Assembly: GCF_002847445.1 (NCBI RefSeq)
Contig: NZ_CP025430.1
Location: 682,001-746,000 of the forward strand
Reading direction: 5' to 3'
Source of the DNA: Paracoccus zhejiangensis
Lineage (GTDB): Bacteria > Pseudomonadota > Alphaproteobacteria > Rhodobacterales > Rhodobacteraceae
Length of the DNA stretch: 64,000 nt
Below are positions 1 through 64,000 of this stretch, piece by piece. The notes under the pieces are model-generated. The model was not told where the DNA came from. It searched no databases and saw only the letters and a program-made list of their open reading frames with translations. Both the position numbers and the translations under genes were made by a program. Numbering within the stretch: the stretch's first letter is position 1; the number at the start of each line of letters is the position of its first letter.

Positions 1-1
1 C

Positions 2-1273
2 GTGGCGCAGGTGCCGGGCGACAAGTCGATCAGCCACCGCGCGCTGATCCTTGGCGCGCTGTCGGTGGGCGAGACCCGGATCACCGGCCTCTTGGAAGGC
101 GAGGATGTGCTGGACACCGCCAAGGCCATGCGCGCCTTTGGTGCTGACGTGCAGCGCACCGGCGAGGGCGAATGGGTCGTCCATGGCGTCGGCGTCGGCG
201 GCTTTGCCGAGCCCGAGGACGTGATCGATTGCGGAAATTCCGGCACCGGCGTGCGGCTGATCATGGGGGCGATGGCGACGACGCCGATCACCGCCACCTT
301 CACCGGCGATGCCAGCCTGTCGAAGCGCCCCATGGGCCGCGTGACCGATCCGCTGGCGCTGTTCGGCAGCCAGATCGTGGCGCGCGAGGGCGGGCGGCTG
401 CCCGTGACCATCACCGGCGCGGTCGATCCGGTGCCGGTCCGCTACAAGACCCCGGTGGCATCGGCGCAGATCAAGTCGGCGGTGCTGCTGGCCGGGCTGA
501 ACGCCCCGGGCGAGACGGTGGTGATCGAGGCGGAGCCCACCCGCGACCATTCCGAGCGGATGCTGGCCGGCTTCGGCGCGACGATCCGCACCGAAAAGAC
601 CGAGGAAGGCCATGTCATCACCCTGACCGGCCGGCCGGAACTCAGGGGGCAGCCCGTCGCGGTGCCGCGCGATCCCTCCAGCGCGGCCTTTCCGGTGGCG
701 GCGGCGCTGATCGTGCCGGGGTCTGAAATCCGGGTGCCGGGCGTCAGCCGCAACCCGACGCGGGACGGGCTTTACGTCACGCTGCTGGAGATGGGAGCGG
801 ATATCACCTTCGAGAACCCGCGCGAGGAAGGCGGCGAGCCGGTCGCCGATCTGCTGGTGCGCCACGGCCCGCTGAAGGGTGTCGAGGTGCCCGCCGATCG
901 CGCCGCCAGCATGATCGACGAATTCCCCATCCTCTCGGTCATCGCCAGCTTTGCCGAAGGGCGGACGGTGATGAATGGCGTGGCGGAGTTGCGGGTCAAG
1001 GAAAGCGACCGGATCGATGCCATGGCGCGCGGGCTGGAAGCCAATGGCGTCACCGTCGTTGAAACACCGGACAGCATGACCGTTCATGGCGCGCCGCGCG
1101 TGCCGGGCGGCGCCAGCGCGGTGACCCATCTCGATCACCGCATTGCCATGTCCTTCCTCGTTCTCGGCCTCGCCACCGATCAGCCGGTCAGCGTCGATGA
1201 CGGCAGCCCGATCATGACCTCTTTCCCCGATTTCATCCCGCTGATGCAGGGTCTCGGCGCCGATCTGGGCTGA
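2..1273 (+). CDS. aroA: 3-phosphoshikimate 1-carboxyvinyltransferase (EPSP synthase), 5' end cut by the window
   Basis: Joins shikimate-3-phosphate and phosphoenolpyruvate in the shikimate pathway (cytoplasm). The visible 423 codons open inside the protein, just before the PEP/S3P-binding motif GDKSISHRA, so the true start lies upstream of base 1; the GTG at base 2 is only a Val codon. Further family landmarks are [14 protein letters not shown], the RVKESDR catalytic segment and the C-terminal DHRIAMSF. By eye it resembles the class II enzymes, such as the Agrobacterium CP4 type, more than the E. coli type. The loop reads NSGTG, with Gly where glyphosate-tolerant class II enzymes have Ala. 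It ends four bases before a convergent gene. Confidence 0.96.
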
Positions 1274-1276
1274 GGA

Positions 1277-1693
1277 TCAGTCGGTCTCGACATCGACCGA
1301 GCCGGCCGAGCGGCGGCGCACCCGGCCATCCACCTTGGCCTCGATATTGTTGCCATCGGGGTCCAGCAGGTAGGCGGCGTAATAATCGGGGTGATAGTCG
1401 CGCAGTCCCGGCGGGCCATTGTCACGCCCGCCATTCGCCAGACCCGCGGCATGGAAGCGATCCACCGCCGCGCGGTCCGCGGCCTGCAGGGCGATATGAA
1501 CCTGCGAGACGATCTGCCGCGAGCCGGCGACATCGATGTAAAGCTCGTCAAGCTCCATCCAGTCGCGCCCGACATGGGCATGGTCCGCCACGCCGAGGGC
1601 TTCGAAAATCGCCGTGTAAAATTCAACCGACCTGTCAAAATCGCTGACCCGCAGATGAACATGGTCGATCAGCCGGCCCTGATGGTAACGCAT
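1277..1693 (-). CDS. VOC family (glyoxalase/bleomycin-resistance fold) protein
   Basis: Protein of 138 aa with a vicinal-oxygen-chelate fold. A first half-module opens with DHVHLRVSDFDRSVEFY, and a second carries VHIAL and ends in LLDPDGNNIEA. The two His and the Glu of NNIEA sit at the usual metal-ligand positions, so a divalent-metal lyase, dioxygenase or isomerase activity is possible. The substrate cannot be told. The start ATG at 1693 puts the beta strand of the first module about ten residues in, as usual; the reading frame continues upstream but lacks family similarity. It is convergent with aroA and lies downstream of an Lrp gene on the same strand. Confidence 0.8.
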   Translation of the reverse strand: MRYHQGRLIDHVHLRVSDFDRSVEFYTAIFEALGVADHAHVGRDWMELDELYIDVAGSRQIVSQVHIALQAADRAAVDRFHAAGLANGGRDNGPPGLRDYHPDYYAAYLLDPDGNNIEAKVDGRVRRRSAGSVDVETD

Positions 1694-1803
1694 GGTGACC
1701 TCCACCGAGGAAACGCAGGAGGAGAGGTGGCGGTTCGGTTGATAAATCGCAATGAGGGGCGGCGATTCCGGGGGATCTCGGCGAAAAAGAGAAGAATTTT
1801 CTC

Positions 1804-2247
1804 TCAAATGCTCGACAGCAGGATGCTCGTCTCGCTGTTCATCACCCCGTCGACCAGCCGCACCTCGCGCAGGATGCGGTCGAACTCGGTCAAGTTCTCG
1901 ACCACGATCTCGGCCACGAGGTCCCATTTGCCGCTAGTGGTGTGCAAGGTGTGCAACTCGGGCAGACCGCGCAGACGGTTGATGACATGGCTGGTGTTGC
2001 GGCCAGCCACCTCTATCATCATCACCGCGCGCACGGCATTGTCGTCGTAATCCTCGCGCACGCGGGCGGTGAAGCCCAAGAGCGCGCCCGAGGACAAGAG
2101 CCGGTCCAGCCGGGTCTGCACCGTCCCGCGCGAGACATCCATGATCTCGGCCAGCTTCGCCACCGGGGCGCGGCCATCCTTGCGGAGAAGCGCGATCAAC
2201 TGGCGGTCGAGGTCGTCGAAGATGGGTTTGGCAGGGCTTCGGTCCAT
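1804..2247 (-). CDS. Lrp/AsnC family transcriptional regulator, probable regulator of ocd
   Basis: A 147-aa feast/famine regulator: N-terminal winged helix-turn-helix (LDRQLIALLRKDGRAPVAKLA, then SRGTVQTRLDRL) followed by a C-terminal RAM/ACT-like ligand domain. The ATG at 2247 is preferred over an upstream in-frame start because the preceding 16 residues do not fit the family. It is transcribed divergently from ocd with 130 bp between starts, the usual Lrp arrangement for a local activator of an amino-acid catabolic gene. Ornithine, arginine or proline are candidate effectors by inference only. Confidence 0.85.
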   Translation of the reverse strand: MDRSPAKPIFDDLDRQLIALLRKDGRAPVAKLAEIMDVSRGTVQTRLDRLLSSGALLGFTARVREDYDDNAVRAVMMIEVAGRNTSHVINRLRGLPELHTLHTTSGKWDLVAEIVVENLTEFDRILREVRLVDGVMNSETSILLSSI

Positions 2248-2260
2248 GTGGCTTCCAGCA

Positions 2261-2272
2261 AATTGTACAGTT
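2261..2272. promoter_or_regulatory. Candidate Lrp-type site in the lrp-ocd intergenic region
   Basis: The 130-bp gap between the divergent lrp and ocd genes holds an imperfect palindrome AATTGTACAGTT around a TGTACA core, 14 bases upstream of the lrp start codon, plus AT-rich patches nearer ocd. This fits an autoregulatory Lrp/AsnC site. The core is short, so the evidence is weak. Confidence 0.3.
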
Positions 2273-2377
2273 GACGCCCGCAATATGCACAGCAAACCCG
2301 CGAAAATCCATCAGGTTCGATATATCGCCTGCAATCTGCGTGGTGGATGATGGGGCAACCCATGAAAGAGACTCGAG

Positions 2378-3442
2378 ATGACCGCCCCCAAACCCTCTGA
2401 ACTGGCCTTCGTGCCCTTCGTCAGCGTCGAGAACATGATGCGGCTGGTGAACCGGATCGGCGTGGCCGAGATGCTCTCCGGTCTGGCCGGCTATATCGAG
2501 GATGATTTCCGCCGGTGGGAGCTGTTCGACAAGACCCCCCGCGTCGCCGCCCATTCCAAGGAAGGGGTGATCGAGCTGATGCCGACCTCGGATGGCGAGA
2601 CCTATGGCTTCAAATACGTGAACGGCCATCCCAAGAACACCCGCGAGGGGCTGCAGACCGTCACCGCCTTCGGCCTACTGGCCGATGTGGCGACCGGCTA
2701 CCCGGTGCTTCTGACCGAGATGACGCTGCTGACCGCGCTGCGCACCGCCGCGACCTCGGCGCTGGTGGCGAAATATCTGGCGCCTTCGGGGGCGGACACG
2801 ATGGCGCTGATCGGCAATGGCGCGCAGTCCGAGTTCCAGGCGCTGGCGATGCAGGCGATCTGTGGCGTGACCAAGCTGCGGCTTTACGACATTGACCCGC
2901 GCGCCACCGCCAAGGCGATGCGCAACCTGGCCGGGCGCGGCTTTGAACTGACCGCCTGCAAGACCGCGGAAGAGGCGATTCTGGGGGCGCAGATCATCAC
3001 CACCTGCACCGCCGACAAGCAATATGCCACCATCCTCAGCGACAACATGGTCGGCGCGGGCGTCCATATCAACGCCATCGGCGGCGACTGCCCGGGCAAG
3101 ACCGAACTGCATCCGGGCATCCTCACGCGCGCGGATGTGTTCGTCGAATACCCGCCGCAGACCCGGATCGAGGGTGAGATCCAGCAGATGCCCGAGGATT
3201 TTCCCGTCACCGAGTTCTGGCAGGTCGTCACTGGCGCCGCCCAAGGCCGCCGCGACGCGCGCCAGATCACCCTGTTCGACGGCGTGGGCTTTGCGACCGA
3301 GGATTTCTCGGCGCTGCGCTATGTCCGCGACCGGATGCAGGGGACCGGGCTCTATCAGGAACTGGACCTCTTGGCCGATCCCGATGACCCGCGCGACCTC
3401 TTCGGCATGCTGACCCGGGCCACGGGCGTGGCCGCCGCCTGA
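2378..3442 (+). CDS. ocd: Ornithine cyclodeaminase
   Basis: A 354-aa member of the ornithine cyclodeaminase/mu-crystallin family, converting L-ornithine to L-proline and ammonia with NAD as tightly bound cofactor. Landmarks are the substrate segment with GETYGFKYVNGHP, LLTEMTLLTALRTAATSALVAKYLA, the Rossmann loop ALIGNGAQSEFQ and the AIGGDCPGKTELH catalytic-Asp region. Length matches long-form Ocd (about 350 aa) rather than the shorter alanine-dehydrogenase-like branch. The proline it yields is the substrate of PutA encoded 600 bp downstream, so together they take ornithine to glutamate. The divergent Lrp gene is its likely regulator. Confidence 0.9.
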   Translation: MTAPKPSELAFVPFVSVENMMRLVNRIGVAEMLSGLAGYIEDDFRRWELFDKTPRVAAHSKEGVIELMPTSDGETYGFKYVNGHPKNTREGLQTVTAFGLLADVATGYPVLLTEMTLLTALRTAATSALVAKYLAPSGADTMALIGNGAQSEFQALAMQAICGVTKLRLYDIDPRATAKAMRNLAGRGFELTACKTAEEAILGAQIITTCTADKQYATILSDNMVGAGVHINAIGGDCPGKTELHPGILTRADVFVEYPPQTRIEGEIQQMPEDFPVTEFWQVVTGAAQGRRDARQITLFDGVGFATEDFSALRYVRDRMQGTGLYQELDLLADPDDPRDLFGMLTRATGVAAA

Positions 3443-3458
3443 GCCGACCCTAACCCGT

Positions 3459-3926
3459 TCAGTCGAACTCGCCGGTCCAGTTCTGCTCGACCACCGCCTC
3501 CATCGAGACATAGCTGGAGGTGGCGTGGATGAAGGGCAGGGTCGAGATGCGCTCGGCCATGATCTGGCGGAAATGCACCATGTCGCGCGAGCGGACCTTC
3601 AAGAGGTAATCGAAGCCGCCCGCGATCATGTAGCATTCCTCGATCTCGGCGATCAGCCGCACGCCGGCGTTGAAACGGTCCAGCGCCACCTGACGCGTAT
3701 CGCTCATCTTCACCTCGACATAGGTGACATGGGTCAGGCCCAGTTTCAGCGGCGACAGGATGGCGCGGTAGCCGGTGATGAGGCCGATCTCCTCCATCTG
3801 CCGCACCCGCTGTGCCACCGGGGTCTTCGACAGACCCACCCGCTCGGCCAGTTCGCTCATCGGGATGCGGGCATTGGCGACCAGTTCGGCGAGGATCTTG
3901 CGGTTGATCGGATCGTCAATGTTCAT
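3459..3926 (-). CDS. putR: Lrp/AsnC family regulator, PutR-like activator of putA
   Basis: A 155-aa Lrp family protein starting MNIDDPINRKILAEL, with an HTH (MSELAERVGLSKTPVAQRVRQM) and a RAM domain reaching GGFDYLLKVRSRD. It is divergent from putA with 112 bp between starts. In Rhodobacter and Agrobacterium an Lrp-like PutR/PutA activator encoded next to putA mediates proline induction, and this PutA lacks its own DNA-binding domain, so the same role is inferred here. It is convergent with ocd, 16 bp apart. Confidence 0.8.
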   Translation of the reverse strand: MNIDDPINRKILAELVANARIPMSELAERVGLSKTPVAQRVRQMEEIGLITGYRAILSPLKLGLTHVTYVEVKMSDTRQVALDRFNAGVRLIAEIEECYMIAGGFDYLLKVRSRDMVHFRQIMAERISTLPFIHATSSYVSMEAVVEQNWTGEFD

Positions 3927-3951
3927 ATCGGCAAGAATCCGGCGATGTTTC

Positions 3952-3974
3952 AGGCGTTTCGCCTAGAATATAGG
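3952..3974. promoter_or_regulatory. Candidate PutR operator between putR and putA
   Basis: Two short palindromes overlap here: AGGCG-TTT-CGCCT (3952-3964) and the AT-rich CCTA-GAATA-TAGG (3962-3974). The second resembles an Lrp box in its A/T-rich centre and flanking dyad. It lies about 65 bp upstream of the putA ATG and 36 bp upstream of putR. This is read from the sequence only. Confidence 0.35.
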
Positions 3975-4038
3975 TCGTCATAAGTCACATCGTCTAGCGG
4001 GCTTTGGATATTGAGGCGACGAGCCGAGGAGATGCCCC

Positions 4039-7000
4039 ATGCCCTATGACCTGTCGATCGCCTTTCCTGCCACCGCAAAATTCCAGCCCGAAGCGGCGCT
4101 GCTTGACCGTCTGGTCACCGAGGCCGCGCTGAGCGCCGAGCAACGCGCGCGCATCACTGACCGCGCCGCCGATCTGGTGCGCCGCATCCGCAGTCAGGCC
4201 CGGCCCTCGCTGATGGAGCATTTCCTGTCGGAATACGGGCTTTCGACCCGCGAGGGCGTGGCGCTGATGTGTCTGGCCGAGGCGATGCTGCGCGTTCCCG
4301 ACAATGCCACCATCGACGCGCTGATCGAGGACAAGATCGCCCCCTCGGACTGGGGCCGGCACTTGGGCGAAGCCTCGTCCTCGCTGGTCAATGCCTCGAC
4401 CTGGGCGCTGATGTGGACCGGCCGGGTGCTGGACGCCGATCAGCCGGGCATCGCCGGCACCCTGCGCGGGCTGGTCAAGCGCATGGGCGAACCCTTCATC
4501 CGCACCGCTGTCGGTCGCGCCATGCGCGAGATGGGCCGGCAATTCGTGCTGGGCCAGACCATCGATGCGGCGCTGGACCGGGCGCGCACCCGCGAGGCGC
4601 AGGGCTTCACCTACAGCTATGACATGCTGGGCGAGGCGGCGATGACGGCGGGCGATGCGGTGCGCTATGCCGCCGAGTATCGCAAGGCCATCACCGCCAT
4701 TGCCGGCGCCTGCACCAAGGGCTCGGTCGAAGCCAATCCCGGCATCTCGATCAAGCTTTCGGCGCTGCATCCGCGCTACGAGGTGGCGCAGGAGGCCCGG
4801 GTGATGGCCGAACTGGTGCCGGTGGTGCTGGATCTGGCGCGGCAGGCCAAGGCCGCCGGCATGGGCATGAACATCGACGCCGAGGAACAGGACCGGCTGG
4901 TCCTGTCTCTGAAGGTGATCGAGGCCGTGCTGTCGGACCCCTCGCTCGCCGGTTGGGACGGGTTCGGCGTGGTCGTTCAGGCCTATGGCAAGCGCGCCGG
5001 CGAGGTGATCGACTGGCTTTACGCCCTGACCCAAAGGCTGGACCGGCGGATCATGGTGCGGCTGGTCAAGGGCGCCTATTGGGATACCGAGATCAAGCGC
5101 GCGCAGGTCGAAGGCTTCGCTGATTTCCCGCTGTTCACCAGCAAGACCGCCACCGATGTCAGCTACATCGCGAACGCCAAGAAGCTGATCGGCTACGGCG
5201 ATCGCATCTATCCGCAATTCGCCACCCATAACGCCCAGACCGTCGCCGCGATCCTTGATCTGGCGGGCGACACGCCCTTCGAATTCCAGCGCCTGCATGG
5301 CATGGGCGAGCGGCTGCATGACATCGTGCTGACGGATAGCGCGGATAAAAATGGGGGAGGCCGCTGCCGAATCTATGCCCCGGTCGGCGCGCATCGCGAC
5401 CTTCTGGCCTATCTGGTCCGGCGGCTGCTGGAGAACGGGGCGAACTCCTCCTTCGTGAACCAGATCGTCGATGAATCGATCCGCCCCGAGGACGTGGCCC
5501 GCGATCCCTTCGAGGCGCTTGCCGAGGCGCAGTCCCCGGCCTCGCTGAAGGCCCCGGCGGCGATCTTTGGCGCGGGCCGGGTGAATGCTGCGGGCTTTGA
5601 CCTGAATGACGAGGCGACGCTGGCCCGGATCGCGGCGGCCCGTTCGGGTGTTCAGGTCGAGGCCAAGGCGCTGACCGTCCGCCCGGCCAGCGGAACCGAC
5701 GCGCCGATCACCAACCCCGCCACCGGCGAGGTCATCGGGTTGGGGATCGAGGTCGACGCCGCCTCCGTCACCCGCGCGATCGAGGATGCCCGTCTTTGGG
5801 ACGCCCCGCCTGCCGAGCGTGCCGCCGTGCTGCGCCGCGCTGCCGAGCTTTACGAGGAAAACTTCGGCCCTATCTTCGCCACGCTGACCCGCGAGGCCGG
5901 CAAGACCCTTGGCGATGCCGTGGGCGAGTTGCGGGAGGCGGTGGATTTCCTGCGCTACTATGCCGCCGAAGGCGAGGCCGCGAACGGCAGCGCGCGCGGG
6001 ATCATCGCCGCCATCAGCCCGTGGAACTTCCCGCTGGCGATCTTCACCGGGCAGATTGCCGCCGCGCTGATGGCAGGCAATGCGGTGCTGGCAAAGCCCG
6101 CCGAGACGACGCCGCAGATCGCCACGCTTGGCGTGCGGCTGCTGCATCAGGCCGGGGTGCCGCAGGCGGCGCTGCAGCTGCTGCCGGGGCGCGGCGCGGT
6201 GGTCGGCACGGCGCTGGCCTCGGACCAGCGCATCAAGGGCGTGGTCTTCACCGGCTCGACCGCCACGGCGCGGACCATCGCCCAGAACATGGCCGAACAT
6301 CTGGACCCCGGCACGCCGCTGATCGCGGAAACCGGCGGGCTGAACGCCATGATCGTCGATTCCACCGCGCTGCCCGAACAGGCGGTGCGCGATATCGTCG
6401 CCTCGGCCTTCCGTTCGGCCGGCCAGCGCTGCTCGGCCCTGCGCTGCCTCTACGTGCAGGAGGACATCGCGCCCCATCTGATCGAGATGATCAAGGGCGC
6501 GATGGATCAGCAGGTGGTGGGCGATCCGTGGTTCCTGTCCACGGATATTGGCCCGGTCATCGATCCGCGCGCACAGGCTGGCATTGCCGATTACCTGAGC
6601 GCGAAGCGCAGCAGCATCCTGCATCAGTTGGACGTGCCGGGGCAGGGCAGCTTCATCGCGCCGACGCTGCTCAAGGTGAACGGCATCGAGGAGATGGACC
6701 GCGAGATCTTCGGCCCGGTCCTGCATGTCGCAACCTTCAAGGGCAAGAATCTGCCCCGCGTGGTCGAGGCGATCAATGCCAAGGGTTTCGGCCTGACCTT
6801 CGGTTTGCACACCCGCATCGACACCCGCGTGCAGGAGATCAGCGAGGCGATCAAGGTCGGCAATATCTATGTGAACCGCAACCAGATCGGCGCGGTGGTG
6901 GGTAGCCAGCCCTTTGGCGGCGAGGGTCTGTCGGGCACCGGGCCGAAGGCCGGCGGTCCGCTCTACCTCGCCCGCTTCTTCGCGCCCGAGGTGGTGGCCG

Positions 7001-7458
7001 AGGTCACCGCAGAGGCGCAGCCGGCGGATATTTCGCGGCTGCAATTCGCCCTCAGCGCCGCGCGCCCGCAGAAGATCAGCGAGCGGTTGATGCCCGGCCC
7101 GACGGGCGAACTGAACCGGCTGACGCTGCTCAGCCGTGGCCCGGTGCTGTGCCTTGGTCCGGGGGCCGAGGCCGAGGCGGCGCAGGTGCAGGCCGTTACC
7201 GCTCTGGGTGGTCTGGCGATCCCGGCGGGCGGCGCCGTCAGCCCGCAGGCGCTGGCCATGGTCGAGGGGATCTCGGCGGCGATCTGGTGGGGCGATGCGG
7301 CAACGGGCCGGGCCCATGCCCGGGCGCTCGCCAGCCGCGAGGGCGAGATCCTGCCGCTGCTGACGGCGCGTCCCGACCAGGCCCATGTCGCGCATGAACG
7401 CCATCTCTGCGTCGATACCACCGCCGCCGGTGGCAATGTCGGACTGCTGGCGGGCTGA
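4039..7458 (+). CDS. putA: Bifunctional proline dehydrogenase / L-glutamate gamma-semialdehyde dehydrogenase
   Basis: An 1139-aa PutA. The N-terminal half is the FAD-dependent proline dehydrogenase barrel (LVKGAYWDTEIKRAQ; QFATHNAQT; RLLENGANSSF near its end). From about residue 545 it is the NAD-dependent P5C dehydrogenase: IAAISPWNFPLAIF, FTGSTATA, catalytic Glu in AETGGLNAM and catalytic Cys in SAGQRCSALRC. After about residue 985 comes a C-terminal extension, as in longer bifunctional PutA proteins. There is no ribbon-helix-helix DNA-binding domain, so it is not self-regulating like E. coli PutA. The start at 4039 has GAGGAG seven bases upstream. Confidence 0.97.
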   Translation: MPYDLSIAFPATAKFQPEAALLDRLVTEAALSAEQRARITDRAADLVRRIRSQARPSLMEHFLSEYGLSTREGVALMCLAEAMLRVPDNATIDALIEDKIAPSDWGRHLGEASSSLVNASTWALMWTGRVLDADQPGIAGTLRGLVKRMGEPFIRTAVGRAMREMGRQFVLGQTIDAALDRARTREAQGFTYSYDMLGEAAMTAGDAVRYAAEYRKAITAIAGACTKGSVEANPGISIKLSALHPRYEVAQEARVMAELVPVVLDLARQAKAAGMGMNIDAEEQDRLVLSLKVIEAVLSDPSLAGWDGFGVVVQAYGKRAGEVIDWLYALTQRLDRRIMVRLVKGAYWDTEIKRAQVEGFADFPLFTSKTATDVSYIANAKKLIGYGDRIYPQFATHNAQTVAAILDLAGDTPFEFQRLHGMGERLHDIVLTDSADKNGGGRCRIYAPVGAHRDLLAYLVRRLLENGANSSFVNQIVDESIRPEDVARDPFEALAEAQSPASLKAPAAIFGAGRVNAAGFDLNDEATLARIAAARSGVQVEAKALTVRPASGTDAPITNPATGEVIGLGIEVDAASVTRAIEDARLWDAPPAERAAVLRRAAELYEENFGPIFATLTREAGKTLGDAVGELREAVDFLRYYAAEGEAANGSARGIIAAISPWNFPLAIFTGQIAAALMAGNAVLAKPAETTPQIATLGVRLLHQAGVPQAALQLLPGRGAVVGTALASDQRIKGVVFTGSTATARTIAQNMAEHLDPGTPLIAETGGLNAMIVDSTALPEQAVRDIVASAFRSAGQRCSALRCLYVQEDIAPHLIEMIKGAMDQQVVGDPWFLSTDIGPVIDPRAQAGIADYLSAKRSSILHQLDVPGQGSFIAPTLLKVNGIEEMDREIFGPVLHVATFKGKNLPRVVEAINAKGFGLTFGLHTRIDTRVQEISEAIKVGNIYVNRNQIGAVVGSQPFGGEGLSGTGPKAGGPLYLARFFAPEVVAEVTAEAQPADISRLQFALSAARPQKISERLMPGPTGELNRLTLLSRGPVLCLGPGAEAEAAQVQAVTALGGLAIPAGGAVSPQALAMVEGISAAIWWGDAATGRAHARALASREGEILPLLTARPDQAHVAHERHLCVDTTAAGGNVGLLAG

Positions 7459-7479
7459 CACGGCGCAGGCGGGCTTGCG

Positions 7480-7506
7480 GATTTCCCTCACCCGTTGAGG
7501 GAAATC
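7480..7506 (+). terminator. Hairpin downstream of putA
   Basis: A perfect 11-bp inverted repeat (GATTTCCCTCA / TGAGGGAAATC) with a CCCGT loop begins 22 bases after the putA stop. Allowing one bulged base the stem extends by three GC pairs. No T-run follows, so it may act as a processing or 3'-stabilising hairpin, or as a U-tract-less terminator. Confidence 0.6.
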
Positions 7507-7574
7507 CCGCATTGCCCGCACGGCCCCGGCATGGTCATCTGTCCCCCTGCGACAGATCATGACCGGAGGACCCG

Positions 7575-8438
7575 ATGAGCAACCCGAACAGCGATGACAA
7601 GCGCCCGCAGCCCGATCCGGCCGAGGATAATGCCTTCTTCCCCTCGCCCTATTCGCTGAGCCAGTTCACCTCGCCGAAATCCAACCTCTCCGGCGCGGAT
7701 TACCCCCAGCCCTATACCGGCGGGCGCTGGAAGATCCTGATGATCGGGGCGGATGAACGCTATCTCCTGACCGACAACGGCACCATGTTCTCGACCGGCA
7801 ACCACCCGGTCGAAACCCTGCTGCCGATGTATCACCTGGACAAGGCGGGCTTCCAGTTCGACATCGCCACGGTGTCTGGCAACCCGGTCAAGTTCGAGAT
7901 GTGGGCGATGCCCGCGCAGGACGAGGAGGTGAAGGGCCTCTTTGCCAAGTACCGCGACCAGATCAAGACGCCGCTGAAACTGGCCGATGTGGTGCGCGAC
8001 GCGCTTGGCCCGGATTCGGACTATATCGGCGTATTCATCCCCGGCGGCCACGGCGCGCTGATCGGCCTGCCCGAAAGCGAAGACGTGAAGGCCGCGCTGG
8101 AATGGGCGCAGGCGAACGACAAGTTCGTCATCTCGCTCTGCCACGGGCCGGCGGCCTTCCTGGCGGTGGGCGAGGGCAGCGACCTGTTCCGCGGCTACAA
8201 GATCTGTGCCTTCCCCGATGCGCTGGACGCCCAGACCCCGGATATCGGCTACATGCCCGGCCACCTGACCTGGAAATTCGGCGAGAAGCTGAAGGCGCTC
8301 GGCTTCGAGATCGTGAATGACGACATCTCGGGCGCGGTGCAGAAGGACCGCAAGATGCTGACCGGCGACAGCCCGCTGGCGGGGAATGCGCTCGGTCAAT
8401 TGGCGGCTGCGGAACTGCTGAAAGGCGCCAAGGGGTGA
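7575..8438 (+). CDS. hchA: Hsp31-type chaperone / glyoxalase III / protein deglycase
   Basis: A 287-aa protein of the DJ-1/PfpI superfamily closely matching HchA along its length: N-terminal [14 protein letters not shown], metal-site region [25 protein letters not shown] and the nucleophile elbow ISLCHGPAA with Cys189-His190. Hsp31 proteins hydrate methylglyoxal to D-lactate without glutathione and act as a holdase under heat or carbonyl stress. A LuxR-type regulator gene follows with a one-base overlap, so the two are co-transcribed. Confidence 0.93.
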
Positions 8439-9157
8439 TGGACAAGGCTCTGCCCGATGGCGCGTTCCGCACGGCGCTCGCCATCGGGCAGAGCGACAGC
8501 CTCGCCGCGCTGCAATCCCGCACCCGGTCCTTCTGCGCGCCGCTTGGCTATGACCGCTTCGTCCTTTTCTCGGCGTCGGTACAGCGCGACGAGATCCTCG
8601 AGCGGATCTACTGGGTCGAGGGCGACTGGTTCGGCTCGGGCAAGCCCGTCGATGCCGATCTCTATGTCCGGCGCTGCCCGGTCACCCGCCACATGCTGAA
8701 GGCCGACGAGCCGTTCTTCTGGACCAAGCTGACCAAGGATGGCGAGGACAGCTACCAGGTCGTGGGCCAGCCGCGCGGGCCGGGCATCCACGGCTTGCAG
8801 GTTCCGGTCTTCGGGCCGCTGGGGCTCGAGGGCGCGATGAGCCTTGGCGGTCTGCGCATCGATGCCTCGCCCGGTGCGCGCATGGCGCTGGCGCTGGTCG
8901 CGGTCGCAGCCTTCCGCGCCGCGCGCCGGCTGATCGTGCCGCCGGTCGAGCTTCCTTCGCCCAGCCTCTCCCCGCGCGAGCGCGAGGTGCTGTCATGGAT
9001 CGCGGCCGGTCGGCGGCAGAACGAGATCGCGGCCACGCTGAACCTGTCGGAACGCACGGTCGAGAACCACCTGCGCCGCATCCGCCGCCGGCTTGGCGTC
9101 ACCACCACCGCGCAGGCGGTGACCATGGCGCTGCGGCAGGGCGAGCTTGCCGGCTGA
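8438..9157 (+). CDS. LuxR family regulator with autoinducer-binding-like domain (LuxR solo)
   Basis: A 239-aa protein with an N-terminal autoinducer-binding fold (about 1-165) and a C-terminal GerE/LuxR HTH (LSPREREVLSWIAAGRRQNE, then LSERTVENHLRRI). Translation is coupled to hchA through TGATG; a GTG one codon earlier is an alternative start. No luxI is in the window. The position equivalent to the conserved Asp of LuxR-type ligand pockets (usual motif DPV) reads CPV here, although the Trp (FFW) and Gly landmarks persist, so binding of a standard acyl-homoserine lactone is doubtful. Control of hchA is a reasonable guess. Confidence 0.85.
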   Translation: MDKALPDGAFRTALAIGQSDSLAALQSRTRSFCAPLGYDRFVLFSASVQRDEILERIYWVEGDWFGSGKPVDADLYVRRCPVTRHMLKADEPFFWTKLTKDGEDSYQVVGQPRGPGIHGLQVPVFGPLGLEGAMSLGGLRIDASPGARMALALVAVAAFRAARRLIVPPVELPSPSLSPREREVLSWIAAGRRQNEIAATLNLSERTVENHLRRIRRRLGVTTTAQAVTMALRQGELAG

Positions 9158-9170
9158 CGCGGACGCGCGG

Positions 9171-9788
9171 TTAGCGCGCCGCCAACCCCCGGATCAGAAA
9201 CGCCGTCATCTCGGTTGCAATCGCCTCGGGCGTCTTGCCGTCGGGGCGGGGGCGGTACCAGTCGGGCACGGCGTTCAGCGCGCCAAGGATGGTGCGCCCG
9301 GCCAGCGGTACATCGGCGGCATTCAGAGTGCCATCTTCATTGCCCTCGGCCAGCACCCGGCGGAACAGCGCCTCGTAGCCGTCGCGCAGCCCCTGCAATT
9401 CCTGGAACACCTCGCGCTCATGCTCGGTTGTCGGGCCGCGCATCTGGATCTCCAGCCCCTGCTTGATGCCGCGCTGGAAGCTGAGCCGGGTGATCATCAC
9501 CATCACATGCGCCTCGCACATTCGGGTCAGCCGCTCGATGGCGGGCAGGGGCAGGTCGATGATCGGGTCCGCCGCCTCGAAGCAATAGCGCATGGCCTCG
9601 CGATAGACGGCGAAGAAGATCGCGTTCTTCGAGCGGAAGTGGTGGTAGACCCGGCCCTTGGTGGCGCCAAGCGCATCGGCGATGTCGTCGATGGTGGTCT
9701 TGTCATAGCCACGGCGCATGAAGCATTCCGCTGCCGCCTCGACGATCTCGAAGCGGCTGTCGGTCGGTTCGGTCGCGCTTGCCTTCAC
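9171..9788 (-). CDS. TetR family repressor of the acyl-CoA locus
   Basis: A 205-aa TetR protein. The N-terminal HTH (FEIVEAAAECFMRRGYDKTT then GATKGRVYHHFRSK) is canonical; the rest is a helical ligand domain with a TetR_C-like stretch. It lies 15 bp downstream of the acyl-CoA synthetase gene on the same strand, so it is in that operon and probably autoregulated. The near-perfect palindrome at 11479-11494, between the synthetase and SDR genes, is the obvious operator candidate, and an acyl-CoA the likely inducer by analogy with FadR/PsrA-type TetR proteins. Confidence 0.87.
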   Translation of the reverse strand: MKASATEPTDSRFEIVEAAAECFMRRGYDKTTIDDIADALGATKGRVYHHFRSKNAIFFAVYREAMRYCFEAADPIIDLPLPAIERLTRMCEAHVMVMITRLSFQRGIKQGLEIQMRGPTTEHEREVFQELQGLRDGYEALFRRVLAEGNEDGTLNAADVPLAGRTILGALNAVPDWYRPRPDGKTPEAIATEMTAFLIRGLAAR

Positions 9789-9803
9789 CGCAAACTCCTC
9801 GCT

Positions 9804-11423
9804 CTAGGCCTCGGGCAGTCCCTCGGCACTGATGATCCGTCGCAGGTCCAGTTTCGAGACCTTGCCGGTCGCCGTCATCGGCAGGCTGTCGCGGAAAACG
9901 ATATGCTGGGGGATCTGCCATTTGGCAAGGCTCGCGCCCAGGTGGGCGGCAATCGCCGCGCCGGTCACGCTCGCTCCGGCCTCGCGCACGATGACCAGCA
10001 AAGGCCGCTCGCCCCATTTCTCGTGGCTGATGCCGATGGCGGCGGCCTGTGCCACGCCCGGGCAGCCGGTCGCGGCGTTTTCCAGGTCGATCGAGGAAAT
10101 CCATTCGCCGCCCGACTTGATCAGATCCTTGGTGCGGTCGACGATGGTCATGGCGCCCGACCCGTCGATACGCGACACATCACCGGTACGGAACCAGCCG
10201 GTTTCGTCCAGCGCGCGGGCACTGGCCTCGGCATCGTTGAAATAGCCGGCGATGACATTGTTGCCGCGCACCGCCAGCTCGCCCACGGCCTGCCCGTCCT
10301 GCGCGCGAGGCTGGCCGTCATCGCCGATGATCCGCATCTCGACCCCGAAGAGACGCTGGCCCTGTGACAGCTTGCTGGCGATGCGATCCTCGAGCGGCAG
10401 ATCGCGGCGCGGGCGGGTGACGCTGCCGAGCGGGCTGAGTTCCGTCATGCCCCAGCCATGCAGCACCGCGATGCCGAACTCGGATTCCAGCGCCCGGATC
10501 TGCGCCTCGCTGACCGCCGAACCGCCGATCAGCAGGCTATGCAAGGCGCGCGGCTTGCGACCCTGCGCCCGCATCTCGTCGATCAGCCCCGACCAGACCG
10601 TCGGCACGCCCCAGGCGGCGGTGACGGCTTCCTGGTCCATCAGCTGAAACAGGCTGGCGCCGTCGAGGCGCGGCCCCGGCATGACTAGGTCGGTGCCGGA
10701 AAGAAGCGCCGAGAAGGGCAGGCCCCAGGCATTCACATGGAACAGCGGCACCGCCGGCAGCACCCGCTGATCCGTGCCGAACGAGGACGGCACCGCCAGC
10801 ACGGCGGCCATCGCGTGCAGCACGGTCGAGCGGTGGCTGTAGAGCGCGCCCTTGGGATTGCCGGTCGTGCCCGAGGTATAGCAGAGGCCCGAGGCCGCGC
10901 GTTCGGGCAGTTCGGTCCAGCCGCTGGCGGGGGCGTGCCCGGCGATCAGCGCCTCATAGGCCAGCGCGCCGGGCAGCGCGGTGGGCGCGGTGTCGCCAAG
11001 GCAGACGAGCCGTATGCCCTTGGGCAACTGCGGTGCCAGATCGGCGACCAGCGGGGCGAGGTCGGCGTCGAAGAACAGCACCCGATCCTCGGCGTGAGTC
11101 GCGATCCATGAAATCTGCTCGGGAAAGAGGCGGGGATTGATCGTGTGGCAGACCGCGCCGATGCCGGCGATGGCGTAATACAGTTCCAGATGACGATAGC
11201 CGTTCCACGCGAGCGTCGCCACCCGGTCGCCCGATTCGATGCCCATGGCCCGCAAGGCGGCGGCAAGGCGCAGCGCCCGTTCGCGGGTCGCGGCAAAGCT
11301 CTGACGGTGCCGGTCGCCCTCGACCCGGGCCGAGACAATTTCCTGCTCGCCGTGAATTTCGGCAGCGTAATCAAGGATCGAGGGCACCGAAAGCGGCCGA
11401 TCCATCATCAGTCCTGACAGCAT
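9804..11423 (-). CDS. Acyl-CoA synthetase (AMP-forming), medium/long-chain type
   Basis: A 539-aa ANL-superfamily ligase that activates a carboxylic acid to its CoA thioester via an acyl adenylate. It shows the P-loop YTSGTTGNPKGALYSH, the A5-type GWGMTELSPLG, TGDV, VDRTKDLIKSGGEWIS and the C-terminal catalytic Lys in TATGKVSKLDL. The pattern is that of AlkK-like fatty-acyl-CoA synthetases. ATG at 11423 has GGGAGG seven bases upstream; the longer upstream frame has no family similarity. It is divergent from the SDR/ACAD operon and upstream of the TetR gene, so it likely performs the first step for the acid degraded by that operon. Confidence 0.92.
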   Translation of the reverse strand: MLSGLMMDRPLSVPSILDYAAEIHGEQEIVSARVEGDRHRQSFAATRERALRLAAALRAMGIESGDRVATLAWNGYRHLELYYAIAGIGAVCHTINPRLFPEQISWIATHAEDRVLFFDADLAPLVADLAPQLPKGIRLVCLGDTAPTALPGALAYEALIAGHAPASGWTELPERAASGLCYTSGTTGNPKGALYSHRSTVLHAMAAVLAVPSSFGTDQRVLPAVPLFHVNAWGLPFSALLSGTDLVMPGPRLDGASLFQLMDQEAVTAAWGVPTVWSGLIDEMRAQGRKPRALHSLLIGGSAVSEAQIRALESEFGIAVLHGWGMTELSPLGSVTRPRRDLPLEDRIASKLSQGQRLFGVEMRIIGDDGQPRAQDGQAVGELAVRGNNVIAGYFNDAEASARALDETGWFRTGDVSRIDGSGAMTIVDRTKDLIKSGGEWISSIDLENAATGCPGVAQAAAIGISHEKWGERPLLVIVREAGASVTGAAIAAHLGASLAKWQIPQHIVFRDSLPMTATGKVSKLDLRRIISAEGLPEA

Positions 11424-11478
11424 CTTGAAACCTCCCAAGGTGACGCCGCGGCGGGCGTCGTGACATTCGACTTGACGG

Positions 11479-11494
11479 CATACTACCGAGTATG
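11479..11494. promoter_or_regulatory. Perfect dyad CATACT-N4-AGTATG, candidate TetR operator
   Basis: Six-base arms, a perfect inverted repeat around ACCG, lie midway in the divergent promoter region. On the plus strand a TTGACG at 11472-11477 sits directly before the dyad and TTGTAT at 11495-11500 directly after, giving a 17-bp spacer. A repressor on the dyad would therefore cover the core promoter of the SDR-ACAD operon. The only local candidate repressor is the TetR protein at 9171-9788. Confidence 0.6.
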
Positions 11495-11532
11495 TTGTAT
11501 TGTGACAAGCTTGGAGATGAAGGAGGATGGCG

Positions 11533-12357
11533 ATGACCGATGGGATGGCAGGGTTGATCTCGGCAGAGGGCAAGGTGGTGCTGGTCACCGGCGGCGCCAC
11601 CGGCATCGGCCGGATGATCGCCACGGGGTTCGTCATGGCCGGGGCGCGGGTGCTGATCGCCTCGCGCAAGGCGGCGGCCTGCGAGGCGGTGGCGGCAGAG
11701 CTGAACGCCGCCGGCCATCCGGGCCATGCCGAGGGCTTCGGCGGTGACGTCGGCTCGGCCGAGGGCGTGGCCGCGCTGGCCGCCGAACTGCGCCGCCGCA
11801 CCGACCGCCTGGACGTGCTGGTGAACAATGCCGGGCGCAGCTGGGGCGCGGCCTACGAGGAATTTCCCTTCGATGCCTGGGCCAAGGTGATGGACCTGAA
11901 CGTCGCCGGGCTGTTCACCCTGACCCGCGACCTGACCGACCTATTGCGCGCCGCGTCCAGCGAGACCTCGCCCGCCCGCGTCATCAATATCGGCTCGGTC
12001 ATGGGCACCGCGCCCTTGGGCGGCAGCGCCTGGTCCTATGCGGCCTCGAAGGCGGCGGTGCATCAGCTGACCCGCATCCTGGCCAAGGAACTGGCGCCCC
12101 AGGGCATCACCGTCAATGCCATCGCGCCGGGGCCGTTCCAGTCGAACATGACCGCCTTCGCCACCGACAGCGAGGATGGCCGGCGCGAGACCGCCGCCAC
12201 CATTCCCGCCGGCCGGATCGGCACGGCCGAGGACATGATGGGCACCGCGCTGTATCTCGCCGGCAGGGGAGGCGCCTTTACAACCGGCGCCATCATCCCG
12301 CTGGATGGGGGCCTGTCGGTGCAGACCGGCCCGGATCTTTTCGAACACGCCCGCTGA
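11533..12357 (+). CDS. Short-chain dehydrogenase/reductase (SDR)
   Basis: A classical SDR of 274 aa: cofactor loop TGGATGIG, NNAG motif, IGSV serine, active-site SYAASK and the PG motif after it. It oxidises or reduces an alcohol/ketone with NAD(P)(H). ATG at 11533 is chosen because AGGAGG ends six bases before it; an in-frame ATG at 11527 would sit directly on that ribosome site. First gene of a plus-strand operon with ACAD and kinase genes; LvaD of the levulinate pathway is likewise an SDR in such an operon, so oxidation of a hydroxyacyl-CoA is plausible. Confidence 0.9.
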   Translation: MTDGMAGLISAEGKVVLVTGGATGIGRMIATGFVMAGARVLIASRKAAACEAVAAELNAAGHPGHAEGFGGDVGSAEGVAALAAELRRRTDRLDVLVNNAGRSWGAAYEEFPFDAWAKVMDLNVAGLFTLTRDLTDLLRAASSETSPARVINIGSVMGTAPLGGSAWSYAASKAAVHQLTRILAKELAPQGITVNAIAPGPFQSNMTAFATDSEDGRRETAATIPAGRIGTAEDMMGTALYLAGRGGAFTTGAIIPLDGGLSVQTGPDLFEHAR

Positions 12358-12379
12358 ACCGGCGGCAAAGGAGGCACTC

Positions 12380-13612
12380 ATGGACTTCACGATGCGACCG
12401 AAAGCGCAGGAAATCCTCGACAAGGTGCGCCGCATGGTGCGCGACGAGATCATCCCGCTGGATCACGAGTTTCTGGCCGAGGTGGGCAAGGGCGCCGACC
12501 GTTTCGAGCGCACACCGCGTCAGATCGAAATCCTCGAGGGGCTGAAGGCAAAGGCGCGGGAGCAGGGGTTGTGGAACCTCTGGCGCACCAAGGCCCTGAC
12601 CGGGGCCGGGCCGGATGCGCTGACCACGGTGGAATATGCGCAGCTGGCCGAGGAAATGGGCCGGTCGCATCTGGGCGCCGAGGTGTTCAACTGTTCCGCC
12701 CCGGATACCGGCAACATGGACGTGCTGGCGCGTTTCGGCACCGAGGCGCAGCAGCGCCGCTGGCTCGATCCGCTGCTGGCGGGCGAAATCCGCTCGGCCT
12801 ACCTGATGACCGAACCCGATGTGGCCTCGTCGGATGCCACCAATATCGCGCTGAGTGCCGTGCGGGACGGCGACCATTACGTGCTGAATGGCGAGAAATA
12901 CTGGGGTTCGGGCGCGGGCGATACGCGCTGCGGCCTCTATATCGTCATGGTGCTGACCGATCCTGAAGGCGACAAGCACCGTCGCCACAGCCAGATCCTC
13001 GTGGAACCCGGCACGCCCGGCATCGAGATCCTGCGGCCGATGGAGATCTTCGGCCATGACGACGCGCCCCACGGCCACATGCACATCCGCTTCACCAATG
13101 TCCGGGTGCCGGCCGATCAGCTGCTGCAGACCGAGGGCGACGGCTTCCTGATCGCGCAGGGGCGGCTGGGGCCGGGGCGCATCCATCATTGCATGCGGCT
13201 GATCGGGCAGGCGGAACGGGCGCTGGACTTGATGTGCGACCGCGCGCTGAGCCGCACGGCTTTCGGCAAGAAGCTGGCCGATCTGGGCGCGAACCATGAC
13301 ATCATCGCCGAAAGCCGCATCGCCATCGAGCAGGCCCGGCTTCTGTGCCTCAAGGCGGCGTGGATGATGGACACCGCCGGACCGCGCGAGGCTGCCGTCT
13401 GGGTCAGCCAGATCAAGGTCGCGGCGCCCCGGATGGCCCAGCAGGTGATCGACGAGGCGATGCAGATGTTCGGCGCGACCGGCATCAGCCAGGACACGCC
13501 CCTGGCGCATATGTGGATGAACGCCCGGATGCTGCGCTTCGCCGATGGTCCCGATGCGGTCCATCGCCGGGTGATCGGCCGCACCGAGCTGCGCAAGCAC
13601 GAGGCGGGCTAG
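12380..13612 (+). CDS. Acyl-CoA dehydrogenase, ACAD10/11-like
   Basis: A 410-aa flavoprotein of the acyl-CoA dehydrogenase family, with YLMTEPDVASSDATNI, the YVLNGEKYWGSGA segment and the C-terminal QMFGATGISQDTPLAHMW. ATG at 12380 follows AAGGAGG with seven bases of spacing. The frame extends upstream into the SDR gene but that part is not family-like. The next gene, three bases on, encodes an APH-like kinase. This ACAD plus kinase pairing matches the two halves of mammalian ACAD10/ACAD11 and of LvaC/LvaA in Pseudomonas, which remove a 4-hydroxyl by phosphorylation and elimination. Confidence 0.9.
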   Translation: MDFTMRPKAQEILDKVRRMVRDEIIPLDHEFLAEVGKGADRFERTPRQIEILEGLKAKAREQGLWNLWRTKALTGAGPDALTTVEYAQLAEEMGRSHLGAEVFNCSAPDTGNMDVLARFGTEAQQRRWLDPLLAGEIRSAYLMTEPDVASSDATNIALSAVRDGDHYVLNGEKYWGSGAGDTRCGLYIVMVLTDPEGDKHRRHSQILVEPGTPGIEILRPMEIFGHDDAPHGHMHIRFTNVRVPADQLLQTEGDGFLIAQGRLGPGRIHHCMRLIGQAERALDLMCDRALSRTAFGKKLADLGANHDIIAESRIAIEQARLLCLKAAWMMDTAGPREAAVWVSQIKVAAPRMAQQVIDEAMQMFGATGISQDTPLAHMWMNARMLRFADGPDAVHRRVIGRTELRKHEAG

Positions 13613-13615
13613 GCC

Positions 13616-14635
13616 ATGGCGACGCTGGATCTGGACCGCCTGTCGGATTACCTCGGCACCCAGCTGCCAGACCTGCCGCGCCTCACTGGCGCGCAGCAGT
13701 TCAGCGGCGGGCAGTCGAACCCGACCTATCTGCTCAAGGCCGGGGACCGCCGCTTTGTGCTGCGCCGCAAGCCGGGCGGGCCGATCCTGCCCTCGGCCCA
13801 TGCCATCGACCGCGAGTTCCGGCTGCTGACGGCGCTGGCCCCGACTGATGTGCCGGTGGCCCCGGCGCTGCATTACGCCACCGACGAGACCGTCATCGGC
13901 TCGGAATTCTACCTGATGGATTTCGTCGATGGCGTGGTCCACTGGAACCCGGCCTTGCCCGAGATGGACCCTGCGCATCGCCGGCCCGTCACCTTCGCCA
14001 TGGTCGACACGCTGGCGGCGCTGCACCGGGTCGACTGGCGGGCGGCGGGGCTGGCGGATTTCGGCAAGCCCAATGACTATGCCGCCCGCCAGATCGCCCG
14101 CTGGAGCCGCCAGTTCCGCGCCACCGAGGACGGCAGCTATCCCGACATGGAACGGCTGATCGCGCGGCTTGAGGCGAACCTGCCCGAGGATGATGGCCGC
14201 GCCACGCTGGTCCATGGCGATTTCCGCATCGATAATCTGATGTACCGCGCAGACAGCGACGAGGTGCTGGCAGTGCTGGACTGGGAACTGGCGACCATCG
14301 GCCATCCCTTTGCCGATCTGGCCTATATGCTGATGCACCACCGCCTGCCGAATGACAGCGTGTTTCACGGTCTGGGCGGCATCGACCGCACGGCCGAGGG
14401 GCTGCCCGCCGAGGCCGAGATTATCGCCCGCTATGTCGCAGCGACCGGCATGGCCGAAACCCCGGCGCTGGATTTCTGGATCAGCCTCTCGGCCTTCCGC
14501 CTTGCCGCGATCCTCGAGGGCGTGCGCGCCCGGATCGAGGAGGGCAATGCCTCGGACCCCGAGCGTGGCAGGAAGCTGATCCGCACCATTCCCGACTTGA
14601 TCGCGCTGGGGCTGAACCCCGCAGCGCCCGCCTGA
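13616..14635 (+). CDS. Phosphotransferase family protein (APH/ACAD10-11 kinase-like)
   Basis: A 339-aa protein of the aminoglycoside-phosphotransferase fold: the N-terminal lobe has QFSGGQSNPTYLL and FVLRRKPGG, then the catalytic loop LVHGDFRIDNLMY and the metal site AVLDWELATIGHPFADLAY. This subgroup is not a drug-resistance enzyme; homologues phosphorylate the hydroxyl of 4-hydroxyacyl-CoA as the partner of an acyl-CoA dehydrogenase (LvaA, ACAD10/11). Position directly after the ACAD gene supports that role. The actual substrate cannot be read from sequence. Confidence 0.86.
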   Translation: MATLDLDRLSDYLGTQLPDLPRLTGAQQFSGGQSNPTYLLKAGDRRFVLRRKPGGPILPSAHAIDREFRLLTALAPTDVPVAPALHYATDETVIGSEFYLMDFVDGVVHWNPALPEMDPAHRRPVTFAMVDTLAALHRVDWRAAGLADFGKPNDYAARQIARWSRQFRATEDGSYPDMERLIARLEANLPEDDGRATLVHGDFRIDNLMYRADSDEVLAVLDWELATIGHPFADLAYMLMHHRLPNDSVFHGLGGIDRTAEGLPAEAEIIARYVAATGMAETPALDFWISLSAFRLAAILEGVRARIEEGNASDPERGRKLIRTIPDLIALGLNPAAPA

Positions 14636-14645
14636 CACGGAGCCG

Positions 14646-15638
14646 ATGATGACCCTTCCCACCGAAATGACCGTGGTCGAGATCTCTGAACCCGGCGGCC
14701 CCGAGGTGCTGCGGCACGCCCGCCGCCCGCTGCCGGTGCCGGCGCCGGGGCAGGTGCTGATCCGCATCGCCTATGCCGGGGTGAACCGGCCCGACGTGGC
14801 GCAGCGAGCCGGCGTCTACCCGCCGCCGCCCGGTGCTTCGGACCTGCCGGGGCTGGAGGCCTCGGGCCATATTGCGGCACTGGGCGAGGGCGTGACCGGC
14901 TGGACCATTGGCGAGGCGGTGACCGCGCTCTTGCCCGGTGGTGGCTATGCCGAATACGCCGTGACCGATGCCCGCCATGTCCTGCCCGTGCCCGAGGGCA
15001 TGTCGCTGCGCGATGCGGCGGGCCTCTGCGAGACGCTGTTCACCGTCTGGTCGAACGTCTTCCAGCGCGGCGCGCTGCAACCGGGCGAGACCTTTCTGGT
15101 TCATGGCGGCACCAGCGGCATCGGCACGACGGCGATCCAGTTGGCCCATGCCAAGGGTGCCCGCGTGATTGCCACCGCAGGCTCGGCGGCGAAATGTCAG
15201 GCCTGCCTGGATCTGGGCGCCGATCTGGCGATCAATTACCGCGAGACCGATTTCGTCGCCGCGGTGCAGGCCGAGGGCGGGGCGGATGTGATCCTCGACA
15301 TGGTGGGCGGCGCCTATCTGCCGCGCAACATCCAGGCGCTGAAAGAAGATGGCCGGCTGGTCGAGATCGCCTTTCTCGAAGGCACGCATGGCGAACTGGA
15401 TATTCTCAGCGTGATGCTGAAGCGCCTGACCGTCACCGGCAGCACGCTGCGCCGCCAGTCCCATGACAGCAAGGCGCGCATCGCCGCCAGCCTGCGCGCC
15501 GAGGTCTGGCCGATGATCGCCAAGGGCGGCTTTGCGCCGCAGATCGACAGCGAATTTGCCTTGGCCGACGCGGTCGAGGCGCACCGGCTGATGGAGGCAT
15601 CAACCCATATCGGCAAAATTATACTGAAGGTCGCCTGA
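14646..15638 (+). CDS. NAD(P)H-quinone oxidoreductase-like MDR protein (PIG3 type)
   Basis: A 330-aa zinc-less medium-chain dehydrogenase/reductase. It has the N-terminal GroES-like barrel with AGVNRPDVAQRAGVYPPPPG, the FLVHGGTSGIGTTAIQLA nucleotide loop and a C-terminal SGR-like MEASTHIGKIIL. These match the PIG3/TP53I3 quinone oxidoreductase group. Tandem ATG codons at 14646 and 14649 make the exact start uncertain. It is the fourth gene of the SDR-ACAD-kinase operon, 10 bp after the kinase, and may reduce an enone or enoyl intermediate. Confidence 0.86.
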   Translation: MMTLPTEMTVVEISEPGGPEVLRHARRPLPVPAPGQVLIRIAYAGVNRPDVAQRAGVYPPPPGASDLPGLEASGHIAALGEGVTGWTIGEAVTALLPGGGYAEYAVTDARHVLPVPEGMSLRDAAGLCETLFTVWSNVFQRGALQPGETFLVHGGTSGIGTTAIQLAHAKGARVIATAGSAAKCQACLDLGADLAINYRETDFVAAVQAEGGADVILDMVGGAYLPRNIQALKEDGRLVEIAFLEGTHGELDILSVMLKRLTVTGSTLRRQSHDSKARIAASLRAEVWPMIAKGGFAPQIDSEFALADAVEAHRLMEASTHIGKIILKVA

Positions 15639-15712
15639 CCCCGCAGGGGCGACGGCCAACAGGTCCCGGCGGAGGAGGCCGGAGGACTTCAATCAAAAAG
15701 GGAGAAGAGGTT

Positions 15713-16855
15713 ATGACAACCGCACTACGCGCTTTGGGCGCGGGGATATCGCTTGCGCTTTTGCCGACGCTGTCGGCGGGGGCAGAAACCTTGAATTACG
15801 CCTATGGCTACCCGGAAAGCTCGGCCGTGGGGCTGGCGGCGGTGCGTTTCGCCGACGAGGTCAGCCAGAAGACCGGCGGCGAGCTGACGGTGCAGCCGTT
15901 TTCCATGTCGCTTCTCAGCCTCAGCGAGACCGGGCCGGGGCTGCGCGACGGCATGGCCGATATCGGCTATGTGCTGACCCCCTATTACTCGGCCGAATAC
16001 GCCACCAGCCTGTTCCTGCACGAACTGAACCCGCTGGTTAACCTCGGCCCGCAGGATGGCACGGCGCCCCTGGCCTATACCGGGGCGATCCTTGAATACA
16101 CGCTGACCAAATGCCCCGAATGCCTGTCGGAATTCGCGGCGCAGAACCAAGTCTATACCGGCGGTGGCGTGACCACGCTTTACGGGCTGCAATGCACCCA
16201 GCCCGTCGCCAGTATCGCCGACCTGAAGGGCAAGCGGGTGCGCACCGCCGGCGCGGGCTTCGTCCGCTTTGCCGAGCATTTCGGTGCGGTCGGCGTGCCC
16301 CTGCCGGTGAACGAGGTCTACGAGGCGCTGTCGCAGGGCGTTCTCGACTGCGCCATGCTCAGCGCGCCGGAACTGACCAACTACAACCTGACCGATGTGG
16401 TGACCGACATTACCCCGAATATTCCCGGCGGCCTCTTTGCCGGGGTCGCCTCGACAAATGTGAACCGCGATGTCTGGCAGCGCCTGACGGTCGAGGAACG
16501 CGAGGCGGTGCTGTGGGGCGCGAGCCAGATGACCGCTGGCATCACCTGGAACTTCGTCACGCAAGAGGCCGAGGCCATGGCCGCAGCCGAGGCCAAGGGC
16601 ATCAGCATCCACCAGCCCGACGAGGCCTCGCAGGCGTCCGTCCGCGAGTTTGTCGAGGCCGACCTGCAGACGGCGGCGGCGATCTTCCGCGATACCTACG
16701 GCGTCGCGCGGGTGGACGAGATCGCTGCCGACTTCCCGCAGATGCTGGAGAAATGGCGCGGGTTGGTCTCCGGCGTCGACTCCCATGACGCGCTGCAGAA
16801 GCTGCTGTGGGATCAGGTCTATTCCAAGATCGATCCCGCCACCTATGGCCTCTAG
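15713..16855 (+). CDS. TRAP transporter solute-binding protein (DctP family)
   Basis: A 380-aa periplasmic binding protein. A signal peptide occupies about residues 1-24 (cleavage near SAGA-ETLNY), followed by the DctP fold with a mid-protein LKGKRVRTAGAGFVRFAEHFG segment that usually contains the carboxylate-clamping Arg. Two Cys pairs (CPEC and the later C residues) are less common in DctP proteins. GGGAGAAGAGG precedes the start. With the following dctQ and dctM genes it forms a complete TRAP system, probably importing the organic acid handled by the upstream acyl-CoA operon. Confidence 0.88.
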   Translation: MTTALRALGAGISLALLPTLSAGAETLNYAYGYPESSAVGLAAVRFADEVSQKTGGELTVQPFSMSLLSLSETGPGLRDGMADIGYVLTPYYSAEYATSLFLHELNPLVNLGPQDGTAPLAYTGAILEYTLTKCPECLSEFAAQNQVYTGGGVTTLYGLQCTQPVASIADLKGKRVRTAGAGFVRFAEHFGAVGVPLPVNEVYEALSQGVLDCAMLSAPELTNYNLTDVVTDITPNIPGGLFAGVASTNVNRDVWQRLTVEEREAVLWGASQMTAGITWNFVTQEAEAMAAAEAKGISIHQPDEASQASVREFVEADLQTAAAIFRDTYGVARVDEIAADFPQMLEKWRGLVSGVDSHDALQKLLWDQVYSKIDPATYGL

Positions 16856-16912
16856 GCCCCTCGCCGGGCGGCACCTCGCCCGGCGCATCCCCTCGATCTG
16901 AGGATTTCCAAC

Positions 16913-17464
16913 ATGAACCCGATTGCAAAGCTCCTTTCTGGGGCCAGCGGAGCCTTGGGCGCAATTGCCGGCCTCGCCGTCCTCGCGCTGGTCTGCCACG
17001 TCACGCTGGATGTCATCCTGCGCTATGTCTTCAACGCGCCCCTGAACGGCACCATCCTCTTCGTTTCGACCTTCTACATGGTCGCCATCGCCTTCCTGCC
17101 GCTGGCGCTGGTGGAACAGGGCGACAACCATATTTCCGTCGAACTGCTGTTTGACCGGTTTCCCGGCGGGTTGCGGCGGGCGCTGATGATCCTTGGCCAA
17201 GTGCTGACGGTCATCGTCGCCAGCCTGATCGCGATCCGCAGCGGCGAGGAGGCGTTGGGCAAGTACGCGCTTGGCACCTTCTCGCTGGAGGGCGGGACGA
17301 AATTCATCACCTGGCCCAGCTATTTCATCCTGCCCGCGGGCTTCGGACTTATGGCGCTGGTGGCGCTGTGGCGGCTGATCGCGGCGCTTCTTGGCATCGA
17401 CAGCGGCTTTCGCGGCCATAACGAGATCGCGGCCTACATGCCGGCGGAGGAAAACCATGACTGA
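16913..17464 (+). CDS. TRAP transporter small membrane subunit (DctQ family)
   Basis: A 183-aa membrane protein with four predicted hydrophobic segments and the DctQ hallmark around LDVILRYVFNAPLNGTI followed by FYMVAIAFLPLALVEQGDNH. Its C-terminus overlaps the DctM start by eight bases, indicating translational coupling. It pairs with DctM to form the Na+-driven membrane part of the TRAP transporter. Confidence 0.88.
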   Translation: MNPIAKLLSGASGALGAIAGLAVLALVCHVTLDVILRYVFNAPLNGTILFVSTFYMVAIAFLPLALVEQGDNHISVELLFDRFPGGLRRALMILGQVLTVIVASLIAIRSGEEALGKYALGTFSLEGGTKFITWPSYFILPAGFGLMALVALWRLIAALLGIDSGFRGHNEIAAYMPAEENHD

Positions 17465-18767
17465 CCTGCAGATCGCCGTTGCCTTCATCGCCGCGCTGTT
17501 CGCGCTGATCCTCGTGCGCATCCCGATCGGGATCGCGCTGATCGCGGTCTCCTTTGGCGGGCTCTGGTCGATGATGGGCTGGAACGTCGCATGGGGCGCG
17601 CTGGGTGTGATCCCGCACAGCTTTGTCTCCAGCTGGGTGCTGAGCTCGATCCCGGCTTTCCTGTTCATGGGCTTCATCTGCTATCACACCCGCATGACGC
17701 AGGGGCTGTTCCAGGCGGCGCAGGTCTGGCTGTCGGCGGTGCCGGGCGGGCTGGCCATCGCCTCGGTCTTTGGCTGCGCGGGCTTTGCCGCCGTCACCGG
17801 CTCGTCCGTCGCCTGTTCGGCCGCGATGGGCAAGATTGCCGTGCCCGAGATGATGCGCCACCGCTATGACGCCGAACTGGCCACCGGCACCGTCGCCGCC
17901 GCCGGCACCATCGGCGCACTGATCCCGCCCTCGATCCTGATGATCCTCTACGGCATCATCACCCGCCAGCCGATCAGCGACCTGTTCCTCGGCGGGCTGG
18001 TCATCGGCGCGGTGACCATGCTGGGCTATGTGCTGATGATCTGGCTCAGGGTGCGGCTGAACCCGAACCTCGCGCCGGGCGTCGATGAGGCGGCGTCATG
18101 GTCCGAGCGGTTTACCGCGCTTGGCCAGACCTGGCCGGTCTTTCTCATCGTCATCGGCGTCTTTGCCGGCCTCTTCGGCGGGGTCTTCACGCCGACCGAG
18201 GCGGGCGCGGTTGGCGCTGCACTGTCCTGCGCCGTCGCGCTCATCCGCCGGTCGCTGACGCTCAAGGCGGTGCGGCTGGCGGTGGCCGAGACGATCAACA
18301 CCACCGCCGCGCTGATGATCATTGCCGCCGGCGCAAGCCTGCTGGCGCGCTTCCTGACGCTCTCGGGCACCGGCGCGGCGCTGTCTGACTTCATCCTCTC
18401 TTTCGAGGCCTCGCCGGTCACGCTGATGATCGGCATCGTGCTGGTCTACCTGCTTCTGGGGATGATGCTCGAGCCGGTGGGGGCGATGCTGTTGACCCTG
18501 CCCATCGTCATCCCGCTGGTCGATCATGCCGGCTTCTCGCTGATCTGGTTCGGCGTGGTGCTGACCAAGCTGCTGGAGATTGGGATGATCACCCCGCCGG
18601 TCGGGATGAATGTCTTTGTCATCAAGGGCGTGGTCGGCGATCTTGCGAAACTGTCCAGCATCTTCAGGGGCGTGATGTGGTTCGTGCTTGTGGATCTGCT
18701 GATCGTCGGTCTCTGCATCGCCTGGCCCGACCTGGTGCTGTTCCTGCCGGCGCTGGCGGCGGGGTAG
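17457..18767 (+). CDS. TRAP transporter large membrane subunit (DctM family)
   Basis: A 436-aa polytopic protein with roughly a dozen hydrophobic segments. Family landmarks include IPAFLFMGFICYHTRMTQGLF, GTIGALIPPSILMILYGIITRQ, FTPTEAGAVGA and the C-terminal GMITPPVGMNVFVIKGVV. The start ATG overlaps dctQ; a longer in-frame start inside dctQ is not family-like. It carries the substrate-cation path of the TRAP transporter and is the last gene of the acyl-CoA/TRAP operon. Confidence 0.92.
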   Translation: MTDLQIAVAFIAALFALILVRIPIGIALIAVSFGGLWSMMGWNVAWGALGVIPHSFVSSWVLSSIPAFLFMGFICYHTRMTQGLFQAAQVWLSAVPGGLAIASVFGCAGFAAVTGSSVACSAAMGKIAVPEMMRHRYDAELATGTVAAAGTIGALIPPSILMILYGIITRQPISDLFLGGLVIGAVTMLGYVLMIWLRVRLNPNLAPGVDEAASWSERFTALGQTWPVFLIVIGVFAGLFGGVFTPTEAGAVGAALSCAVALIRRSLTLKAVRLAVAETINTTAALMIIAAGASLLARFLTLSGTGAALSDFILSFEASPVTLMIGIVLVYLLLGMMLEPVGAMLLTLPIVIPLVDHAGFSLIWFGVVLTKLLEIGMITPPVGMNVFVIKGVVGDLAKLSSIFRGVMWFVLVDLLIVGLCIAWPDLVLFLPALAAG

Positions 18768-18834
18768 AGGCGGCGCTTGCGTTCGGGGTGATTGCCGCCG
18801 ATGGTGCGCCGATCAGCCCGAGCGGAGCCGCCAG

Positions 18835-20211
18835 ATGACCGAACCTGCCGATCAGACTGCGCGCCCCTATCCGACGCTTGCCGAGGCCACGAGGGTCTGG
18901 GCGCGGGTCGCCGCCCTGTCCTTCGGCGGGCCGGCGGGGCAGATCGCGGTGATGCATCGCATCATCGTCGAGGAGCGGCGCTGGATCGGCGATGACCGTT
19001 TCCTGCACGCGCTGAACTTCTGCATGCTTCTGCCCGGACCCGAGGCGCAGCAGCTGGCCACCTATATCGGCTGGCTGATGCACGGGGTGCGCGGCGCTCT
19101 GATCGCCGGGGTGCTGTTCATCCTGCCGGGCGTGGTCTCGATCATGGCGCTCAGCTGGATCTATGCCATCTGGGGCAATGTCGGCATCGTCTCGGCGCTG
19201 TTCTTCGGCCTCAAGGCGGCGGTGCTGGCGATCGTGTTGCAGGCGCTGGTGCGGGTGGGCAAGCGGGCGCTGAAGAATAATGCGATGCGGGCCATCGCCG
19301 CCCTGTCCTTCGTCGCCATCTTCGCTTTCGGCGCGCTCTTTCCGCTGATCGTGGCAGGCGCGGCGCTGGTCGGCTGGCTGGGCGCCAAGGCGGGGATCGC
19401 GGCCTTCGCGGCAGGCGGCGGGCATGGTTCCGTGGGCGGCACCCATGTCGCCGATGCCGGGACGCTGCTGGGCGAAGAGACACGCATCATGCCCGCGGGC
19501 GAGCGGCGCGGCGCGCTGGTCGCCGGGCTGGCGGCGCTGGTCCTGTGGCTTCTGCCGGTCGGGCTTTTGCTGGCCCTCGCCCCCGGAACCGTCTTTGCCG
19601 ACATCGCCGGCTTTTTTTCCAAGATGGCGGTGGTGACCTTCGGCGGCGCCTATGCGGTTCTGGCCTATGTCGCGCAGGAGGCCGTTGGCACCTATGGCTG
19701 GCTGGCACCCGGCGAGATGCTGGACGGGCTCGGCATGGCCGAGACCACGCCGGGGCCGCTGATCATGGTGCTGCAATTCGTGGGCTTCATGGGCGCCTGG
19801 CGCGAGACCGGCAACCTGATCGGCGGCACGGCGGGGGGATTGCTGGCCACCTGGGTCACCTTCGCCCCCTGTTTCGCCTGGATCTTCCTCGGCGCGCCGT
19901 GGATGGAGCGGCTGCGCGAGAACCGGGCCTTGAGCTCGGCACTGACGGCGGTGACGGCTGCGGTGGTGGGGGTGATCCTGAACCTGGCGATCTGGTTTGC
20001 CATCCATGTCATCTGGCGCGAGGTCATCCGCGTCGAGGCCGGGCCGCTGTCGATGGAACTGCCGGTCCTTGGCTCGATCAACTGGGCGGCGGCCATGCTT
20101 GCGGCCTGCGCGATCGTCGCGGTCTTCCGGCTGAAGCTCGGGATGCTGACGGTGCTGGGGGCCGCGGCTGCGGCGGGGATCGGGCTCTACCTGGCGGGGA
20201 TGACGGGGTAG
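18835..20211 (+). CDS. chrA: Chromate transporter (CHR family)
   Basis: A 458-aa two-domain (long-chain) ChrA. Each half carries the CHR signature: FGGPAGQIAVMH with LPGPEAQQLATYIGW in the N-terminal half, and FGGAYAVLAYVAQ with ETTPGPLIMVLQFVGF in the C-terminal half. About 10-12 membrane segments are visible. ChrA proteins export chromate using the proton motive force. It stands alone, 67 bp after dctM, and no chrB-type regulator is nearby. Confidence 0.92.
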   Translation: MTEPADQTARPYPTLAEATRVWARVAALSFGGPAGQIAVMHRIIVEERRWIGDDRFLHALNFCMLLPGPEAQQLATYIGWLMHGVRGALIAGVLFILPGVVSIMALSWIYAIWGNVGIVSALFFGLKAAVLAIVLQALVRVGKRALKNNAMRAIAALSFVAIFAFGALFPLIVAGAALVGWLGAKAGIAAFAAGGGHGSVGGTHVADAGTLLGEETRIMPAGERRGALVAGLAALVLWLLPVGLLLALAPGTVFADIAGFFSKMAVVTFGGAYAVLAYVAQEAVGTYGWLAPGEMLDGLGMAETTPGPLIMVLQFVGFMGAWRETGNLIGGTAGGLLATWVTFAPCFAWIFLGAPWMERLRENRALSSALTAVTAAVVGVILNLAIWFAIHVIWREVIRVEAGPLSMELPVLGSINWAAAMLAACAIVAVFRLKLGMLTVLGAAAAAGIGLYLAGMTG

Positions 20212-20234
20212 GGCGCAGGTGCGCACCGCTACCC
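20206..20234 (+). terminator. Hairpin overlapping the chrA stop
   Basis: GGGTAG (20206-20211, containing the stop codon) pairs with CTACCC (20229-20234), with an inner GCGC-AGGT-GCGC helix. A compact GC-rich stem at the 3' end of chrA suggests a terminator or 3' stabiliser. No T-run follows. Confidence 0.4.
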
Positions 20235-20330
20235 TCGGGCCCTGGTGTCGAAGGGTTTTCCTTGGTCCTCTGCTGTTGCAGGACGCACCGGGCTTTGCTT
20301 TAGTCGCGTGGCGCAATAGTTCCTTTCGAC

Positions 20331-22232
20331 ATGAGTGAAGACAGCCTCGCCCGCATCCTGCTGCAGATCCTATCCTCGGTGCGCCTGCGCAAGGCGCAGG
20401 CATTGCTGTATTTCCTGCTGGCCGATCAGGGCGGGGTCCATCGCTCGGACAAGATCATTGATCTCTTCTGGCAGGAATCCGACCAGCAAAAGGCCTCGTC
20501 CTCCTATCGGCAGGTGATCCGCCACATCCGCCGCGAGTTGGATGCCGCGCAGGAGATCACGCTGGAAACCGGGTTCGGCGCGGTGTCGCTGCGGCTGCCG
20601 GGCGGGTTCTCGTTCCAGAACGAGGTGGCGACCGGGCTGGCCGCTGCAGGCTGGAGCGAGGAGACCGCCGAGATCCTGCGCGAGTTCGTGGGCTATACCC
20701 TGCGGCTCGAGGGGCTGAGCTCGTCCTTCGACAGCTGGCTGGTGATCACCCGCAACAACCTGCTGTCGCTGTTGCGCAAGACGCTGGACGAGCGGATGAA
20801 GGCGACCGATGGTGCGCGGCTGGCCGAGTTGCGCGCGCCTGCCGAGTTCGCGCTGGGGCTGGAGCCGGCGAACGAAACCGCGGTGCGCATCCTGATGACG
20901 CTGGACTGGCAGTCGGGTCACTCGACCCGGGCGATCGAGCGTTACAACCTGCTCTATGCCCATCTGGACGAGGAATACGACCAGGAGCCGGAACCCGAAA
21001 CCATCGAATTGCTGGCGGCGATCAAGCTGAGCCCGGCGGCGGGGGCGGTGCAGAAGCAGGTGGTCAACCGCCGTCCCGAGGTCTCGCTGAGCGTGGGGCT
21101 GATGCCGGGCGAGGGCATTCCCGCCGAGATGGTCAGTTTTGGCACGGTGCTGTTCTCGGATATCCGGATGCGTATGGGGCGGTTCCGCGAATGGCGGGTA
21201 CTGGACGACGAGGGGGGCGAGACCGCGCAGGCCCGCGTCACCCTGCGCCCGATCTATGCCCTGCAGACCTATCGCCTCTTCGTCGAGGTGCAGCGCGGCA
21301 CCGACCGTCAGCTTCTCTGGTCCGAGATGATCGAAAGCCCCGAGAGTGATTGGGAAAGCAAGGCCCGCCGGTTGCTGTCGAACATCGCGAACGCGCTGTC
21401 GGTGGTGGTCTCGGACCGCTCGCTGTCGGAATCCGGCACGCATATCTATGACCGCTGGCTGAAGGCGCAGGCGCTGCTGGACGACTGGTCGCCGCAGACC
21501 GAAAGCGCGGCGATGGTGATGCTGGAAGAGATCACCCGCGAGGCGCCGCGCTTTGGCCCCGCCCATGCTGAACTGGCCGGGGCGCTGAACGTCCGCCATG
21601 TGCTGCTGCCCGGCACCCGCCCCAGCGACGAGGTGAACCAGCGCGCCCTGCACCATGCCATCGTTGCCGTCTCGATCGACCCGCTCGACACCCGGGCGCA
21701 TCGGGTCGTGGCCTGGTGCTATTGCCACAAGCGGGAATTCGGTCTGGCCGAGTTCCATTTCGACCAGTCGCTGAACCTCAACCGCAGCAACCCGCTGACG
21801 CTGGCCTCCTGTGCGCTCGGCTTTGCCTTTGCCGGCAATCCGGGCCGCGCCGCCAGCCTCGTGGCCGAGACCAAGGCCCATGCGGCGGTGATGGAGCCGT
21901 TCCACCTGATCTACCTCGCCGCCGCCGATTACCTGCTGGGCGACTACCAGGCCGCCGCCGAGGAATGCAGTCGCGGCGGCGGGCTGATGCCCACGGTCGG
22001 CGGCTGGCACAGCCTGTCGCTGTGGAAGCTGGGGCAGGAGAAAGAGGCCGTGCAGCGCTTGCGCGACTACACCGCCGAGATACGTGGCCTGTGGCGCGGG
22101 TCAGCCGAGCCGACGGATGCGCGCATCCTCGACTGGTTCGGCAATTGCTTCCCGCTGCGCGACGCCGCCGCGCAGGCCGATCTGCGCGCGACGCTGGACC
22201 GCGTGGCCCAAACCGCCGCCCTCGCGGGCTAG
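20331..22232 (+). CDS. BTAD/SARP-like transcriptional regulator with TPR repeats
   Basis: A 633-aa cytoplasmic protein with no membrane segment. Residues 1-85 look like a winged helix (LLYFLLADQGGVHRSDKIID...SSYRQVIRHIRREL), 95-250 a bacterial transcriptional activation domain ending in AIERYNLLYAHLDEEYDQEPEPETIELL, 265-375 a TolB-N-like alpha/beta segment found in CadC/adenylate-cyclase-associated regulators, and 380-630 TPR-like helical repeats. The start has no clear ribosome-binding site. Its stop overlaps by four bases the stop of the convergent unknown gene. By position it is the likely regulator of the peroxidase/YcaO block. Confidence 0.75.
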   Translation: MSEDSLARILLQILSSVRLRKAQALLYFLLADQGGVHRSDKIIDLFWQESDQQKASSSYRQVIRHIRRELDAAQEITLETGFGAVSLRLPGGFSFQNEVATGLAAAGWSEETAEILREFVGYTLRLEGLSSSFDSWLVITRNNLLSLLRKTLDERMKATDGARLAELRAPAEFALGLEPANETAVRILMTLDWQSGHSTRAIERYNLLYAHLDEEYDQEPEPETIELLAAIKLSPAAGAVQKQVVNRRPEVSLSVGLMPGEGIPAEMVSFGTVLFSDIRMRMGRFREWRVLDDEGGETAQARVTLRPIYALQTYRLFVEVQRGTDRQLLWSEMIESPESDWESKARRLLSNIANALSVVVSDRSLSESGTHIYDRWLKAQALLDDWSPQTESAAMVMLEEITREAPRFGPAHAELAGALNVRHVLLPGTRPSDEVNQRALHHAIVAVSIDPLDTRAHRVVAWCYCHKREFGLAEFHFDQSLNLNRSNPLTLASCALGFAFAGNPGRAASLVAETKAHAAVMEPFHLIYLAAADYLLGDYQAAAEECSRGGGLMPTVGGWHSLSLWKLGQEKEAVQRLRDYTAEIRGLWRGSAEPTDARILDWFGNCFPLRDAAAQADLRATLDRVAQTAALAG

Positions 22233-22951
22233 CGGCACATGTTCGTCGCGTAGATCCCGACCGAGCGGTAGAAGGCCCGGAGCGGGCTTTTCATGATTTC
22301 GTTCTTCACGTCATCCGCCGCGCCGCCGCCGGCATCGTTGAACACGCCCCGCGCCTTCAACGTTTCGGCCATGTGGCGTTCCAGCGCGTCCTGCAGCGCC
22401 TGCGTCCAGCCCGGTTCGCCCTTGGTGGCGAATTCGCGCGTCATCTGCAGGATCTCGTCCTTCATGCTGGCCAGCATCAGCGCCCGGTCCAACTCGTAGG
22501 ACAGCGGCGGCCGGAACCCGTCCGAGCTGCCCTGGTCCTGCAACTGCTTGTCGGTGATCTCGAGCGTCTGGTCCGAGGGCACGACGAGGATGCGGGTGTT
22601 GCGGTCGGGCTTCTTTTGCCGGCGCTTGCGGCGTTCGAACTCGATCCGGACATCTGTATTGTCGAGGATCGCGGCGCGCTCGTCATCGCTCAGCGCCGCG
22701 CCGCCGCTCTGGACCGAGAAATCCTGCACCATCAGCGCGTGCCGGACCTGGTCTTCCAGCTTGTCCAGCTCGGCCGGCGGCAGGCCGCCCGGGCCCAGCT
22801 TCGACAGCCGGACCATCAGCTTGCCGATGAATTCCACGTTCAGCGGCTGGCCGTCGCCGCCCTTCTGGTCGTCGATGCTGCCATCGCCATGCAGGTAGAA
22901 GGCCGCCTGATCGACCTCGCTGCCGACGATCACGTATTGGTTGCCGCTCAT
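22229..22951 (-). CDS. Protein of unknown function linked to the peroxidase/YcaO block
   Basis: A 240-aa soluble, highly charged protein without signal peptide, membrane segment or a family I recognise. It is Asp/Glu-rich at the N-terminus (HGDGSIDDQKGGDGQPLN), has a very basic patch RRKRRQKK near residue 110 and helical C-terminal segments; the only Cys is next to last (NMCR). It lies five bases after the heme-peroxidase gene on the same strand, so the two are co-transcribed. Candidate roles are a structural partner or a substrate of the YcaO-like enzyme, but neither is shown by the sequence. Confidence 0.7.
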   Translation of the reverse strand: MSGNQYVIVGSEVDQAAFYLHGDGSIDDQKGGDGQPLNVEFIGKLMVRLSKLGPGGLPPAELDKLEDQVRHALMVQDFSVQSGGAALSDDERAAILDNTDVRIEFERRKRRQKKPDRNTRILVVPSDQTLEITDKQLQDQGSSDGFRPPLSYELDRALMLASMKDEILQMTREFATKGEPGWTQALQDALERHMAETLKARGVFNDAGGGAADDVKNEIMKSPLRAFYRSVGIYATNMCR

Positions 22952-22956
22952 CTGGA

Positions 22957-24402
22957 TTACCCCTTTCTCACAGTAGCGATCAGTTCAAGCATGGTGGCCG
23001 GATGCGGCAGGCCCTGCGCGCCCCGGCTGCCGGTGGTCAGTTGCACCCGCGCGATCGAGCCCTCGATCGAGCCGCGCAAAAGCGCGCTGCCCAAGGGGCC
23101 GAACCCGCCTCTGACGCCGTGCAGCTGCGCCTCGATCATCAGCGTCTGGAACAGCGGACCCCATTCGATCATCTGGGTCGTCACCTTCACCGGCGAGGCG
23201 GGAAAGCGGGTGTTGAATTCGGGGGTGATCGTCCCCGCCGCCAGCCGTGCGGGCCAGGGCGCGGGCAGTTTCGCGATGGCGGCCTCGATCCGGTCATTGC
23301 CGGCGCGCAGCGGTTCGGCCTCGCGGGCGGACTCGGCATCGAGGGCGATCACCGCCGCAGCGGTCGCAGGGTGGCGCAGTTCGGGCGCGACGCTGGCCGA
23401 GAGGCCGGTTTTCGGCCCCCCGGGCTTGGCCCCGAAGAACAGGTCCCAATCGATGCTCCAGTCCAGCTCGGCCTCGCTGTGGTCAAAGCCGGTTCTCAGC
23501 ATCGCGCGCAGATTATGGGTGCCGCTGCGCCCGAGGTGATAGCCGGCCAGCGGCAGCGCATGGAAGGCGCGGAACAACCCGTGCAGCAGCGTCGCCTCGT
23601 CCAACTGCCATTCGTCGGGCAGGGTGGGCAGGGCGGCGATCTCGGGATGCAGGAAGCGGGGCAGGATGTCGCCCGTGACGATGCCATGCCAGACCCGCAC
23701 CGCATGGTTGCGCACCGCCACATAGGCGGGGAAGGGTCGCATCCCCTCGGCCATCAGCCGGCGGGCGCAGAGATTGTGGAACTGCATCCAGGCCACCGAC
23801 AGCTCGTGCAGCATCAGCGAATCCCGGTTGCGCTCGTCATAAAGCGCGCGCAGCGGCTGCCGGTCGCCGCCCGGCGCGCTGTCCGCCGCGAAGCGATAGA
23901 CCCGCGCCAGCCGCGCCCCGGGCGTCAGCCGGAACAGCATCTGGTCGGGGTCATAGACATGCGACAGCATCGTCGGCCCCGGCCCGTAGATGGTTTCCAG
24001 CGTCAGCGGGTTGTCGATCAGGTTATAGCGTCGCGGTCCCAGCACCGAGACCACGCCGACCACATCGCCCCGCGTCGCATGGGGCACCGCCGACAAGGGC
24101 ACGCTGCAACCCATGTCATGGCCCATCAACTGGCCGAGATAGGTATAGCCCGAGGGGATATGTGCGCTGGCCTCAAGGCAGGCGCGGCGCCAGGCCGGGT
24201 CAGCGCGCAGCAGGAACTCCGGCCGCTGGCGTGGCACCGGTGTCACCGGGTCGGGCGTGCCGATGACCGGCGCGGCAGCGGCAGAGCGCGCGGCGCTCGG
24301 GCGCTGCGACGCGGGTGGTGCCGGGTCGATTGGGGCGGGGCTGCAGCCGAAACGGCAATTGGCCAGCAGGTCGCCGGGGTCGGGATCAAGCGTATCGGTC
24401 AT
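22957..24402 (-). CDS. Animal-type heme peroxidase homologue
   Basis: A 481-aa protein with the distal side of the peroxidase-cyclooxygenase superfamily: YTYLGQLMGHDMG (Gln91, His95, Asp96) and a YDERNRDSLMLHELSVAWMQFHN block with Arg191 at the distal-Arg position and a later HN. The proximal motif normally read as AYRFGHS aligns by eye with GYHLGRS here, putting Arg292 at the heme-ligating His and His289 where Arg is usual. No signal peptide is seen; a Pro/Ala-rich N-terminus precedes the domain. ATG at 24402 opens directly on the first Asp-rich segment. It lies between the YcaO-like and unknown genes, all on one strand. Confidence 0.83.
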   Translation of the reverse strand: MTDTLDPDPGDLLANCRFGCSPAPIDPAPPASQRPSAARSAAAAPVIGTPDPVTPVPRQRPEFLLRADPAWRRACLEASAHIPSGYTYLGQLMGHDMGCSVPLSAVPHATRGDVVGVVSVLGPRRYNLIDNPLTLETIYGPGPTMLSHVYDPDQMLFRLTPGARLARVYRFAADSAPGGDRQPLRALYDERNRDSLMLHELSVAWMQFHNLCARRLMAEGMRPFPAYVAVRNHAVRVWHGIVTGDILPRFLHPEIAALPTLPDEWQLDEATLLHGLFRAFHALPLAGYHLGRSGTHNLRAMLRTGFDHSEAELDWSIDWDLFFGAKPGGPKTGLSASVAPELRHPATAAAVIALDAESAREAEPLRAGNDRIEAAIAKLPAPWPARLAAGTITPEFNTRFPASPVKVTTQMIEWGPLFQTLMIEAQLHGVRGGFGPLGSALLRGSIEGSIARVQLTTGSRGAQGLPHPATMLELIATVRKG

Positions 24403-24451
24403 GCGTCCTTTTCCTCGTCCCGCCTCGTGGCTGCGCCCATCTGCGCGCAAT

Positions 24452-25330
24452 CTACATGAAAGGCACGCCGGTCCGGTCATTGAAAATCGGCACTGGCAGG
24501 TCGGGCTGGCACAGCCAGACCGCGATGGGGCCATCGGGCGGGGTAATGTCACGTTCGGTCAGTGCGGTACCAAGCCAGAAATCGGGCGTGGACCCGGTCG
24601 CAGCCGTGTCGGTCGCGGCGGGCGTTACCGGCGGCAGCGACGGCAGCAGCGCCGGGCCGCGTCGGGCATAGGTGGCGATGCGCTCCTGCGCCGGATGGGG
24701 GTGCCCGAGATCCAGCCGGCGCGCGGCCAGCAGTTCCATCAGGTTCATCTCCATCAGGAACAGTTCGCGCAGCGCCTTCTGCGCCGCCTCGACCGGGTCC
24801 ATGGCACAGCCATAGCCGATCACCGGGTCCTGCCCCTCGGGGCTGATGCTGCGGCAGACCATCACCGCCGGCTGGTCGGGCCGGGTCTCGATCTGCCACC
24901 AGCCGGTGCGCCGCTTCAGCGCCGCGCCAAGCCGGGCGATGGTGACCATGCCGGGCAGCCCGGTCGCGGCCAGCCAGCCGTCGTCCAGCGGACGGGCCGG
25001 CACCTCCTCCAGCCACCAGCGCGCCACCGCCTGACGCTCGAAGGCCTCGAGCTGCGCGAAACGGCGGGCGGCCTCGGGTTCGACATGCGCAGCGAGCCCG
25101 TCGCGCAGCGGGGTGAAGCCCGCGCGCAGCGCCGCCGGGAGCGCGCTCAACGCCTGGATTTCCGCAGTTTCCCCCAGGCAGCGCTGATAGGCGGCCTCGC
25201 GCCCGCGCCCGACGCCACTGGCGGTCCCGCCCTTGGTCAGCGCCTGAAGAATCACGGCATTCGGCGCGAAGAAGCTCTCGCGCCAATCGAATCGCTGCCA
25301 CGTCTTGGCAAGATCGCTGGGTTTACTCAT
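24452..25330 (-). CDS. Divergent YcaO-like protein
   Basis: About 292 aa. It shows the skeleton of the YcaO ATP-dependent fold: GGTASGVGRGREAAYQRCLGETAEI (ExxE at about 54/57, the Mg-ATP site), LEAFERQAVARWWLEEVPARP (the ERDA..WW segment of TOMM cyclodehydratases), and GQDPVIGYGCAMDPVEAAQK followed by ALRELFL (second ATP-site helix). It is shorter than most YcaO proteins and has no E1-like or leader-peptide-binding domain. YcaO enzymes make azolines, amidines or thioamides in ribosomal peptides. An alternative start is ATG at 25342. It is first in the minus-strand block with the heme peroxidase; gatB ends 121 bp upstream. Confidence 0.68.
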   Translation of the reverse strand: MSKPSDLAKTWQRFDWRESFFAPNAVILQALTKGGTASGVGRGREAAYQRCLGETAEIQALSALPAALRAGFTPLRDGLAAHVEPEAARRFAQLEAFERQAVARWWLEEVPARPLDDGWLAATGLPGMVTIARLGAALKRRTGWWQIETRPDQPAVMVCRSISPEGQDPVIGYGCAMDPVEAAQKALRELFLMEMNLMELLAARRLDLGHPHPAQERIATYARRGPALLPSLPPVTPAATDTAATGSTPDFWLGTALTERDITPPDGPIAVWLCQPDLPVPIFNDRTGVPFM

Positions 25331-25450
25331 CAAACTGATCATCTGCTTCTACTACCCTGGTGTCGGGACGGTTGCCCTGAACCCAGACTAGAAAAAGCCG
25401 CGTGATCTGTCTGTGAATTTGCTGCGGAGCGAGGTGTCAGCGACCGGGGA

Positions 25451-26962
25451 TCACCCCAGCTTCTTCGCCACCAGCTCGTTCACCGCCGCCGGGTTGGCCT
25501 TGCCGCCGGTGGCTTTCAGCACCTGGCCGACGAACCAGCCGGCCAGTTTCGGGTTGGCCTTGGCTTTCTCGACCTGGCCCGGGTTGGCGGCGATGATCTC
25601 GTCGACCGCTTTCTCGATGGCGCCGAGGTCGGTCACCTGCTTCATGCCGCGCGCCTCGACGATCTGGGCCGGGTCGCCGCCTTCGGTCCAGAGGATCTCG
25701 AACAGGTCCTTTGCGATCTTGCCCGAGATGTCGCCCTTGGCAATCAGGTCGATCACGCCGCCCAGCTGTGCGGCCGAAACCGGCGAGGTCTCGACGCTGA
25801 GCCCTTCCTTGTTCAGTCGCCCGAACAGCTCGTTGATGACCCAGTTCGCCGCCATCTTGCCGTCGCGGCCCTGCGCCACGGCCTCGAAGTAATCGGCATT
25901 CTCGACCTCGGCGGTCAGCACGCCGGCGTCGTATTCCGACAGGCCCAGAGCCTCGACGAAACGCGCCTTCTTGGCGTCGGGAAGTTCCGGCAGGCCGGCG
26001 GCGATGCCGTCGATCCAGGCCTGCTCGATCTCCAGGGGCAGCAGGTCGGGATCGGGGAAATAGCGGTAATCATGCGCCTCTTCCTTCGAGCGCATCGAGC
26101 GCGTCTCGCCCTTGTCGGGATCGTAGAGGCGGGTTTCCTGCGTGACCTTGCCGCCGTCTTCCAGGATGGCGATCTGGCGGCGGGCCTCGTAATCGATGGC
26201 GGCCTGGATGAAGCGCAGCGAGTTCATGTTCTTGATCTCGCAGCGGGTGCCCAGATGGCTGAAATCCTGCGTCTCCTGGTACCGCTCATAGGCGCCGGGC
26301 GGGCAGACCGAGACGTTCACATCGGCACGCAGGTTGCCGTTCTGCATGTTGCCGTCGCAGGTGCCGAGATAGCGCATGATCTGGCGCAGCTTCGACACAT
26401 AGGCCGCCGCCTCCTCCGGGCCACGGATGTCGGGGCGGCTGACGATCTCCATCAGCGCCACGCCGGTGCGGTTCAGGTCGACGAAGGACATGGTCGGGTC
26501 CATGTCATGGATCGACTTGCCGGCATCCTGTTCCAGGTGGATGCGCTCGATGCGGACGCGGCGGGCGACGCCCGGACCCATGTCCACGATCACCTCGCCC
26601 TCGCCGACGATGGGGTGGTAAAGCTGGCTGATCTGGTAACCCTGCGGCAGGTCGGGATAGAAATAGTTCTTGCGGTCAAAGGCCGAGCGCAGGTTGATCG
26701 CGGCCTTGATGCCAAGGCCGGTCTTCACCGCCTGCGCCACGCAAAACTCGTTGATGACCGGCAGCATCCCCGGCATGGCGGCATCGACGAAGGCCACATG
26801 GCTGTTCGGCTCGGCGCCAAAGCCGGTCGAGGCGCCCGAGAAAAGCTTGGCATTGCTGCTGACCTGGGCGTGAACCTCCAGCCCGATGACCAGTTCCCAA
26901 TCCTGCTTGGCGCCGGAAATGACTTTCGGCTCGGGGGCGGTATAGGAGAGATGGTCGAGCAT
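25451..26962 (-). CDS. gatB: Asp-tRNA(Asn)/Glu-tRNA(Gln) amidotransferase subunit B
   Basis: A 503-aa GatB with GLEVHAQV near the N-terminus, [17 protein letters not shown], the metal-binding region with [24 protein letters not shown], and the C-terminal GatB/YqeY helical domain ending in NELVAKKLG. GatCAB amidates misacylated Glu-tRNA(Gln) and Asp-tRNA(Asn), usual in alphaproteobacteria. The ATG at 26962 is chosen because MLDHLSY... is the family's usual opening, while the frame upstream is not related. Confidence 0.96.
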
Positions 26963-27196
26963 GGCGGGCCTCGTTTTGCTTTCGCCGGTATTTACGGCAG
27001 GGGCGGCAGGGCGGCAAGGGCGGCCGTCGCGGGGGCGCTGCGGGCGGCTTTGCGCGCCGCCTTGCCGGTCGGGCCGTTGGATCGGCAAGTTCTCGCCCAG
27101 TTTTGATAACTCACGAAAACTCGAGCGATTCCGGCGTTTGCGGAATGAACCGGATCGGCTAGCGACAAGGTAACAGCAACAACCCTGTCGAGCCTC
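26963..27196. other. Intergenic region between divergent gatB and the transglycosylase gene
   Basis: A 234-bp gap. It is very GC-rich near gatB, with repeated GCGGC-type runs, then loses GC towards 27100-27180 where the promoters are expected. I see no RNA gene, clear palindrome or convincing -35/-10 pair. Confidence 0.4.
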
Positions 27197-27847
27197 ATGC
27201 CGTCCCTGACCAAGCTTTTCGCCCCGCTTGCCCTCTGCCTTGCCGTCGCCGGATGCGACAGCGCCACAACCGGAGCCGATGCAGGCGCGAACATGCTGCT
27301 GCCGGTGACGGCGCCAAAGGCGGCGATTGCGGCCCCGGCCGCGGCGCAGGTTTCGATGCGCTGGGGCGATCGCAACGGGTCGGATGCCTGGACCAAGGCC
27401 ACGCTGGCGGCGCTGGAACAGCACGGGGTGCAGATGGTCTCGCAGGTGCCCGGCGATATCTCGTCGTATTGCCCGGCCTATGCCGAGCGCGGGCCCGAGG
27501 GGCGTCGCGCCTTCTGGGCCGGCCTGTTGTCGGCGGTGGCCAAGCACGAAAGCACCTATAACCCGCAGGCCAGCGGCGGCGGCGGCAAGTGGCTGGGCCT
27601 GATGCAGATCTCGCCGGCGACCTGGAACCATTACGGCTGCACCGGCAAAATGATGGACGGGGCCGACAACATGGCCTGCGCCGTCAAGATCATGAGCCGC
27701 CAGGTCGGGCGCGACAATGCCGTGGCCCGCGGTGGCGACGGCTGGCGCGGCGTGGCGCGGGACTGGGCGCCGATGCGCAATGCCAGCAAGCGTGCCGATA
27801 TCGCCGCCTGGACCAGCAAGCAGAATTACTGCCAGTCGCCGGTCTGA
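27197..27847 (+). CDS. Lipoprotein lytic transglycosylase-like (SLT fold)
   Basis: A 216-aa protein with a type II signal peptide: LAVAGC lipobox, Cys20 the lipidated residue. After a low-complexity Ala/Pro linker comes an SLT/lysozyme-like domain with [11 protein letters not shown] (Glu118 the likely catalytic acid), [15 protein letters not shown] and a cluster of Cys that could form disulfides. It probably cleaves peptidoglycan glycan strands at the outer membrane face. It is translationally coupled to the next gene: its TGA shares a base with the following ATG. Confidence 0.82.
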
Positions 27848-28227
27848 TGACTGAAGGGCAGGCGGACGGCCTGCGCGTCTACGACAAGATCATCAGCGAT
27901 CGCGGGTCGCGCTATGCCGTCAGCGGCGGCGTGGCGCGCGACCGTGAAGAGGCCTTGGCGCTGCTGGCCGCGCTGAAGCGGCAGAAGCGATTCGCTAAGG
28001 CCACCCATAACACCTGGGCCGCGATCCTGGCGGGCGAGCCGGTGAAGGATGATGACGGCGAATCCGGTGCCGGCGCGCTGATCCTGCAGATGCTGGAACG
28101 CGCCGGGCTGACCGATCACGTCGTCATCGTCACCCGCTGGTATGGCGGCAAGCATCTGGGCGGCGACCGCTTTCGCCATGTCGCCGATGCGGTGCGGCAT
28201 TATTTCTCCGAGACCGGGCTGGGTTAG
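27847..28227 (+). CDS. IMPACT/YigZ family protein, single-domain
   Basis: A 126-aa protein covering the UPF0029/IMPACT N-terminal domain only, ending in [25 protein letters not shown], which matches the family's VYGGxKLGG(x)L-type signature. Typical YigZ proteins are about 200 aa with a second ferredoxin-like domain that is absent here. The start follows from the TGATG overlap with the transglycosylase gene; the longer frame upstream lies in another gene. Function in bacteria is unclear; eukaryotic IMPACT binds GCN1. Confidence 0.78.
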
Positions 28228-28277
28228 GGCAGATTTCCCGAATGCGTCTGGCCTTGGCCGGGCCGCACGCTAGAATG

Positions 28278-28293
28278 GTCTGGAATACCAGAC
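28278..28293. promoter_or_regulatory. Dyad GTCTGG-AATA-CCAGAC before the sorbosone-dehydrogenase-like gene
   Basis: Perfect six-base arms with a four-base centre end 10 bases before the start codon of the downstream gene, immediately before its GGGGGA ribosome-binding site. In DNA it could be an operator (the centre TGGAATACCA is reminiscent of GntR/FadR-group sites); in mRNA it is a small hairpin next to the ribosome site. Confidence 0.4.
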
Positions 28294-28303
28294 GGGGGAT
28301 TTC

Positions 28304-29593
28304 ATGGATTTCATGACGAAGGTCGCCGAGGTTGTCGGCGGGGTGATGGTGCAGCTGCGCAAATCCTCGGCGCCGAAGATTGCGGCAGTGGGGACCACGC
28401 CCGAGATCCCGGATGCGAAGAAGCAGGGCATCATGACGCTGAAGATGCCGACGGCGCGGGGCTGGGACAAGGGGCATAAGCCGCAGACGGCACCGGGGCT
28501 CAAGGTGAATGCCTTTGCCGAGGGGCTGGCCCATCCGCGCTGGATCAAGGTTCTGCCCAATGGCGACGTGCTGGTGGCCGAGGCATTGCAGGAAGAACGC
28601 CCGCCTCGCGACCTGATGGACCGGGCCATGGTCGGCACGATGAAGCGCGCGGCGGCGGTCGGCAAAAGCGCGAACCGCATCTCGCTGTGGCGCGACCGCG
28701 ACGGCGATGGCGTGGCCGAGATCCGCCATGATTTCCTGACCGGGCAGCGCCAGCCCTTCGGCATGGCGCTGGTCGATGGCACCTTCTATGTCGGCAATAC
28801 CGACGGGATCGTGGCCTTTGCCTATGCCGAGGGCGCGGACCGGATCGAGGGGCAAGGCCGCAAGCTGGTCGATTTCAAGCCGGGCGGGCACTGGACCCGC
28901 AGCCTGATCGTCTCGCCCGATCGGCAGCGGATCTATGCGGGCGTCGGCTCGCTCAGCAATATCGGCGATCAGGGCATGGCCGAGGAAGAAGGCCGCGCCT
29001 CGATCTGGGAACTGGATCTGGCCAGCGGGCAGGCGCGCGAATTTGCCACCGGGCTGCGCAATCCGGTGGGTCTTGCCTGGGAGCCGGAGACGGGTGCGCT
29101 CTGGACGGTGGTGAATGAACGCGACGGTCTGGGTGATGAGACGCCGCCGGATTACCTGACCTCGGTCACGGACGGCGGTTTCTACGGCTGGCCCTATTCC
29201 TATTGGGGCCGCACCGTCGATGACCGGGTGGCGCAGGATGCCGCGCTGGTCGCGCGCGCCATCACCCCGGATTACGCGCTTGGCGGGCATACGGCCTCGC
29301 TCGGTCTCTGCTGGATGCCCGAGGGCACCTTGCCCGGATTTGGCGCCGGCATGGTGATCGGCCAGCACGGATCGTGGAACCGCTCGACGCTGAGCGGTTA
29401 CAAGCTGATCTTCGTGCCCTTCGCGGGCGGCAAGCCCTCGGGTCCGCCGCGCGACATCCTGTCGGGCTTCCTCTCGCCGGACGAAAAATGGTCCTATGGC
29501 CGGCCGGTGGGCGTGGCGGTCGGGCCGGATGGCAAGTCGCTGTTGATGGCCGATGACGTGGGCAATGTGATCTGGCGGGTGACGGGGGCGTAA
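28304..29593 (+). CDS. PQQ-dependent sugar dehydrogenase-like protein (L-sorbosone dehydrogenase family)
   Basis: A 429-aa beta-propeller protein related to soluble glucose/sorbosone dehydrogenases: LAHPRWIKVLPNGDVLVAEA, SLIVSPDRQRIYAGVGSLSNI, ATGLRNPVGLAWEPETGALW, VTDGGFYGWPYSYWG and FGAGMVIGQHGSWNRS, with Arg/His residues at the usual PQQ positions. No signal peptide is visible, which is odd because homologues are exported; either a membrane-anchoring N-terminus has been lost or the start is misplaced. GGGGGA lies five bases before the ATG. Convergent with a CcdA-like gene. Confidence 0.8.
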   Translation: MDFMTKVAEVVGGVMVQLRKSSAPKIAAVGTTPEIPDAKKQGIMTLKMPTARGWDKGHKPQTAPGLKVNAFAEGLAHPRWIKVLPNGDVLVAEALQEERPPRDLMDRAMVGTMKRAAAVGKSANRISLWRDRDGDGVAEIRHDFLTGQRQPFGMALVDGTFYVGNTDGIVAFAYAEGADRIEGQGRKLVDFKPGGHWTRSLIVSPDRQRIYAGVGSLSNIGDQGMAEEEGRASIWELDLASGQAREFATGLRNPVGLAWEPETGALWTVVNERDGLGDETPPDYLTSVTDGGFYGWPYSYWGRTVDDRVAQDAALVARAITPDYALGGHTASLGLCWMPEGTLPGFGAGMVIGQHGSWNRSTLSGYKLIFVPFAGGKPSGPPRDILSGFLSPDEKWSYGRPVGVAVGPDGKSLLMADDVGNVIWRVTGA

Positions 29594-29616
29594 GCCGCCC
29601 GTCAGACCAGCTCCCG

Positions 29617-30354
29617 TCAGACTAGAACAGCCGACCAGTCGAAGGTCCGGATCATCCAGTCGGCGATGCGGTTCACGCTGCCTGTGGCGACGAGGGCCGC
29701 GAAGACCAGAAGCAGCAGACCCGAGGCGCGTTCGGCATGGCGCATCACGTCGCGATGCCGGGCGATCCAGCCCAGCACCGGCGCCGCGAAAGCTGCCGCC
29801 AGCACGAAGGGCAGGGTCATGCTGAGTCCGAAGGTCGCCAGCAAGCCGACCCCGCGCATCAGACTGTCGCTGCCCGAGGCAATCAGCAGGATCGCGGCCA
29901 GCGACGGCCCGACGCAGGGCGTCCAGCCAAAGCCGAAGGCCAGCCCGACGAGATAGCTGCCAAAGGCACCGCGCCGCCGGGGCTCGGCCCCGATCCGCGC
30001 CTGCCGGTCGAGGGGCGCGAGCCGCAGCACTCCCAGCAGGTGCAACCCAAGAACGGCCAGAACCGCCGCCGCCACATAGGACAGCGGCTGGCGGTAATCG
30101 GCAAAGGCGCGGCCAAGCGTGGTTGCGCCCAGCCCGAACAGCAGGAAGATGCTGGTCACGCCAAGCGCGAAGGCGATGGCGGCCATGATCAGGCGGCGTT
30201 GCGCGCGCGGCGCGATCGCCTCGCTGCCCCGCAACTCGGGGATCGAGACCCCGCCCAGGTAGCCGAGATAGAAGGGCAGCATCGGCAGGATGCAGGGCGA
30301 GGCAAAGGCCAGAAGCCCGGCCAGCGCGGCACCCAGATATCCGATGTCCGGCAT
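29617..30354 (-). CDS. CcdA-like thiol-disulfide membrane transporter
   Basis: A 245-aa membrane protein with six predicted TM helices. The two redox Cys are each in Pro contexts (FASPCILPMLPFYLGYLGG in TM1 and GWTPCVGPSLAAIL in TM4), the pattern of CcdA, which passes electrons from thioredoxin to periplasmic partners for cytochrome c maturation. ATG at 30354 starts directly on TM1; the upstream frame is unrelated. No other maturation gene adjoins it. Confidence 0.88.
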   Translation of the reverse strand: MPDIGYLGAALAGLLAFASPCILPMLPFYLGYLGGVSIPELRGSEAIAPRAQRRLIMAAIAFALGVTSIFLLFGLGATTLGRAFADYRQPLSYVAAAVLAVLGLHLLGVLRLAPLDRQARIGAEPRRRGAFGSYLVGLAFGFGWTPCVGPSLAAILLIASGSDSLMRGVGLLATFGLSMTLPFVLAAAFAAPVLGWIARHRDVMRHAERASGLLLLVFAALVATGSVNRIADWMIRTFDWSAVLV

Positions 30355-30400
30355 GGCGTCCCCCTTCAGGCCGGGACGGCGGGCGAGGGGTGGCGGATGG

Positions 30401-31102
30401 TCAAGCTTGCATCCCGGCCGGTCGCAGGGTGGCCAGGGTGGCGCTGTAATGCTCTCCCAGCAGCCGGCAGGCCAGATCGGCATCCCGCGCCAGTGCTGCC
30501 TCGAGCAGTGCCTGATGCTCGGCCACCGCGCCGTCGCGCCGTGCCGGATTGGGGTTGATGTTCAGCGAGATGTTCCGATAGCGCACCGCCTGAACCATCA
30601 TCGTGGCGCAGAAGCCCTTGAGCCAGGCCGAGGCGCAGCAGCTGATCAGCAGCCGGTGGAACTCGTTGTGGCGGATATCCCATTCCTCGGAAATGCGCGT
30701 GGCGACCTCGGGTCCAAGGCGGCGCGAACTGCGGGCGAGGCGGTGGCAGGCCAGCACCAGGTCCTCTTCCCATTGCTCGTCGCCAAGGGCGATGGATTCG
30801 CGTAGCGCCAGCGTTTCCAGCAGGATGCGGGTGCGCACCAGCTCGGCCAGCTCCTCGATCACCAGCGGCGACACGAAGAAGCCCCGCTGGTTGCGGCGCT
30901 GGACCAGCCCCTCGGCCGAAAGCCGGTTCAGCGCCTCGCGCACCGGCACCGCGCCGATGCCATAGCGGTCCGAAACGGTTTCGATCTGCAGCTTGGCATC
31001 GGGCATCAGGTTGCCCAGCAGGATGTCGCGGCGAATGCGGTCATAGGCCTGTTCCGACAGGCTGCGCGGATCATCGGCAAGGCTCTGCTGGGCTTCGTTC
31101 AT
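30401..31102 (-). CDS. GntR family regulator (FCD subfamily)
   Basis: A 233-aa regulator. The N-terminal winged helix has YDRIRRDILLGNLMPDAKL and GIGAVPVREALNRLSAEGLV; the C-terminal helical FCD domain contains LLETLALRESIA and WDIRHNEFHRLL with Asp/His residues typical of metal-assisted ligand binding. A perfect 14-bp palindrome (CCTGCCC/GGGCAGG, 31124-31137) lies just upstream of its start. Ligand and regulon are unknown; the CcdA-like gene lies 46 bp downstream on the same strand. Confidence 0.86.
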   Translation of the reverse strand: MNEAQQSLADDPRSLSEQAYDRIRRDILLGNLMPDAKLQIETVSDRYGIGAVPVREALNRLSAEGLVQRRNQRGFFVSPLVIEELAELVRTRILLETLALRESIALGDEQWEEDLVLACHRLARSSRRLGPEVATRISEEWDIRHNEFHRLLISCCASAWLKGFCATMMVQAVRYRNISLNINPNPARRDGAVAEHQALLEAALARDADLACRLLGEHYSATLATLRPAGMQA

Positions 31103-31330
31103 GGCGATGCTCCGATCCGTTGGCCTGCCCGGGCAGGGATGTGCCCGCGTGTTGGTCGCGCCGTTCTGGCACAGGTCACGACCGGTCGCAATTCCGACGC
31201 GCCGCGTTGCAGGCCTGCGGGCTGCGGATGCGCGATGCGGGCGCAGGATCGCGCCGGGCTAACCGGTTATTTCGGAACGGCAAAAAAATATACGTTCGAT
31301 CAATTAGAGAATGGGAATATCTGGAACTTG

Positions 31331-31492
31331 GTGCATGATCGGGGGGAGAGACGGACCAGTGGGGGGATTCGGTCCGTCTCTCGACCATTCACGACAAAGC
31401 TGTCGCTTTCGCGGCGCAAGCTGGAGACCACCTTCGGCCTCTTCCTCGTCGCCGTCTGCCTGAACTTCCTGTGGGAACTGCTGGCGGGCTGA
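31331..31492 (+). CDS. Possible small membrane protein
   Basis: An open frame (GTG at 31331, stop at 31492, 53 codons) whose last third reads SRRKLETTFG followed by LFLVAVCLNFLWELL: a basic flank and then one hydrophobic helix. The frame is open much further upstream (ATG at 31139), but that part is compositionally unlike coding sequence. The hairpin at 31346-31382 would lie inside the coding region, and there is no good ribosome site, so this is a weak call. Confidence 0.25.
   Translation: MHDRGERRTSGGIRSVSRPFTTKLSLSRRKLETTFGLFLVAVCLNFLWELLAG
31346..31382. repeat. 12-bp perfect inverted repeat (hairpin)
   Basis: GAGAGACGGACC (31346-31357) pairs perfectly with GGTCCGTCTCTC (31371-31382) around a 13-base G-rich loop. 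There is no T-run on either strand, so it is not a standard intrinsic terminator. It lies about 25 bp downstream of an AT-rich promoter-like tract, which suits a structured RNA or leader. Confidence 0.65.
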
Positions 31493-31505
31493 GCCCCTCC
31501 TGCCG

Positions 31506-34500
31506 CTATTGCAGCGGCAGGCCGTTCTTCACATGCCGATGCGCCAGCTGCCGGGCCAGCCGGCCCTTGGGCACCGGGCGCGCCATCTGCCGGATGGCAT
31601 CGGGCGTCGGGTCGGCCAGTTCGGGGAAGATGGCAAGCACCTCGTCCAGCGCCGCGCGGTCCAGCGATTTCAGCGCCTGCGGCCCGGTATGCAGCGATTC
31701 CGCCTCAAGTCCGTTGGCATAGACGATCTCGTGCTGGTCGAAGAGGATGTGGAAATACTCCACCTCGTCGAAGTCAGCCAGCGCCTCGACCCCCGGCAGT
31801 TCCAGGAGATGCTTGACCGCGACCAGAACCTCGTCCTCGCCGAACATCCGTCGTGCGATGCGCGAGCGCACCAGAACCCGATGCTGCGGCGACAGCGACA
31901 GATCGCGCCCGGGCAGGCCCTCGCCGAGCGCGCCAGCACGGATGCGGATCGGGCTGATCGCCAACGTATCCTCGCCGCGGTCATTGGCGAAGACCCGCGA
32001 GCCGATCCAGCGGATCGGCTTGAACCCGTTGTCGCGGGTGCGGATCAAGTCGCCGGCTTTCAGCGCCTCGACCGGCTGCGGGCCAGTCAGGGTCTCGATC
32101 AGGCTGCCGCGGGTGAAGCATATCGGCAGGTTCTCGATTTCCTGGAAATTCACCGTGTAGGTGTTGGTGCCATCGGTCACCCGGAACGTGCCCTGCCAGG
32201 ACATGCCCGGACCGGTCGCCTCGTCGACAGTCTTGTTCATCGAGCCAAGAACAAAACTGAGTCCCGGCCCCAGCACGATGGAATCGTAGTCGTCGACATC
32301 GCCGGGTGCGGTCGAGCCGGTGCCGCCATTGATGGTAAAGCCGCCCGAGCCGCCATCGACAGTGCTCAGCGTGAAGGTGTCGCGGTCGTCGCCACCCTGC
32401 GCCTGATCGCCAAGCCCGGCGGTGATCTGGTCATTGCCACGGCCACCGAACAACTGATCGGCACCGGCACCGCCATCCAGGGTGTCATCACCAGCCTCGC
32501 CGACCAACTGGTCCATGTCGCCGCCGCCCAGCAACAGGTCGTTGCCGGCATTGCCGTTGAGCATGTCGAATCCGGCCCCGCCGGTCAGCGTGTCATTGCC
32601 GTCATCGCCGTTCAGCTGGTCGTCGCCCGTCCCGCCATCGAGGCTGTCATTGCCGCTGCCGCCAGCCAGGAAGTCGGTGCCGGCGCCGCCGGAGATCTGG
32701 TCGTCATCGGCCCCGCCGTCGATGAGGTCGTTGTCGGCCCCGCCATCGAGGGTATCGTTGCCGGCCCCGCCATCGATCGTGTCGTCGCCGGCCCCGCCGT
32801 CGACGTAGTCATTGCCGGTACCGCCGGTGATCGAGTCGTTGTCCCCGCCGCCGGCGATGGAATCGTCGCCCGTGCCGCCATCCAGCCGGTCGGCACCGAT
32901 GCCGCCGTCAAGGGTGTCGTTGCCGCCGCCGCCAAGGACGGTGTCATTGCCGTCGCCGCCAAAGAGCTGGTCATTGGCGTTGTCGTCCGAGGTGACCGTC
33001 GGCGTAACGGTTCCGCTTGTCGCGCTCGTCGCGAGGTTCGCGACATCGAAGCCAACGATGTAGTCGTTTCCGGTGCCACCGCGGATCGTGTCCGCCCCAT
33101 CGCCGCCTTCCAGCGCGTCGTCGTCCCCGTCTCCGGACAGCGAGTCGTTGCCGAGACCTCCGCCCAGGCTATCATTGCCGAGGCCGCCATAGATCGTGTC
33201 GTCGCCGGCTTCGTTGTCGGCTGTCACGTAGGAGACGTCGTTGCCATCGCCGCCATAGATCAGGTCATTTCCTGTCTCGCCGGCCAGGGCATCGTCGCCG
33301 GCGCCACCCTCGACCGTGTCATTGCCCGAGCCGCCACCGAGAACGTCGTTGCCATCGCCGCCCACGACCGAGTCGGTACCGGCAAAGCCCCAGAGCGTGT
33401 CGTTGTCGAGACCGCCATCAAGGGTGTCATTGCCATCGTCGCCATAGAGGATGTCGTTGCCGGTGCCGCCGGTGATCGAGTCGTCATTCGCCCCGCCGCC
33501 GATCGTGTCGTTGCCCGTGCCGCCATGAATGGTATCGTTGCCGGCATCAGCCTCGATGGAGTCGTTGCCGTCGTCGCCGAGGATGCTGTCGTTGCCGTCG
33601 CCGCCATAGATCAGGTCATTGTCGGCTTCGCCCGAGAGCGTGTCGTTGCCGGTCCCGCCGATGATGGTGTCATTGCCGATGCCGCCGAGGACGGAGTCGT
33701 TGCCCGCGCCGCCATCGACACTATCCGCACCATCGCCGGCACGGATCGTGTCATTACCCAACTGGCCGAAGACCCTGTCATCACCGGCGCCGCTGGTGAT
33801 CGAGTCGTTGTAATTGGCGTCGTATTCGTGGTCGCTGGTGGTGTCGAGGAGGTCCGCGGCGGGGGTCGGAGGAGTAGTGTTCGGGACAATCCGCAACTGC
33901 GCGTTGTTCGGCGGTGGTGGCGATGAGATCAGGATCTGAAGCGAGCCCTGCTCGTTGAGGTTGGCTTGCTCGGCATTGCCGCTGCGATTGAAATCGACAT
34001 CGCATTGCAGGAAGCGATAGGTCAGACCGGTCGCGGGGTCGCGATAGGTGACGATCTGCTCCAGAAGAACCGGATACTCGACACCATTGATGATGACGAC
34101 CTGGTTGGGTTCGTTGAAGACGTCGTTGTTGCCGCCAAGCCCGTCCGTGCGCAGGAAGGCATCGTCATCCTTGAGGGTGACCATGATCGGCGCGCCGGTA
34201 AGGTTGATGCCGTCGTAATGGTGGACATTGCCGGCAGCCGAAGCCTGGAAATTCGTGCCGTACCAATAGGCCTGATAGTCGAACTCTCCGCCGAGGACGG
34301 TATCGGCCGGGTTTTTGTCGCCATAGATGATATCGGCGCCGCTGCCCGAGTTGATGGTGTCATGGCCGCTGCCGCCATAGACCGTGTTGTTGCCGTCGCC
34401 CGCCAGGATGTTGTCGTTGTTCGAGCCGCCATCGACCGTGTCATTCTCGGCCCCGGCATCGATGGTGTCATTTCCCGCACCACCGCGAATGGAATCCGCA

Positions 34501-34670
34501 CCGGTCCCGCCGATGATGGTATCGGCGCCAGAGCCGCCGTCGATCAGATCATCGCCAGCACGCCCGTCTATGGTGTCATTGCCACCAAGCCCGTTGATCG
34601 TGTCAGCAGAATTGCTGTTCGGCGCGGGACCAAGGACATCGGCACCATTGGTTCCTGTAAAAACTGGCAT
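31506..34670 (-). CDS. RTX calcium-binding protein with C-terminal Hint domain (type I secreted)
   Basis: A 1054-aa acidic protein. Residues about 8-125 and 290-770 are glycine/aspartate nonapeptide RTX repeats (GGxGNDxxx, several dozen copies) that bind Ca2+ and form beta-rolls outside the cell. They are interrupted at about 126-290 by a non-repetitive segment. From Cys851 to the end is a Hint domain (CFTRGSLIETLTGPQPVEAL ... LSPQHRVLV), common in alphaproteobacterial secreted RTX proteins. No Sec signal is present; export by a type I system encoded elsewhere is inferred. ATG at 34670 (MPVFTGTNGADVL) is the family's usual opening. The repeated GC-rich DNA opens long false frames on the other strand. 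Confidence 0.88.
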   Translation of the reverse strand: MPVFTGTNGADVLGPAPNSNSADTINGLGGNDTIDGRAGDDLIDGGSGADTIIGGTGADSIRGGAGNDTIDAGAENDTVDGGSNNDNILAGDGNNTVYGGSGHDTINSGSGADIIYGDKNPADTVLGGEFDYQAYWYGTNFQASAAGNVHHYDGINLTGAPIMVTLKDDDAFLRTDGLGGNNDVFNEPNQVVIINGVEYPVLLEQIVTYRDPATGLTYRFLQCDVDFNRSGNAEQANLNEQGSLQILISSPPPPNNAQLRIVPNTTPPTPAADLLDTTSDHEYDANYNDSITSGAGDDRVFGQLGNDTIRAGDGADSVDGGAGNDSVLGGIGNDTIIGGTGNDTLSGEADNDLIYGGDGNDSILGDDGNDSIEADAGNDTIHGGTGNDTIGGGANDDSITGGTGNDILYGDDGNDTLDGGLDNDTLWGFAGTDSVVGGDGNDVLGGGSGNDTVEGGAGDDALAGETGNDLIYGGDGNDVSYVTADNEAGDDTIYGGLGNDSLGGGLGNDSLSGDGDDDALEGGDGADTIRGGTGNDYIVGFDVANLATSATSGTVTPTVTSDDNANDQLFGGDGNDTVLGGGGNDTLDGGIGADRLDGGTGDDSIAGGGDNDSITGGTGNDYVDGGAGDDTIDGGAGNDTLDGGADNDLIDGGADDDQISGGAGTDFLAGGSGNDSLDGGTGDDQLNGDDGNDTLTGGAGFDMLNGNAGNDLLLGGGDMDQLVGEAGDDTLDGGAGADQLFGGRGNDQITAGLGDQAQGGDDRDTFTLSTVDGGSGGFTINGGTGSTAPGDVDDYDSIVLGPGLSFVLGSMNKTVDEATGPGMSWQGTFRVTDGTNTYTVNFQEIENLPICFTRGSLIETLTGPQPVEALKAGDLIRTRDNGFKPIRWIGSRVFANDRGEDTLAISPIRIRAGALGEGLPGRDLSLSPQHRVLVRSRIARRMFGEDEVLVAVKHLLELPGVEALADFDEVEYFHILFDQHEIVYANGLEAESLHTGPQALKSLDRAALDEVLAIFPELADPTPDAIRQMARPVPKGRLARQLAHRHVKNGLPLQ

Positions 34671-34890
34671 CGCACGTCCATCCCTTACCGCTGACCGACC
34701 GCCAGCAGCATATGTCATATCTGACCTTGAACCAATAAATTCCGATAGGAACGATTGCAATTTATCTAAATCGGCAACCCGAGGTCGATCCGACCGCCAT
34801 GCAGAATCTGCAAACCAGCCTTTCCCTGATAGCGCTCGACATTGCTGCGCTGCAGCATATTTTGCCGGTATACCAGCCAGAGATTCCCCC
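34671..34890. promoter_or_regulatory. Divergent promoter region between the RTX and MFS genes
   Basis: 220 bp with a clear drop in GC around 34705-34775 (AT-rich words such as CATATGTCATAT and TGCAATTTATCTAAAT) and again near 34855. The CATATGTCATAT word is a near-direct repeat of CATAT. These are the best promoter candidates for both genes; no further feature was seen. Confidence 0.35.
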
Positions 34891-36078
34891 ATGACCACCG
34901 AGACCCGCAGCCTGCGTCCCGCGATCCTTGCGCTTGCCCTTGGCGCCTTTGCCATCGGCACCTCTGAATTCGCGGCCATGGGGCTTCTGCCCTATTTCGC
35001 CGCCGATCTCGGCCTGACCGAGCCCGAGGCCGGCCATATCATCAGCGCCTATGCGCTTGGTGTGGTGATCGGCGCGCCGCTGACCGCGATTGCCGGGGCA
35101 AAGCTGCCGCGCCGGCGCTACCTCGCGGCGCTGATCGGCTTCTATGCGGTGATGAACCTGCTGGCCGCCCTGCTGCCGGGTTTCTCGGCGCTGGCGATCA
35201 CCCGCTTTCTGGCCGGGGTGCCGCATGGCGGTTTCCTCGGCGTGGCGATGCTTTATGCCGCCGATGCCCTGCCGCGCGAGCAGCGGGCTCGGGGGGCGGC
35301 GCAGGTGCTGCTGGGCCTGACCGTCGCCAATATCGTCGGCGTGCCGCTGGCCGGGGTGCTGGGGCAGGAGATCGGCTGGCGCTGGGGCTTTGCGCTTCCG
35401 GGCCTGCTGGGGCTGATCTCGGCCTGGGCAATCCTGAAGCTGGCGCCGCGCGTCGGTGGCAACCCGAACGCCCGACCGCTGGACGAACTGGCGGCGCTGC
35501 GTAACCCGCGCGTGTTGTGGCTGCTGGCCGTTGGCTCGATCGGCTCGGGCGGGATGTTTGCCGTCTACTCCTTCCTGACCGCCGCGATCATGGCCACCAC
35601 TGATGCCCCGGCCTGGGCGATCCCGGCGGCGCTGACCATGTTCGGCATCGGCGGCACCATCGGCACCTGGGGCGCCGGTCGGCTGACCGAGATCTGGGGC
35701 ACGGCGCGGACCGCCTATGCCAGCCTTGCCGCCATGGCGCTGACGCAGTTCTTTGCCGCGCAGGCGGTGGGCAGCTGGCCGTTGATGGTCTTGTCGTCGT
35801 TCCTTCTGGCGCTGGCAGCCTGCCTGTTCATCCCGCTGCAGACGCGGCTGATGGACGTGGCCGGGCGGGCGCAGAACATGGCTTCGGCGATGAACCACGC
35901 CGCCTTCAACGCCGCCAATGCGCTGGGGCCGCTGCTGGCCGGGATGGCACTCGCCGCCGGCTGGGGCTGGCAATCCTCGGGCTATGTCGGGATGGCGCTT
36001 ACGGCGCTGGGGGCGGTGATCCTGACGCTTGCACTTTGGCAAGAGCGGGCAGGCGAGGTTCGGGCAAGGACTGCATGA
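34891..36078 (+). CDS. MFS transporter, DHA1 (AraJ/YdhP-like) drug or arabinose efflux type
   Basis: A 395-aa protein with twelve predicted membrane helices. It opens with LALGAFAIGTSEFAAMGLLP, a hallmark of the DHA1 AraJ/NepI/YdeA group, and has the motif A region GAKLPRRRYLAALIG and TRFLAGVPHGGFLG. Substrate is unknown; relatives export sugars, purines or drugs. ATG at 34891 is chosen on this family opening. Its last 80 bases are shared with the convergent DUF599 gene. Confidence 0.87.
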   Translation: MTTETRSLRPAILALALGAFAIGTSEFAAMGLLPYFAADLGLTEPEAGHIISAYALGVVIGAPLTAIAGAKLPRRRYLAALIGFYAVMNLLAALLPGFSALAITRFLAGVPHGGFLGVAMLYAADALPREQRARGAAQVLLGLTVANIVGVPLAGVLGQEIGWRWGFALPGLLGLISAWAILKLAPRVGGNPNARPLDELAALRNPRVLWLLAVGSIGSGGMFAVYSFLTAAIMATTDAPAWAIPAALTMFGIGGTIGTWGAGRLTEIWGTARTAYASLAAMALTQFFAAQAVGSWPLMVLSSFLLALAACLFIPLQTRLMDVAGRAQNMASAMNHAAFNAANALGPLLAGMALAAGWGWQSSGYVGMALTALGAVILTLALWQERAGEVRARTA

Positions 36079-36760
36079 TCACCCGGCGCGAGCGGCTGGC
36101 AAACTCGCGCCGCCAGGTGATGAAGGTGACGAAGCCCGCCGCCGCCATCAGCGCCCATGGTCCCGCAAGCCAGGTCAGCGCACCGATGGCGTAATAGACG
36201 CTCCGCAGCCCGGCATTGAAGCTGCGCGCGGCGGTGATGTTCAGATCGGCCGCCTGATCGGCCCGGGGCAGGGCCGAGGGATCGCCCGGATCGTCGGGGA
36301 CCGAGGCCATCAGAATGGCGCAATAGCCGAACAGCCGATGCGCCCAGACAAATTTCAGGAAGGCGTTGACCACGAAGGCCATGGGCAAGAGCAGCTTGAT
36401 CTCCCACAGGATCGAGGCGCCCTGGCCCAGTTCCAGATCCTGCGCCAGACCGCGCAGCTGGTCGGTATTGCCGATCAGTGCCAGCGCGCCGCCGATGCCG
36501 ATCATGCAGGCCGAGGCGAAGAAGGCGGTACCCTCACGCAGGCTGGTCAGCACATTGCCATCGAAGATGCGCGGATCGCGGCTGACGAAATGGCGCATCC
36601 ATTCGCGGCGGTAGCGTTTCATCAGTACCGAGACCGAGGGCTTGCCCTGCGGCGGATGCTCGGTGAACCAGCCGATCCCCAGCCAGCCGGCAAAGAGCAG
36701 GATCAGCGCGATCAGGTCGGTGCGGCTCATCGCCTGCGTCAGAATGAAATCCAGTCCCAT
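35999..36760 (-). CDS. DUF599 family membrane protein
   Basis: A 253-aa protein with about four hydrophobic segments, matching DUF599: MKRYRREWMRHFVSRDPRIFDGNVLTSL, FFASACMIGIGGALALIGN, WEIKLLLPMAFVVNAFLKFVWAHRLFGYCAILM and ARSFNAGLRSVYYAIGALTWLAGPWAL. Function unknown. The extreme C-terminus (after about residue 225) is encoded antisense to the MFS gene end; such an overlap could mean the natural stop was lost and the tail is non-essential. Confidence 0.85.
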   Translation of the reverse strand: MGLDFILTQAMSRTDLIALILLFAGWLGIGWFTEHPPQGKPSVSVLMKRYRREWMRHFVSRDPRIFDGNVLTSLREGTAFFASACMIGIGGALALIGNTDQLRGLAQDLELGQGASILWEIKLLLPMAFVVNAFLKFVWAHRLFGYCAILMASVPDDPGDPSALPRADQAADLNITAARSFNAGLRSVYYAIGALTWLAGPWALMAAAGFVTFITWRREFASRSRRVIMQSLPEPRLPALAKVQASGSPPPAP

Positions 36761-36833
36761 GACCTCGTTCTAGGCATGGTCGCAGGGGTTTGAAAGCCCC
36801 TGCGTCTGACCGGCCATGGCCTGTCCGGATGCG

Positions 36834-37550
36834 TCAGCCGCAGGTATTGCTGCAGGGCACCTGCTCGCGCGAGACGACGATGCCGGTATAGGTATCCAGC
36901 GTTTCATGGAAACAAGACCCGCCGATCTGCACGTTTCGCAGCAGCATCCGCTCATCCAGAAAGCGCTGGCAGAGTGTGATGATCTGGTACTGCTGCGCAA
37001 GGGTTATCGCGGGCTGATCTTCCGGCACCTGTTCGGCGATGGGACCAAGGGTCATGCGCGGCTCGGTCTGCCGGGCTTCTGCCGTCAGCGAGATGAGCCG
37101 CCCCAGCAAAGGCGCCGCCGAGGCCGTGGGCGCCGGCTCGTTCTGGGCCAGCAGGCGCGCGATCTCGATGATCTCGTAAGCCCTCTTGCCGTCCTGCGTC
37201 ACCAGCCTGATCAGGATGTCGCCGCTGTCGCAGATCAAGCTTTCGACGCTGGAGGTCCCGGCCGGCACCAAGGGGGCGGGCGTGGCGAGGCAGCCGAGGT
37301 TGCGGTTGATCCGGCTGGTCCGCGCCAGTGCCTCGGCCATGGTGATCTTGGTCCGGTCGAGGTCGTTATAGAACGCGCGAAGACTGTCGACCCAGTCCGG
37401 GACGGCGGTCAGCAACAGCGCGGCGGCGGTGGGATAGAGGAACATCCATTGCCACCAGCGACGCGGTTCGCGATCGGCGGGCGGGTCAACGGGCTTGGCT
37501 GGCGGCGCGATCGGGGCAGGGCCGACAGCAGGGGCGGGGTCTTGAGACAT
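36834..37550 (-). CDS. Membrane-anchored protein of unknown function
   Basis: A 238-aa protein: a Pro/Ala-rich cytoplasmic N-terminus (1-30), one probable TM helix at about 33-52 (WWQWMFLYPTAAALLLTAV), then an extracytoplasmic domain with several Cys (GCLAT, LICDSGD, TLCQRF, GSCFHET and C-terminal PCSNTCG) that could form disulfides. No family recognised. It stands alone after an AT-rich region and 73 bp before the DUF599 start. Confidence 0.72.
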   Translation of the reverse strand: MSQDPAPAVGPAPIAPPAKPVDPPADREPRRWWQWMFLYPTAAALLLTAVPDWVDSLRAFYNDLDRTKITMAEALARTSRINRNLGCLATPAPLVPAGTSSVESLICDSGDILIRLVTQDGKRAYEIIEIARLLAQNEPAPTASAAPLLGRLISLTAEARQTEPRMTLGPIAEQVPEDQPAITLAQQYQIITLCQRFLDERMLLRNVQIGGSCFHETLDTYTGIVVSREQVPCSNTCG

Positions 37551-37612
37551 GGCAGCACCTATCGGATGTGAAACCGGAAGCTTCAGTTGGATCGGGGCGC
37601 TGGAATGACATT

Positions 37613-37642
37613 ATTATATTAATTCCGATTATATTTTAATTC
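37613..37642. repeat. AT-rich tandem repeat upstream of the unknown membrane protein and hsp20
   Basis: ATTATATTAATTC (37613-37625) is followed two bases later by ATTATATTTTAATTC, an almost exact direct repeat. It lies in the only strongly AT-rich island of this part of the window (about 37604-37680), between two divergent genes. Likely promoter/UP-element or nucleoid-protein-binding DNA. Confidence 0.5.
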
Positions 37643-37781
37643 AATATTTCTTTTACAATTCGTGATTGCATTTAAATGCGACCGGATAAACCCGGTGCCA
37701 CCGCGTCGGTGCTTGAATATCGCCGATGACTGCCTACCTCTCTGCTGTCGGAGGGCAGGATCTGCGCCGGCACCATGCCCG

Positions 37782-37824
37782 CCCGGAAACGGGGGGTTAC
37801 AACTTGCATCGCTTTGAAAGGATG
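37782..37824 (+). promoter_or_regulatory. Candidate ROSE-like RNA thermometer in the hsp20 leader
   Basis: The last hairpin before the start codon can pair CAUC-G-CUU (37807-37814) with AAGGAUG (37818-37824) around a UGA loop, with one bulged G. This hides the GAAAGG ribosome site and is the arrangement, including the bulged G opposite the Shine-Dalgarno, of ROSE elements that control alphaproteobacterial small heat-shock genes. Just upstream is CCCG-GAAA-CGGG (37782-37793), a tetraloop hairpin, and further 5' a CTGC/GCAG stem, giving the multi-stem layout of such leaders. Confidence 0.5.
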
Positions 37825-37830
37825 TTCCCT

Positions 37831-38286
37831 ATGCGTAACTTCGATCTGACGCCGCTCTACCGCGCCTCGGTTGGTTTCGACCGCCTGGCCGATGTCATGG
37901 ACCGCACGCTGTCGGCCGACCTGGCCCAGACCAGCTATCCCCCCTACAATATCGAGAAGACCGGCGAGAATGCCTATCGCATCTCCATCGCCGTGGCCGG
38001 TTTTGCCGCCGATGACCTGTCGGTCGAAGTCCGCGACGCCGCTGTGATCGTCGCCGCCCGCAAGGCCGAGGAAGACACCAGCCGCACCTTCCTGCATCGC
38101 GGCATCGCCACCCGCGCCTTCGAGCGCAAGTTCACCCTGGCCGATCATGTCCGCGTCGAGGGCGCCAGCCATGTCGACGGGATGCTGCATATCGACCTGG
38201 TCCGCGAGATCCCCGAGGCGCTGAAGCCCCGCCAGATCGCCATCGAGAAGCTGGACAGCCGCAAGGTGCAAAAGCTCGACGCATAA
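37831..38286 (+). CDS. Small heat-shock protein, Hsp20/IbpA type
   Basis: A 151-aa protein opening MRNFDLTPLYRASVGFDRL, the IbpA/IbpB N-terminus, followed by the alpha-crystallin domain (YNIEKTGENAYRISIAVAGF ... GMLHIDLVREIPE) and a C-terminal IAI motif used for oligomer assembly. It is an ATP-independent holdase. ATG at 37831 gives that canonical N-terminus with GAAAGG nine bases upstream; an in-frame ATG at 37822 would add three residues. Control by a leader RNA structure is likely. Confidence 0.93.
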   Translation: MRNFDLTPLYRASVGFDRLADVMDRTLSADLAQTSYPPYNIEKTGENAYRISIAVAGFAADDLSVEVRDAAVIVAARKAEEDTSRTFLHRGIATRAFERKFTLADHVRVEGASHVDGMLHIDLVREIPEALKPRQIAIEKLDSRKVQKLDA

Positions 38287-38301
38287 GCGCAGCTGAAGAG
38301 G

Positions 38302-38348
38302 CTGGGGGCTGTCCGCCCCCAGACCCCCGAGGATATTTGAGCCAAGAT
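38302..38348 (+). repeat. GC-rich hairpin plus CCCCCGAGGATATTT-type element downstream of hsp20
   Basis: CTGGGGGC-TGTCC-GCCCCCAG is a perfect 8-bp hairpin, followed directly by ACCCCCGAGGATATTTGAGCC. From memory this composite resembles an interspersed intergenic repeat common in Rhodobacteraceae genomes; only one copy is in this window, so that identification is inference. Confidence 0.45.
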
Positions 38349-38349
38349 G

Positions 38350-38378
38350 AAAGGGCGTGGCCGCGGGCCGCGCCCTTT
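38350..38378. terminator. Bidirectional terminator between hsp20 and recR
   Basis: AAAGGGCG (38350-38357) pairs with CGCCCTTT (38371-38378), with an inner GGCC-GCG-GGCC helix, and ends in a T-run on the plus strand (TTTT) and a shorter one on the minus strand. It sits between the convergent hsp20 and recR genes and should end both transcripts. Confidence 0.75.
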
Positions 38379-38383
38379 TCGCG

Positions 38384-38983
38384 TCAAAGGCGGCGGCGGG
38401 CGCGGAGCGCGGCGGTGATGGTGCCGTCGTCGAGATAGTCGAGCTCGCCCCCGATCGGCACGCCCTGTGCGAGGCCAGTGACGGTGACGCCGGTGCCTTC
38501 CAGCGCGTCGGCGATGTAATGGGCGGTGGTCTGGCCGTCGACCGTGGCGTTCAGCGCCAGAATGACTTCGCTGATACGGTCGCGTGCGATGCGGTCGATG
38601 AGCGATGGAATACCCAGATCCTCGGGTCCGATCTCGTCCAGCGCCGACAGCGTGCCGCCCAGCACGTGATAGCGGCCCTTGAAGGCATGGCCGCGTTCCA
38701 GCGCCCAGAGATCGGCCACGTCCTGCACCACGCAGATCTCGCCGGTGGCGCGGGCCGGGTCGGTGCAGATCGCACAGTCGTCGCGGTCGGTGATATTGCC
38801 GCAGGTCAGGCATTCGCGCGAGTTGCTGGCGACGCTGTCCAAGAGCGCCGACAGCTGCGCCATCTGGCCCTGCCGCTTGCGGATCAGGTGCAAGACGATG
38901 CGACGGGCCGAGCGCGGCCCGAGGCCGGGCAGCCGGCCCATCAGCGCGATCAGCGCCTGGATGTCGTCGCTGCCCTCGGCCAT
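38384..38983 (-). CDS. recR: Recombination protein RecR
   Basis: A 199-aa RecR with an N-terminal helix-hairpin-helix ([18 protein letters not shown]), a four-Cys zinc motif (Cys58, 61, 70, 73) and a Toprim domain with [13 protein letters not shown] and [21 protein letters not shown]. It works with RecF and RecO to load RecA on gapped DNA. Eight bases after ybaB in the conserved dnaX-ybaB-recR order. Confidence 0.96.
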
Positions 38984-38990
38984 CTTGGTC

Positions 38991-39335
38991 CTAGAAGGGC
39001 AGCTTCATGTCGGCAGGCAGGCCCAATTCCTGGGTGATGCGCGACATTTCCTGCTGGCTGCGATCCTGCGCCCGGCGCTGCGCATCCTTGATGGCGGCAA
39101 GGATCAGGTCCTCGACCAGTTCCTTTTCGGAAGCCACGAAGATCGAGGGATCGATCTCCAGCGCCGTCAGCTCGCCCTTGGCCGTCGCCGTGGCGCGCAC
39201 CAGCCCGCCGCCGGATTCGCCCTGGACCTTGATGTTGTCCAGATCGTCCTGCAGCCGCTGGACCTTGTCCTGCATGTCCTTGGCCGCCTGCATCATCTTG
39301 GCCATGTCGCCCAGACCGCCCAAACCTTTCAGCAT
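38991..39335 (-). CDS. YbaB/EbfC nucleoid-associated protein
   Basis: A 114-aa protein starting [20 protein letters not shown], with a coiled N-terminal helix and the YbaB core ([20 protein letters not shown] ... [18 protein letters not shown]). Binds DNA as a dimer. The start at 39335, two bases after the dnaX stop, is preferred to an in-frame start ten codons upstream inside dnaX. Confidence 0.93.
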
Positions 39336-39337
39336 CT

Positions 39338-41110
39338 CTATACCTCGTCCTCGAAGGGATCCCATTCCTCGACCTCGGCAATGACGCCATCGGTCGTCTC
39401 ATGCGATGTAGCCCCGGCTTCCGCCGTTTCAACCGGGTCCGGGGTCACGATCCGGGTGATCGCGGTGATCCGCGCGGCGGGAAAGGCGCCAAAGACCGCC
39501 TGCACCACCGGGTTCTCCATCGCCTCTGCCTGATCGCGCGCCTTTTCGGCCTCGCGGGTCTCGGTGATGGTCGGCGCGCCGCCGTCATTCACCACGCTGA
39601 CGCCCCAGCGCTGGCCGCCGGTCCAGCCGCGCAGCCGTTCGGCCAGACGCTGTGCCAGGTCGCGGGGGGCATCGCCGCGTGGTTCGAACTCGATCCGGCC
39701 GGGGCCATAGCGGACCAGCGCCACGTGATTTTCCACCTGCGTCAACAGGATCATGTCGCGCATCCGCCGGATCAGCTCGATCACCGAGGCGAAATCGGGA
39801 TAGGCGGCGAAAGCCTCGGGCGCGACCGCGAGAGCGACCGCTTGACCCGAGGGCTGCATGGCGACAGGCGCGGGCCGGGCGCTGGCGCGCGGGGCCTGAC
39901 CATTGCCGGCACCCGCCCCTTGCATCCGGCCAAACTCGCCCGCCGCCTGCGCCTGCTGCACCTTGCGGATCAGCGCCTCGGGGTCGGGCAGGTCGGCGAC
40001 ATGCGTGAGCCGGATGATCGCCATTTCCGCCGCCATCATCGCGTTCGGAGCGGCGGAGACTTCCTCCAGCGCCTTCAACAGCATCTGCCACAGCCGCGTC
40101 AGCACCCGCATCGGCAGGTCCTGCGCCAGTGCCTGACCGCGCCGGCGTTCATCGGGGGCGACGGTCGGGTCTTCGGCCGCCTCGGGGGTGATCTTCACGA
40201 TCGAGACCCAATGGGTGATCTCGGCTAGGTCGCGCAGCACCGCCACCGGGTCGGCGCCATCGGCATATTGGGCGCCAAGTTCGTTCAGCGCCGCGGCCGC
40301 GTCGCCACGCAGGATCATCTCGAACAGGTCGATGACCCGGCCGCGATCGGCGAGACCCAGCATGGCGCGCACCTGTGGCGCCGTCGTCTCGCCCGCACCA
40401 TGGCTGATCGCCTGATCCAGAAGGCTGGTCGCGTCACGGGCCGAGCCCTCGGCGGCGCGGGTGATCAGCGCCAGCGCGTCATCGGTGATCGAGGCGCCTT
40501 CGGCCCCGGCGATCTTCTGCAACAGCGCGATCATCACCTCGGGCTCGATCCGGCGCAGGTCGAAGCGCTGGCAGCGCGACAGCACGGTGACCGGCACCTT
40601 GCGGATCTCGGTGGTGGCGAAGATGAATTTCACATGCGGGGGCGGTTCCTCGAGCGTCTTGAGCAGCGCGTTGAATGCGCTGGTCGAGAGCATGTGCACC
40701 TCGTCGATGATGTAGATCTTGTAGCGCGCCGAGGCCGCCCGGTAATGCACCGATTCGATGATCTCGCGGATATCGCCGACGCCGGTGCGCGAGGCCGCGT
40801 CCATTTCCAGCACGTCGACATGGCGCCCCTCGCTGATCGCCACGCAATGCTCGCATTTCCCGCAAGGCTCGGTCGTCGGGCCGCCGCTGCCGTCCGGGCC
40901 GATGCAGTTCATGCCCTTGGCAATGATCCGGGCGGTGGTGGTCTTGCCCGTCCCGCGAATCCCGGTCATCACGAAGGCCTGCGCGATGCGGTCGGCGGCA
41001 AAGGCGTTCTTCAGCGTCCTGACCATCGCGTCCTGCCCGACGAGGTCGGCGAAGGTCTCGGGCCGGTATTTCCGTGCCAGCACCTGGTAGTTCTGTTCGC
41101 TGTCGCTCAT
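39338..41110 (-). CDS. dnaX: DNA polymerase III subunits gamma/tau
   Basis: A 590-aa DnaX. The AAA+ domain has Walker A GIRGTGKTTTA (50-60), a Zn-binding Cys set (Cys69, 83, 86, 89), Walker B IIDEVHMLS and the sensor region TTEIRKVPVTVLSRCQRFDLR. A linker and a C-terminal tau domain that binds polymerase alpha follow. No slippery A-run for programmed frameshifting was noticed. First of the dnaX-ybaB-recR genes; urtE ends 69 bp upstream on the same strand. Confidence 0.96.
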   Translation of the reverse strand: MSDSEQNYQVLARKYRPETFADLVGQDAMVRTLKNAFAADRIAQAFVMTGIRGTGKTTTARIIAKGMNCIGPDGSGGPTTEPCGKCEHCVAISEGRHVDVLEMDAASRTGVGDIREIIESVHYRAASARYKIYIIDEVHMLSTSAFNALLKTLEEPPPHVKFIFATTEIRKVPVTVLSRCQRFDLRRIEPEVMIALLQKIAGAEGASITDDALALITRAAEGSARDATSLLDQAISHGAGETTAPQVRAMLGLADRGRVIDLFEMILRGDAAAALNELGAQYADGADPVAVLRDLAEITHWVSIVKITPEAAEDPTVAPDERRRGQALAQDLPMRVLTRLWQMLLKALEEVSAAPNAMMAAEMAIIRLTHVADLPDPEALIRKVQQAQAAGEFGRMQGAGAGNGQAPRASARPAPVAMQPSGQAVALAVAPEAFAAYPDFASVIELIRRMRDMILLTQVENHVALVRYGPGRIEFEPRGDAPRDLAQRLAERLRGWTGGQRWGVSVVNDGGAPTITETREAEKARDQAEAMENPVVQAVFGAFPAARITAITRIVTPDPVETAEAGATSHETTDGVIAEVEEWDPFEDEV

Positions 41111-41178
41111 GCCCGCCCCGTTTCTGCCGCGCCACTCTAGCCGGGCGGTGAGGGGGCGGCAACCGCCGGGCGTTGGGC

Positions 41179-41886
41179 TCAGGCCGCCGCCAGCCCCGAC
41201 AGGCGTTGATGCAGATCCTCGCGTCTCAGCCCCGCCTTCGGGCCGCCGGCCACGACCGCGCCGCGTTCCATCAGCGCGAAGCGATTGCCGAGATCCCAGG
41301 CAAAGTCGAAATACTGTTCGACCAGCACGATCGCCATCTCGCCCTGGTCGCGCAGCGCGGCGATGACCTGGCCGATCTGGGCGATGATATTCGGCTGGAT
41401 GCCCTCGGTCGGCTCGTCCATCAACAGCACGCGCGGCCGGATCACCAGCGCGCGGGCGATGGCCAATTGCTGCTGCTGGCCGCCCGACAGGTCGCCGCCC
41501 CGGCGATGGGCCATCTCGGCCAGGACCGGGAAGCTGTCGAAGATCTCGTCCGGCACCTTGCGCGACCCGCGCGGCAGGCAGCCAAAGCCGGTCTCGAGGT
41601 TCTCGCGCACGCTGAGCATCGGGAAGATCGCCCGGCCCTGCGGCACATAGCCGACGCCGCGCCGCGCCATCTCCTGCGCCGAGACCCGGCCCAGCCTTTC
41701 GCCCATCAGCCTGAACTCGCCATCCGAGCGCGGATGCCGCCCGGCCAGAAGGTTCATCAGCGAGGTCTTGCCCACGCCGTTATTGCCCATGACGCAGGTG
41801 ACCTGCCCGGGCTCTGCGGTCAGCGAGACCCCGTGCAGGATCTGCGAGCCACCGTAATGCAGGGTCACGTTTTCGGCTTCGATCAT
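41179..41886 (-). CDS. urtE: Urea ABC transporter ATP-binding subunit UrtE
   Basis: A 235-aa ABC ATPase (LivF-like): Walker A GNNGVGKTS, signature LSGGQQQQ, Walker B LLMDEPTEGIQPNII. The phrase TEGIQPNI distinguishes UrtE from generic LivF. ATG at 41886 lies two bases after the urtD stop. Last of five co-directional urt genes. Confidence 0.93.
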   Translation of the reverse strand: MIEAENVTLHYGGSQILHGVSLTAEPGQVTCVMGNNGVGKTSLMNLLAGRHPRSDGEFRLMGERLGRVSAQEMARRGVGYVPQGRAIFPMLSVRENLETGFGCLPRGSRKVPDEIFDSFPVLAEMAHRRGGDLSGGQQQQLAIARALVIRPRVLLMDEPTEGIQPNIIAQIGQVIAALRDQGEMAIVLVEQYFDFAWDLGNRFALMERGAVVAGGPKAGLRREDLHQRLSGLAAA

Positions 41887-41888
41887 CT

Positions 41889-42629
41889 TCAGCGCCCCAG
41901 ATAAACCTCGATCACCTCGGGATTGGCGGACACATGGTCCAGCGATCCCTCGGCCAGAACCGCGCCCTGATGCAGCACGGTCACCTTGCAATTCAGCCGC
42001 CGCACGAAGTCCATGTCATGCTCGACCACCACCACGGCGCGGGTCTCGGCCAGTCGGCGCAGCAGGGTCGTCGTCTGCTCGCGTTCCGCCAGTGTCATCC
42101 CCGCCGCCGGTTCATCGACCAGCAGCAGGCGCGGCTCTTGCGCCAAGAGCATCCCGATCTCCAGCCATTGCTTCTGACCGTGGCTCAACTCGCCCGCCTT
42201 GTGATCCAGCCGCTGCACCAGTCCGACCTCGCCGGCCAGTTCCGCCACCCGCGCGGCGCTGTCCTTGGACGGTTTCCAGCGCATCACCCGGAACGGCCCG
42301 CGCGGGGCCTTCAGCGCCATGGTCAGGTTCTCGGCCGCCGTCTGGTCCTCGAAGACTGTCGGGCGCTGGAACTTGCGGCCGATGCCGGCACGGGCGATCT
42401 GTGCCTCGCTGAGCTTCAAGAGCGATTGCGACCGCTCGCCCCACAACACCTGCCCGCTATCGGGGCGGGTCTTGCCGGTCACGATGTCCATGAAGGTGGT
42501 CTTGCCGGCGCCGTTCGGGCCAATCACCGCCCTGAGCTCGACCGCGCCGATGTTGAACGACAGGTTGTTGATCGCCCGGAACCCGTCGAAGGTCTTGGAG
42601 ATGCCGTTCACTTCCAGAAGCGCGGTCAT
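41889..42629 (-). CDS. urtD: Urea ABC transporter ATP-binding subunit UrtD
   Basis: A 246-aa ABC ATPase (LivG-like): Walker A GPNGAGKTT, signature LSHGQKQWLEIGMLL, Walker B LLLVDEPAAGMT, and the LSHGQKQWLEI form typical of UrtD. ATG at 42629 overlaps the urtC stop by four bases, so translation is coupled. Confidence 0.93.
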   Translation of the reverse strand: MTALLEVNGISKTFDGFRAINNLSFNIGAVELRAVIGPNGAGKTTFMDIVTGKTRPDSGQVLWGERSQSLLKLSEAQIARAGIGRKFQRPTVFEDQTAAENLTMALKAPRGPFRVMRWKPSKDSAARVAELAGEVGLVQRLDHKAGELSHGQKQWLEIGMLLAQEPRLLLVDEPAAGMTLAEREQTTTLLRRLAETRAVVVVEHDMDFVRRLNCKVTVLHQGAVLAEGSLDHVSANPEVIEVYLGR

Positions 42630-43849
42630 GCCTCGGCCTCCTTCTCCCTGAGGGCGCCGAGATCCGGACCAAGGTCGCGCCCGCGCCGGTTCGGCACGCG
42701 GAAGCCCTTCACCGCATCGATGATCGAGGACAGCCCGCGCGGCGCGAACAGGGTGACGCAGACGAAGGCCAGCCCCAAGAGCACCTGCCACCAGTCGACC
42801 CATTTCACGGTATAGAGGCCGAGGTTCAGGTCGGGCGCCCGCCCGCCGGTGAACCAGCTCGACAGCAACGAGACGACCACCGCGCCGATCACCGCGCCAT
42901 AGAGCCGCCCGCGCCCGCCGATCGCCACCCAGACCGCCAGATAGATCGAGGCGATGGGCGCCAGTTCCGCCGGGTTGATGATCCCGGCTTGCGGGTAATA
43001 GAACGCGCCGGCAATGGCGCAGATCATCGCCGTCAGCGTGAAGACGGTCAGCTTGTAGCCCTCGACCGAGTAACCAAGGAAGCGGACGCGGCTTTCATCG
43101 TCGCGGATGGCGCGGATGACGCTGCCGAATTTCCCCGAAACCAGCCAAGCGGCCAGCAGATAGGCCAGCGCAAGTGCAAGCGCCGAGGCCCAAAGAAACC
43201 AGACCGACAGGTCGGATTGCGGCACATGCGCGAGGCCGGGGATGTTCTGCAGCCCCGACAGCCCGTTATTGCCGCGAAAGCCGCTGTCATTCTGGTAAAG
43301 CCACAGCGCCAAGGCCAGCGTCATCGCCTGCGTCAGGATCGACAGGTAAACCCCGTTCACCCGCGAGCGGAAGGCCAGCCAGCCGAAGAGGAAGGCGAAC
43401 AGCCCCGGCACCGCGAGGACTAGCAGCAGTTGCACCGGCAGGTTTCCGGCAAAGCTCCATGTCAGCGGCAGGTCGGCCGATCCGACGACGCCAAAGATCT
43501 GCCCGGCAATGCCGTCACGGATCTCGGTGGATGTGGGCGGGATCGGGGCATTGGCCAGCGTCGCCGCGACGATCTCGCCGGTGCGGGCATACATCAGCCA
43601 TTGCCCGATCATGTAGCCGCCAAGGGCGAAGAAGGCCATGTGCCCCAAGGACAGGATGCCGGCATAGCCCCAGACCAGATCCATCGCCAATGCCGCGAGC
43701 GCGAGGCACAGGGTCTTGCCAAGGGTCTTGACCATCGAGGTCGGGACCGCGCCCGAGCCGTAAGCCTCGGACATCAGGGTGACGGTCAGGGTAAAGACCG
43801 CCAGCACGGCGAGGAAGATCAGCACGGAAGGGTTCTTGCGGATGAACAT
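42626..43849 (-). CDS. urtC: Urea ABC transporter permease UrtC
   Basis: A 407-aa LivM-type permease with about ten membrane helices; GYAGILSLGHMAFFALGGYMIGQW is the family motif, and AVWVAIGGRGRLYGAVIGAV the coupling region. A long periplasmic loop around residues 75-125 is usual in UrtC. Three bases separate it from urtB. Confidence 0.94.
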   Translation of the reverse strand: MFIRKNPSVLIFLAVLAVFTLTVTLMSEAYGSGAVPTSMVKTLGKTLCLALAALAMDLVWGYAGILSLGHMAFFALGGYMIGQWLMYARTGEIVAATLANAPIPPTSTEIRDGIAGQIFGVVGSADLPLTWSFAGNLPVQLLLVLAVPGLFAFLFGWLAFRSRVNGVYLSILTQAMTLALALWLYQNDSGFRGNNGLSGLQNIPGLAHVPQSDLSVWFLWASALALALAYLLAAWLVSGKFGSVIRAIRDDESRVRFLGYSVEGYKLTVFTLTAMICAIAGAFYYPQAGIINPAELAPIASIYLAVWVAIGGRGRLYGAVIGAVVVSLLSSWFTGGRAPDLNLGLYTVKWVDWWQVLLGLAFVCVTLFAPRGLSSIIDAVKGFRVPNRRGRDLGPDLGALREKEAEA

Positions 43850-43852
43850 GTC

Positions 43853-45754
43853 TCAGGCCTCTGCCGCGCGGCCCTTTTGCGGCATGATGCCGCGCGGCCG
43901 GAACTGGATGAAGATGATGATGAAGAGGATCATCCAGGTCTGCGCCGCCAGCGTATTGCCGGGGTTCAGCACCTCGATGCCCTTCTGCAGCCCGCCGATC
44001 AGCGCGGCGCCCGCCAGCGTGCCCCAGATATTGCCGACGCCGCCGACCACGACGGTCATGAAGCTTTGCACGATATAATCGCTGCCCAGTTCGGAGGTGA
44101 CCTTGGCGAAGAGCCCGATGGCCACCCCGGCGATGCCGGCAATGCCCGAGCCGAGGCCGAAGGTCATCATGGCGATGCGGTCAGGGTTGATGCCCATGCT
44201 GGCCGCCATGCCCGGGTTCTGCGTCACTGCCCGCACCTGCACCCCCAACCGAGTGCGCTTCATGATGAGAAGGAAGAGACCGAGGAATAGAAGTGCAAGG
44301 ACGAAGATCGCCACCCGGATCGAACTGATCGAGACGGTCTCGCCAAAACTGATCGAGCCCTCCAGCCAGGCCGGCGCGGTCAGCGGGCGGGCTTGGGTGC
44401 CAAAAATATTCTTGGCGATCTGCTGCAGCGCGATCGAGACCCCGAAAGTCGCCAGCAGTGTTTCCAGCGGCCGTTTCGCCAGATGGCGGATGACCAGCCG
44501 GTAAAGCAGCACACCCGCGAGGAAGGTGACGGCGAAGGCGGCGGGCAAGGCCACGACCAGCGAGAGGGTGCGGTCGGCGATGACCGTCTGCACAACGTAG
44601 CCGGTATAGGCGCCCATCATGATGAACTCGCCATGCGCCATGTTGATGACGCCCATGACCCCGAAGGTGATGGCAAGGCCGATCGCGGCGAGGAAATAGA
44701 TCGAGGCGAGCGACAGCGCATCCAGCGTCAGATCGGCGGCCTGCGCCATGCCCTCGCGCGTCTGCATCCCGCGCAGCGCGGCGCGGGCGGCGCTGGTGAT
44801 CTGGGCATTCGGCTCGGCATAGAGATCGGCGAAACGATGGCTGTCCAGCGCCTCCGTGACGTCCTCGGCGGTGGCGATGGCGGCAACCGTGCCGGCGGCG
44901 GCCAGCGCGGCATAGGCGTCATCGCGGCGCGCGGGATCGGACAGCTCTGCCACCGGCACGCCGCCAACCTGACCATCGGCCAGATGGGCGGCCAGCACCG
45001 CCTTGACTTCGGCATCACCGGGACGCGGTGGCGCCAGTCCGGCATCGACCAGCAGCGCATAGGCCTCGGCGCGGGGCAGGGCCTCGCTGCCGGGCGACAG
45101 CTCTGCTGCGATATTAGCCTCCTCGGGCAGCGAGGCCGCCGCCACCCGGCGGGTTGCCAGCAGCGGGTTCAGCACCGCCTGAAAATCGGCGCTGGTTTCC
45201 GAGCCGAAACTCTCGATGGCCGCAAGCCGCGCCTCTGGGTTCTCGTCGTGACCGATGATCAGCAGCCGGGTCAGCCGGTCTCGCCGTGCGGCCAGTGCCG
45301 GGTCGGTCTCGGGCGCGGCCTCGCGCAGCGCCTGCAACTGGCTGGCGTCGGGCTGGCGGGCAATCGCCTCCAGCGCGGCGCGCCGGCGCGCTGGGTCGGG
45401 ATCGGTCAGCTGGAACTGCACCAGCGCCGCCGAGATCAGCCCGCGCACGCCGGAATTGGGTTTCAGCACTTTCGCCTCGCCCGGAACCGTCGCGCCGGTC
45501 ACGGCATCCTTTGCCGCCTCGCCGTCCACAATGACGAAGCGATCACCCGCGAGACCAAGCCGCCGGTCGGCCCAGGCTTCCAGCACCGGGCCAGCCTCGG
45601 GACCGGCGGCGGCCAGCGCTTCGATCACCGGGCCGATGGTCTGGCGCGAGGGTTTGGCGATCTGGTCGCGATGGGTCGTGAGCACCGTTGCCAGATCCTG
45701 CGCGAAGGCCGGGGCGGCAAAGAGCAGCAGCAGGGAGAGGAGAAGATGACGCAT
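43853..45754 (-). CDS. urtB: Urea ABC transporter permease UrtB with N-terminal periplasmic domain
   Basis: A 633-aa protein. A signal peptide (1-18, AAPAFA-QD) and a helical, Ala-rich periplasmic region of about 320 residues precede a LivH-type permease that begins around LASIYFLAAIGLAITFGVMGVINMAHGEF. The extended N-terminus is characteristic of UrtB compared with LivH. Together with UrtC it forms the channel for urea delivered by UrtA. Confidence 0.94.
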   Translation of the reverse strand: MRHLLLSLLLLFAAPAFAQDLATVLTTHRDQIAKPSRQTIGPVIEALAAAGPEAGPVLEAWADRRLGLAGDRFVIVDGEAAKDAVTGATVPGEAKVLKPNSGVRGLISAALVQFQLTDPDPARRRAALEAIARQPDASQLQALREAAPETDPALAARRDRLTRLLIIGHDENPEARLAAIESFGSETSADFQAVLNPLLATRRVAAASLPEEANIAAELSPGSEALPRAEAYALLVDAGLAPPRPGDAEVKAVLAAHLADGQVGGVPVAELSDPARRDDAYAALAAAGTVAAIATAEDVTEALDSHRFADLYAEPNAQITSAARAALRGMQTREGMAQAADLTLDALSLASIYFLAAIGLAITFGVMGVINMAHGEFIMMGAYTGYVVQTVIADRTLSLVVALPAAFAVTFLAGVLLYRLVIRHLAKRPLETLLATFGVSIALQQIAKNIFGTQARPLTAPAWLEGSISFGETVSISSIRVAIFVLALLFLGLFLLIMKRTRLGVQVRAVTQNPGMAASMGINPDRIAMMTFGLGSGIAGIAGVAIGLFAKVTSELGSDYIVQSFMTVVVGGVGNIWGTLAGAALIGGLQKGIEVLNPGNTLAAQTWMILFIIIFIQFRPRGIMPQKGRAAEA

Positions 45755-45810
45755 GGGGTTCCGTCCGCAAATGGTCGGGCGCGGCAGCGTTCAGCCGCGC
45801 CCCGTTGCCG

Positions 45811-47091
45811 TCAGTAGTTCGACTGAACCTGCACGCAGCTGTTCGTCTGCGTGTTCCACATGCCGCAGTCCTTGCCCGGCCAGTCGGCATCCAGCACCGC
45901 GCTCTCCGGCAGGAAGTCGGTCCAGGCATCGCCCGCCACCGGCTCGGTTTCGCTGACGATGTCGAACTGGCCATCGGCGCGGATCTCGCCGATTAGGACC
46001 GGCTTGGTCAGGTGGTGGTTCGGCAGCACTTCAGCGGTCGAGCCGGTCAGGTTCGGCACCTCGACGCCGACGATGGCCTCCAGCACGGCATCGGTCTCGG
46101 TCGAGCCGGCCTTCTCCACCGCCGCGACCCAGGCGTTGAAGCCGATCATCGTGGCCTCCATCGGGTCGTTGGTGACGCGGTCCTCGCCCATCTTTGCCTT
46201 CCACTCGGCGATGAAGGCGGCATTGGCATCGCTCTCGGCGGTTTCGAAATAGTTCCAGGCCGCCAGGTGGCCGACAAGGTTCGCGGTATCGAGACCCGAC
46301 AGTTCCTCCTCGCCGACCGAGAAGGCCATGACCGGGATATCGTCGGCAGAAACCCCGGCCGCCGCCAACTCCTTGTAGAAGCCGACATTGGCATCGCCGT
46401 TGATGGTCGAGACCACGCCGACCTTCTTGCCATCCTTGCCAAGCGCCACCACGTCGGCGACGATCTTGGACCAGTCGGAATGGCCGAAGGGGGTGTAGTT
46501 GACGAAGATATCCTCGGACGCCACGCCCTTGCCCTTCAGATAGCTTTCAAGGATCGTGTTCGTGGTGCGCGGGTAGACGTAATCGGTGCCCAGAAGCGCC
46601 CATTTCTCGACGCCCAACTCGTCGGTCATGTAGTCCACCGCCGGGATCGCCTGCTGGTTCGGCGCGGCGCCGGTATAGATCACGTTCTTGCTGCTTTCCT
46701 CGCCCTCGTATTGCACCGGGTAGAAGAGTAGCCCGTTCAACTCCTCGATCACCGGCAGAACCGACTTGCGGCTGACCGAGGTCCAGCAACCGAAGATCGC
46801 ATCAACCCCCTGGTCCGAGATCAGCTCGCGCGCCTTTTCCGCGAACAGCGGCCAGTCCGAGGCCGGATCGACCACCACCGCCTCGATCTGCTTGCCCAGA
46901 AGCCCGCCCTTGGCGTTCTGCTGCTCGACCATCATCAGGACCGTGTCCTTCAGCGTGGTCTCGGAAATGGCCATCGTTCCCGACAGCGAATGCAGCACGC
47001 CGATCTTGATCGTGTCATCCTGAGCCCATGCCGCCCCGGCAAGAGCCATCATCGCGCAGCCGCCCAGCAGGCCCGTCATCACTCGCGTCAT
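45811..47091 (-). CDS. urtA: Urea ABC transporter substrate-binding protein UrtA
   Basis: A 426-aa periplasmic binding protein with a signal peptide (to about residue 23, AAWA-QDD). It has IKIGVLHSLSGTMAISETTLKD, FGCWTSVSRKSVLPVIEE, FYPVQYEGEESSKN and YVYPRTTNTI, which mark the UrtA/FmdD urea-and-short-amide group within the Liv family. First of the urt genes; the urease operon ends 280 bp upstream on the same strand. Confidence 0.95.
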   Translation of the reverse strand: MTRVMTGLLGGCAMMALAGAAWAQDDTIKIGVLHSLSGTMAISETTLKDTVLMMVEQQNAKGGLLGKQIEAVVVDPASDWPLFAEKARELISDQGVDAIFGCWTSVSRKSVLPVIEELNGLLFYPVQYEGEESSKNVIYTGAAPNQQAIPAVDYMTDELGVEKWALLGTDYVYPRTTNTILESYLKGKGVASEDIFVNYTPFGHSDWSKIVADVVALGKDGKKVGVVSTINGDANVGFYKELAAAGVSADDIPVMAFSVGEEELSGLDTANLVGHLAAWNYFETAESDANAAFIAEWKAKMGEDRVTNDPMEATMIGFNAWVAAVEKAGSTETDAVLEAIVGVEVPNLTGSTAEVLPNHHLTKPVLIGEIRADGQFDIVSETEPVAGDAWTDFLPESAVLDADWPGKDCGMWNTQTNSCVQVQSNY

Positions 47092-47370
47092 TCTTCGTCC
47101 CCAGATTATTGGCCGCAGACATCCCGCCGCTTTCCCCTGCCGGGGCGCGGTGATAGTGTGACGCGGCAACTTTGTTGCACCCGTGCGGCGGTGTCGTTTC
47201 CAGGCGCTCGCCGCCGCACACTTCCGGTCGCTTCCGACCTTTCGCATCTGCAGAAAAACCGCTGGCTCGACCAAGGGCAACGACTTGCTGCGGCTTTTCA
47301 TCGCCCTGCCGGCTGCTGCCGCATTTTGCGCCACGGCAACCCGGCGCTGGTCAAGAAGCAGGCAGCCCGC
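47092..47370. promoter_or_regulatory. Intergenic region before urtA, with GCAAC-TTT-GTTGC dyad
   Basis: The 279-bp gap between ureG and urtA must hold any separate urt promoter. The clearest element is a perfect dyad GCAAC-TTT-GTTGC (47166-47178), 75 bp upstream of urtA, a plausible regulator site. I looked for a sigma-54 -24/-12 pair and an NtrC box and found none convincing. Confidence 0.4.
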
Positions 47371-47999
<629 letters not shown>

Positions 48000-48003
<4 letters not shown>

Positions 48004-48659
48004 GTCCTGAATATCCTTGTTTCCATGCATTCGTGCCGGGCCGAGGCGATCTCGGCACCGATGGCGCAGCCACCCAGATCGGCCTCGCTTGCGGTTTCGG
48101 CGCGCACCGCCAGTTGCAGGATCAGCGGCGAAAGCCCGGCGAGAATTCTTTGGCCCTCGGTCTGCCCCAGTGGCTGGAACCGCACCGCCGCCTGCACCAG
48201 CGCCAGTGCCAGACCCTGCAGGTAGAGCGCGATGATGTCGGTACGCGGCAGCCCCAGCCCGGCACAGGCCCGCCCGACCGCGACCGGCAGGGCCGTGGGG
48301 GTTTCCGGCGTTCCGGTCAGCACAGCCGCCACCCGCGCAAACGCCGCGCCCTGTTCCAGCGTTTCGGTCAACCGCTCCGAGGTCAGGCACAGCGCCCGCG
48401 CCAGATCGTCCAGCGCCGCGTGGTCCGCCTCCGGCCGCAGCGACAAGGACAGGATCACCGCATCCGACCAGCCCGAGCCATGCTCGAGCACATCCCCGAT
48501 CCAGCGGGTCAGCGACGCGCCATCCCTGACTGCGCCGCAGTCCATCGCCCATTCCAGCCCCTGCGCATAGGCGAAGGCGCCGGTCGGAAAGGCCGGGGAG
48601 AGAAGCTGAACCGCAAGCAGCCTGCCGGTTTCAGTGGGAATGGCCGAAGGTCCGTCCAT
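48000..48659 (-). CDS. ureF: Urease accessory protein UreF
   Basis: A 219-aa all-helical Ure[21 protein letters not shown] is the family N-terminal motif, and the C-terminus has the helical [14 protein letters not shown] segment. It bridges UreD and UreG in the activation complex. ATG at 48659 is chosen on family length; it overlaps the 3' end of ureE by 29 bases. Confidence 0.92.
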
Positions 48660-49104
48660 GACCGTAAGCGCCTCCCTCGGGCCGGAACGGGGCGAAGCTG
48701 CGGGTGATCCGTGCGCCCAGTTGCGCCAGCATCGCCTCGAGCACTGGATCGGCCCGGATGACCAGGTGGTCGCCATGCAACTCGCAGGGGCAATGGCGGT
48801 TGCCGATATGCCAGGCGAGGCGCGGCAGGTCGCCCTCGATCACCAGCACCTGCTCGCGCGCCTCGATCACCTCGACCGCGCGGCCATCGGCCAGCGCAAA
48901 GGCGGCGCCGTCGGGCAGGCTGACCGCCTGCGGCAGATCGACGAGGAAGCCCGCGCCCGCATCCGTCACCAGCCGCTTGCGCCTCAGGCAGCGGCCCTCG
49001 TAATCCAGCACCACCCGGCCCGCCACGGCCCGGCCATGGCCGGATTCGAGCACCGCGCCCGCCACGCCCAGATCTTCGGGTTTCTCTTTCGTCAAAACAT
49101 CCAT
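48631..49104 (-). CDS. ureE: Urease accessory nickel chaperone UreE
   Basis: A 157-aa UreE: N-terminal substrate-binding-like half (RVVLDYEGRCLRRKRL ... FLVDLPQAVSLPDG) and a metal-binding half with AWHIGNRHCPCELH, and a short His-containing tail ([11 protein letters not shown]) that can bind Ni2+. It follows ureC by seven bases. Confidence 0.93.
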   Translation of the reverse strand: MDVLTKEKPEDLGVAGAVLESGHGRAVAGRVVLDYEGRCLRRKRLVTDAGAGFLVDLPQAVSLPDGAAFALADGRAVEVIEAREQVLVIEGDLPRLAWHIGNRHCPCELHGDHLVIRADPVLEAMLAQLGARITRSFAPFRPEGGAYGHGRTFGHSH

Positions 49105-49111
49105 GCCGACC

Positions 49112-50804
<1,693 letters not shown>

Positions 50805-50815
<11 letters not shown>

Positions 50816-51122
50816 CGTCCAGCGCCCCCATGACTTGCGCATTGAAGCCCCAGACCGCCCGCGCCCCGGCATAGGGGATCAGCCGCACCTCGCGGCGCTG
50901 ACCGGGTTCAAAGCGGATGGCGGTGCCGGCGGCGATGTCGAGGCGCATCCCCCGCGCCGACACCCGGTCGAAGTCAAGCCCGGCATTGGTTTCGGCGAAA
51001 TGGTAATGGCTGCCCACCTGCACCGGCCGGTCGCCGGTATTGGCGACCATCAGCGTGATCGCGGGCCGGTTGGCGTTCAGGGTCAGGTTCCCCTCTGCGG
51101 GGATGATCTCTCCGGGGATCAT
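50805..51122 (-). CDS. ureB: Urease subunit beta
   Basis: A 105-aa Ure[21 protein letters not shown] and [20 protein letters not shown] are diagnostic. It remains a separate gene from ureA, as in most proteobacteria. Three bases after the ureJ stop. Confidence 0.96.
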
Positions 51123-51125
51123 GGC

Positions 51126-51680
51126 TCAGCCCGCCAGACCGAGGGCAAGGCCGCCAAGCGCGGTGCCCGCGCCCAGAACCCGCAGGCTGAGGCTGGGGAT
51201 CACCCTGCCCGCCGCGATGCCCACGATATGCAGCGCCATGGTGGCGGCGGCAAAGCCCAGGGCATAGATCGCCAGCCCGCTCGTCGGTCCCTCGGCCCCA
51301 TGCGCCCAGCCATGGGCAAAACCAAAGACCGCGGCCATCGCCGCCATCGCGGTGAGGGGCAGGCGCAGGGCAAAACCCACCAGCGCGCCCAGAATGATGA
51401 CCGAGGCGAGGATCACCGGCTCGACCGCCGGAAAGCCGATGCCCGCCGCGCCCGCGACGCCGCCGGCCAACATCGCGCCGACGAAGGTGACGGGCAGCAG
51501 CCACAGCGCCCGACCGCCCGCCTGCGCCGCCAGAAGGCCAAGCGCCAGCATGGCCAGCAGGTGATCGGCGCCGCCAAGGGGATGGGCGAAGCCGGTGGCA
51601 AGGCTGCCGGTCTCGTGACCCGCATGGGCCAGCGCCATGCCGGGGGTCAGGGTCAGCAGCAGGGGAAGAAGGCGTTTCAT
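51126..51680 (-). CDS. ureJ: HupE/UreJ family putative nickel permease
   Basis: A 184-aa membrane protein with a signal peptide-like start (MKRLLPLLLTLTPGMALA) and the HupE motif HAGHETGSLATGFAHPLGGADHLLAML, followed by six hydrophobic segments and FGFAHGWAHGAEG. These His-rich motifs are taken to carry nickel. It sits between ureA and ureB inside the urease operon, arguing for a nickel supply role. MKRLLP (51680) is preferred over an in-frame ATG five codons upstream. Confidence 0.9.
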   Translation of the reverse strand: MKRLLPLLLTLTPGMALAHAGHETGSLATGFAHPLGGADHLLAMLALGLLAAQAGGRALWLLPVTFVGAMLAGGVAGAAGIGFPAVEPVILASVIILGALVGFALRLPLTAMAAMAAVFGFAHGWAHGAEGPTSGLAIYALGFAAATMALHIVGIAAGRVIPSLSLRVLGAGTALGGLALGLAG

Positions 51681-51702
51681 GATCGCTCCTGTCAAAATCG
51701 GT

Positions 51703-52005
51703 TCAGCGAATGGGATGATGCACGGTCACCAGCTTGGTGCCATCGGGAAAGGTGGCCTCGACCTGCACGGTCTCGATCATCGCGGGGATGCCCGCCATGC
51801 ACTCCTCGGCCCGGATCACCTGCGCGCCGGCGGCCATCAGGTCGGCAACGCTGCGGCCATCGCGCGCGCCCTCGACGACGAAATCGGTGATCAGCGCGAT
51901 GGCCTCGGGGTGGTTCAGCTTGACCCCGCGCGCCAGCCGCCCGCGCGCCACCATGGCGGCGAGGCTGATGAGCAGCTTGTCCTTTTCCCGTGGCGTCAGG
52001 TTCAT
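51703..52005 (-). CDS. ureA: Urease subunit gamma
   Basis: A 100-aa Ure[41 protein letters not shown] and VTVHHPIR at the C-terminus, exactly the family length. Precedes ureJ and ureB. Confidence 0.97.
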
Positions 52006-52014
52006 CGGTGTCTC

Positions 52015-52818
52015 CTAATTCTGCCAGACCCGGGGCAGTGCACCCGGCCGCAATGTCTCGATCAGGCGGATCATCTGTCGGCGCAGCGGCCAGGCGTCCG
52101 GGGCAAGGGCGCGCAGCACCAGCCGACCGGGCAGGGCGGAGGCGGCGGCGGTGACGCCCGGTTCATCCAGTTGGGCGCGCAGGGCCGGTAGGGCATCGGC
52201 AGCATCGGGGGCGATGAGCAGCAGCACCGCCATCGCCCGCATGCCGTTCAGAAGCGCGGGGTTCCCGGCGCGGGTCAGCGCGTCATCATTGAGTCGGAAC
52301 GGATCCAGAAGCACCAGCCGCCCCTCGCGGCGGATCACCCGCCGGTCGCTGAAGCGCAACTGCCCGACCTCTTCACCCATCGCCGCGCGGCCCAGCACCA
52401 CGGTCTCGATGCCCAGAAACCGCGCTTCCGCGCCCAACTCCACCCGCGCCTCACGCGCCAGCCCGGCGCCATTGAAGAGGATCGTCTCCTGCGGCAGCCA
52501 GTCCAGCGATGCGCCCGGTCCCAGCACCAGGTCAACCCGCGCCTCGGCCACCGGCCCATCGGCGCGATAGGCCCGTTCCGCCGTCTGGGTGGTCGCCACC
52601 GCCCGCGTTCCCGCGCCAAGTTCCACCCGATAGGCCAGCCGGTCGCCCGAGGTCAGCCCGCCCGAGGTGTTCAGGAACACGATCTCGGGCCGGTCGCCAT
52701 GCGTGCGCGGCAGCATTGCCTTGGCCGAGCCGGTCTGGCTCAGGTCACGCAGGCGGCCCCGGTCCAGATGGACGAGGGCGGAACCATGGCTGCGTTGAAG
52801 GACGGGTGCATCGAACAT
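52015..52818 (-). CDS. ureD: Urease accessory protein UreD
   Basis: A 267-aa UreD/UreH: LFNTSGGLTSGDRLAYRVEL-like core (here FLNTSGGLTSGD), TTQTAERAYRA, and DWLPQETILFNGAGLAREARVEL. It is the scaffold through which nickel passes to UreC. First gene of the urease operon; its start is 130 bp from the fadD-type gene end, a region with two hairpins. Confidence 0.95.
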   Translation of the reverse strand: MFDAPVLQRSHGSALVHLDRGRLRDLSQTGSAKAMLPRTHGDRPEIVFLNTSGGLTSGDRLAYRVELGAGTRAVATTQTAERAYRADGPVAEARVDLVLGPGASLDWLPQETILFNGAGLAREARVELGAEARFLGIETVVLGRAAMGEEVGQLRFSDRRVIRREGRLVLLDPFRLNDDALTRAGNPALLNGMRAMAVLLLIAPDAADALPALRAQLDEPGVTAAASALPGRLVLRALAPDAWPLRRQMIRLIETLRPGALPRVWQN

Positions 52819-52842
52819 GCCCGAAGGCTAGGCTCGGGGCGG

Positions 52843-52863
52843 GGGCGCCCAAAAGGGGCGCCC
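52843..52863. terminator. Hairpin between ureD and the acyl-CoA ligase gene
   Basis: GGGCGCCC-AAAAG-GGGCGCCC: a perfect eight-base stem (each arm is itself palindromic) 25 bases upstream of ureD. It may end the upstream ligase transcript and isolate the urease operon. Confidence 0.5.
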
Positions 52864-52923
52864 GGCCCGCGCCGAAGCTCTGTTCACCAAATCGGGCCGG
52901 AGTGCCCGCAATCGCGGCAAGCC

Positions 52924-52938
52924 GCCCGAATTTCGGGC
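52924..52938. terminator. Palindrome just downstream of the acyl-CoA ligase gene
   Basis: GCCCGAA-T-TTCGGGC, seven-base arms, lies 10 bases after the ligase stop on the minus strand. As RNA it could form a short hairpin only by opening the centre; it may instead be a protein site. Confidence 0.35.
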
Positions 52939-52948
52939 AAGGGGCGGA

Positions 52949-54661
52949 TCAGGCGGTCTTGATCTCGCTGAGCCCCAATTCCTCGATCATCGCATCGCGC
53001 ATGACGAATTTCTGCGCCTTGCCGGTCACCGTCATTGGCAGTTCGGGGCGGAAACGGACATAGCGCGGCACCTTGTAATGCGCCATCAAGCCCTTGGCAA
53101 AGCTGCGGATATCCTCTTCCGTTGCGCTGATGCCCGGCTTCAGCACGATCCATGCGGCGACCTCTTCGCCGTATTTCTCGTCGGGCACGCCAAAGACCTG
53201 CACCAGCTGCACCGCCGGATGCTGGAACAGGTATTCCTCGATCTCGCGCGGATAGATGTTCTCGCCGCCGCGGATCAGCATGTCCTTGACCCGCCCGACG
53301 ATGTTGCAAAAGCCCTCGTCGTCGATCACCGCCAGGTCGCCGGTCTGCATCCAACCCTCGGCATCGACCGACTCGGCGGTCTTTTTCGGTTCGTTCCAAT
53401 AGCCCTTCATCACCGAATAACCCCGTGTGCACAGCTGCCCGGTGGTGCCGACCGGCACGGTCTGGCCCTCGCCATCGATCAGCTTGACCTCGAGATGCGG
53501 ATGGATGCGCCCGACCGTGGTCACGCGCTTTTCCAGCGGGTCATCGGTATGGGACTGGAACGAGACCGGCGAGGTCTCGGTCATGCCATAGGCGATGGTC
53601 ACTTCCGCCATGTGCATCTGGCTGACGACGCGCTTCATCACCTCGATCGGGCAGGGCGCGCCGGCCATGATGCCGGTGCGCAGGCTCGACAGGTCGTGAT
53701 GGTGGAAGCGCTCGGTGTCCAGCATGGCCGAGAACATGGTCGGCACGCCGTAAAGCGCGGTGCAGCGTTCGGCGGCGATGGCGGTCAGCACCTGTTCGGG
53801 ATCGAAGCCCTCGCCCGGAAAGACCATGGTCGCGCCCTTCGAGACCGATCCCAGCACCCCCATCACCATGCCGAAGCAATGGTAAAGCGGCACCGGGATG
53901 CACAGCCGGTCCTCGGGCGTGAAGCCCATGGTGCGGGTGACGAAATGGCCGTTGTTGACGATGTTGCGGTGGCTCAGCGTCGCGCCCTTGGGCAGTCCCG
54001 TGGTGCCCGAGGTGAACTGGATGTTGATCGCGTCATCGGGTGACAGCACCGCGCTGATCCGGTCGAGCCGGGCGGTATCGGAAGGGGTGGCGGCGATCTC
54101 GGCAAAGTTCAGCATGCCGGGGATGTCGGTGCCGTCGCCCATGCGGATGACCATGCGCAGATCGGGCAGGCGTTCGGCCATCAGTGCGCCGGGCTGGGCG
54201 GTGTCCAGTTCCGGTGCCAGTTGCCGGATCATGCCCAGGTAGTCCGAGCTCTTGAAGCGGTCGGCCAAGACCAGCGCGCGGACGCCGACATGGCGCAGTG
54301 CATATTCCAGTTCGCCCACGCGATAGGCCGGGTTCACGTTGACCAGCACCGCACAGATCCGCGCGGTGGCGAATTGCGTCAGCACCCATTCGGGACGGTT
54401 CGGCGACCAGATGCCGACGCGGTCGCCCCGCGTGATGCCGAGGTTGAGAAGCCCCGTCGCCAGCCGGTCCACCGCCGCGCCGAACTCGGCATAGGTCAGG
54501 CGCAGCCCGTGCTCGGGAAAGATCAGCGCCTCGCGGTCGGGATGGGCGGCCATCGCCCCCTGTAGCAGCTCAAAAATGGTTTCCTCGCGCAGCGGGCTGT
54601 CGACCGGCCCGGCGACCCGGCTTTCCGCGGCGCTGACCGGCGCCTCCTGGTAGATGCTCAT
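52949..54661 (-). CDS. Fatty-acid-CoA ligase, AMP-binding (FadD/ACSF2-like)
   Basis: A 570-aa ANL-superfamily ligase: [89 protein letters not shown] and catalytic Lys in [10 protein letters not shown]. The layout matches the ACSF2/fatty-acyl-CoA synthase group, about 30% distant from the ligase at 9.8-11.4 kb by eye. It is transcribed after the cytochrome b gene (39 bp), and could activate the carboxylic acid formed after amine oxidation. Confidence 0.93.
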
Positions 54662-54700
54662 TGCCTTGTCCTTTCAGCGATTGGCCGGGCGCAGCGCGCC

Positions 54701-55399
54701 TCAGGCCGTTGTCCATGAATAGATCGCCAGCCCGACCCACAGCGCCGCGCCGATCAGCGGGGCCAGCCGATGGGCGAGGGGCGGCAGGCGCAACCGGATC
54801 CAGCGGCGCGGGCTCGGCTGGCGGCGCATCAGCCAGACGCGGCAGGCGAGGATCACATGGGTGATCGCCAGCGCCGAGAAAAGCCAGAAGCTCTGGATGT
54901 GGAAATCGCGGGTGACGGGGCCGGCGGCAAGGCGCTCGGGCACGAAGGGCACCCGGTTCGGCAAGCCCCACCAGACCGGCGCATAGCCCCAGCCCGGTCC
55001 CATGCCATGCAGGATCGGCCCTGACACCGGAATGACGAACGCCCCCACCATCAGCCCCCAGAAGACCACCCGGTCAAGCACCGGCGCCCAGCCCACCCGG
55101 CCCGTCGGCACCGCCCGCCGTCGCCAGGGCCGCAAGGCTATGGCGAGGCCGGGAACGAGGAACAGCATCGCCAGTCCGACAGTCTTGTGCAATCCATAAA
55201 TGGTGACCGTCCAGGCCGCCTCGCGACCCGCCGCATAGGGCAGCAGGTTGCCGTATTCGCTGATCCCGATGGCCAGAACCAGCCCGGGGGCGAGAATCCA
55301 GTGGAAGGTCCGCTCGGCCAGCCGCAAGAGCCGGCGCCCCGGTCTGGCCGCGCGCGATGCAGCTTGCACGGGTTTTCGATCCGTGTCCTGATTAGTCAC
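54701..55399 (-). CDS. Cytochrome b561-like membrane protein
   Basis: A 232-aa protein with four or five hydrophobic helices and His residues in the pattern of b561 hemes (ERTFHWILAPG, IYGLHKTVGLAM, DFHIQSFWLFSALAITHVILACRVW). A large loop with a GWGYAPVWWGLPNR segment faces one side. These proteins pass electrons between quinol and periplasmic carriers. It lies between the acyl-CoA ligase gene and divergent qhpR, so a link to amine dehydrogenase electron transfer is possible but not shown. Confidence 0.82.
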   Translation of the reverse strand: MTNQDTDRKPVQAASRAARPGRRLLRLAERTFHWILAPGLVLAIGISEYGNLLPYAAGREAAWTVTIYGLHKTVGLAMLFLVPGLAIALRPWRRRAVPTGRVGWAPVLDRVVFWGLMVGAFVIPVSGPILHGMGPGWGYAPVWWGLPNRVPFVPERLAAGPVTRDFHIQSFWLFSALAITHVILACRVWLMRRQPSPRRWIRLRLPPLAHRLAPLIGAALWVGLAIYSWTTA

Positions 55400-55502
55400 G
55401 ATATTTCAAGATGTTGAGTGATTTCATCGGCGGCTCGACACGCAGGTTTTCGTTGACGTAGCGTCGCCCTGCCGCTAACCCTTGGGCGGGGGGAAATTGG
55501 TG

Positions 55503-56495
55503 ATGGACAGCCCGTGGATCATCTCGGGTCCCTTGACGGCGGTCGAGGCGATCACGACCGGGGGCGTGGCCTCTGACTGTCGATCCGACGGCACCATGCC
55601 CCTGCGCGATTTCGTTGCCAGCCTTGAACGCATGGCCTCGGGTCTGGTCGATCCGGCGGCGATCTGGCGCGCCGGCGAGGTGATGGACCTGGCCCATCTC
55701 AGCGCGGTCGGCGTCGCGGTCGGGGCGGCCCCCACGCTTGGCGCGGCGCTGCGCTGTTTCGTCAGCTATTTCGGCACCGTGCAATCGGCCACATCGCTGG
55801 ATCTGGAACAGGACGGCGATCTGGTGCGGGTGCGCTATCGCGTGCTGGACGAGGATATCTGGCCGCGCGCCGCCGATGCGCAGCTGACGCTGGGGCTGGT
55901 CGCCGGCATGGTCAGGCGCTTTGCCCCCGATGCCGACCGGGTGCTGGCGGCCCAGCTTGAGGACAGCGATTGCCGCTCGGCCCGGGCGATCTCGGCGCAT
56001 CTGGCGCGGCCGATCCGGGGCGGCACCTACAATGCGCTGATCTTTCCCGCGCGGCTGATGGATCGCAGCCCGCGCCGGGTCGAGACGGAACCGCCCACTG
56101 ATTTCCGCGATGCCATTCAGGCGCTGGACCAGCATCTGCGCAAGGTCCGGGTGAACCAGCCGGTCAGCGACCGGGTGATCGACCTCCTGCTGCGCCGCAT
56201 GGGGCAGGAGGCGGCGGATCAGGATGCCATCGCCCGCGCCATGGGCATGTCGCGCCGCACGCTCCGCCGCAAGCTCGAGGGCGAGAACAGTTCCTTCCAC
56301 GAGCTGAACGAGATCTGCCGCCGCAATATCGGCCGCGCGCTGCTGACCCGCAGCGAGCTGCCGATGATCGAGATCGCGCTGCGTCTTGGCTATTCCGATC
56401 ATACCGCGTTCTCGCGGGCGTTCTCGCGCTGGTTCGGCATGTCGCCGCGCGACATCCGCAAGGCGGCGGGATCGGGCTCCAGCGTCACCACCTGA
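55503..56495 (+). CDS. qhpR: AraC family activator of the amine dehydrogenase genes
   Basis: A 330-aa regulator with an N-terminal AraC ligand-binding-like domain (to about 200) and a C-terminal double HTH (DAIARAMGMSRRTLRRKL ... IEIALRLGYSDHTAFSRAFSRWFGMSPRDIRK). In P. denitrificans qhpR encodes an AraC-type protein needed for amine-induced expression of the qhp genes, and it lies in the same place next to qhpF. ATG at 55503 is preferred; TTG 55482 and GTG 55500 are alternatives. Its last 97 bases overlap the convergent qhpF end. Confidence 0.88.
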   Translation: MDSPWIISGPLTAVEAITTGGVASDCRSDGTMPLRDFVASLERMASGLVDPAAIWRAGEVMDLAHLSAVGVAVGAAPTLGAALRCFVSYFGTVQSATSLDLEQDGDLVRVRYRVLDEDIWPRAADAQLTLGLVAGMVRRFAPDADRVLAAQLEDSDCRSARAISAHLARPIRGGTYNALIFPARLMDRSPRRVETEPPTDFRDAIQALDQHLRKVRVNQPVSDRVIDLLLRRMGQEAADQDAIARAMGMSRRTLRRKLEGENSSFHELNEICRRNIGRALLTRSELPMIEIALRLGYSDHTAFSRAFSRWFGMSPRDIRKAAGSGSSVTT

Positions 56496-58117
56496 TCAAA
56501 GGCCAGTTCGCGGGCGGGGCCGGCGTGGGCAATCATCAGGATCGTGCGGTCCGGGAACGTCGTCAGGATGGCGTGCAAGATGGTCCGCGCCGTGGGCGCA
56601 TCGACCTCGGATAGGCATTCATCCAGCACCAGCACGCGAAAGGGCAGCATCAGCGCACGCGCCAGCGCGATCCGCTGACGCTCGCCGCCCGAGAGATTGC
56701 GACCGGCCTCGGTCAGTGGGGTGTCGGCGGGCAGGTCGATCGCGGCGAGGGTCAGGGCTTGGGCGATCTGCGCATCGCTGGCCTCGGGGTCCGCGAGGAG
56801 CAGGTTCTCGGCGATGGTGCCGCGAAAGAGGGTGGCCGATTGCGGGACAACGGCGACCGCGCGGCGCAGGGCCAGCGGGTCCAGCCCGGCCACATCCTCG
56901 GCATCGAGATAGACCCTTGCGCCGGTTGCCGGGGCCGACAGTCCCGCCGCCAGTCCGGTCAGCGTCGATTTTCCGATGCCCGACGGTCCGTCGATCAGCA
57001 CCCGCGAACCGGCGGGAATGGTGAGGCTTACCGGCAGGTGCTTACCCGTGCGCCCGCGCGCCCGCACGAAGCGCAAGGCACCGGGACCGGGCGACGGCGC
57101 GCGGCCGCCGCGCTCGTCCATCTCGGGTCCGGCCAGTGCATTCAGCCGCGCCAGCGCCACCTGCGCCTGTGCCTGCGCGTGGTAGAGACCCAAGAGGTTC
57201 TGCAACGGCCCGGTCATCATGCCGACATAGCTGAGAAAGGCGATCAAGGCACCGACCTGCCATTGCCCGGTGACGACGAGCCAGCCGCCGCCCAGCAGGA
57301 TGCCGACGCGGACCAGCGCGCCGGTGATCTGCGGCACGGCGCTGACGAATTCCGACCAGCGGCGCTGGCGCATGAGCAGCGCGATCTGCCGCGATTGCAG
57401 CGGCGCGAATCCGGCGGCGCGCAGCGGCTGCGCCCCGAGCGTCCGCAGCGTGGTCAGCCCGGAAAAACCCTCGGCGAGATAGGAACTGACTTCGCCCCGG
57501 TTGCTGCGGATCTCCTCGGCGCGCTGCCTCGTGCGCGGGCGCGCCCAGCTGAGAAAGGCGAGGTTCAGCGGTGCCGCCATCAGCGGGATCAGCGCCAGCC
57601 GCCAGTCGAGGACGAACAGCATCACCGTGCCGCCGACCAGCCGGAACACCGATGAGGCCGCCGCCAGCACCGTGTCAAAGCCGAAACGCTGAATTTCAGC
57701 CGTGTCGCCATCGACCCGCGCCATGGTCTCGCCAAGGGTCAGCTGGGGTTGGTCAGGGCGGCGGAACAGCAGCGCGTCCAGTATCCGCCCGCGCAGGTCC
57801 ACCAGCATCCGGGCCGAGAAATGCAGGTGCATCAGGCTGTTGCCCACGGAACTGGCGAGGATCACCAGCCCGACGGCAAAGGTCAGCGCCGCATAATGCA
57901 GGACCGCCGGCCAATCCTGAGCCAAGAGCCCCTGATCAATCAGCATTTTTGTGAGCCAAGGCGGGAGCAGCGCCACCAGCGCCGCCATGAGCGATCCCGC
58001 CAGCACGATACCGATGCCCGGCAGGGCGCGGGCCAGCACCGGCACCAGCCACGGCCGCGCCGCACCTCCGAAGACGCCGCGCAGCAATTGCGCGGCCAAC
58101 CAGTCGCGGGCGCTCAT
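56399..58117 (-). CDS. qhpF: ABC transporter for amine dehydrogenase maturation
   Basis: A 572-aa half-transporter: an N-terminal six-helix membrane domain (to about 320), then an ATPase with Walker A GPSGIGKST (377-385), Q-loop VVPQSATLFRGTIAENL, signature LSGGERQR and Walker B VLVLDECLSEVD. QhpF is thought to move the processed gamma subunit to the periplasm, though the exact cargo is unproven. ATG at 58117 overlaps the qhpE stop by four bases. The last 30 or so residues are encoded antisense to the qhpR C-terminal HTH. Confidence 0.9.
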   Translation of the reverse strand: MSARDWLAAQLLRGVFGGAARPWLVPVLARALPGIGIVLAGSLMAALVALLPPWLTKMLIDQGLLAQDWPAVLHYAALTFAVGLVILASSVGNSLMHLHFSARMLVDLRGRILDALLFRRPDQPQLTLGETMARVDGDTAEIQRFGFDTVLAAASSVFRLVGGTVMLFVLDWRLALIPLMAAPLNLAFLSWARPRTRQRAEEIRSNRGEVSSYLAEGFSGLTTLRTLGAQPLRAAGFAPLQSRQIALLMRQRRWSEFVSAVPQITGALVRVGILLGGGWLVVTGQWQVGALIAFLSYVGMMTGPLQNLLGLYHAQAQAQVALARLNALAGPEMDERGGRAPSPGPGALRFVRARGRTGKHLPVSLTIPAGSRVLIDGPSGIGKSTLTGLAAGLSAPATGARVYLDAEDVAGLDPLALRRAVAVVPQSATLFRGTIAENLLLADPEASDAQIAQALTLAAIDLPADTPLTEAGRNLSGGERQRIALARALMLPFRVLVLDECLSEVDAPTARTILHAILTTFPDRTILMIAHAGPARELAFDQVVTLEPDPAALRMSRGDMPNQRENARENAV

Positions 58118-58767
58118 CGGGCGGCGGCCCGGCGGCGCTCGGGGCCGACATGTATGGCTTGCGCGGCGAGCCAGCCGAAAGGATCGCCCCGCGCCTCGTC
58201 CAGATGCGCGGCCAGATGCCCGGCGACGCGGGCGGCGGCGAGGCTGGCGCCGCCCATGCCCTTCCCGCCCTGTTCGGGCGAGGCGCACCACGCGCCGATG
58301 ATGTTTCCGGGCAGCAAGGACAGGTCATTCCAGCCACAGCGCGCATCGCCGGTGGCGGCGATCACGTCCGGATAGGCGGCGGGCCAGCAGGGCGCGCCAC
58401 GGGCCGGCGAGGCGGCAACGAGGATGACGCCCCGCTCCGCCGCCCGCGTACAGGCATCCCGCAGAACGGCACGGTCAGCGGCAAGACCAAGGCTCAACAG
58501 GATCAGGTCGCAATCCGCGGCGAGCCAGTCCACCGCCCGCGCCACCCGGTCCGCGCTGGTCACCGGCTTTTCGTCGAACACCTGCGCATGACGCAAGCGA
58601 ACGTCCGGCGCGGCGCGCTTGAGCATCGCGGCAACCGCGCTGCCATGCCCCAGCCGGTCGGGCCGGGCCGGGCCATCGCCCTCGGCATGAAAGGCGCGCG
58701 AATCCTGCATCTGGCCGGCGGGGCCGCCGCTGTCCACGATACCGATCAGGGGCGCGCGCGCCGCCAT
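58114..58767 (-). CDS. qhpE: Subtilisin-like leader protease of the amine dehydrogenase gamma subunit
   Basis: A 217-aa cytoplasmic S8-family protein with a complete triad: Asp12 in IVDSGG, His41 in LGHGSAVAAM and Ser175 in GGASLAAARVAGHL. It is short compared with secreted subtilisins and has no signal peptide or prodomain, in agreement with QhpE, which removes the 28-residue leader of QhpC after cross-linking. One base separates it from qhpB. Confidence 0.92.
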   Translation of the reverse strand: MAARAPLIGIVDSGGPAGQMQDSRAFHAEGDGPARPDRLGHGSAVAAMLKRAAPDVRLRHAQVFDEKPVTSADRVARAVDWLAADCDLILLSLGLAADRAVLRDACTRAAERGVILVAASPARGAPCWPAAYPDVIAATGDARCGWNDLSLLPGNIIGAWCASPEQGGKGMGGASLAAARVAGHLAAHLDEARGDPFGWLAAQAIHVGPERRRAAAR

Positions 58768-58768
58768 G

Positions 58769-59851
58769 TCACTCGTCCCGCTGGAACACGCGGGTCGAGG
58801 CCAGCGAGATCGAGGCGCCGTCGGGCATCAGCACCTCGCCCTTGCGCTCCAGCGTCTCGGCATCATAGGCCGCCACATCGCCCATCGCGCCCCCCAGATA
58901 GACGGTCTTGCCATCGCTCGAGACGTTCACCGAGTAGTAACTGTGCGGCAGCGGCACCCGCTTGATCGGCTTCGAGGTGGCAAGGTCGAAACTGGAAAGG
59001 TTGTTATAGGCGGCATAGAGCCGGGTCTTGTCGGTCGGGCTGACCGCCGAGGAGAAATAGAAGATATCGGCCACCTCGACCTCCTGCATCTTCAGCTCGC
59101 CGGTGGTCAGGTCCTGCGTCAGCATCCCGGTGCGGAAGGCGGTCGGATCGCCCGGCAGGTCCAGCCGCGCGGCATAGAAGGGGGTCGAGATCACATCGGC
59201 CTGCTCGAATTGCGACCAGGCGTCCAGCACGTCGGGCTGCGAATATTTCTCGGTCTCCCAGCCATGGATCGGCTTTTCCTCGATCTGCTTGCCGGTGGCG
59301 TCGAAGACATACATCTTGCGCCCCATGCCGAAGATCTTGGTGCCGTCGGTGGACCAGGCCAGCAGACCGATCTGCCTCGGCGCCTCGACGGTGGATTTCA
59401 GCGCCCCGGTCTCGGCGTCATAGAACGCGAGCCGCGAGGGCTGCACCTGAAACTCGTCGGCCAGCATCTTCACCGGGCTCTGGAACACCACCAGCGTCTT
59501 GCCATCGGGCGACAGGTCCATGCCGAACATGCCCTTCACCCGCTCGTCGGCGCTGGTCATGTCGATGCGGTTCACCGTCTCGCCCGAGACCAGATCGACG
59601 ATGGCGATGCTTTCCAGCTTGTTCATCATCACATAGGCGCGGGTGCCCTCGGCATTCACCACCGGCAATTGCGGGACCGGGCCGGCGTTTTCCAGCGTGA
59701 TCACCTTGTCGATGGCCATGGCCTCGGCATCGACGATGACCAGCTTGTCGGGCCGCGATGGCACAATCAGGTAATCCTTGGCCATGGCGGGCAGGGCGGT
59801 CGCCATCAGCGCGGCAAGGGCGGTGGCGATCTTGGCGGGGCGGAGCGTCAT
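58769..59851 (-). CDS. qhpB: Quinohemoprotein amine dehydrogenase beta subunit
   Basis: A 360-aa periplasmic seven-bladed beta-propeller. A Sec signal (MTLRPAKIATALAALMATALPAMA, cleaved before KDYL) precedes propeller blades such as KLVIVDAEAMAIDKVITLEN, MDLSPDGKTLVVFQSP and PHSYYSVNVSSDGKTVYLGG. It packs over the gamma subunit and shapes the active site. ATG at 59851 is preferred to a GTG two codons earlier that overlaps the qhpC stop. Confidence 0.94.
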   Translation of the reverse strand: MTLRPAKIATALAALMATALPAMAKDYLIVPSRPDKLVIVDAEAMAIDKVITLENAGPVPQLPVVNAEGTRAYVMMNKLESIAIVDLVSGETVNRIDMTSADERVKGMFGMDLSPDGKTLVVFQSPVKMLADEFQVQPSRLAFYDAETGALKSTVEAPRQIGLLAWSTDGTKIFGMGRKMYVFDATGKQIEEKPIHGWETEKYSQPDVLDAWSQFEQADVISTPFYAARLDLPGDPTAFRTGMLTQDLTTGELKMQEVEVADIFYFSSAVSPTDKTRLYAAYNNLSSFDLATSKPIKRVPLPHSYYSVNVSSDGKTVYLGGAMGDVAAYDAETLERKGEVLMPDGASISLASTRVFQRDE

Positions 59852-59853
59852 GG

Positions 59854-60180
59854 TCACACCTTGCTTTCGGGGAAGACGGATTGCAGCTGGCGCCAGTCCT
59901 TGTGGACATCGGCGGCATCATCGGACCAGTTCGGATAGGTGTTCATGGTGTCGGCTACCTGCGCCGGCCACCAGCAGGGATCGGCGCAACCATAAAGATC
60001 GGCCTCCATCGGCTGGCACAGGTTGCCGACGCCGCCAAAGGCGTCGATCTCCCATCCCGGATCAAACGAGGTGGTGCAGCCGACCATCGAGTTCATGGCG
60101 ACGACCTCGTCCTCCTTGCCTTCGGCGGCGGCCTCGGTGAATTGCTGGGCCTTGGCATTGGCGGGGGTCAGATGTTTCAT
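59854..60180 (-). CDS. qhpC: Quinohemoprotein amine dehydrogenase gamma subunit (CTQ-bearing)
   Basis: A 108-aa protein with a 28-residue leader ([10 protein letters not shown]... to VVA) and an 80-residue mature chain. Counting from the Met after the leader, the cross-link partners fall exactly where they are in known structures: Cys7-Glu16, Cys27-Asp33, Cys41-Asp49, and Cys37-Trp43, which form the cysteine tryptophylquinone cofactor. The leader is not a Sec signal; it is removed by QhpE. Start shared by one base with the qhpD stop (TGATG). Confidence 0.96.
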
Positions 60181-61610
60181 CAGGCGGCACTCCTGGGCTG
60201 AAGATGGGCGCGGAAGAACCCGGGGTTCGCGCGCATGATGCGGGTATAGGCAGCGATGCCGAAATCGACCCAATCGCGCAGCAGGTCGCAATAGTGATAG
60301 ACTGGCGCGAAGGGATCGCCCTGTCGGGCATAGCTTTCGTGATAGCAGCCGCCCGCGCAGATCGAGCGGATGCGGCAGGTCTTGCAGCCGAAATTGCTGC
60401 GGTCCTGCGCCTGTTCGACAAAGGCAGCCAGCTTCGGCACGTCGATGCCCTTGTTCACATTGCCATAGGTCGGCTGGTTCGAGCCGACGAAGCGGTGGCA
60501 GAGGTGCAGGTCGCCCTCCTTGTCCACCGCCAGAAGACCAAGGCCGGCGCCGCAGGGCACGGCCTTCTTCATGCCGCTGGCGATGTCGGACAGCAGCTGG
60601 TGCATGTTCGAGAAGCCGATATTCTCCCCCCGGATCGCCGCCTCGACATAGCGGCGGCCAAGGGTTTTCATGTCCTCGAAGACCGATTTCAGCATCTCGG
60701 GTTGCAGGTTGAAAACCGCGATCGGTCCCGAGGTCGCCGGGCCAAAGCCCACCTCGGCAAAGCCCAGATCGTTGATCAGGTGATCATGGATCGCCAGCAC
60801 ATCGGTCACGCCTGCGGTCAGTGTCACCCGCGCGCCCACCGGCCGTGCGTTATAGCGCGAGAGCAGCATCGCGACCTTCTTCGCCACCACGTCATAGGTG
60901 CCGCGCCCGCCCACGGTCTTGCGGTTCTTGTCATGCAGCGCGCGTGGCCCGTCCATGCTGACCGTCAAGCCGAAGCGATGGGCGTTCAGCCAGTCGACGA
61001 TTTCCTCGGTCAGAAGCGTGGCATTGGTGGTCAGGGTGAAATCGACCGTCTTGCCAAGATCGGCCACCTGCGCCTCGGTGTAATCGACCACCTGCCGGAT
61101 CAGCGGCATGTTCGACAGCGGCTCGCCGCCGAAGAAGACCACGTTCACCTTGTCGCGGCTGGCCGCCTGTTTCAGCAGCAGGTCGATCGCGGCGCGGGCG
61201 GTGGCAAAGTCCATCTTCTCGCCCTTGGCGGGCGTGGTCAGGTCTTCCTTGTAGCAATAGGTGCAAGCGAGGTTGCAGCCGGTATTCACGTTGAGGATGA
61301 TCGTGGACAGGGGAATGTCCTCGACCTTCTGCACGGTGATCGGCCGGCCCGGATCGGCGCTGTCCCTGAGGATATCGAGGGTGATCAGGCTCTGCACGCT
61401 TTCGGCCAGATCGGCGGGCGGGAAGCGATGGCCCAGCTCGCTTTGCAGCGTGCCGGCGTCAGCCACGCCCAGCTTGCGGAAAAGCTCGTAGACCGAGGCG
61501 CTTACCGTATCCATCTCGAAGAGGCTCGAGGTCGGCACATGCATCAGCATGGCCAGCCCATCCACATCGACGCGGTGGGCATTGTGTTTGATCAGTGTCA
61601 GCGAACCCAT
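60180..61610 (-). CDS. qhpD: Radical SAM peptide-crosslinking enzyme
   Basis: A 476-aa radical SAM/SPASM enzyme. Cys112, Cys116 and Cys119 ([13 protein letters not shown]) ligate the SAM [4Fe-4S] cluster; GGEP follows; C-terminal Cys in [24 protein letters not shown] and YHYCDLL bind the auxiliary clusters. It forms the Cys-to-Asp/Glu thioether bonds in QhpC, one of the first such enzymes described. ATG at 61610 is supported by family length; 10 bases after qhpA. Confidence 0.95.
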
Positions 61611-61620
61611 GATGCCCCCC

Positions 61621-63177
61621 TCAGCGGATCGGTGTGTCGACGAAACGCTGGACCGTGGCGTAAAGATGCCCGCGACCCTCCAGCGTGGTCTCGCCATCCT
61701 TGACGGTGGCGATGACGGCGAGGTTGCCGGTGTTGTTGGTGCCCATCACCCGTTCGGGATTGGGGCCGGCATCGGCGGGGTGGAAGACACCGCTGGCGTC
61801 GATCTCGCCCGCGAATTGTGCGTCCTTCATGTCGGCGGCGATCTTGTCGAAATCCTCGACCTTCCACTCCGCCGTCAGCGCGCCAACGCGGATGTCATCC
61901 TCGGTCCCGGGCTTGCCATCGGCGCCATTGAGCCAGCCGATCGCGTCGAAGGTGGCGGGCTGTTTCGGGATCGGGCCATCGGCCCCGCCAACGCGGGAAT
62001 AGGTCGTGGCGGGCTCGACCGAGACCCGGTCAAGCGCGGTATAGACAGCGACGGCATCGGCCAGCTTCGCCTCGCCCACGCCGATCTCGCCGCGACCGGC
62101 GGCGGCATCGGCGGCGGCGGTGACCTTCAGCACCACGGCAGCCGGATCGCTGCTGACCACCTCGGCGGTCAGCCCGGCGGGCAGGATCGGATCACCCGAG
62201 AGGCCGACACCGGCGATCCGCATCTCGACCGTTTCGCCGGCCTTCACATGGTCGGGCGCGACCGACAGGATCTGCGCCGCCCCGTCGCTGCGCACGGCAT
62301 GGATGCGCCCGCCGACCGAGCTTTGCCCGGTGTGGAACCAGCGCCCTTCCATCGAGCCATCGGCGCGAAGTGCCATCACCTCGCGCAGCCTCTGCTCGCC
62401 CGCCGTCATCGAGGCGCGCCATTCGCCGGCCCCGTAGAGATAGGCCTGCCCGCTGCGCTCCTCGGTCGAGCCATCGGCAAAGGTCAGGGACTGGGTGACG
62501 GTATAGCCATCACCCTCCTTGGCGATGGTCAGCGTGCCGTCATAGGCACCGCGCCCCGGCTGCCGCCCGGCAATGCGCCATTCTCCCGACAGATCGGCGT
62601 CGGATTTCGCCGGTGCCTCGCCGTGGACATAGGCCTCGGTCAGGTTCTTCAGCACCTGGTCATTGGCGATGGCCCACCAGTCGCGGTCCCGCGCCAGCGC
62701 CTGATATTCCAGCGAAGGATATTGGCCGAGATGGAAGTTGATCAGCTTCTTCCAGTCATCGCCGGTGCGCCGCTGCAATGCCACCCGGGCATAGGAATGG
62801 CAGCGACCGCAGGTCTCGCTCATCAGCTGGTCGGGCCCCTGGTCGGTGGCATTCGGTTCCTGTTCGAGGATATAGCGCCGGCCCTCGGTCTCCTCGATGG
62901 TCAGCCCGCGCGTATCGGCCAGGTGGCGCACGACAGAGACGAATTCCTCGTCGCTCAGCGGCACGCCGTAATTGCGCATCATTCGCACCACGTTCATCTC
63001 CCAGCCCTCGGGGGTGCGGCGGCTGTCATCGATGCGGGAGTATTTGCCATCCTCGCCCTGCACATGGCAGGCGGCGCAGACGGTCGACAGGACCTCTTCG
63101 CCATCCTGTGCCAGCGCAGGCGCGGCGGTCAGGAGGGCGGCGGAGGCGAGAAGCGTGGCGAGGGAGGTGCGGTGCAT
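61621..63177 (-). CDS. qhpA: Quinohemoprotein amine dehydrogenase alpha subunit (diheme)
   Basis: A 518-aa periplasmic subunit with a Sec signal (cleavage near ALA-QDGEE). It has two heme c motifs, CAACH (Cys34/37, His38) and CGRCH (Cys123/126, His127), then three beta-barrel/Ig-like domains (from about 190), the four-domain plan of QHNDH alpha. The hemes pass electrons from CTQ to an external cytochrome or cupredoxin. First gene of the qhpADCBEF operon; MHRTSLATLL at 63177 is the start that yields a proper signal peptide. Confidence 0.95.
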   Translation of the reverse strand: MHRTSLATLLASAALLTAAPALAQDGEEVLSTVCAACHVQGEDGKYSRIDDSRRTPEGWEMNVVRMMRNYGVPLSDEEFVSVVRHLADTRGLTIEETEGRRYILEQEPNATDQGPDQLMSETCGRCHSYARVALQRRTGDDWKKLINFHLGQYPSLEYQALARDRDWWAIANDQVLKNLTEAYVHGEAPAKSDADLSGEWRIAGRQPGRGAYDGTLTIAKEGDGYTVTQSLTFADGSTEERSGQAYLYGAGEWRASMTAGEQRLREVMALRADGSMEGRWFHTGQSSVGGRIHAVRSDGAAQILSVAPDHVKAGETVEMRIAGVGLSGDPILPAGLTAEVVSSDPAAVVLKVTAAADAAAGRGEIGVGEAKLADAVAVYTALDRVSVEPATTYSRVGGADGPIPKQPATFDAIGWLNGADGKPGTEDDIRVGALTAEWKVEDFDKIAADMKDAQFAGEIDASGVFHPADAGPNPERVMGTNNTGNLAVIATVKDGETTLEGRGHLYATVQRFVDTPIR

Positions 63178-63261
63178 CGCGTCGATGATCCTCTGGCTGG
63201 GCGGCCGGGCCGCGGGACTGGAGTTGACGCGGAGTGAAGCAGAGGGCCGCAGGCGAAAACT

Positions 63262-63312
63262 TGACATTTTCGGACACAGTGGACCGGCGGGGCAGAATGG
63301 CCGCAAATGTCA
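63262..63312. promoter_or_regulatory. Inverted repeat in the qhpA-qhpG intergenic region, candidate QhpR site
   Basis: TGACATTTTCGG (63262-63273, plus strand) is repeated on the minus strand as TGACATTTGCGG (63312-63301): 12 bases with one mismatch, in opposite orientations, 27 bp apart. They fill the 181-bp divergent promoter region. AraC-type regulators bind such paired half-sites, so QhpR control of both qhpA and qhpG is proposed. The left copy also contains a TTGACA -35-like word. Confidence 0.55.
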
Positions 63313-63358
63313 CCTTTCCGTTGCGCGGGATGCGGATGCTGCCGGCAAGGGGGTGCCG

Positions 63359-64000
63359 ATGGCCCATGACTATGACGTGCTGGTGGTCGGCGGTGGCCCG
63401 GCGGGGGCGGTGTTTGCCCTGCTTGCCGCCCGCGACGGCTGCCGGGTGGCGCTGATCGACCCGAACCGCAGCGTGCCGCGCAGCGAGGGGATGAGCCCGC
63501 GCCTTCAGGGCTGGTTGCAGCAGGCGGGGCTGTTCGACGCGCCGGCGATGCGGGCGGTCACGGCGCCGCGCAGCAGTTATTGGGATGGCCCGCCGGTTCA
63601 GGCCAATGCCGAGCTGATCGTGGACCGCGCCGCGGTTGATGCGCATCTGCGCCGCATGGCCGGGGCGGCGGACGTGCGGGTCATCGAGGGCACTGCGCTG
63701 CCCTTGCCGGGCCGGGCCGAGATGGACGGCGGGCAGGGGCTGACGGCGCGTTTTGTCATCGACGCGAGGGGTCGCCGCGCCCATCGCGCGCGGTCCTTGG
63801 TCACGCGGGGGCCGGCCACCATTGCCATCGGCGCGGCGCTGAAGGTGGAGGCCGGGCAGGGGGCGGGTAGCCGGATTCTGCCCTTGGATCAGGGGTGGCT
63901 CTGGCTGGCCGCGCGGGGCGATGGCACCGCTTGGGCGCAGCTGACGCTGGATGCTGCCGATCCCGAGGGCCGTGCCGCCGAGGCGCGGCTGGCGGAAGGT
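63359..64000 (+). CDS. qhpG: FAD-dependent monooxygenase hydroxylating the CTQ Trp, 3' end cut by the window
   Basis: From ATG 63359 an open frame of 214 codons runs off the window end without a stop. It begins MAHDYDVLVVGGGPAGAVFA, an N-terminal FAD-binding GxGxxG/A motif, with a second conserved stretch ARFVIDARGRR (the GD-like motif of group A flavin monooxygenases). Position divergent from qhpA matches QhpG of P. denitrificans, which adds two oxygens to the Trp of QhpC to form the quinone. Start codon follows a GGGGG run. Product identity rests on family and position. Confidence 0.88.
   Translation, partial: MAHDYDVLVVGGGPAGAVFALLAARDGCRVALIDPNRSVPRSEGMSPRLQGWLQQAGLFDAPAMRAVTAPRSSYWDGPPVQANAELIVDRAAVDAHLRRMAGAADVRVIEGTALPLPGRAEMDGGQGLTARFVIDARGRRAHRARSLVTRGPATIAIGAALKVEAGQGAGSRILPLDQGWLWLAARGDGTAWAQLTLDAADPEGRAAEARLAEG

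Follow-up and report, generated by a model that had tools for sequence, protein, structure and literature searches.

The locus analyzed here raises the question of what a YcaO enzyme, an animal-type heme peroxidase and a 240-aa protein do together beside a BTAD regulator. Within the window, the complete stretch of 64,000 nucleotides that was analyzed, all four ORFs were found on the strands given in the first-pass annotation. The BTAD/TPR (SARP-like) transcriptional regulator (20331..22232, plus strand, 633 aa) is convergent with an operon on the minus strand which carries the genes for the 240-aa protein (22229..22951), the animal-type heme peroxidase homologue (22957..24402, 481 aa) and the YcaO enzyme (24452..25342, 296 aa from the preferred start). 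The four-base overlap (22229-22232) of the regulator and the 240-aa gene described there is present as well. The ycaO gene had been placed at 24452-25330; the gene and its end at 24452 were retained, whereas the start was moved to 25342, which fits the homologue N-termini better, the homologue alignment behind this choice having been made with the shorter start (25330). The gaps of the cassette measured 119, 5, 49 and 108 bp.

All four genes are genuine and belong together as a unit. Of 146 relative genomes, 11 carry YcaO and 12 the peroxidase, and 11 of 148 carry the 240-aa protein; 11 genomes are common to all three. A comparison with 11 more distant Paracoccus genomes revealed a common cassette with differing flanks. 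Furthermore, five other genera and a plasmid of Phaeobacter carry the cassette, and the ycaO, peroxidase and 240-aa genes were adjacent in 6/6 plasmid records. When the window is compared with L013, its nearest relative, each of the four genes differs chiefly at third codon positions. Since three of the genes share the same 11 genomes, third-position differences extend over all four and the flanks are unshared, their linkage goes beyond chance. The neighbourhood survey proposed in the first-pass annotation found homologues of the genes regularly, not rarely, adjacent elsewhere, and the cassette is a compact bacterial gene set found in Alphaproteobacteria. Additionally, twelve looser sister systems were detected, and the genes recur in other orders. 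The Paracoccus locus comparison contained no common fifth gene and no common peptidase or exporter. Seven other plasmid matches of the peroxidase search (Microvirga, Nostoc, Palleronia, Paracoccus yeei, two of Rhizobium and the second SMMA_5_TC regulator match) lacked an annotated YcaO gene nearby within the stretches examined.

The HMM search recommended for the putative YcaO protein confirmed its identity (PF02624, E 2.3e-14, 53.9 bits, cut-off 25.7). The closest NCBIfam model was SagD with 46.3 bits, under the cut-off of 219.25; five sister YcaO proteins, and indeed all YcaO proteins scanned, were under this cut-off too. Profile matches were obtained with TruD, MusD and LynD, and by sequence the enzyme appears nearest to the azoline formers. 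Most of a segment present in most sister YcaO proteins is missing from the window protein. Peptide backbones are the usual target of YcaO enzymes, and an FMN azoline dehydrogenase is present in many azoline-forming RiPP (TOMM) clusters, though not in all. According to Pfam and NCBIfam, the four cassette proteins included neither such a dehydrogenase nor TfuA, the partner used as a criterion for thioamide RiPPs. The same models detected no E1/ocin-ThiF-like partner or RRE domain in the cassette proteins; a divergent RRE can escape them. The position of all scanned YcaO proteins under the SagD cut-off and the lack of an FMN dehydrogenase, a ThiF-like protein and TfuA in the cassette count against a RiPP-like reading.

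The heme peroxidase assignment draws on homologues rather than on the window protein taken alone. A Phaeobacter homologue (41% identical over 86%) was over the PF03098 cut-off, whereas the window protein itself had no Pfam or NCBIfam match at E 1. In the PF03098 scan of homologues, L063, L058 and L066 were over the cut-off, L062 was under it and the window protein gave no match. Q91, H95, R191, R278 and H281 were invariant in 17/17 aligned system peroxidases. We take these to be residues of the heme pocket, namely distal Gln/His, catalytic Arg and proximal His. The predicted structure of the window peroxidase was of too low quality (pLDDT 47.7) for a fold search.

The 240-aa protein had no Pfam or usable NCBIfam match, and its AlphaFold2 model (pLDDT 74) matched no PDB fold at E 0.001 or better. 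Its best conserved stretch is the last 15 residues (...VGIYxTxMCx-COOH), with an identity of 0.76 vs 0.33 overall, as measured on 10 of 17 sequences. These residues, AFYRSVGIYATNMCR, are encoded at 22232..22276 (minus strand), the penultimate Cys being codon 22235-22237. In six distant homologues tail identity was 60-73% vs 27-33% for the body, and codon changes in the tail were synonymous. Alignment A1 leaves out L046, in which the 240-aa gene is broken, and alignment A3 leaves out L042 and L046. Antisense overlap with the regulator was considered as the cause of tail conservation. The overlap amounts to 4 bp in the window and to about 51 bp in L059, L060 and L063; this cause was rejected because L058, L061 and L062 keep the tail without any overlap.

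A missed small peptide, the other substrate suggested beforehand, is not favoured. Of ORFs with 15 aa or more, just two (24 and 19 aa) lie wholly inside the cassette gaps, both in the gap before the regulator. The 240-aa protein is preferred because its tail is the most conserved part, sister systems have similar tails and no ORF longer than 24 aa is found wholly inside the intergenic gaps. As expected of a TOMM precursor, which is adjacent and has a C-terminal core with Cys, Ser or Thr, it is encoded in the same operon and ends in a conserved Cys-bearing tail, which we infer to be a core peptide.

In 11 of the 12 sister systems a similar Cys-bearing tail ends an ORF beside the peroxidase. The 240-aa body showed no similarity to six sister tailed proteins (hhalign), nor do alignments A1 and A4 align with each other. 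A tail regex fixed beforehand matched a single ORF, the expected one, in each of four out of five later loci; in L080 there was no match. Across types, the tails appear only modestly similar in sequence. For L070, L077, L078 and L079, 54-77 of 5000 full shuffles scored as well as the tail, and 395-1119 did so with the Cys kept in place; in L077 and L079 the tail score was nearly equalled by a second region of the protein. The L076 tail did not pass this comparison. The modest cross-type tails, the misses in L076 and L080 and the lack of a shared peptidase or exporter are points against a RiPP-like reading. Some of the sister small proteins look NHLP-like to us; an NHLP leader is not claimed, as support from NCBIfam, Pfam and PDB sequences was absent.

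The regulator was correctly recognized as a BTAD protein (29 bits over a cut-off of 22.1). As in SARP regulators, the BTAD domain is combined with an OmpR-type winged helix, for which Trans_reg_C was just under its cut-off (23 bits, cut-off 26.2); TPR was under cut-off as well. Relatives occurred in 12/13 loci of the Paracoccus comparison and in 7/8 loci of a second set covering other genera; in the former, the L046 copy is partial and L051 represents the second contig of one genome. A SARP-type 11-bp direct repeat, WTCAC-N6-WTCAC, precedes ycaO in 14/18 loci and is absent there in 3/18. This count leaves out L013, L016 and L064, which nearly duplicate other loci or are identical with the locus L043, and also L050, whose contig has no ycaO; L080-L084 are outside it. 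The loci without the repeat count against a RiPP-like reading. The repeat at 25402..25417 (minus strand), about 60 bp upstream of the ycaO start, is the only copy in the window, where 0.26 are expected. A TA follows after a spacer of 8 bp in 6/14 loci and of 9 bp in the window. The candidate element CCCTGGTGTCG, shared by the regions before the regulator and ycaO, was dropped, its matches being at chance level: there are two exact copies, but the four matches with at most one mismatch are a number reached by 10 of 100 shuffles, and in 0/11 loci was a shared stretch longer than the largest of 40 shuffles.

Taken together, we read the cassette as a RiPP-like system for the modification of a protein tail with the 240-aa protein as precursor, at a probability of roughly 0.58. 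This reading is based on the linkage, the conservation of the tail, sister tails on dissimilar bodies, the regex matches and a YcaO enzyme nearest to azoline formers. It supports the earlier proposal that peptides or proteins are modified and oxidised here, with the 240-aa protein as a candidate substrate; the chemistry would be as follows. About 225 residues would serve as leader or scaffold and the last 15 as core. The YcaO enzyme would recognise the precursor body and, with ATP, cyclise the penultimate Cys onto the preceding amide, giving a C-terminal thiazoline. The heme peroxidase with hydrogen peroxide might then oxidise the modified core, either by converting azoline to azole, a step usually left to an FMN dehydrogenase, or at its conserved Tyr, His or Met. 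The operon would be switched on when the BTAD/TPR regulator binds the putative operator, the direct repeat before ycaO.

Alternatively, the three proteins may form a complex in which the tail is a working part and not the substrate. Here, the Cys tail would dock in the peroxidase or the YcaO enzyme as a redox-active or metal-binding arm, and the true substrate would be a small molecule or another protein. The near invariance of the tail in the Rhodobacteraceae family is expected of a docking arm, and a common peptidase or exporter is lacking. Locus L084, where the peroxidase and the tailed protein are kept and YcaO is only a remnant, likewise fits a complex and counts against a RiPP-like reading. 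However, the body bearing the tail is not conserved between types and the established targets of YcaO enzymes are normally peptide backbones (PMC12455567); we regard a complex as rather unlikely.

Less probable still, the YcaO enzyme or the peroxidase acts elsewhere, for instance on each other or on some protein of the cell, and the tail would serve as a signal for targeting, degradation or export. Modification of the tail is deduced rather than directly evidenced, and a short conserved C-terminus is also typical of sorting signals. On the other hand, a scan of 3284 ORFs, all from the compared loci (L013-L018, L042-L052, L058-L079 and the window), detected the tail nowhere but next to YcaO/peroxidase pairs; a general signal would be expected to occur elsewhere too. 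Chance neighbours or co-hitchhikers on mobile DNA, although the cassette occupies varied places and several plasmids, are a most improbable explanation given three genes in the same genomes, a common repeat, recurrence in other gene orders and linkage in other genera and families. Anti-phage defence was dropped after PADLOC matched none of the four proteins (0 families at E 0.1).

Returning to the modified tail, the conserved Cys-tail of the 240-aa protein, its recurrence and the direct repeat before ycaO are new here. A pairing of YcaO and heme peroxidase of this kind was not found in the literature searched, in line with the first-pass annotation, which knew of no pathway combining the two with a BTAD regulator. 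The cassette suggests a route, so far not described, by which a protein tail is chemically finished. If this is true, heme-peroxidase chemistry joins the YcaO-modified ribosomal peptides, and the short near-invariant substrate would allow the modification to be read directly by mass spectrometry; the conserved repeat offers a handle to induce the system. That the tail hardly varies from genus to genus points to a conserved physiological product, like protein-derived cofactors, rather than a diversifying antibiotic. More tentatively, and with considerable doubt, SARP-controlled YcaO and peroxidase may turn a single short conserved C-terminal peptide into a protein-derived cofactor that is redox-active or binds metal, which would be a new class of RiPP-like maturation in Alphaproteobacteria. 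The peptide would approximate [FY][HY]..[RS][VL]GxYxxxxCx, carried on different protein bodies, and the peroxidase would fill the role held elsewhere by the flavin azoline dehydrogenase.

Compared with known systems, the cyanobactin heterocyclases TruD, LynD and MusD are the closest solved YcaO domains both to the window YcaO profile and to the YcaO of Mesorhizobium, yet the window enzyme is shorter and the match is weak (E 0.0033 for TruD). With the animal heme peroxidases (PF03098) the cassette peroxidases share the invariant Gln, His, Arg, Arg and His positions and have homologues over the cut-off; they differ in that the window member is below Pfam detection and the branch is tied to YcaO and a tailed protein. 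SARP regulators such as OtcR resemble the cassette regulator in a BTAD with a winged-helix-like N-terminus. In PMC4393881 they have 11-bp direct repeats before the target promoter, as has the cassette before ycaO (a candidate operator), whereas the cassette regulator has a long TPR part and no classical antibiotic cluster is linked here. PMC12455567 offers a precedent in which a YcaO that forms azolines works with a long folded leader: MprE/MprC/MprD combine NHLP precursors with such a YcaO and with an FMN dehydrogenase. The systems share a YcaO with a long structured leader and an adjoining Cys-bearing C-terminal core, here proposed. The cassette differs in its heme peroxidase where the FMN dehydrogenase would be, in a longer leader that has no NHLP match in NCBIfam, Pfam or PDB sequences, and in a single near-invariant core, against ten different precursors there.

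All four genes of the first-pass annotation were present in an ORF check: on the minus strand a YcaO gene, a peroxidase (22957..24402) and a 240-aa protein (22229..22951), facing a convergent BTAD/TPR regulator on the plus strand (20331..22232). The YcaO gene was retained, with its start moved from 25330 to 25342 (24452..25342, 296 aa) because the added residues align with the N-termini of homologues. The BTAD domain of the regulator exceeded the Pfam cut-off. The heme peroxidase call could not be made from the window protein by itself in Pfam and NCBIfam scans and stands through its relationship to a homologue on a Phaeobacter plasmid, which shares 41% identity with it and lies above the PF03098 cut-off. 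Across 17 aligned system peroxidases, five residues (Q91, H95, R191, R278 and H281, window numbering) never varied; by analogy with mammalian peroxidases we take them to be the distal Gln and His, catalytic Arg, a propionate Arg and the proximal His. AlphaFold2 modelled the peroxidase poorly (pLDDT 47.7). On another contig of the same genome (G000:C2:255673-257622), at a location unrelated to the cassette, An_peroxidase pieces lie in a 2081-aa open frame.

The adjacency survey showed the genes to form a unit. In genomes related at the genus or family level, the 240-aa protein occurred in 11 of 148, the YcaO in 11 of 146, the peroxidase in 12 of 146. Eleven genomes were common to all three; the twelfth peroxidase match was weak, partial and from another family. 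In genome G083 the YcaO and the peroxidase each sit at a contig end, on two separate contigs, apparently split by a break in the assembly. On plasmids, the identical six records carried all three genes adjoining each other.

In a comparison of the window's ORFs between 10000 and 36000 (60 aa or longer) with 13 loci drawn from 12 genomes, the near-identical isolate (L013) had its flanks in common with the window. For the other 11 genomes every match fell in ORFs inside 20331-25405. One Paracoccus locus, L046 (G057:C2:1402501-1422500), carries a degenerate cassette with the 240-aa gene in two pieces and the regulator matched in parts only; its YcaO and peroxidase look intact.

A profile of the 240-aa protein matched 6 of 295 family genomes, namely the window and five other genera. 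YcaO, peroxidase and tailed protein occurred together in five other-genus loci, a Phaeobacter inhibens plasmid and two Paracoccus plasmids, one of these being the same locus as L043. The regulator was present in seven of these eight and missing from L065. On the plasmid of Paracoccus sp. SMMA_5_TC, where no regulator adjoins the cassette, a BTAD regulator relative (L071:5953-7851) lies apart, next to a TRAP transporter and aminotransferase operon.

The last 15 residues of the 240-aa protein, here called the tail and proposed as the core, follow the consensus [AS][FY][HY]R[SA]VGIYxTx[MA]C[RKDN] in 17 homologues. Mean pairwise identity among ten diverse members was 0.759 in the tail versus 0.332 overall; the tail was the top-scoring 15-column window, and the best one not overlapping the tail region reached 0.679. 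Six distant homologues were 60-73% identical to the window protein in the tail and 27-33% in the body. Tail codons differ synonymously, so the constraint acts on the protein. Overlap with the convergent regulator was rejected as the source of the conservation, since three non-overlapping homologues retain the tail.

Looser YcaO/peroxidase loci, most with a small tailed protein and here referred to as sister systems, were found beyond the 240-aa family. A plasmid peroxidase search yielded a Mesorhizobium huakuii locus in which a peroxidase, a 133-aa protein ending in LRAYHCRLGDYVMSRCK, a convergent TPR regulator (25% identical along its length to that of the window) and a YcaO of full length occur together. 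Two further plasmid systems belong to Paroceanicella profunda and Rhodobacteraceae QY30. In the class sample PF03098 was detected in 23 of 289 genomes and PF02624 in nine of these, the window's own genome included; the two domains lay at most 4 kb apart in four genomes (G654, G612, G475, G478). In the phylum sample PF03098 was detected in 37 of 349 genomes and PF02624 in 16 of the 33 PF03098-bearing genomes beyond those already covered. Here, five genomes, all of the window's class, had both within 4 kb (G943, G860, G913, G901, and G924 with a YcaO remnant only). Among the 12 genomes outside the class, YcaO was present in seven and near PF03098 in none.

The sister systems total twelve. In 11 the peroxidase-adjacent ORF ends in a similar tail with Cys two or three residues from the C-terminus, and 11 have a full-length regulator relative. 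The exception in both respects is L076, with a doubtful tailed candidate elsewhere only and a weak partial regulator match. No alignment between the 240-aa family and six sister small proteins was obtained with hhalign; several of the latter are related among themselves. The one at L077:4033-4506 and several related tailed proteins may resemble nitrile-hydratase-like leaders.

Individual sister loci showed further features. In G924 a 94-aa YcaO remnant below the cut-off (L084:7706-7990) adjoins an intact peroxidase, tailed protein and regulator. The QY30 plasmid, an unannotated record, carries a 183-aa tailed protein (L070:8792-9343) with an EF-hand-like stretch below the Pfam cut-off, and a longer regulator ORF (837 aa) whose N-terminus was read as cyclase-like. 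In G913 a second peroxidase homologue (L082:10091-11857) adjoins the YcaO.

SagD was the top NCBIfam match for every YcaO scanned, the window protein and five sister proteins, none of which reached its cut-off, and the PDB matches of the YcaO domains were TruD, MusD and LynD. Judged by sequence, these domains are nearest to azoline formers. The window YcaO is compact, without most of a segment found in most sister YcaO proteins.

A tail expression matched 25 of 3284 distinct ORFs (at least 60 aa, loci compared up to then), and all 25 were candidate substrates. As it was fitted, being derived from the first tails seen, it was run unchanged on five loci obtained later (L080-L084). L081 to L084 gave one match each among 78, 88, 72 and 70 ORFs, in every case the peroxidase-adjacent ORF. 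None of 81 ORFs matched in L080, because Ile replaces Tyr in its tail (AYLLGTILLRRCR).

In shuffle tests 0 of 5000 full shuffles scored as well as the tail for Mesorhizobium (strong; 5 with Cys held) and 6 for Paroceanicella (fair; 85). Results were modest for L070 (54; 1119), L077 (61; 395), L078 (67; 481) and L079 (77; 470), and negative for L076 (1011; 3347). For L077 and L079 the tail was nearly equalled in score by a different stretch of the protein that carries it. The likeness across types thus comes from the Cys, the [VLIF][GA]xY element and the position rather than from extended identity.

Some 60 bp upstream of the YcaO start lies the window's single copy (25402-25417; 0.26 expected) of a direct repeat with 11-bp period, WTCAC-N6-WTCAC. 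Of 18 loci, 14 carry the repeat within 200 bp ahead of ycaO on the strand of that gene, and L059 has it on the opposite strand only; L048, L061 and L062 have none within 200 bp on either strand. The motif is fitted because it was first spotted by eye in these very regions; as a control, only two copies occur elsewhere in the 18 loci (L060, L062). Across seven sister loci the repeat was inconsistent: three lacked it, and only L077 and L078 had it close to where the peroxidase gene starts. Inverted copies upstream of ycaO in L058, L059 (there the sole copy within 200 bp) and L063 may serve a divergent neighbour.

According to PMC4393881, SARP sites consist of a pair of direct repeats spaced by 11 bp, with 8 bp between the 3' repeat and the -10 element downstream. 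A TA lies 8 bp past the 3' heptamer in 6 of the 14 loci; the spacing in the window is 9. Together, the conserved 11-bp repeat, the SARP site layout and the BTAD domain make it likely that the regulator controls the operon through this putative site.

The cassette, with its linked genes, conserved tail and upstream repeat, is real and conserved and, as far as these searches go, undescribed. No literature on a YcaO and heme peroxidase pairing was found by title among the matches listed, a scope that excluded preprints and most subscription papers. No peptidase or exporter common to the cassette loci was found when window ORFs were compared with 13 loci. In the most likely scheme, the YcaO would recognise the leader and form a thiazoline at the penultimate Cys, and the peroxidase would then oxidise the core. 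The cassette is best read as a variant form of peptide modification by YcaO that has a plausible substrate; its chemistry is putative, as is any physiological role.

MprC/MprE7 (PMC12455567) offers a precedent: an azoline-forming YcaO engages a long folded leader, and an FMN dehydrogenase completes the azole. Whereas that system, as described there, employs the FMN dehydrogenase, the cassette has a heme peroxidase beside the putative precursor and no shared flavin oxidase.
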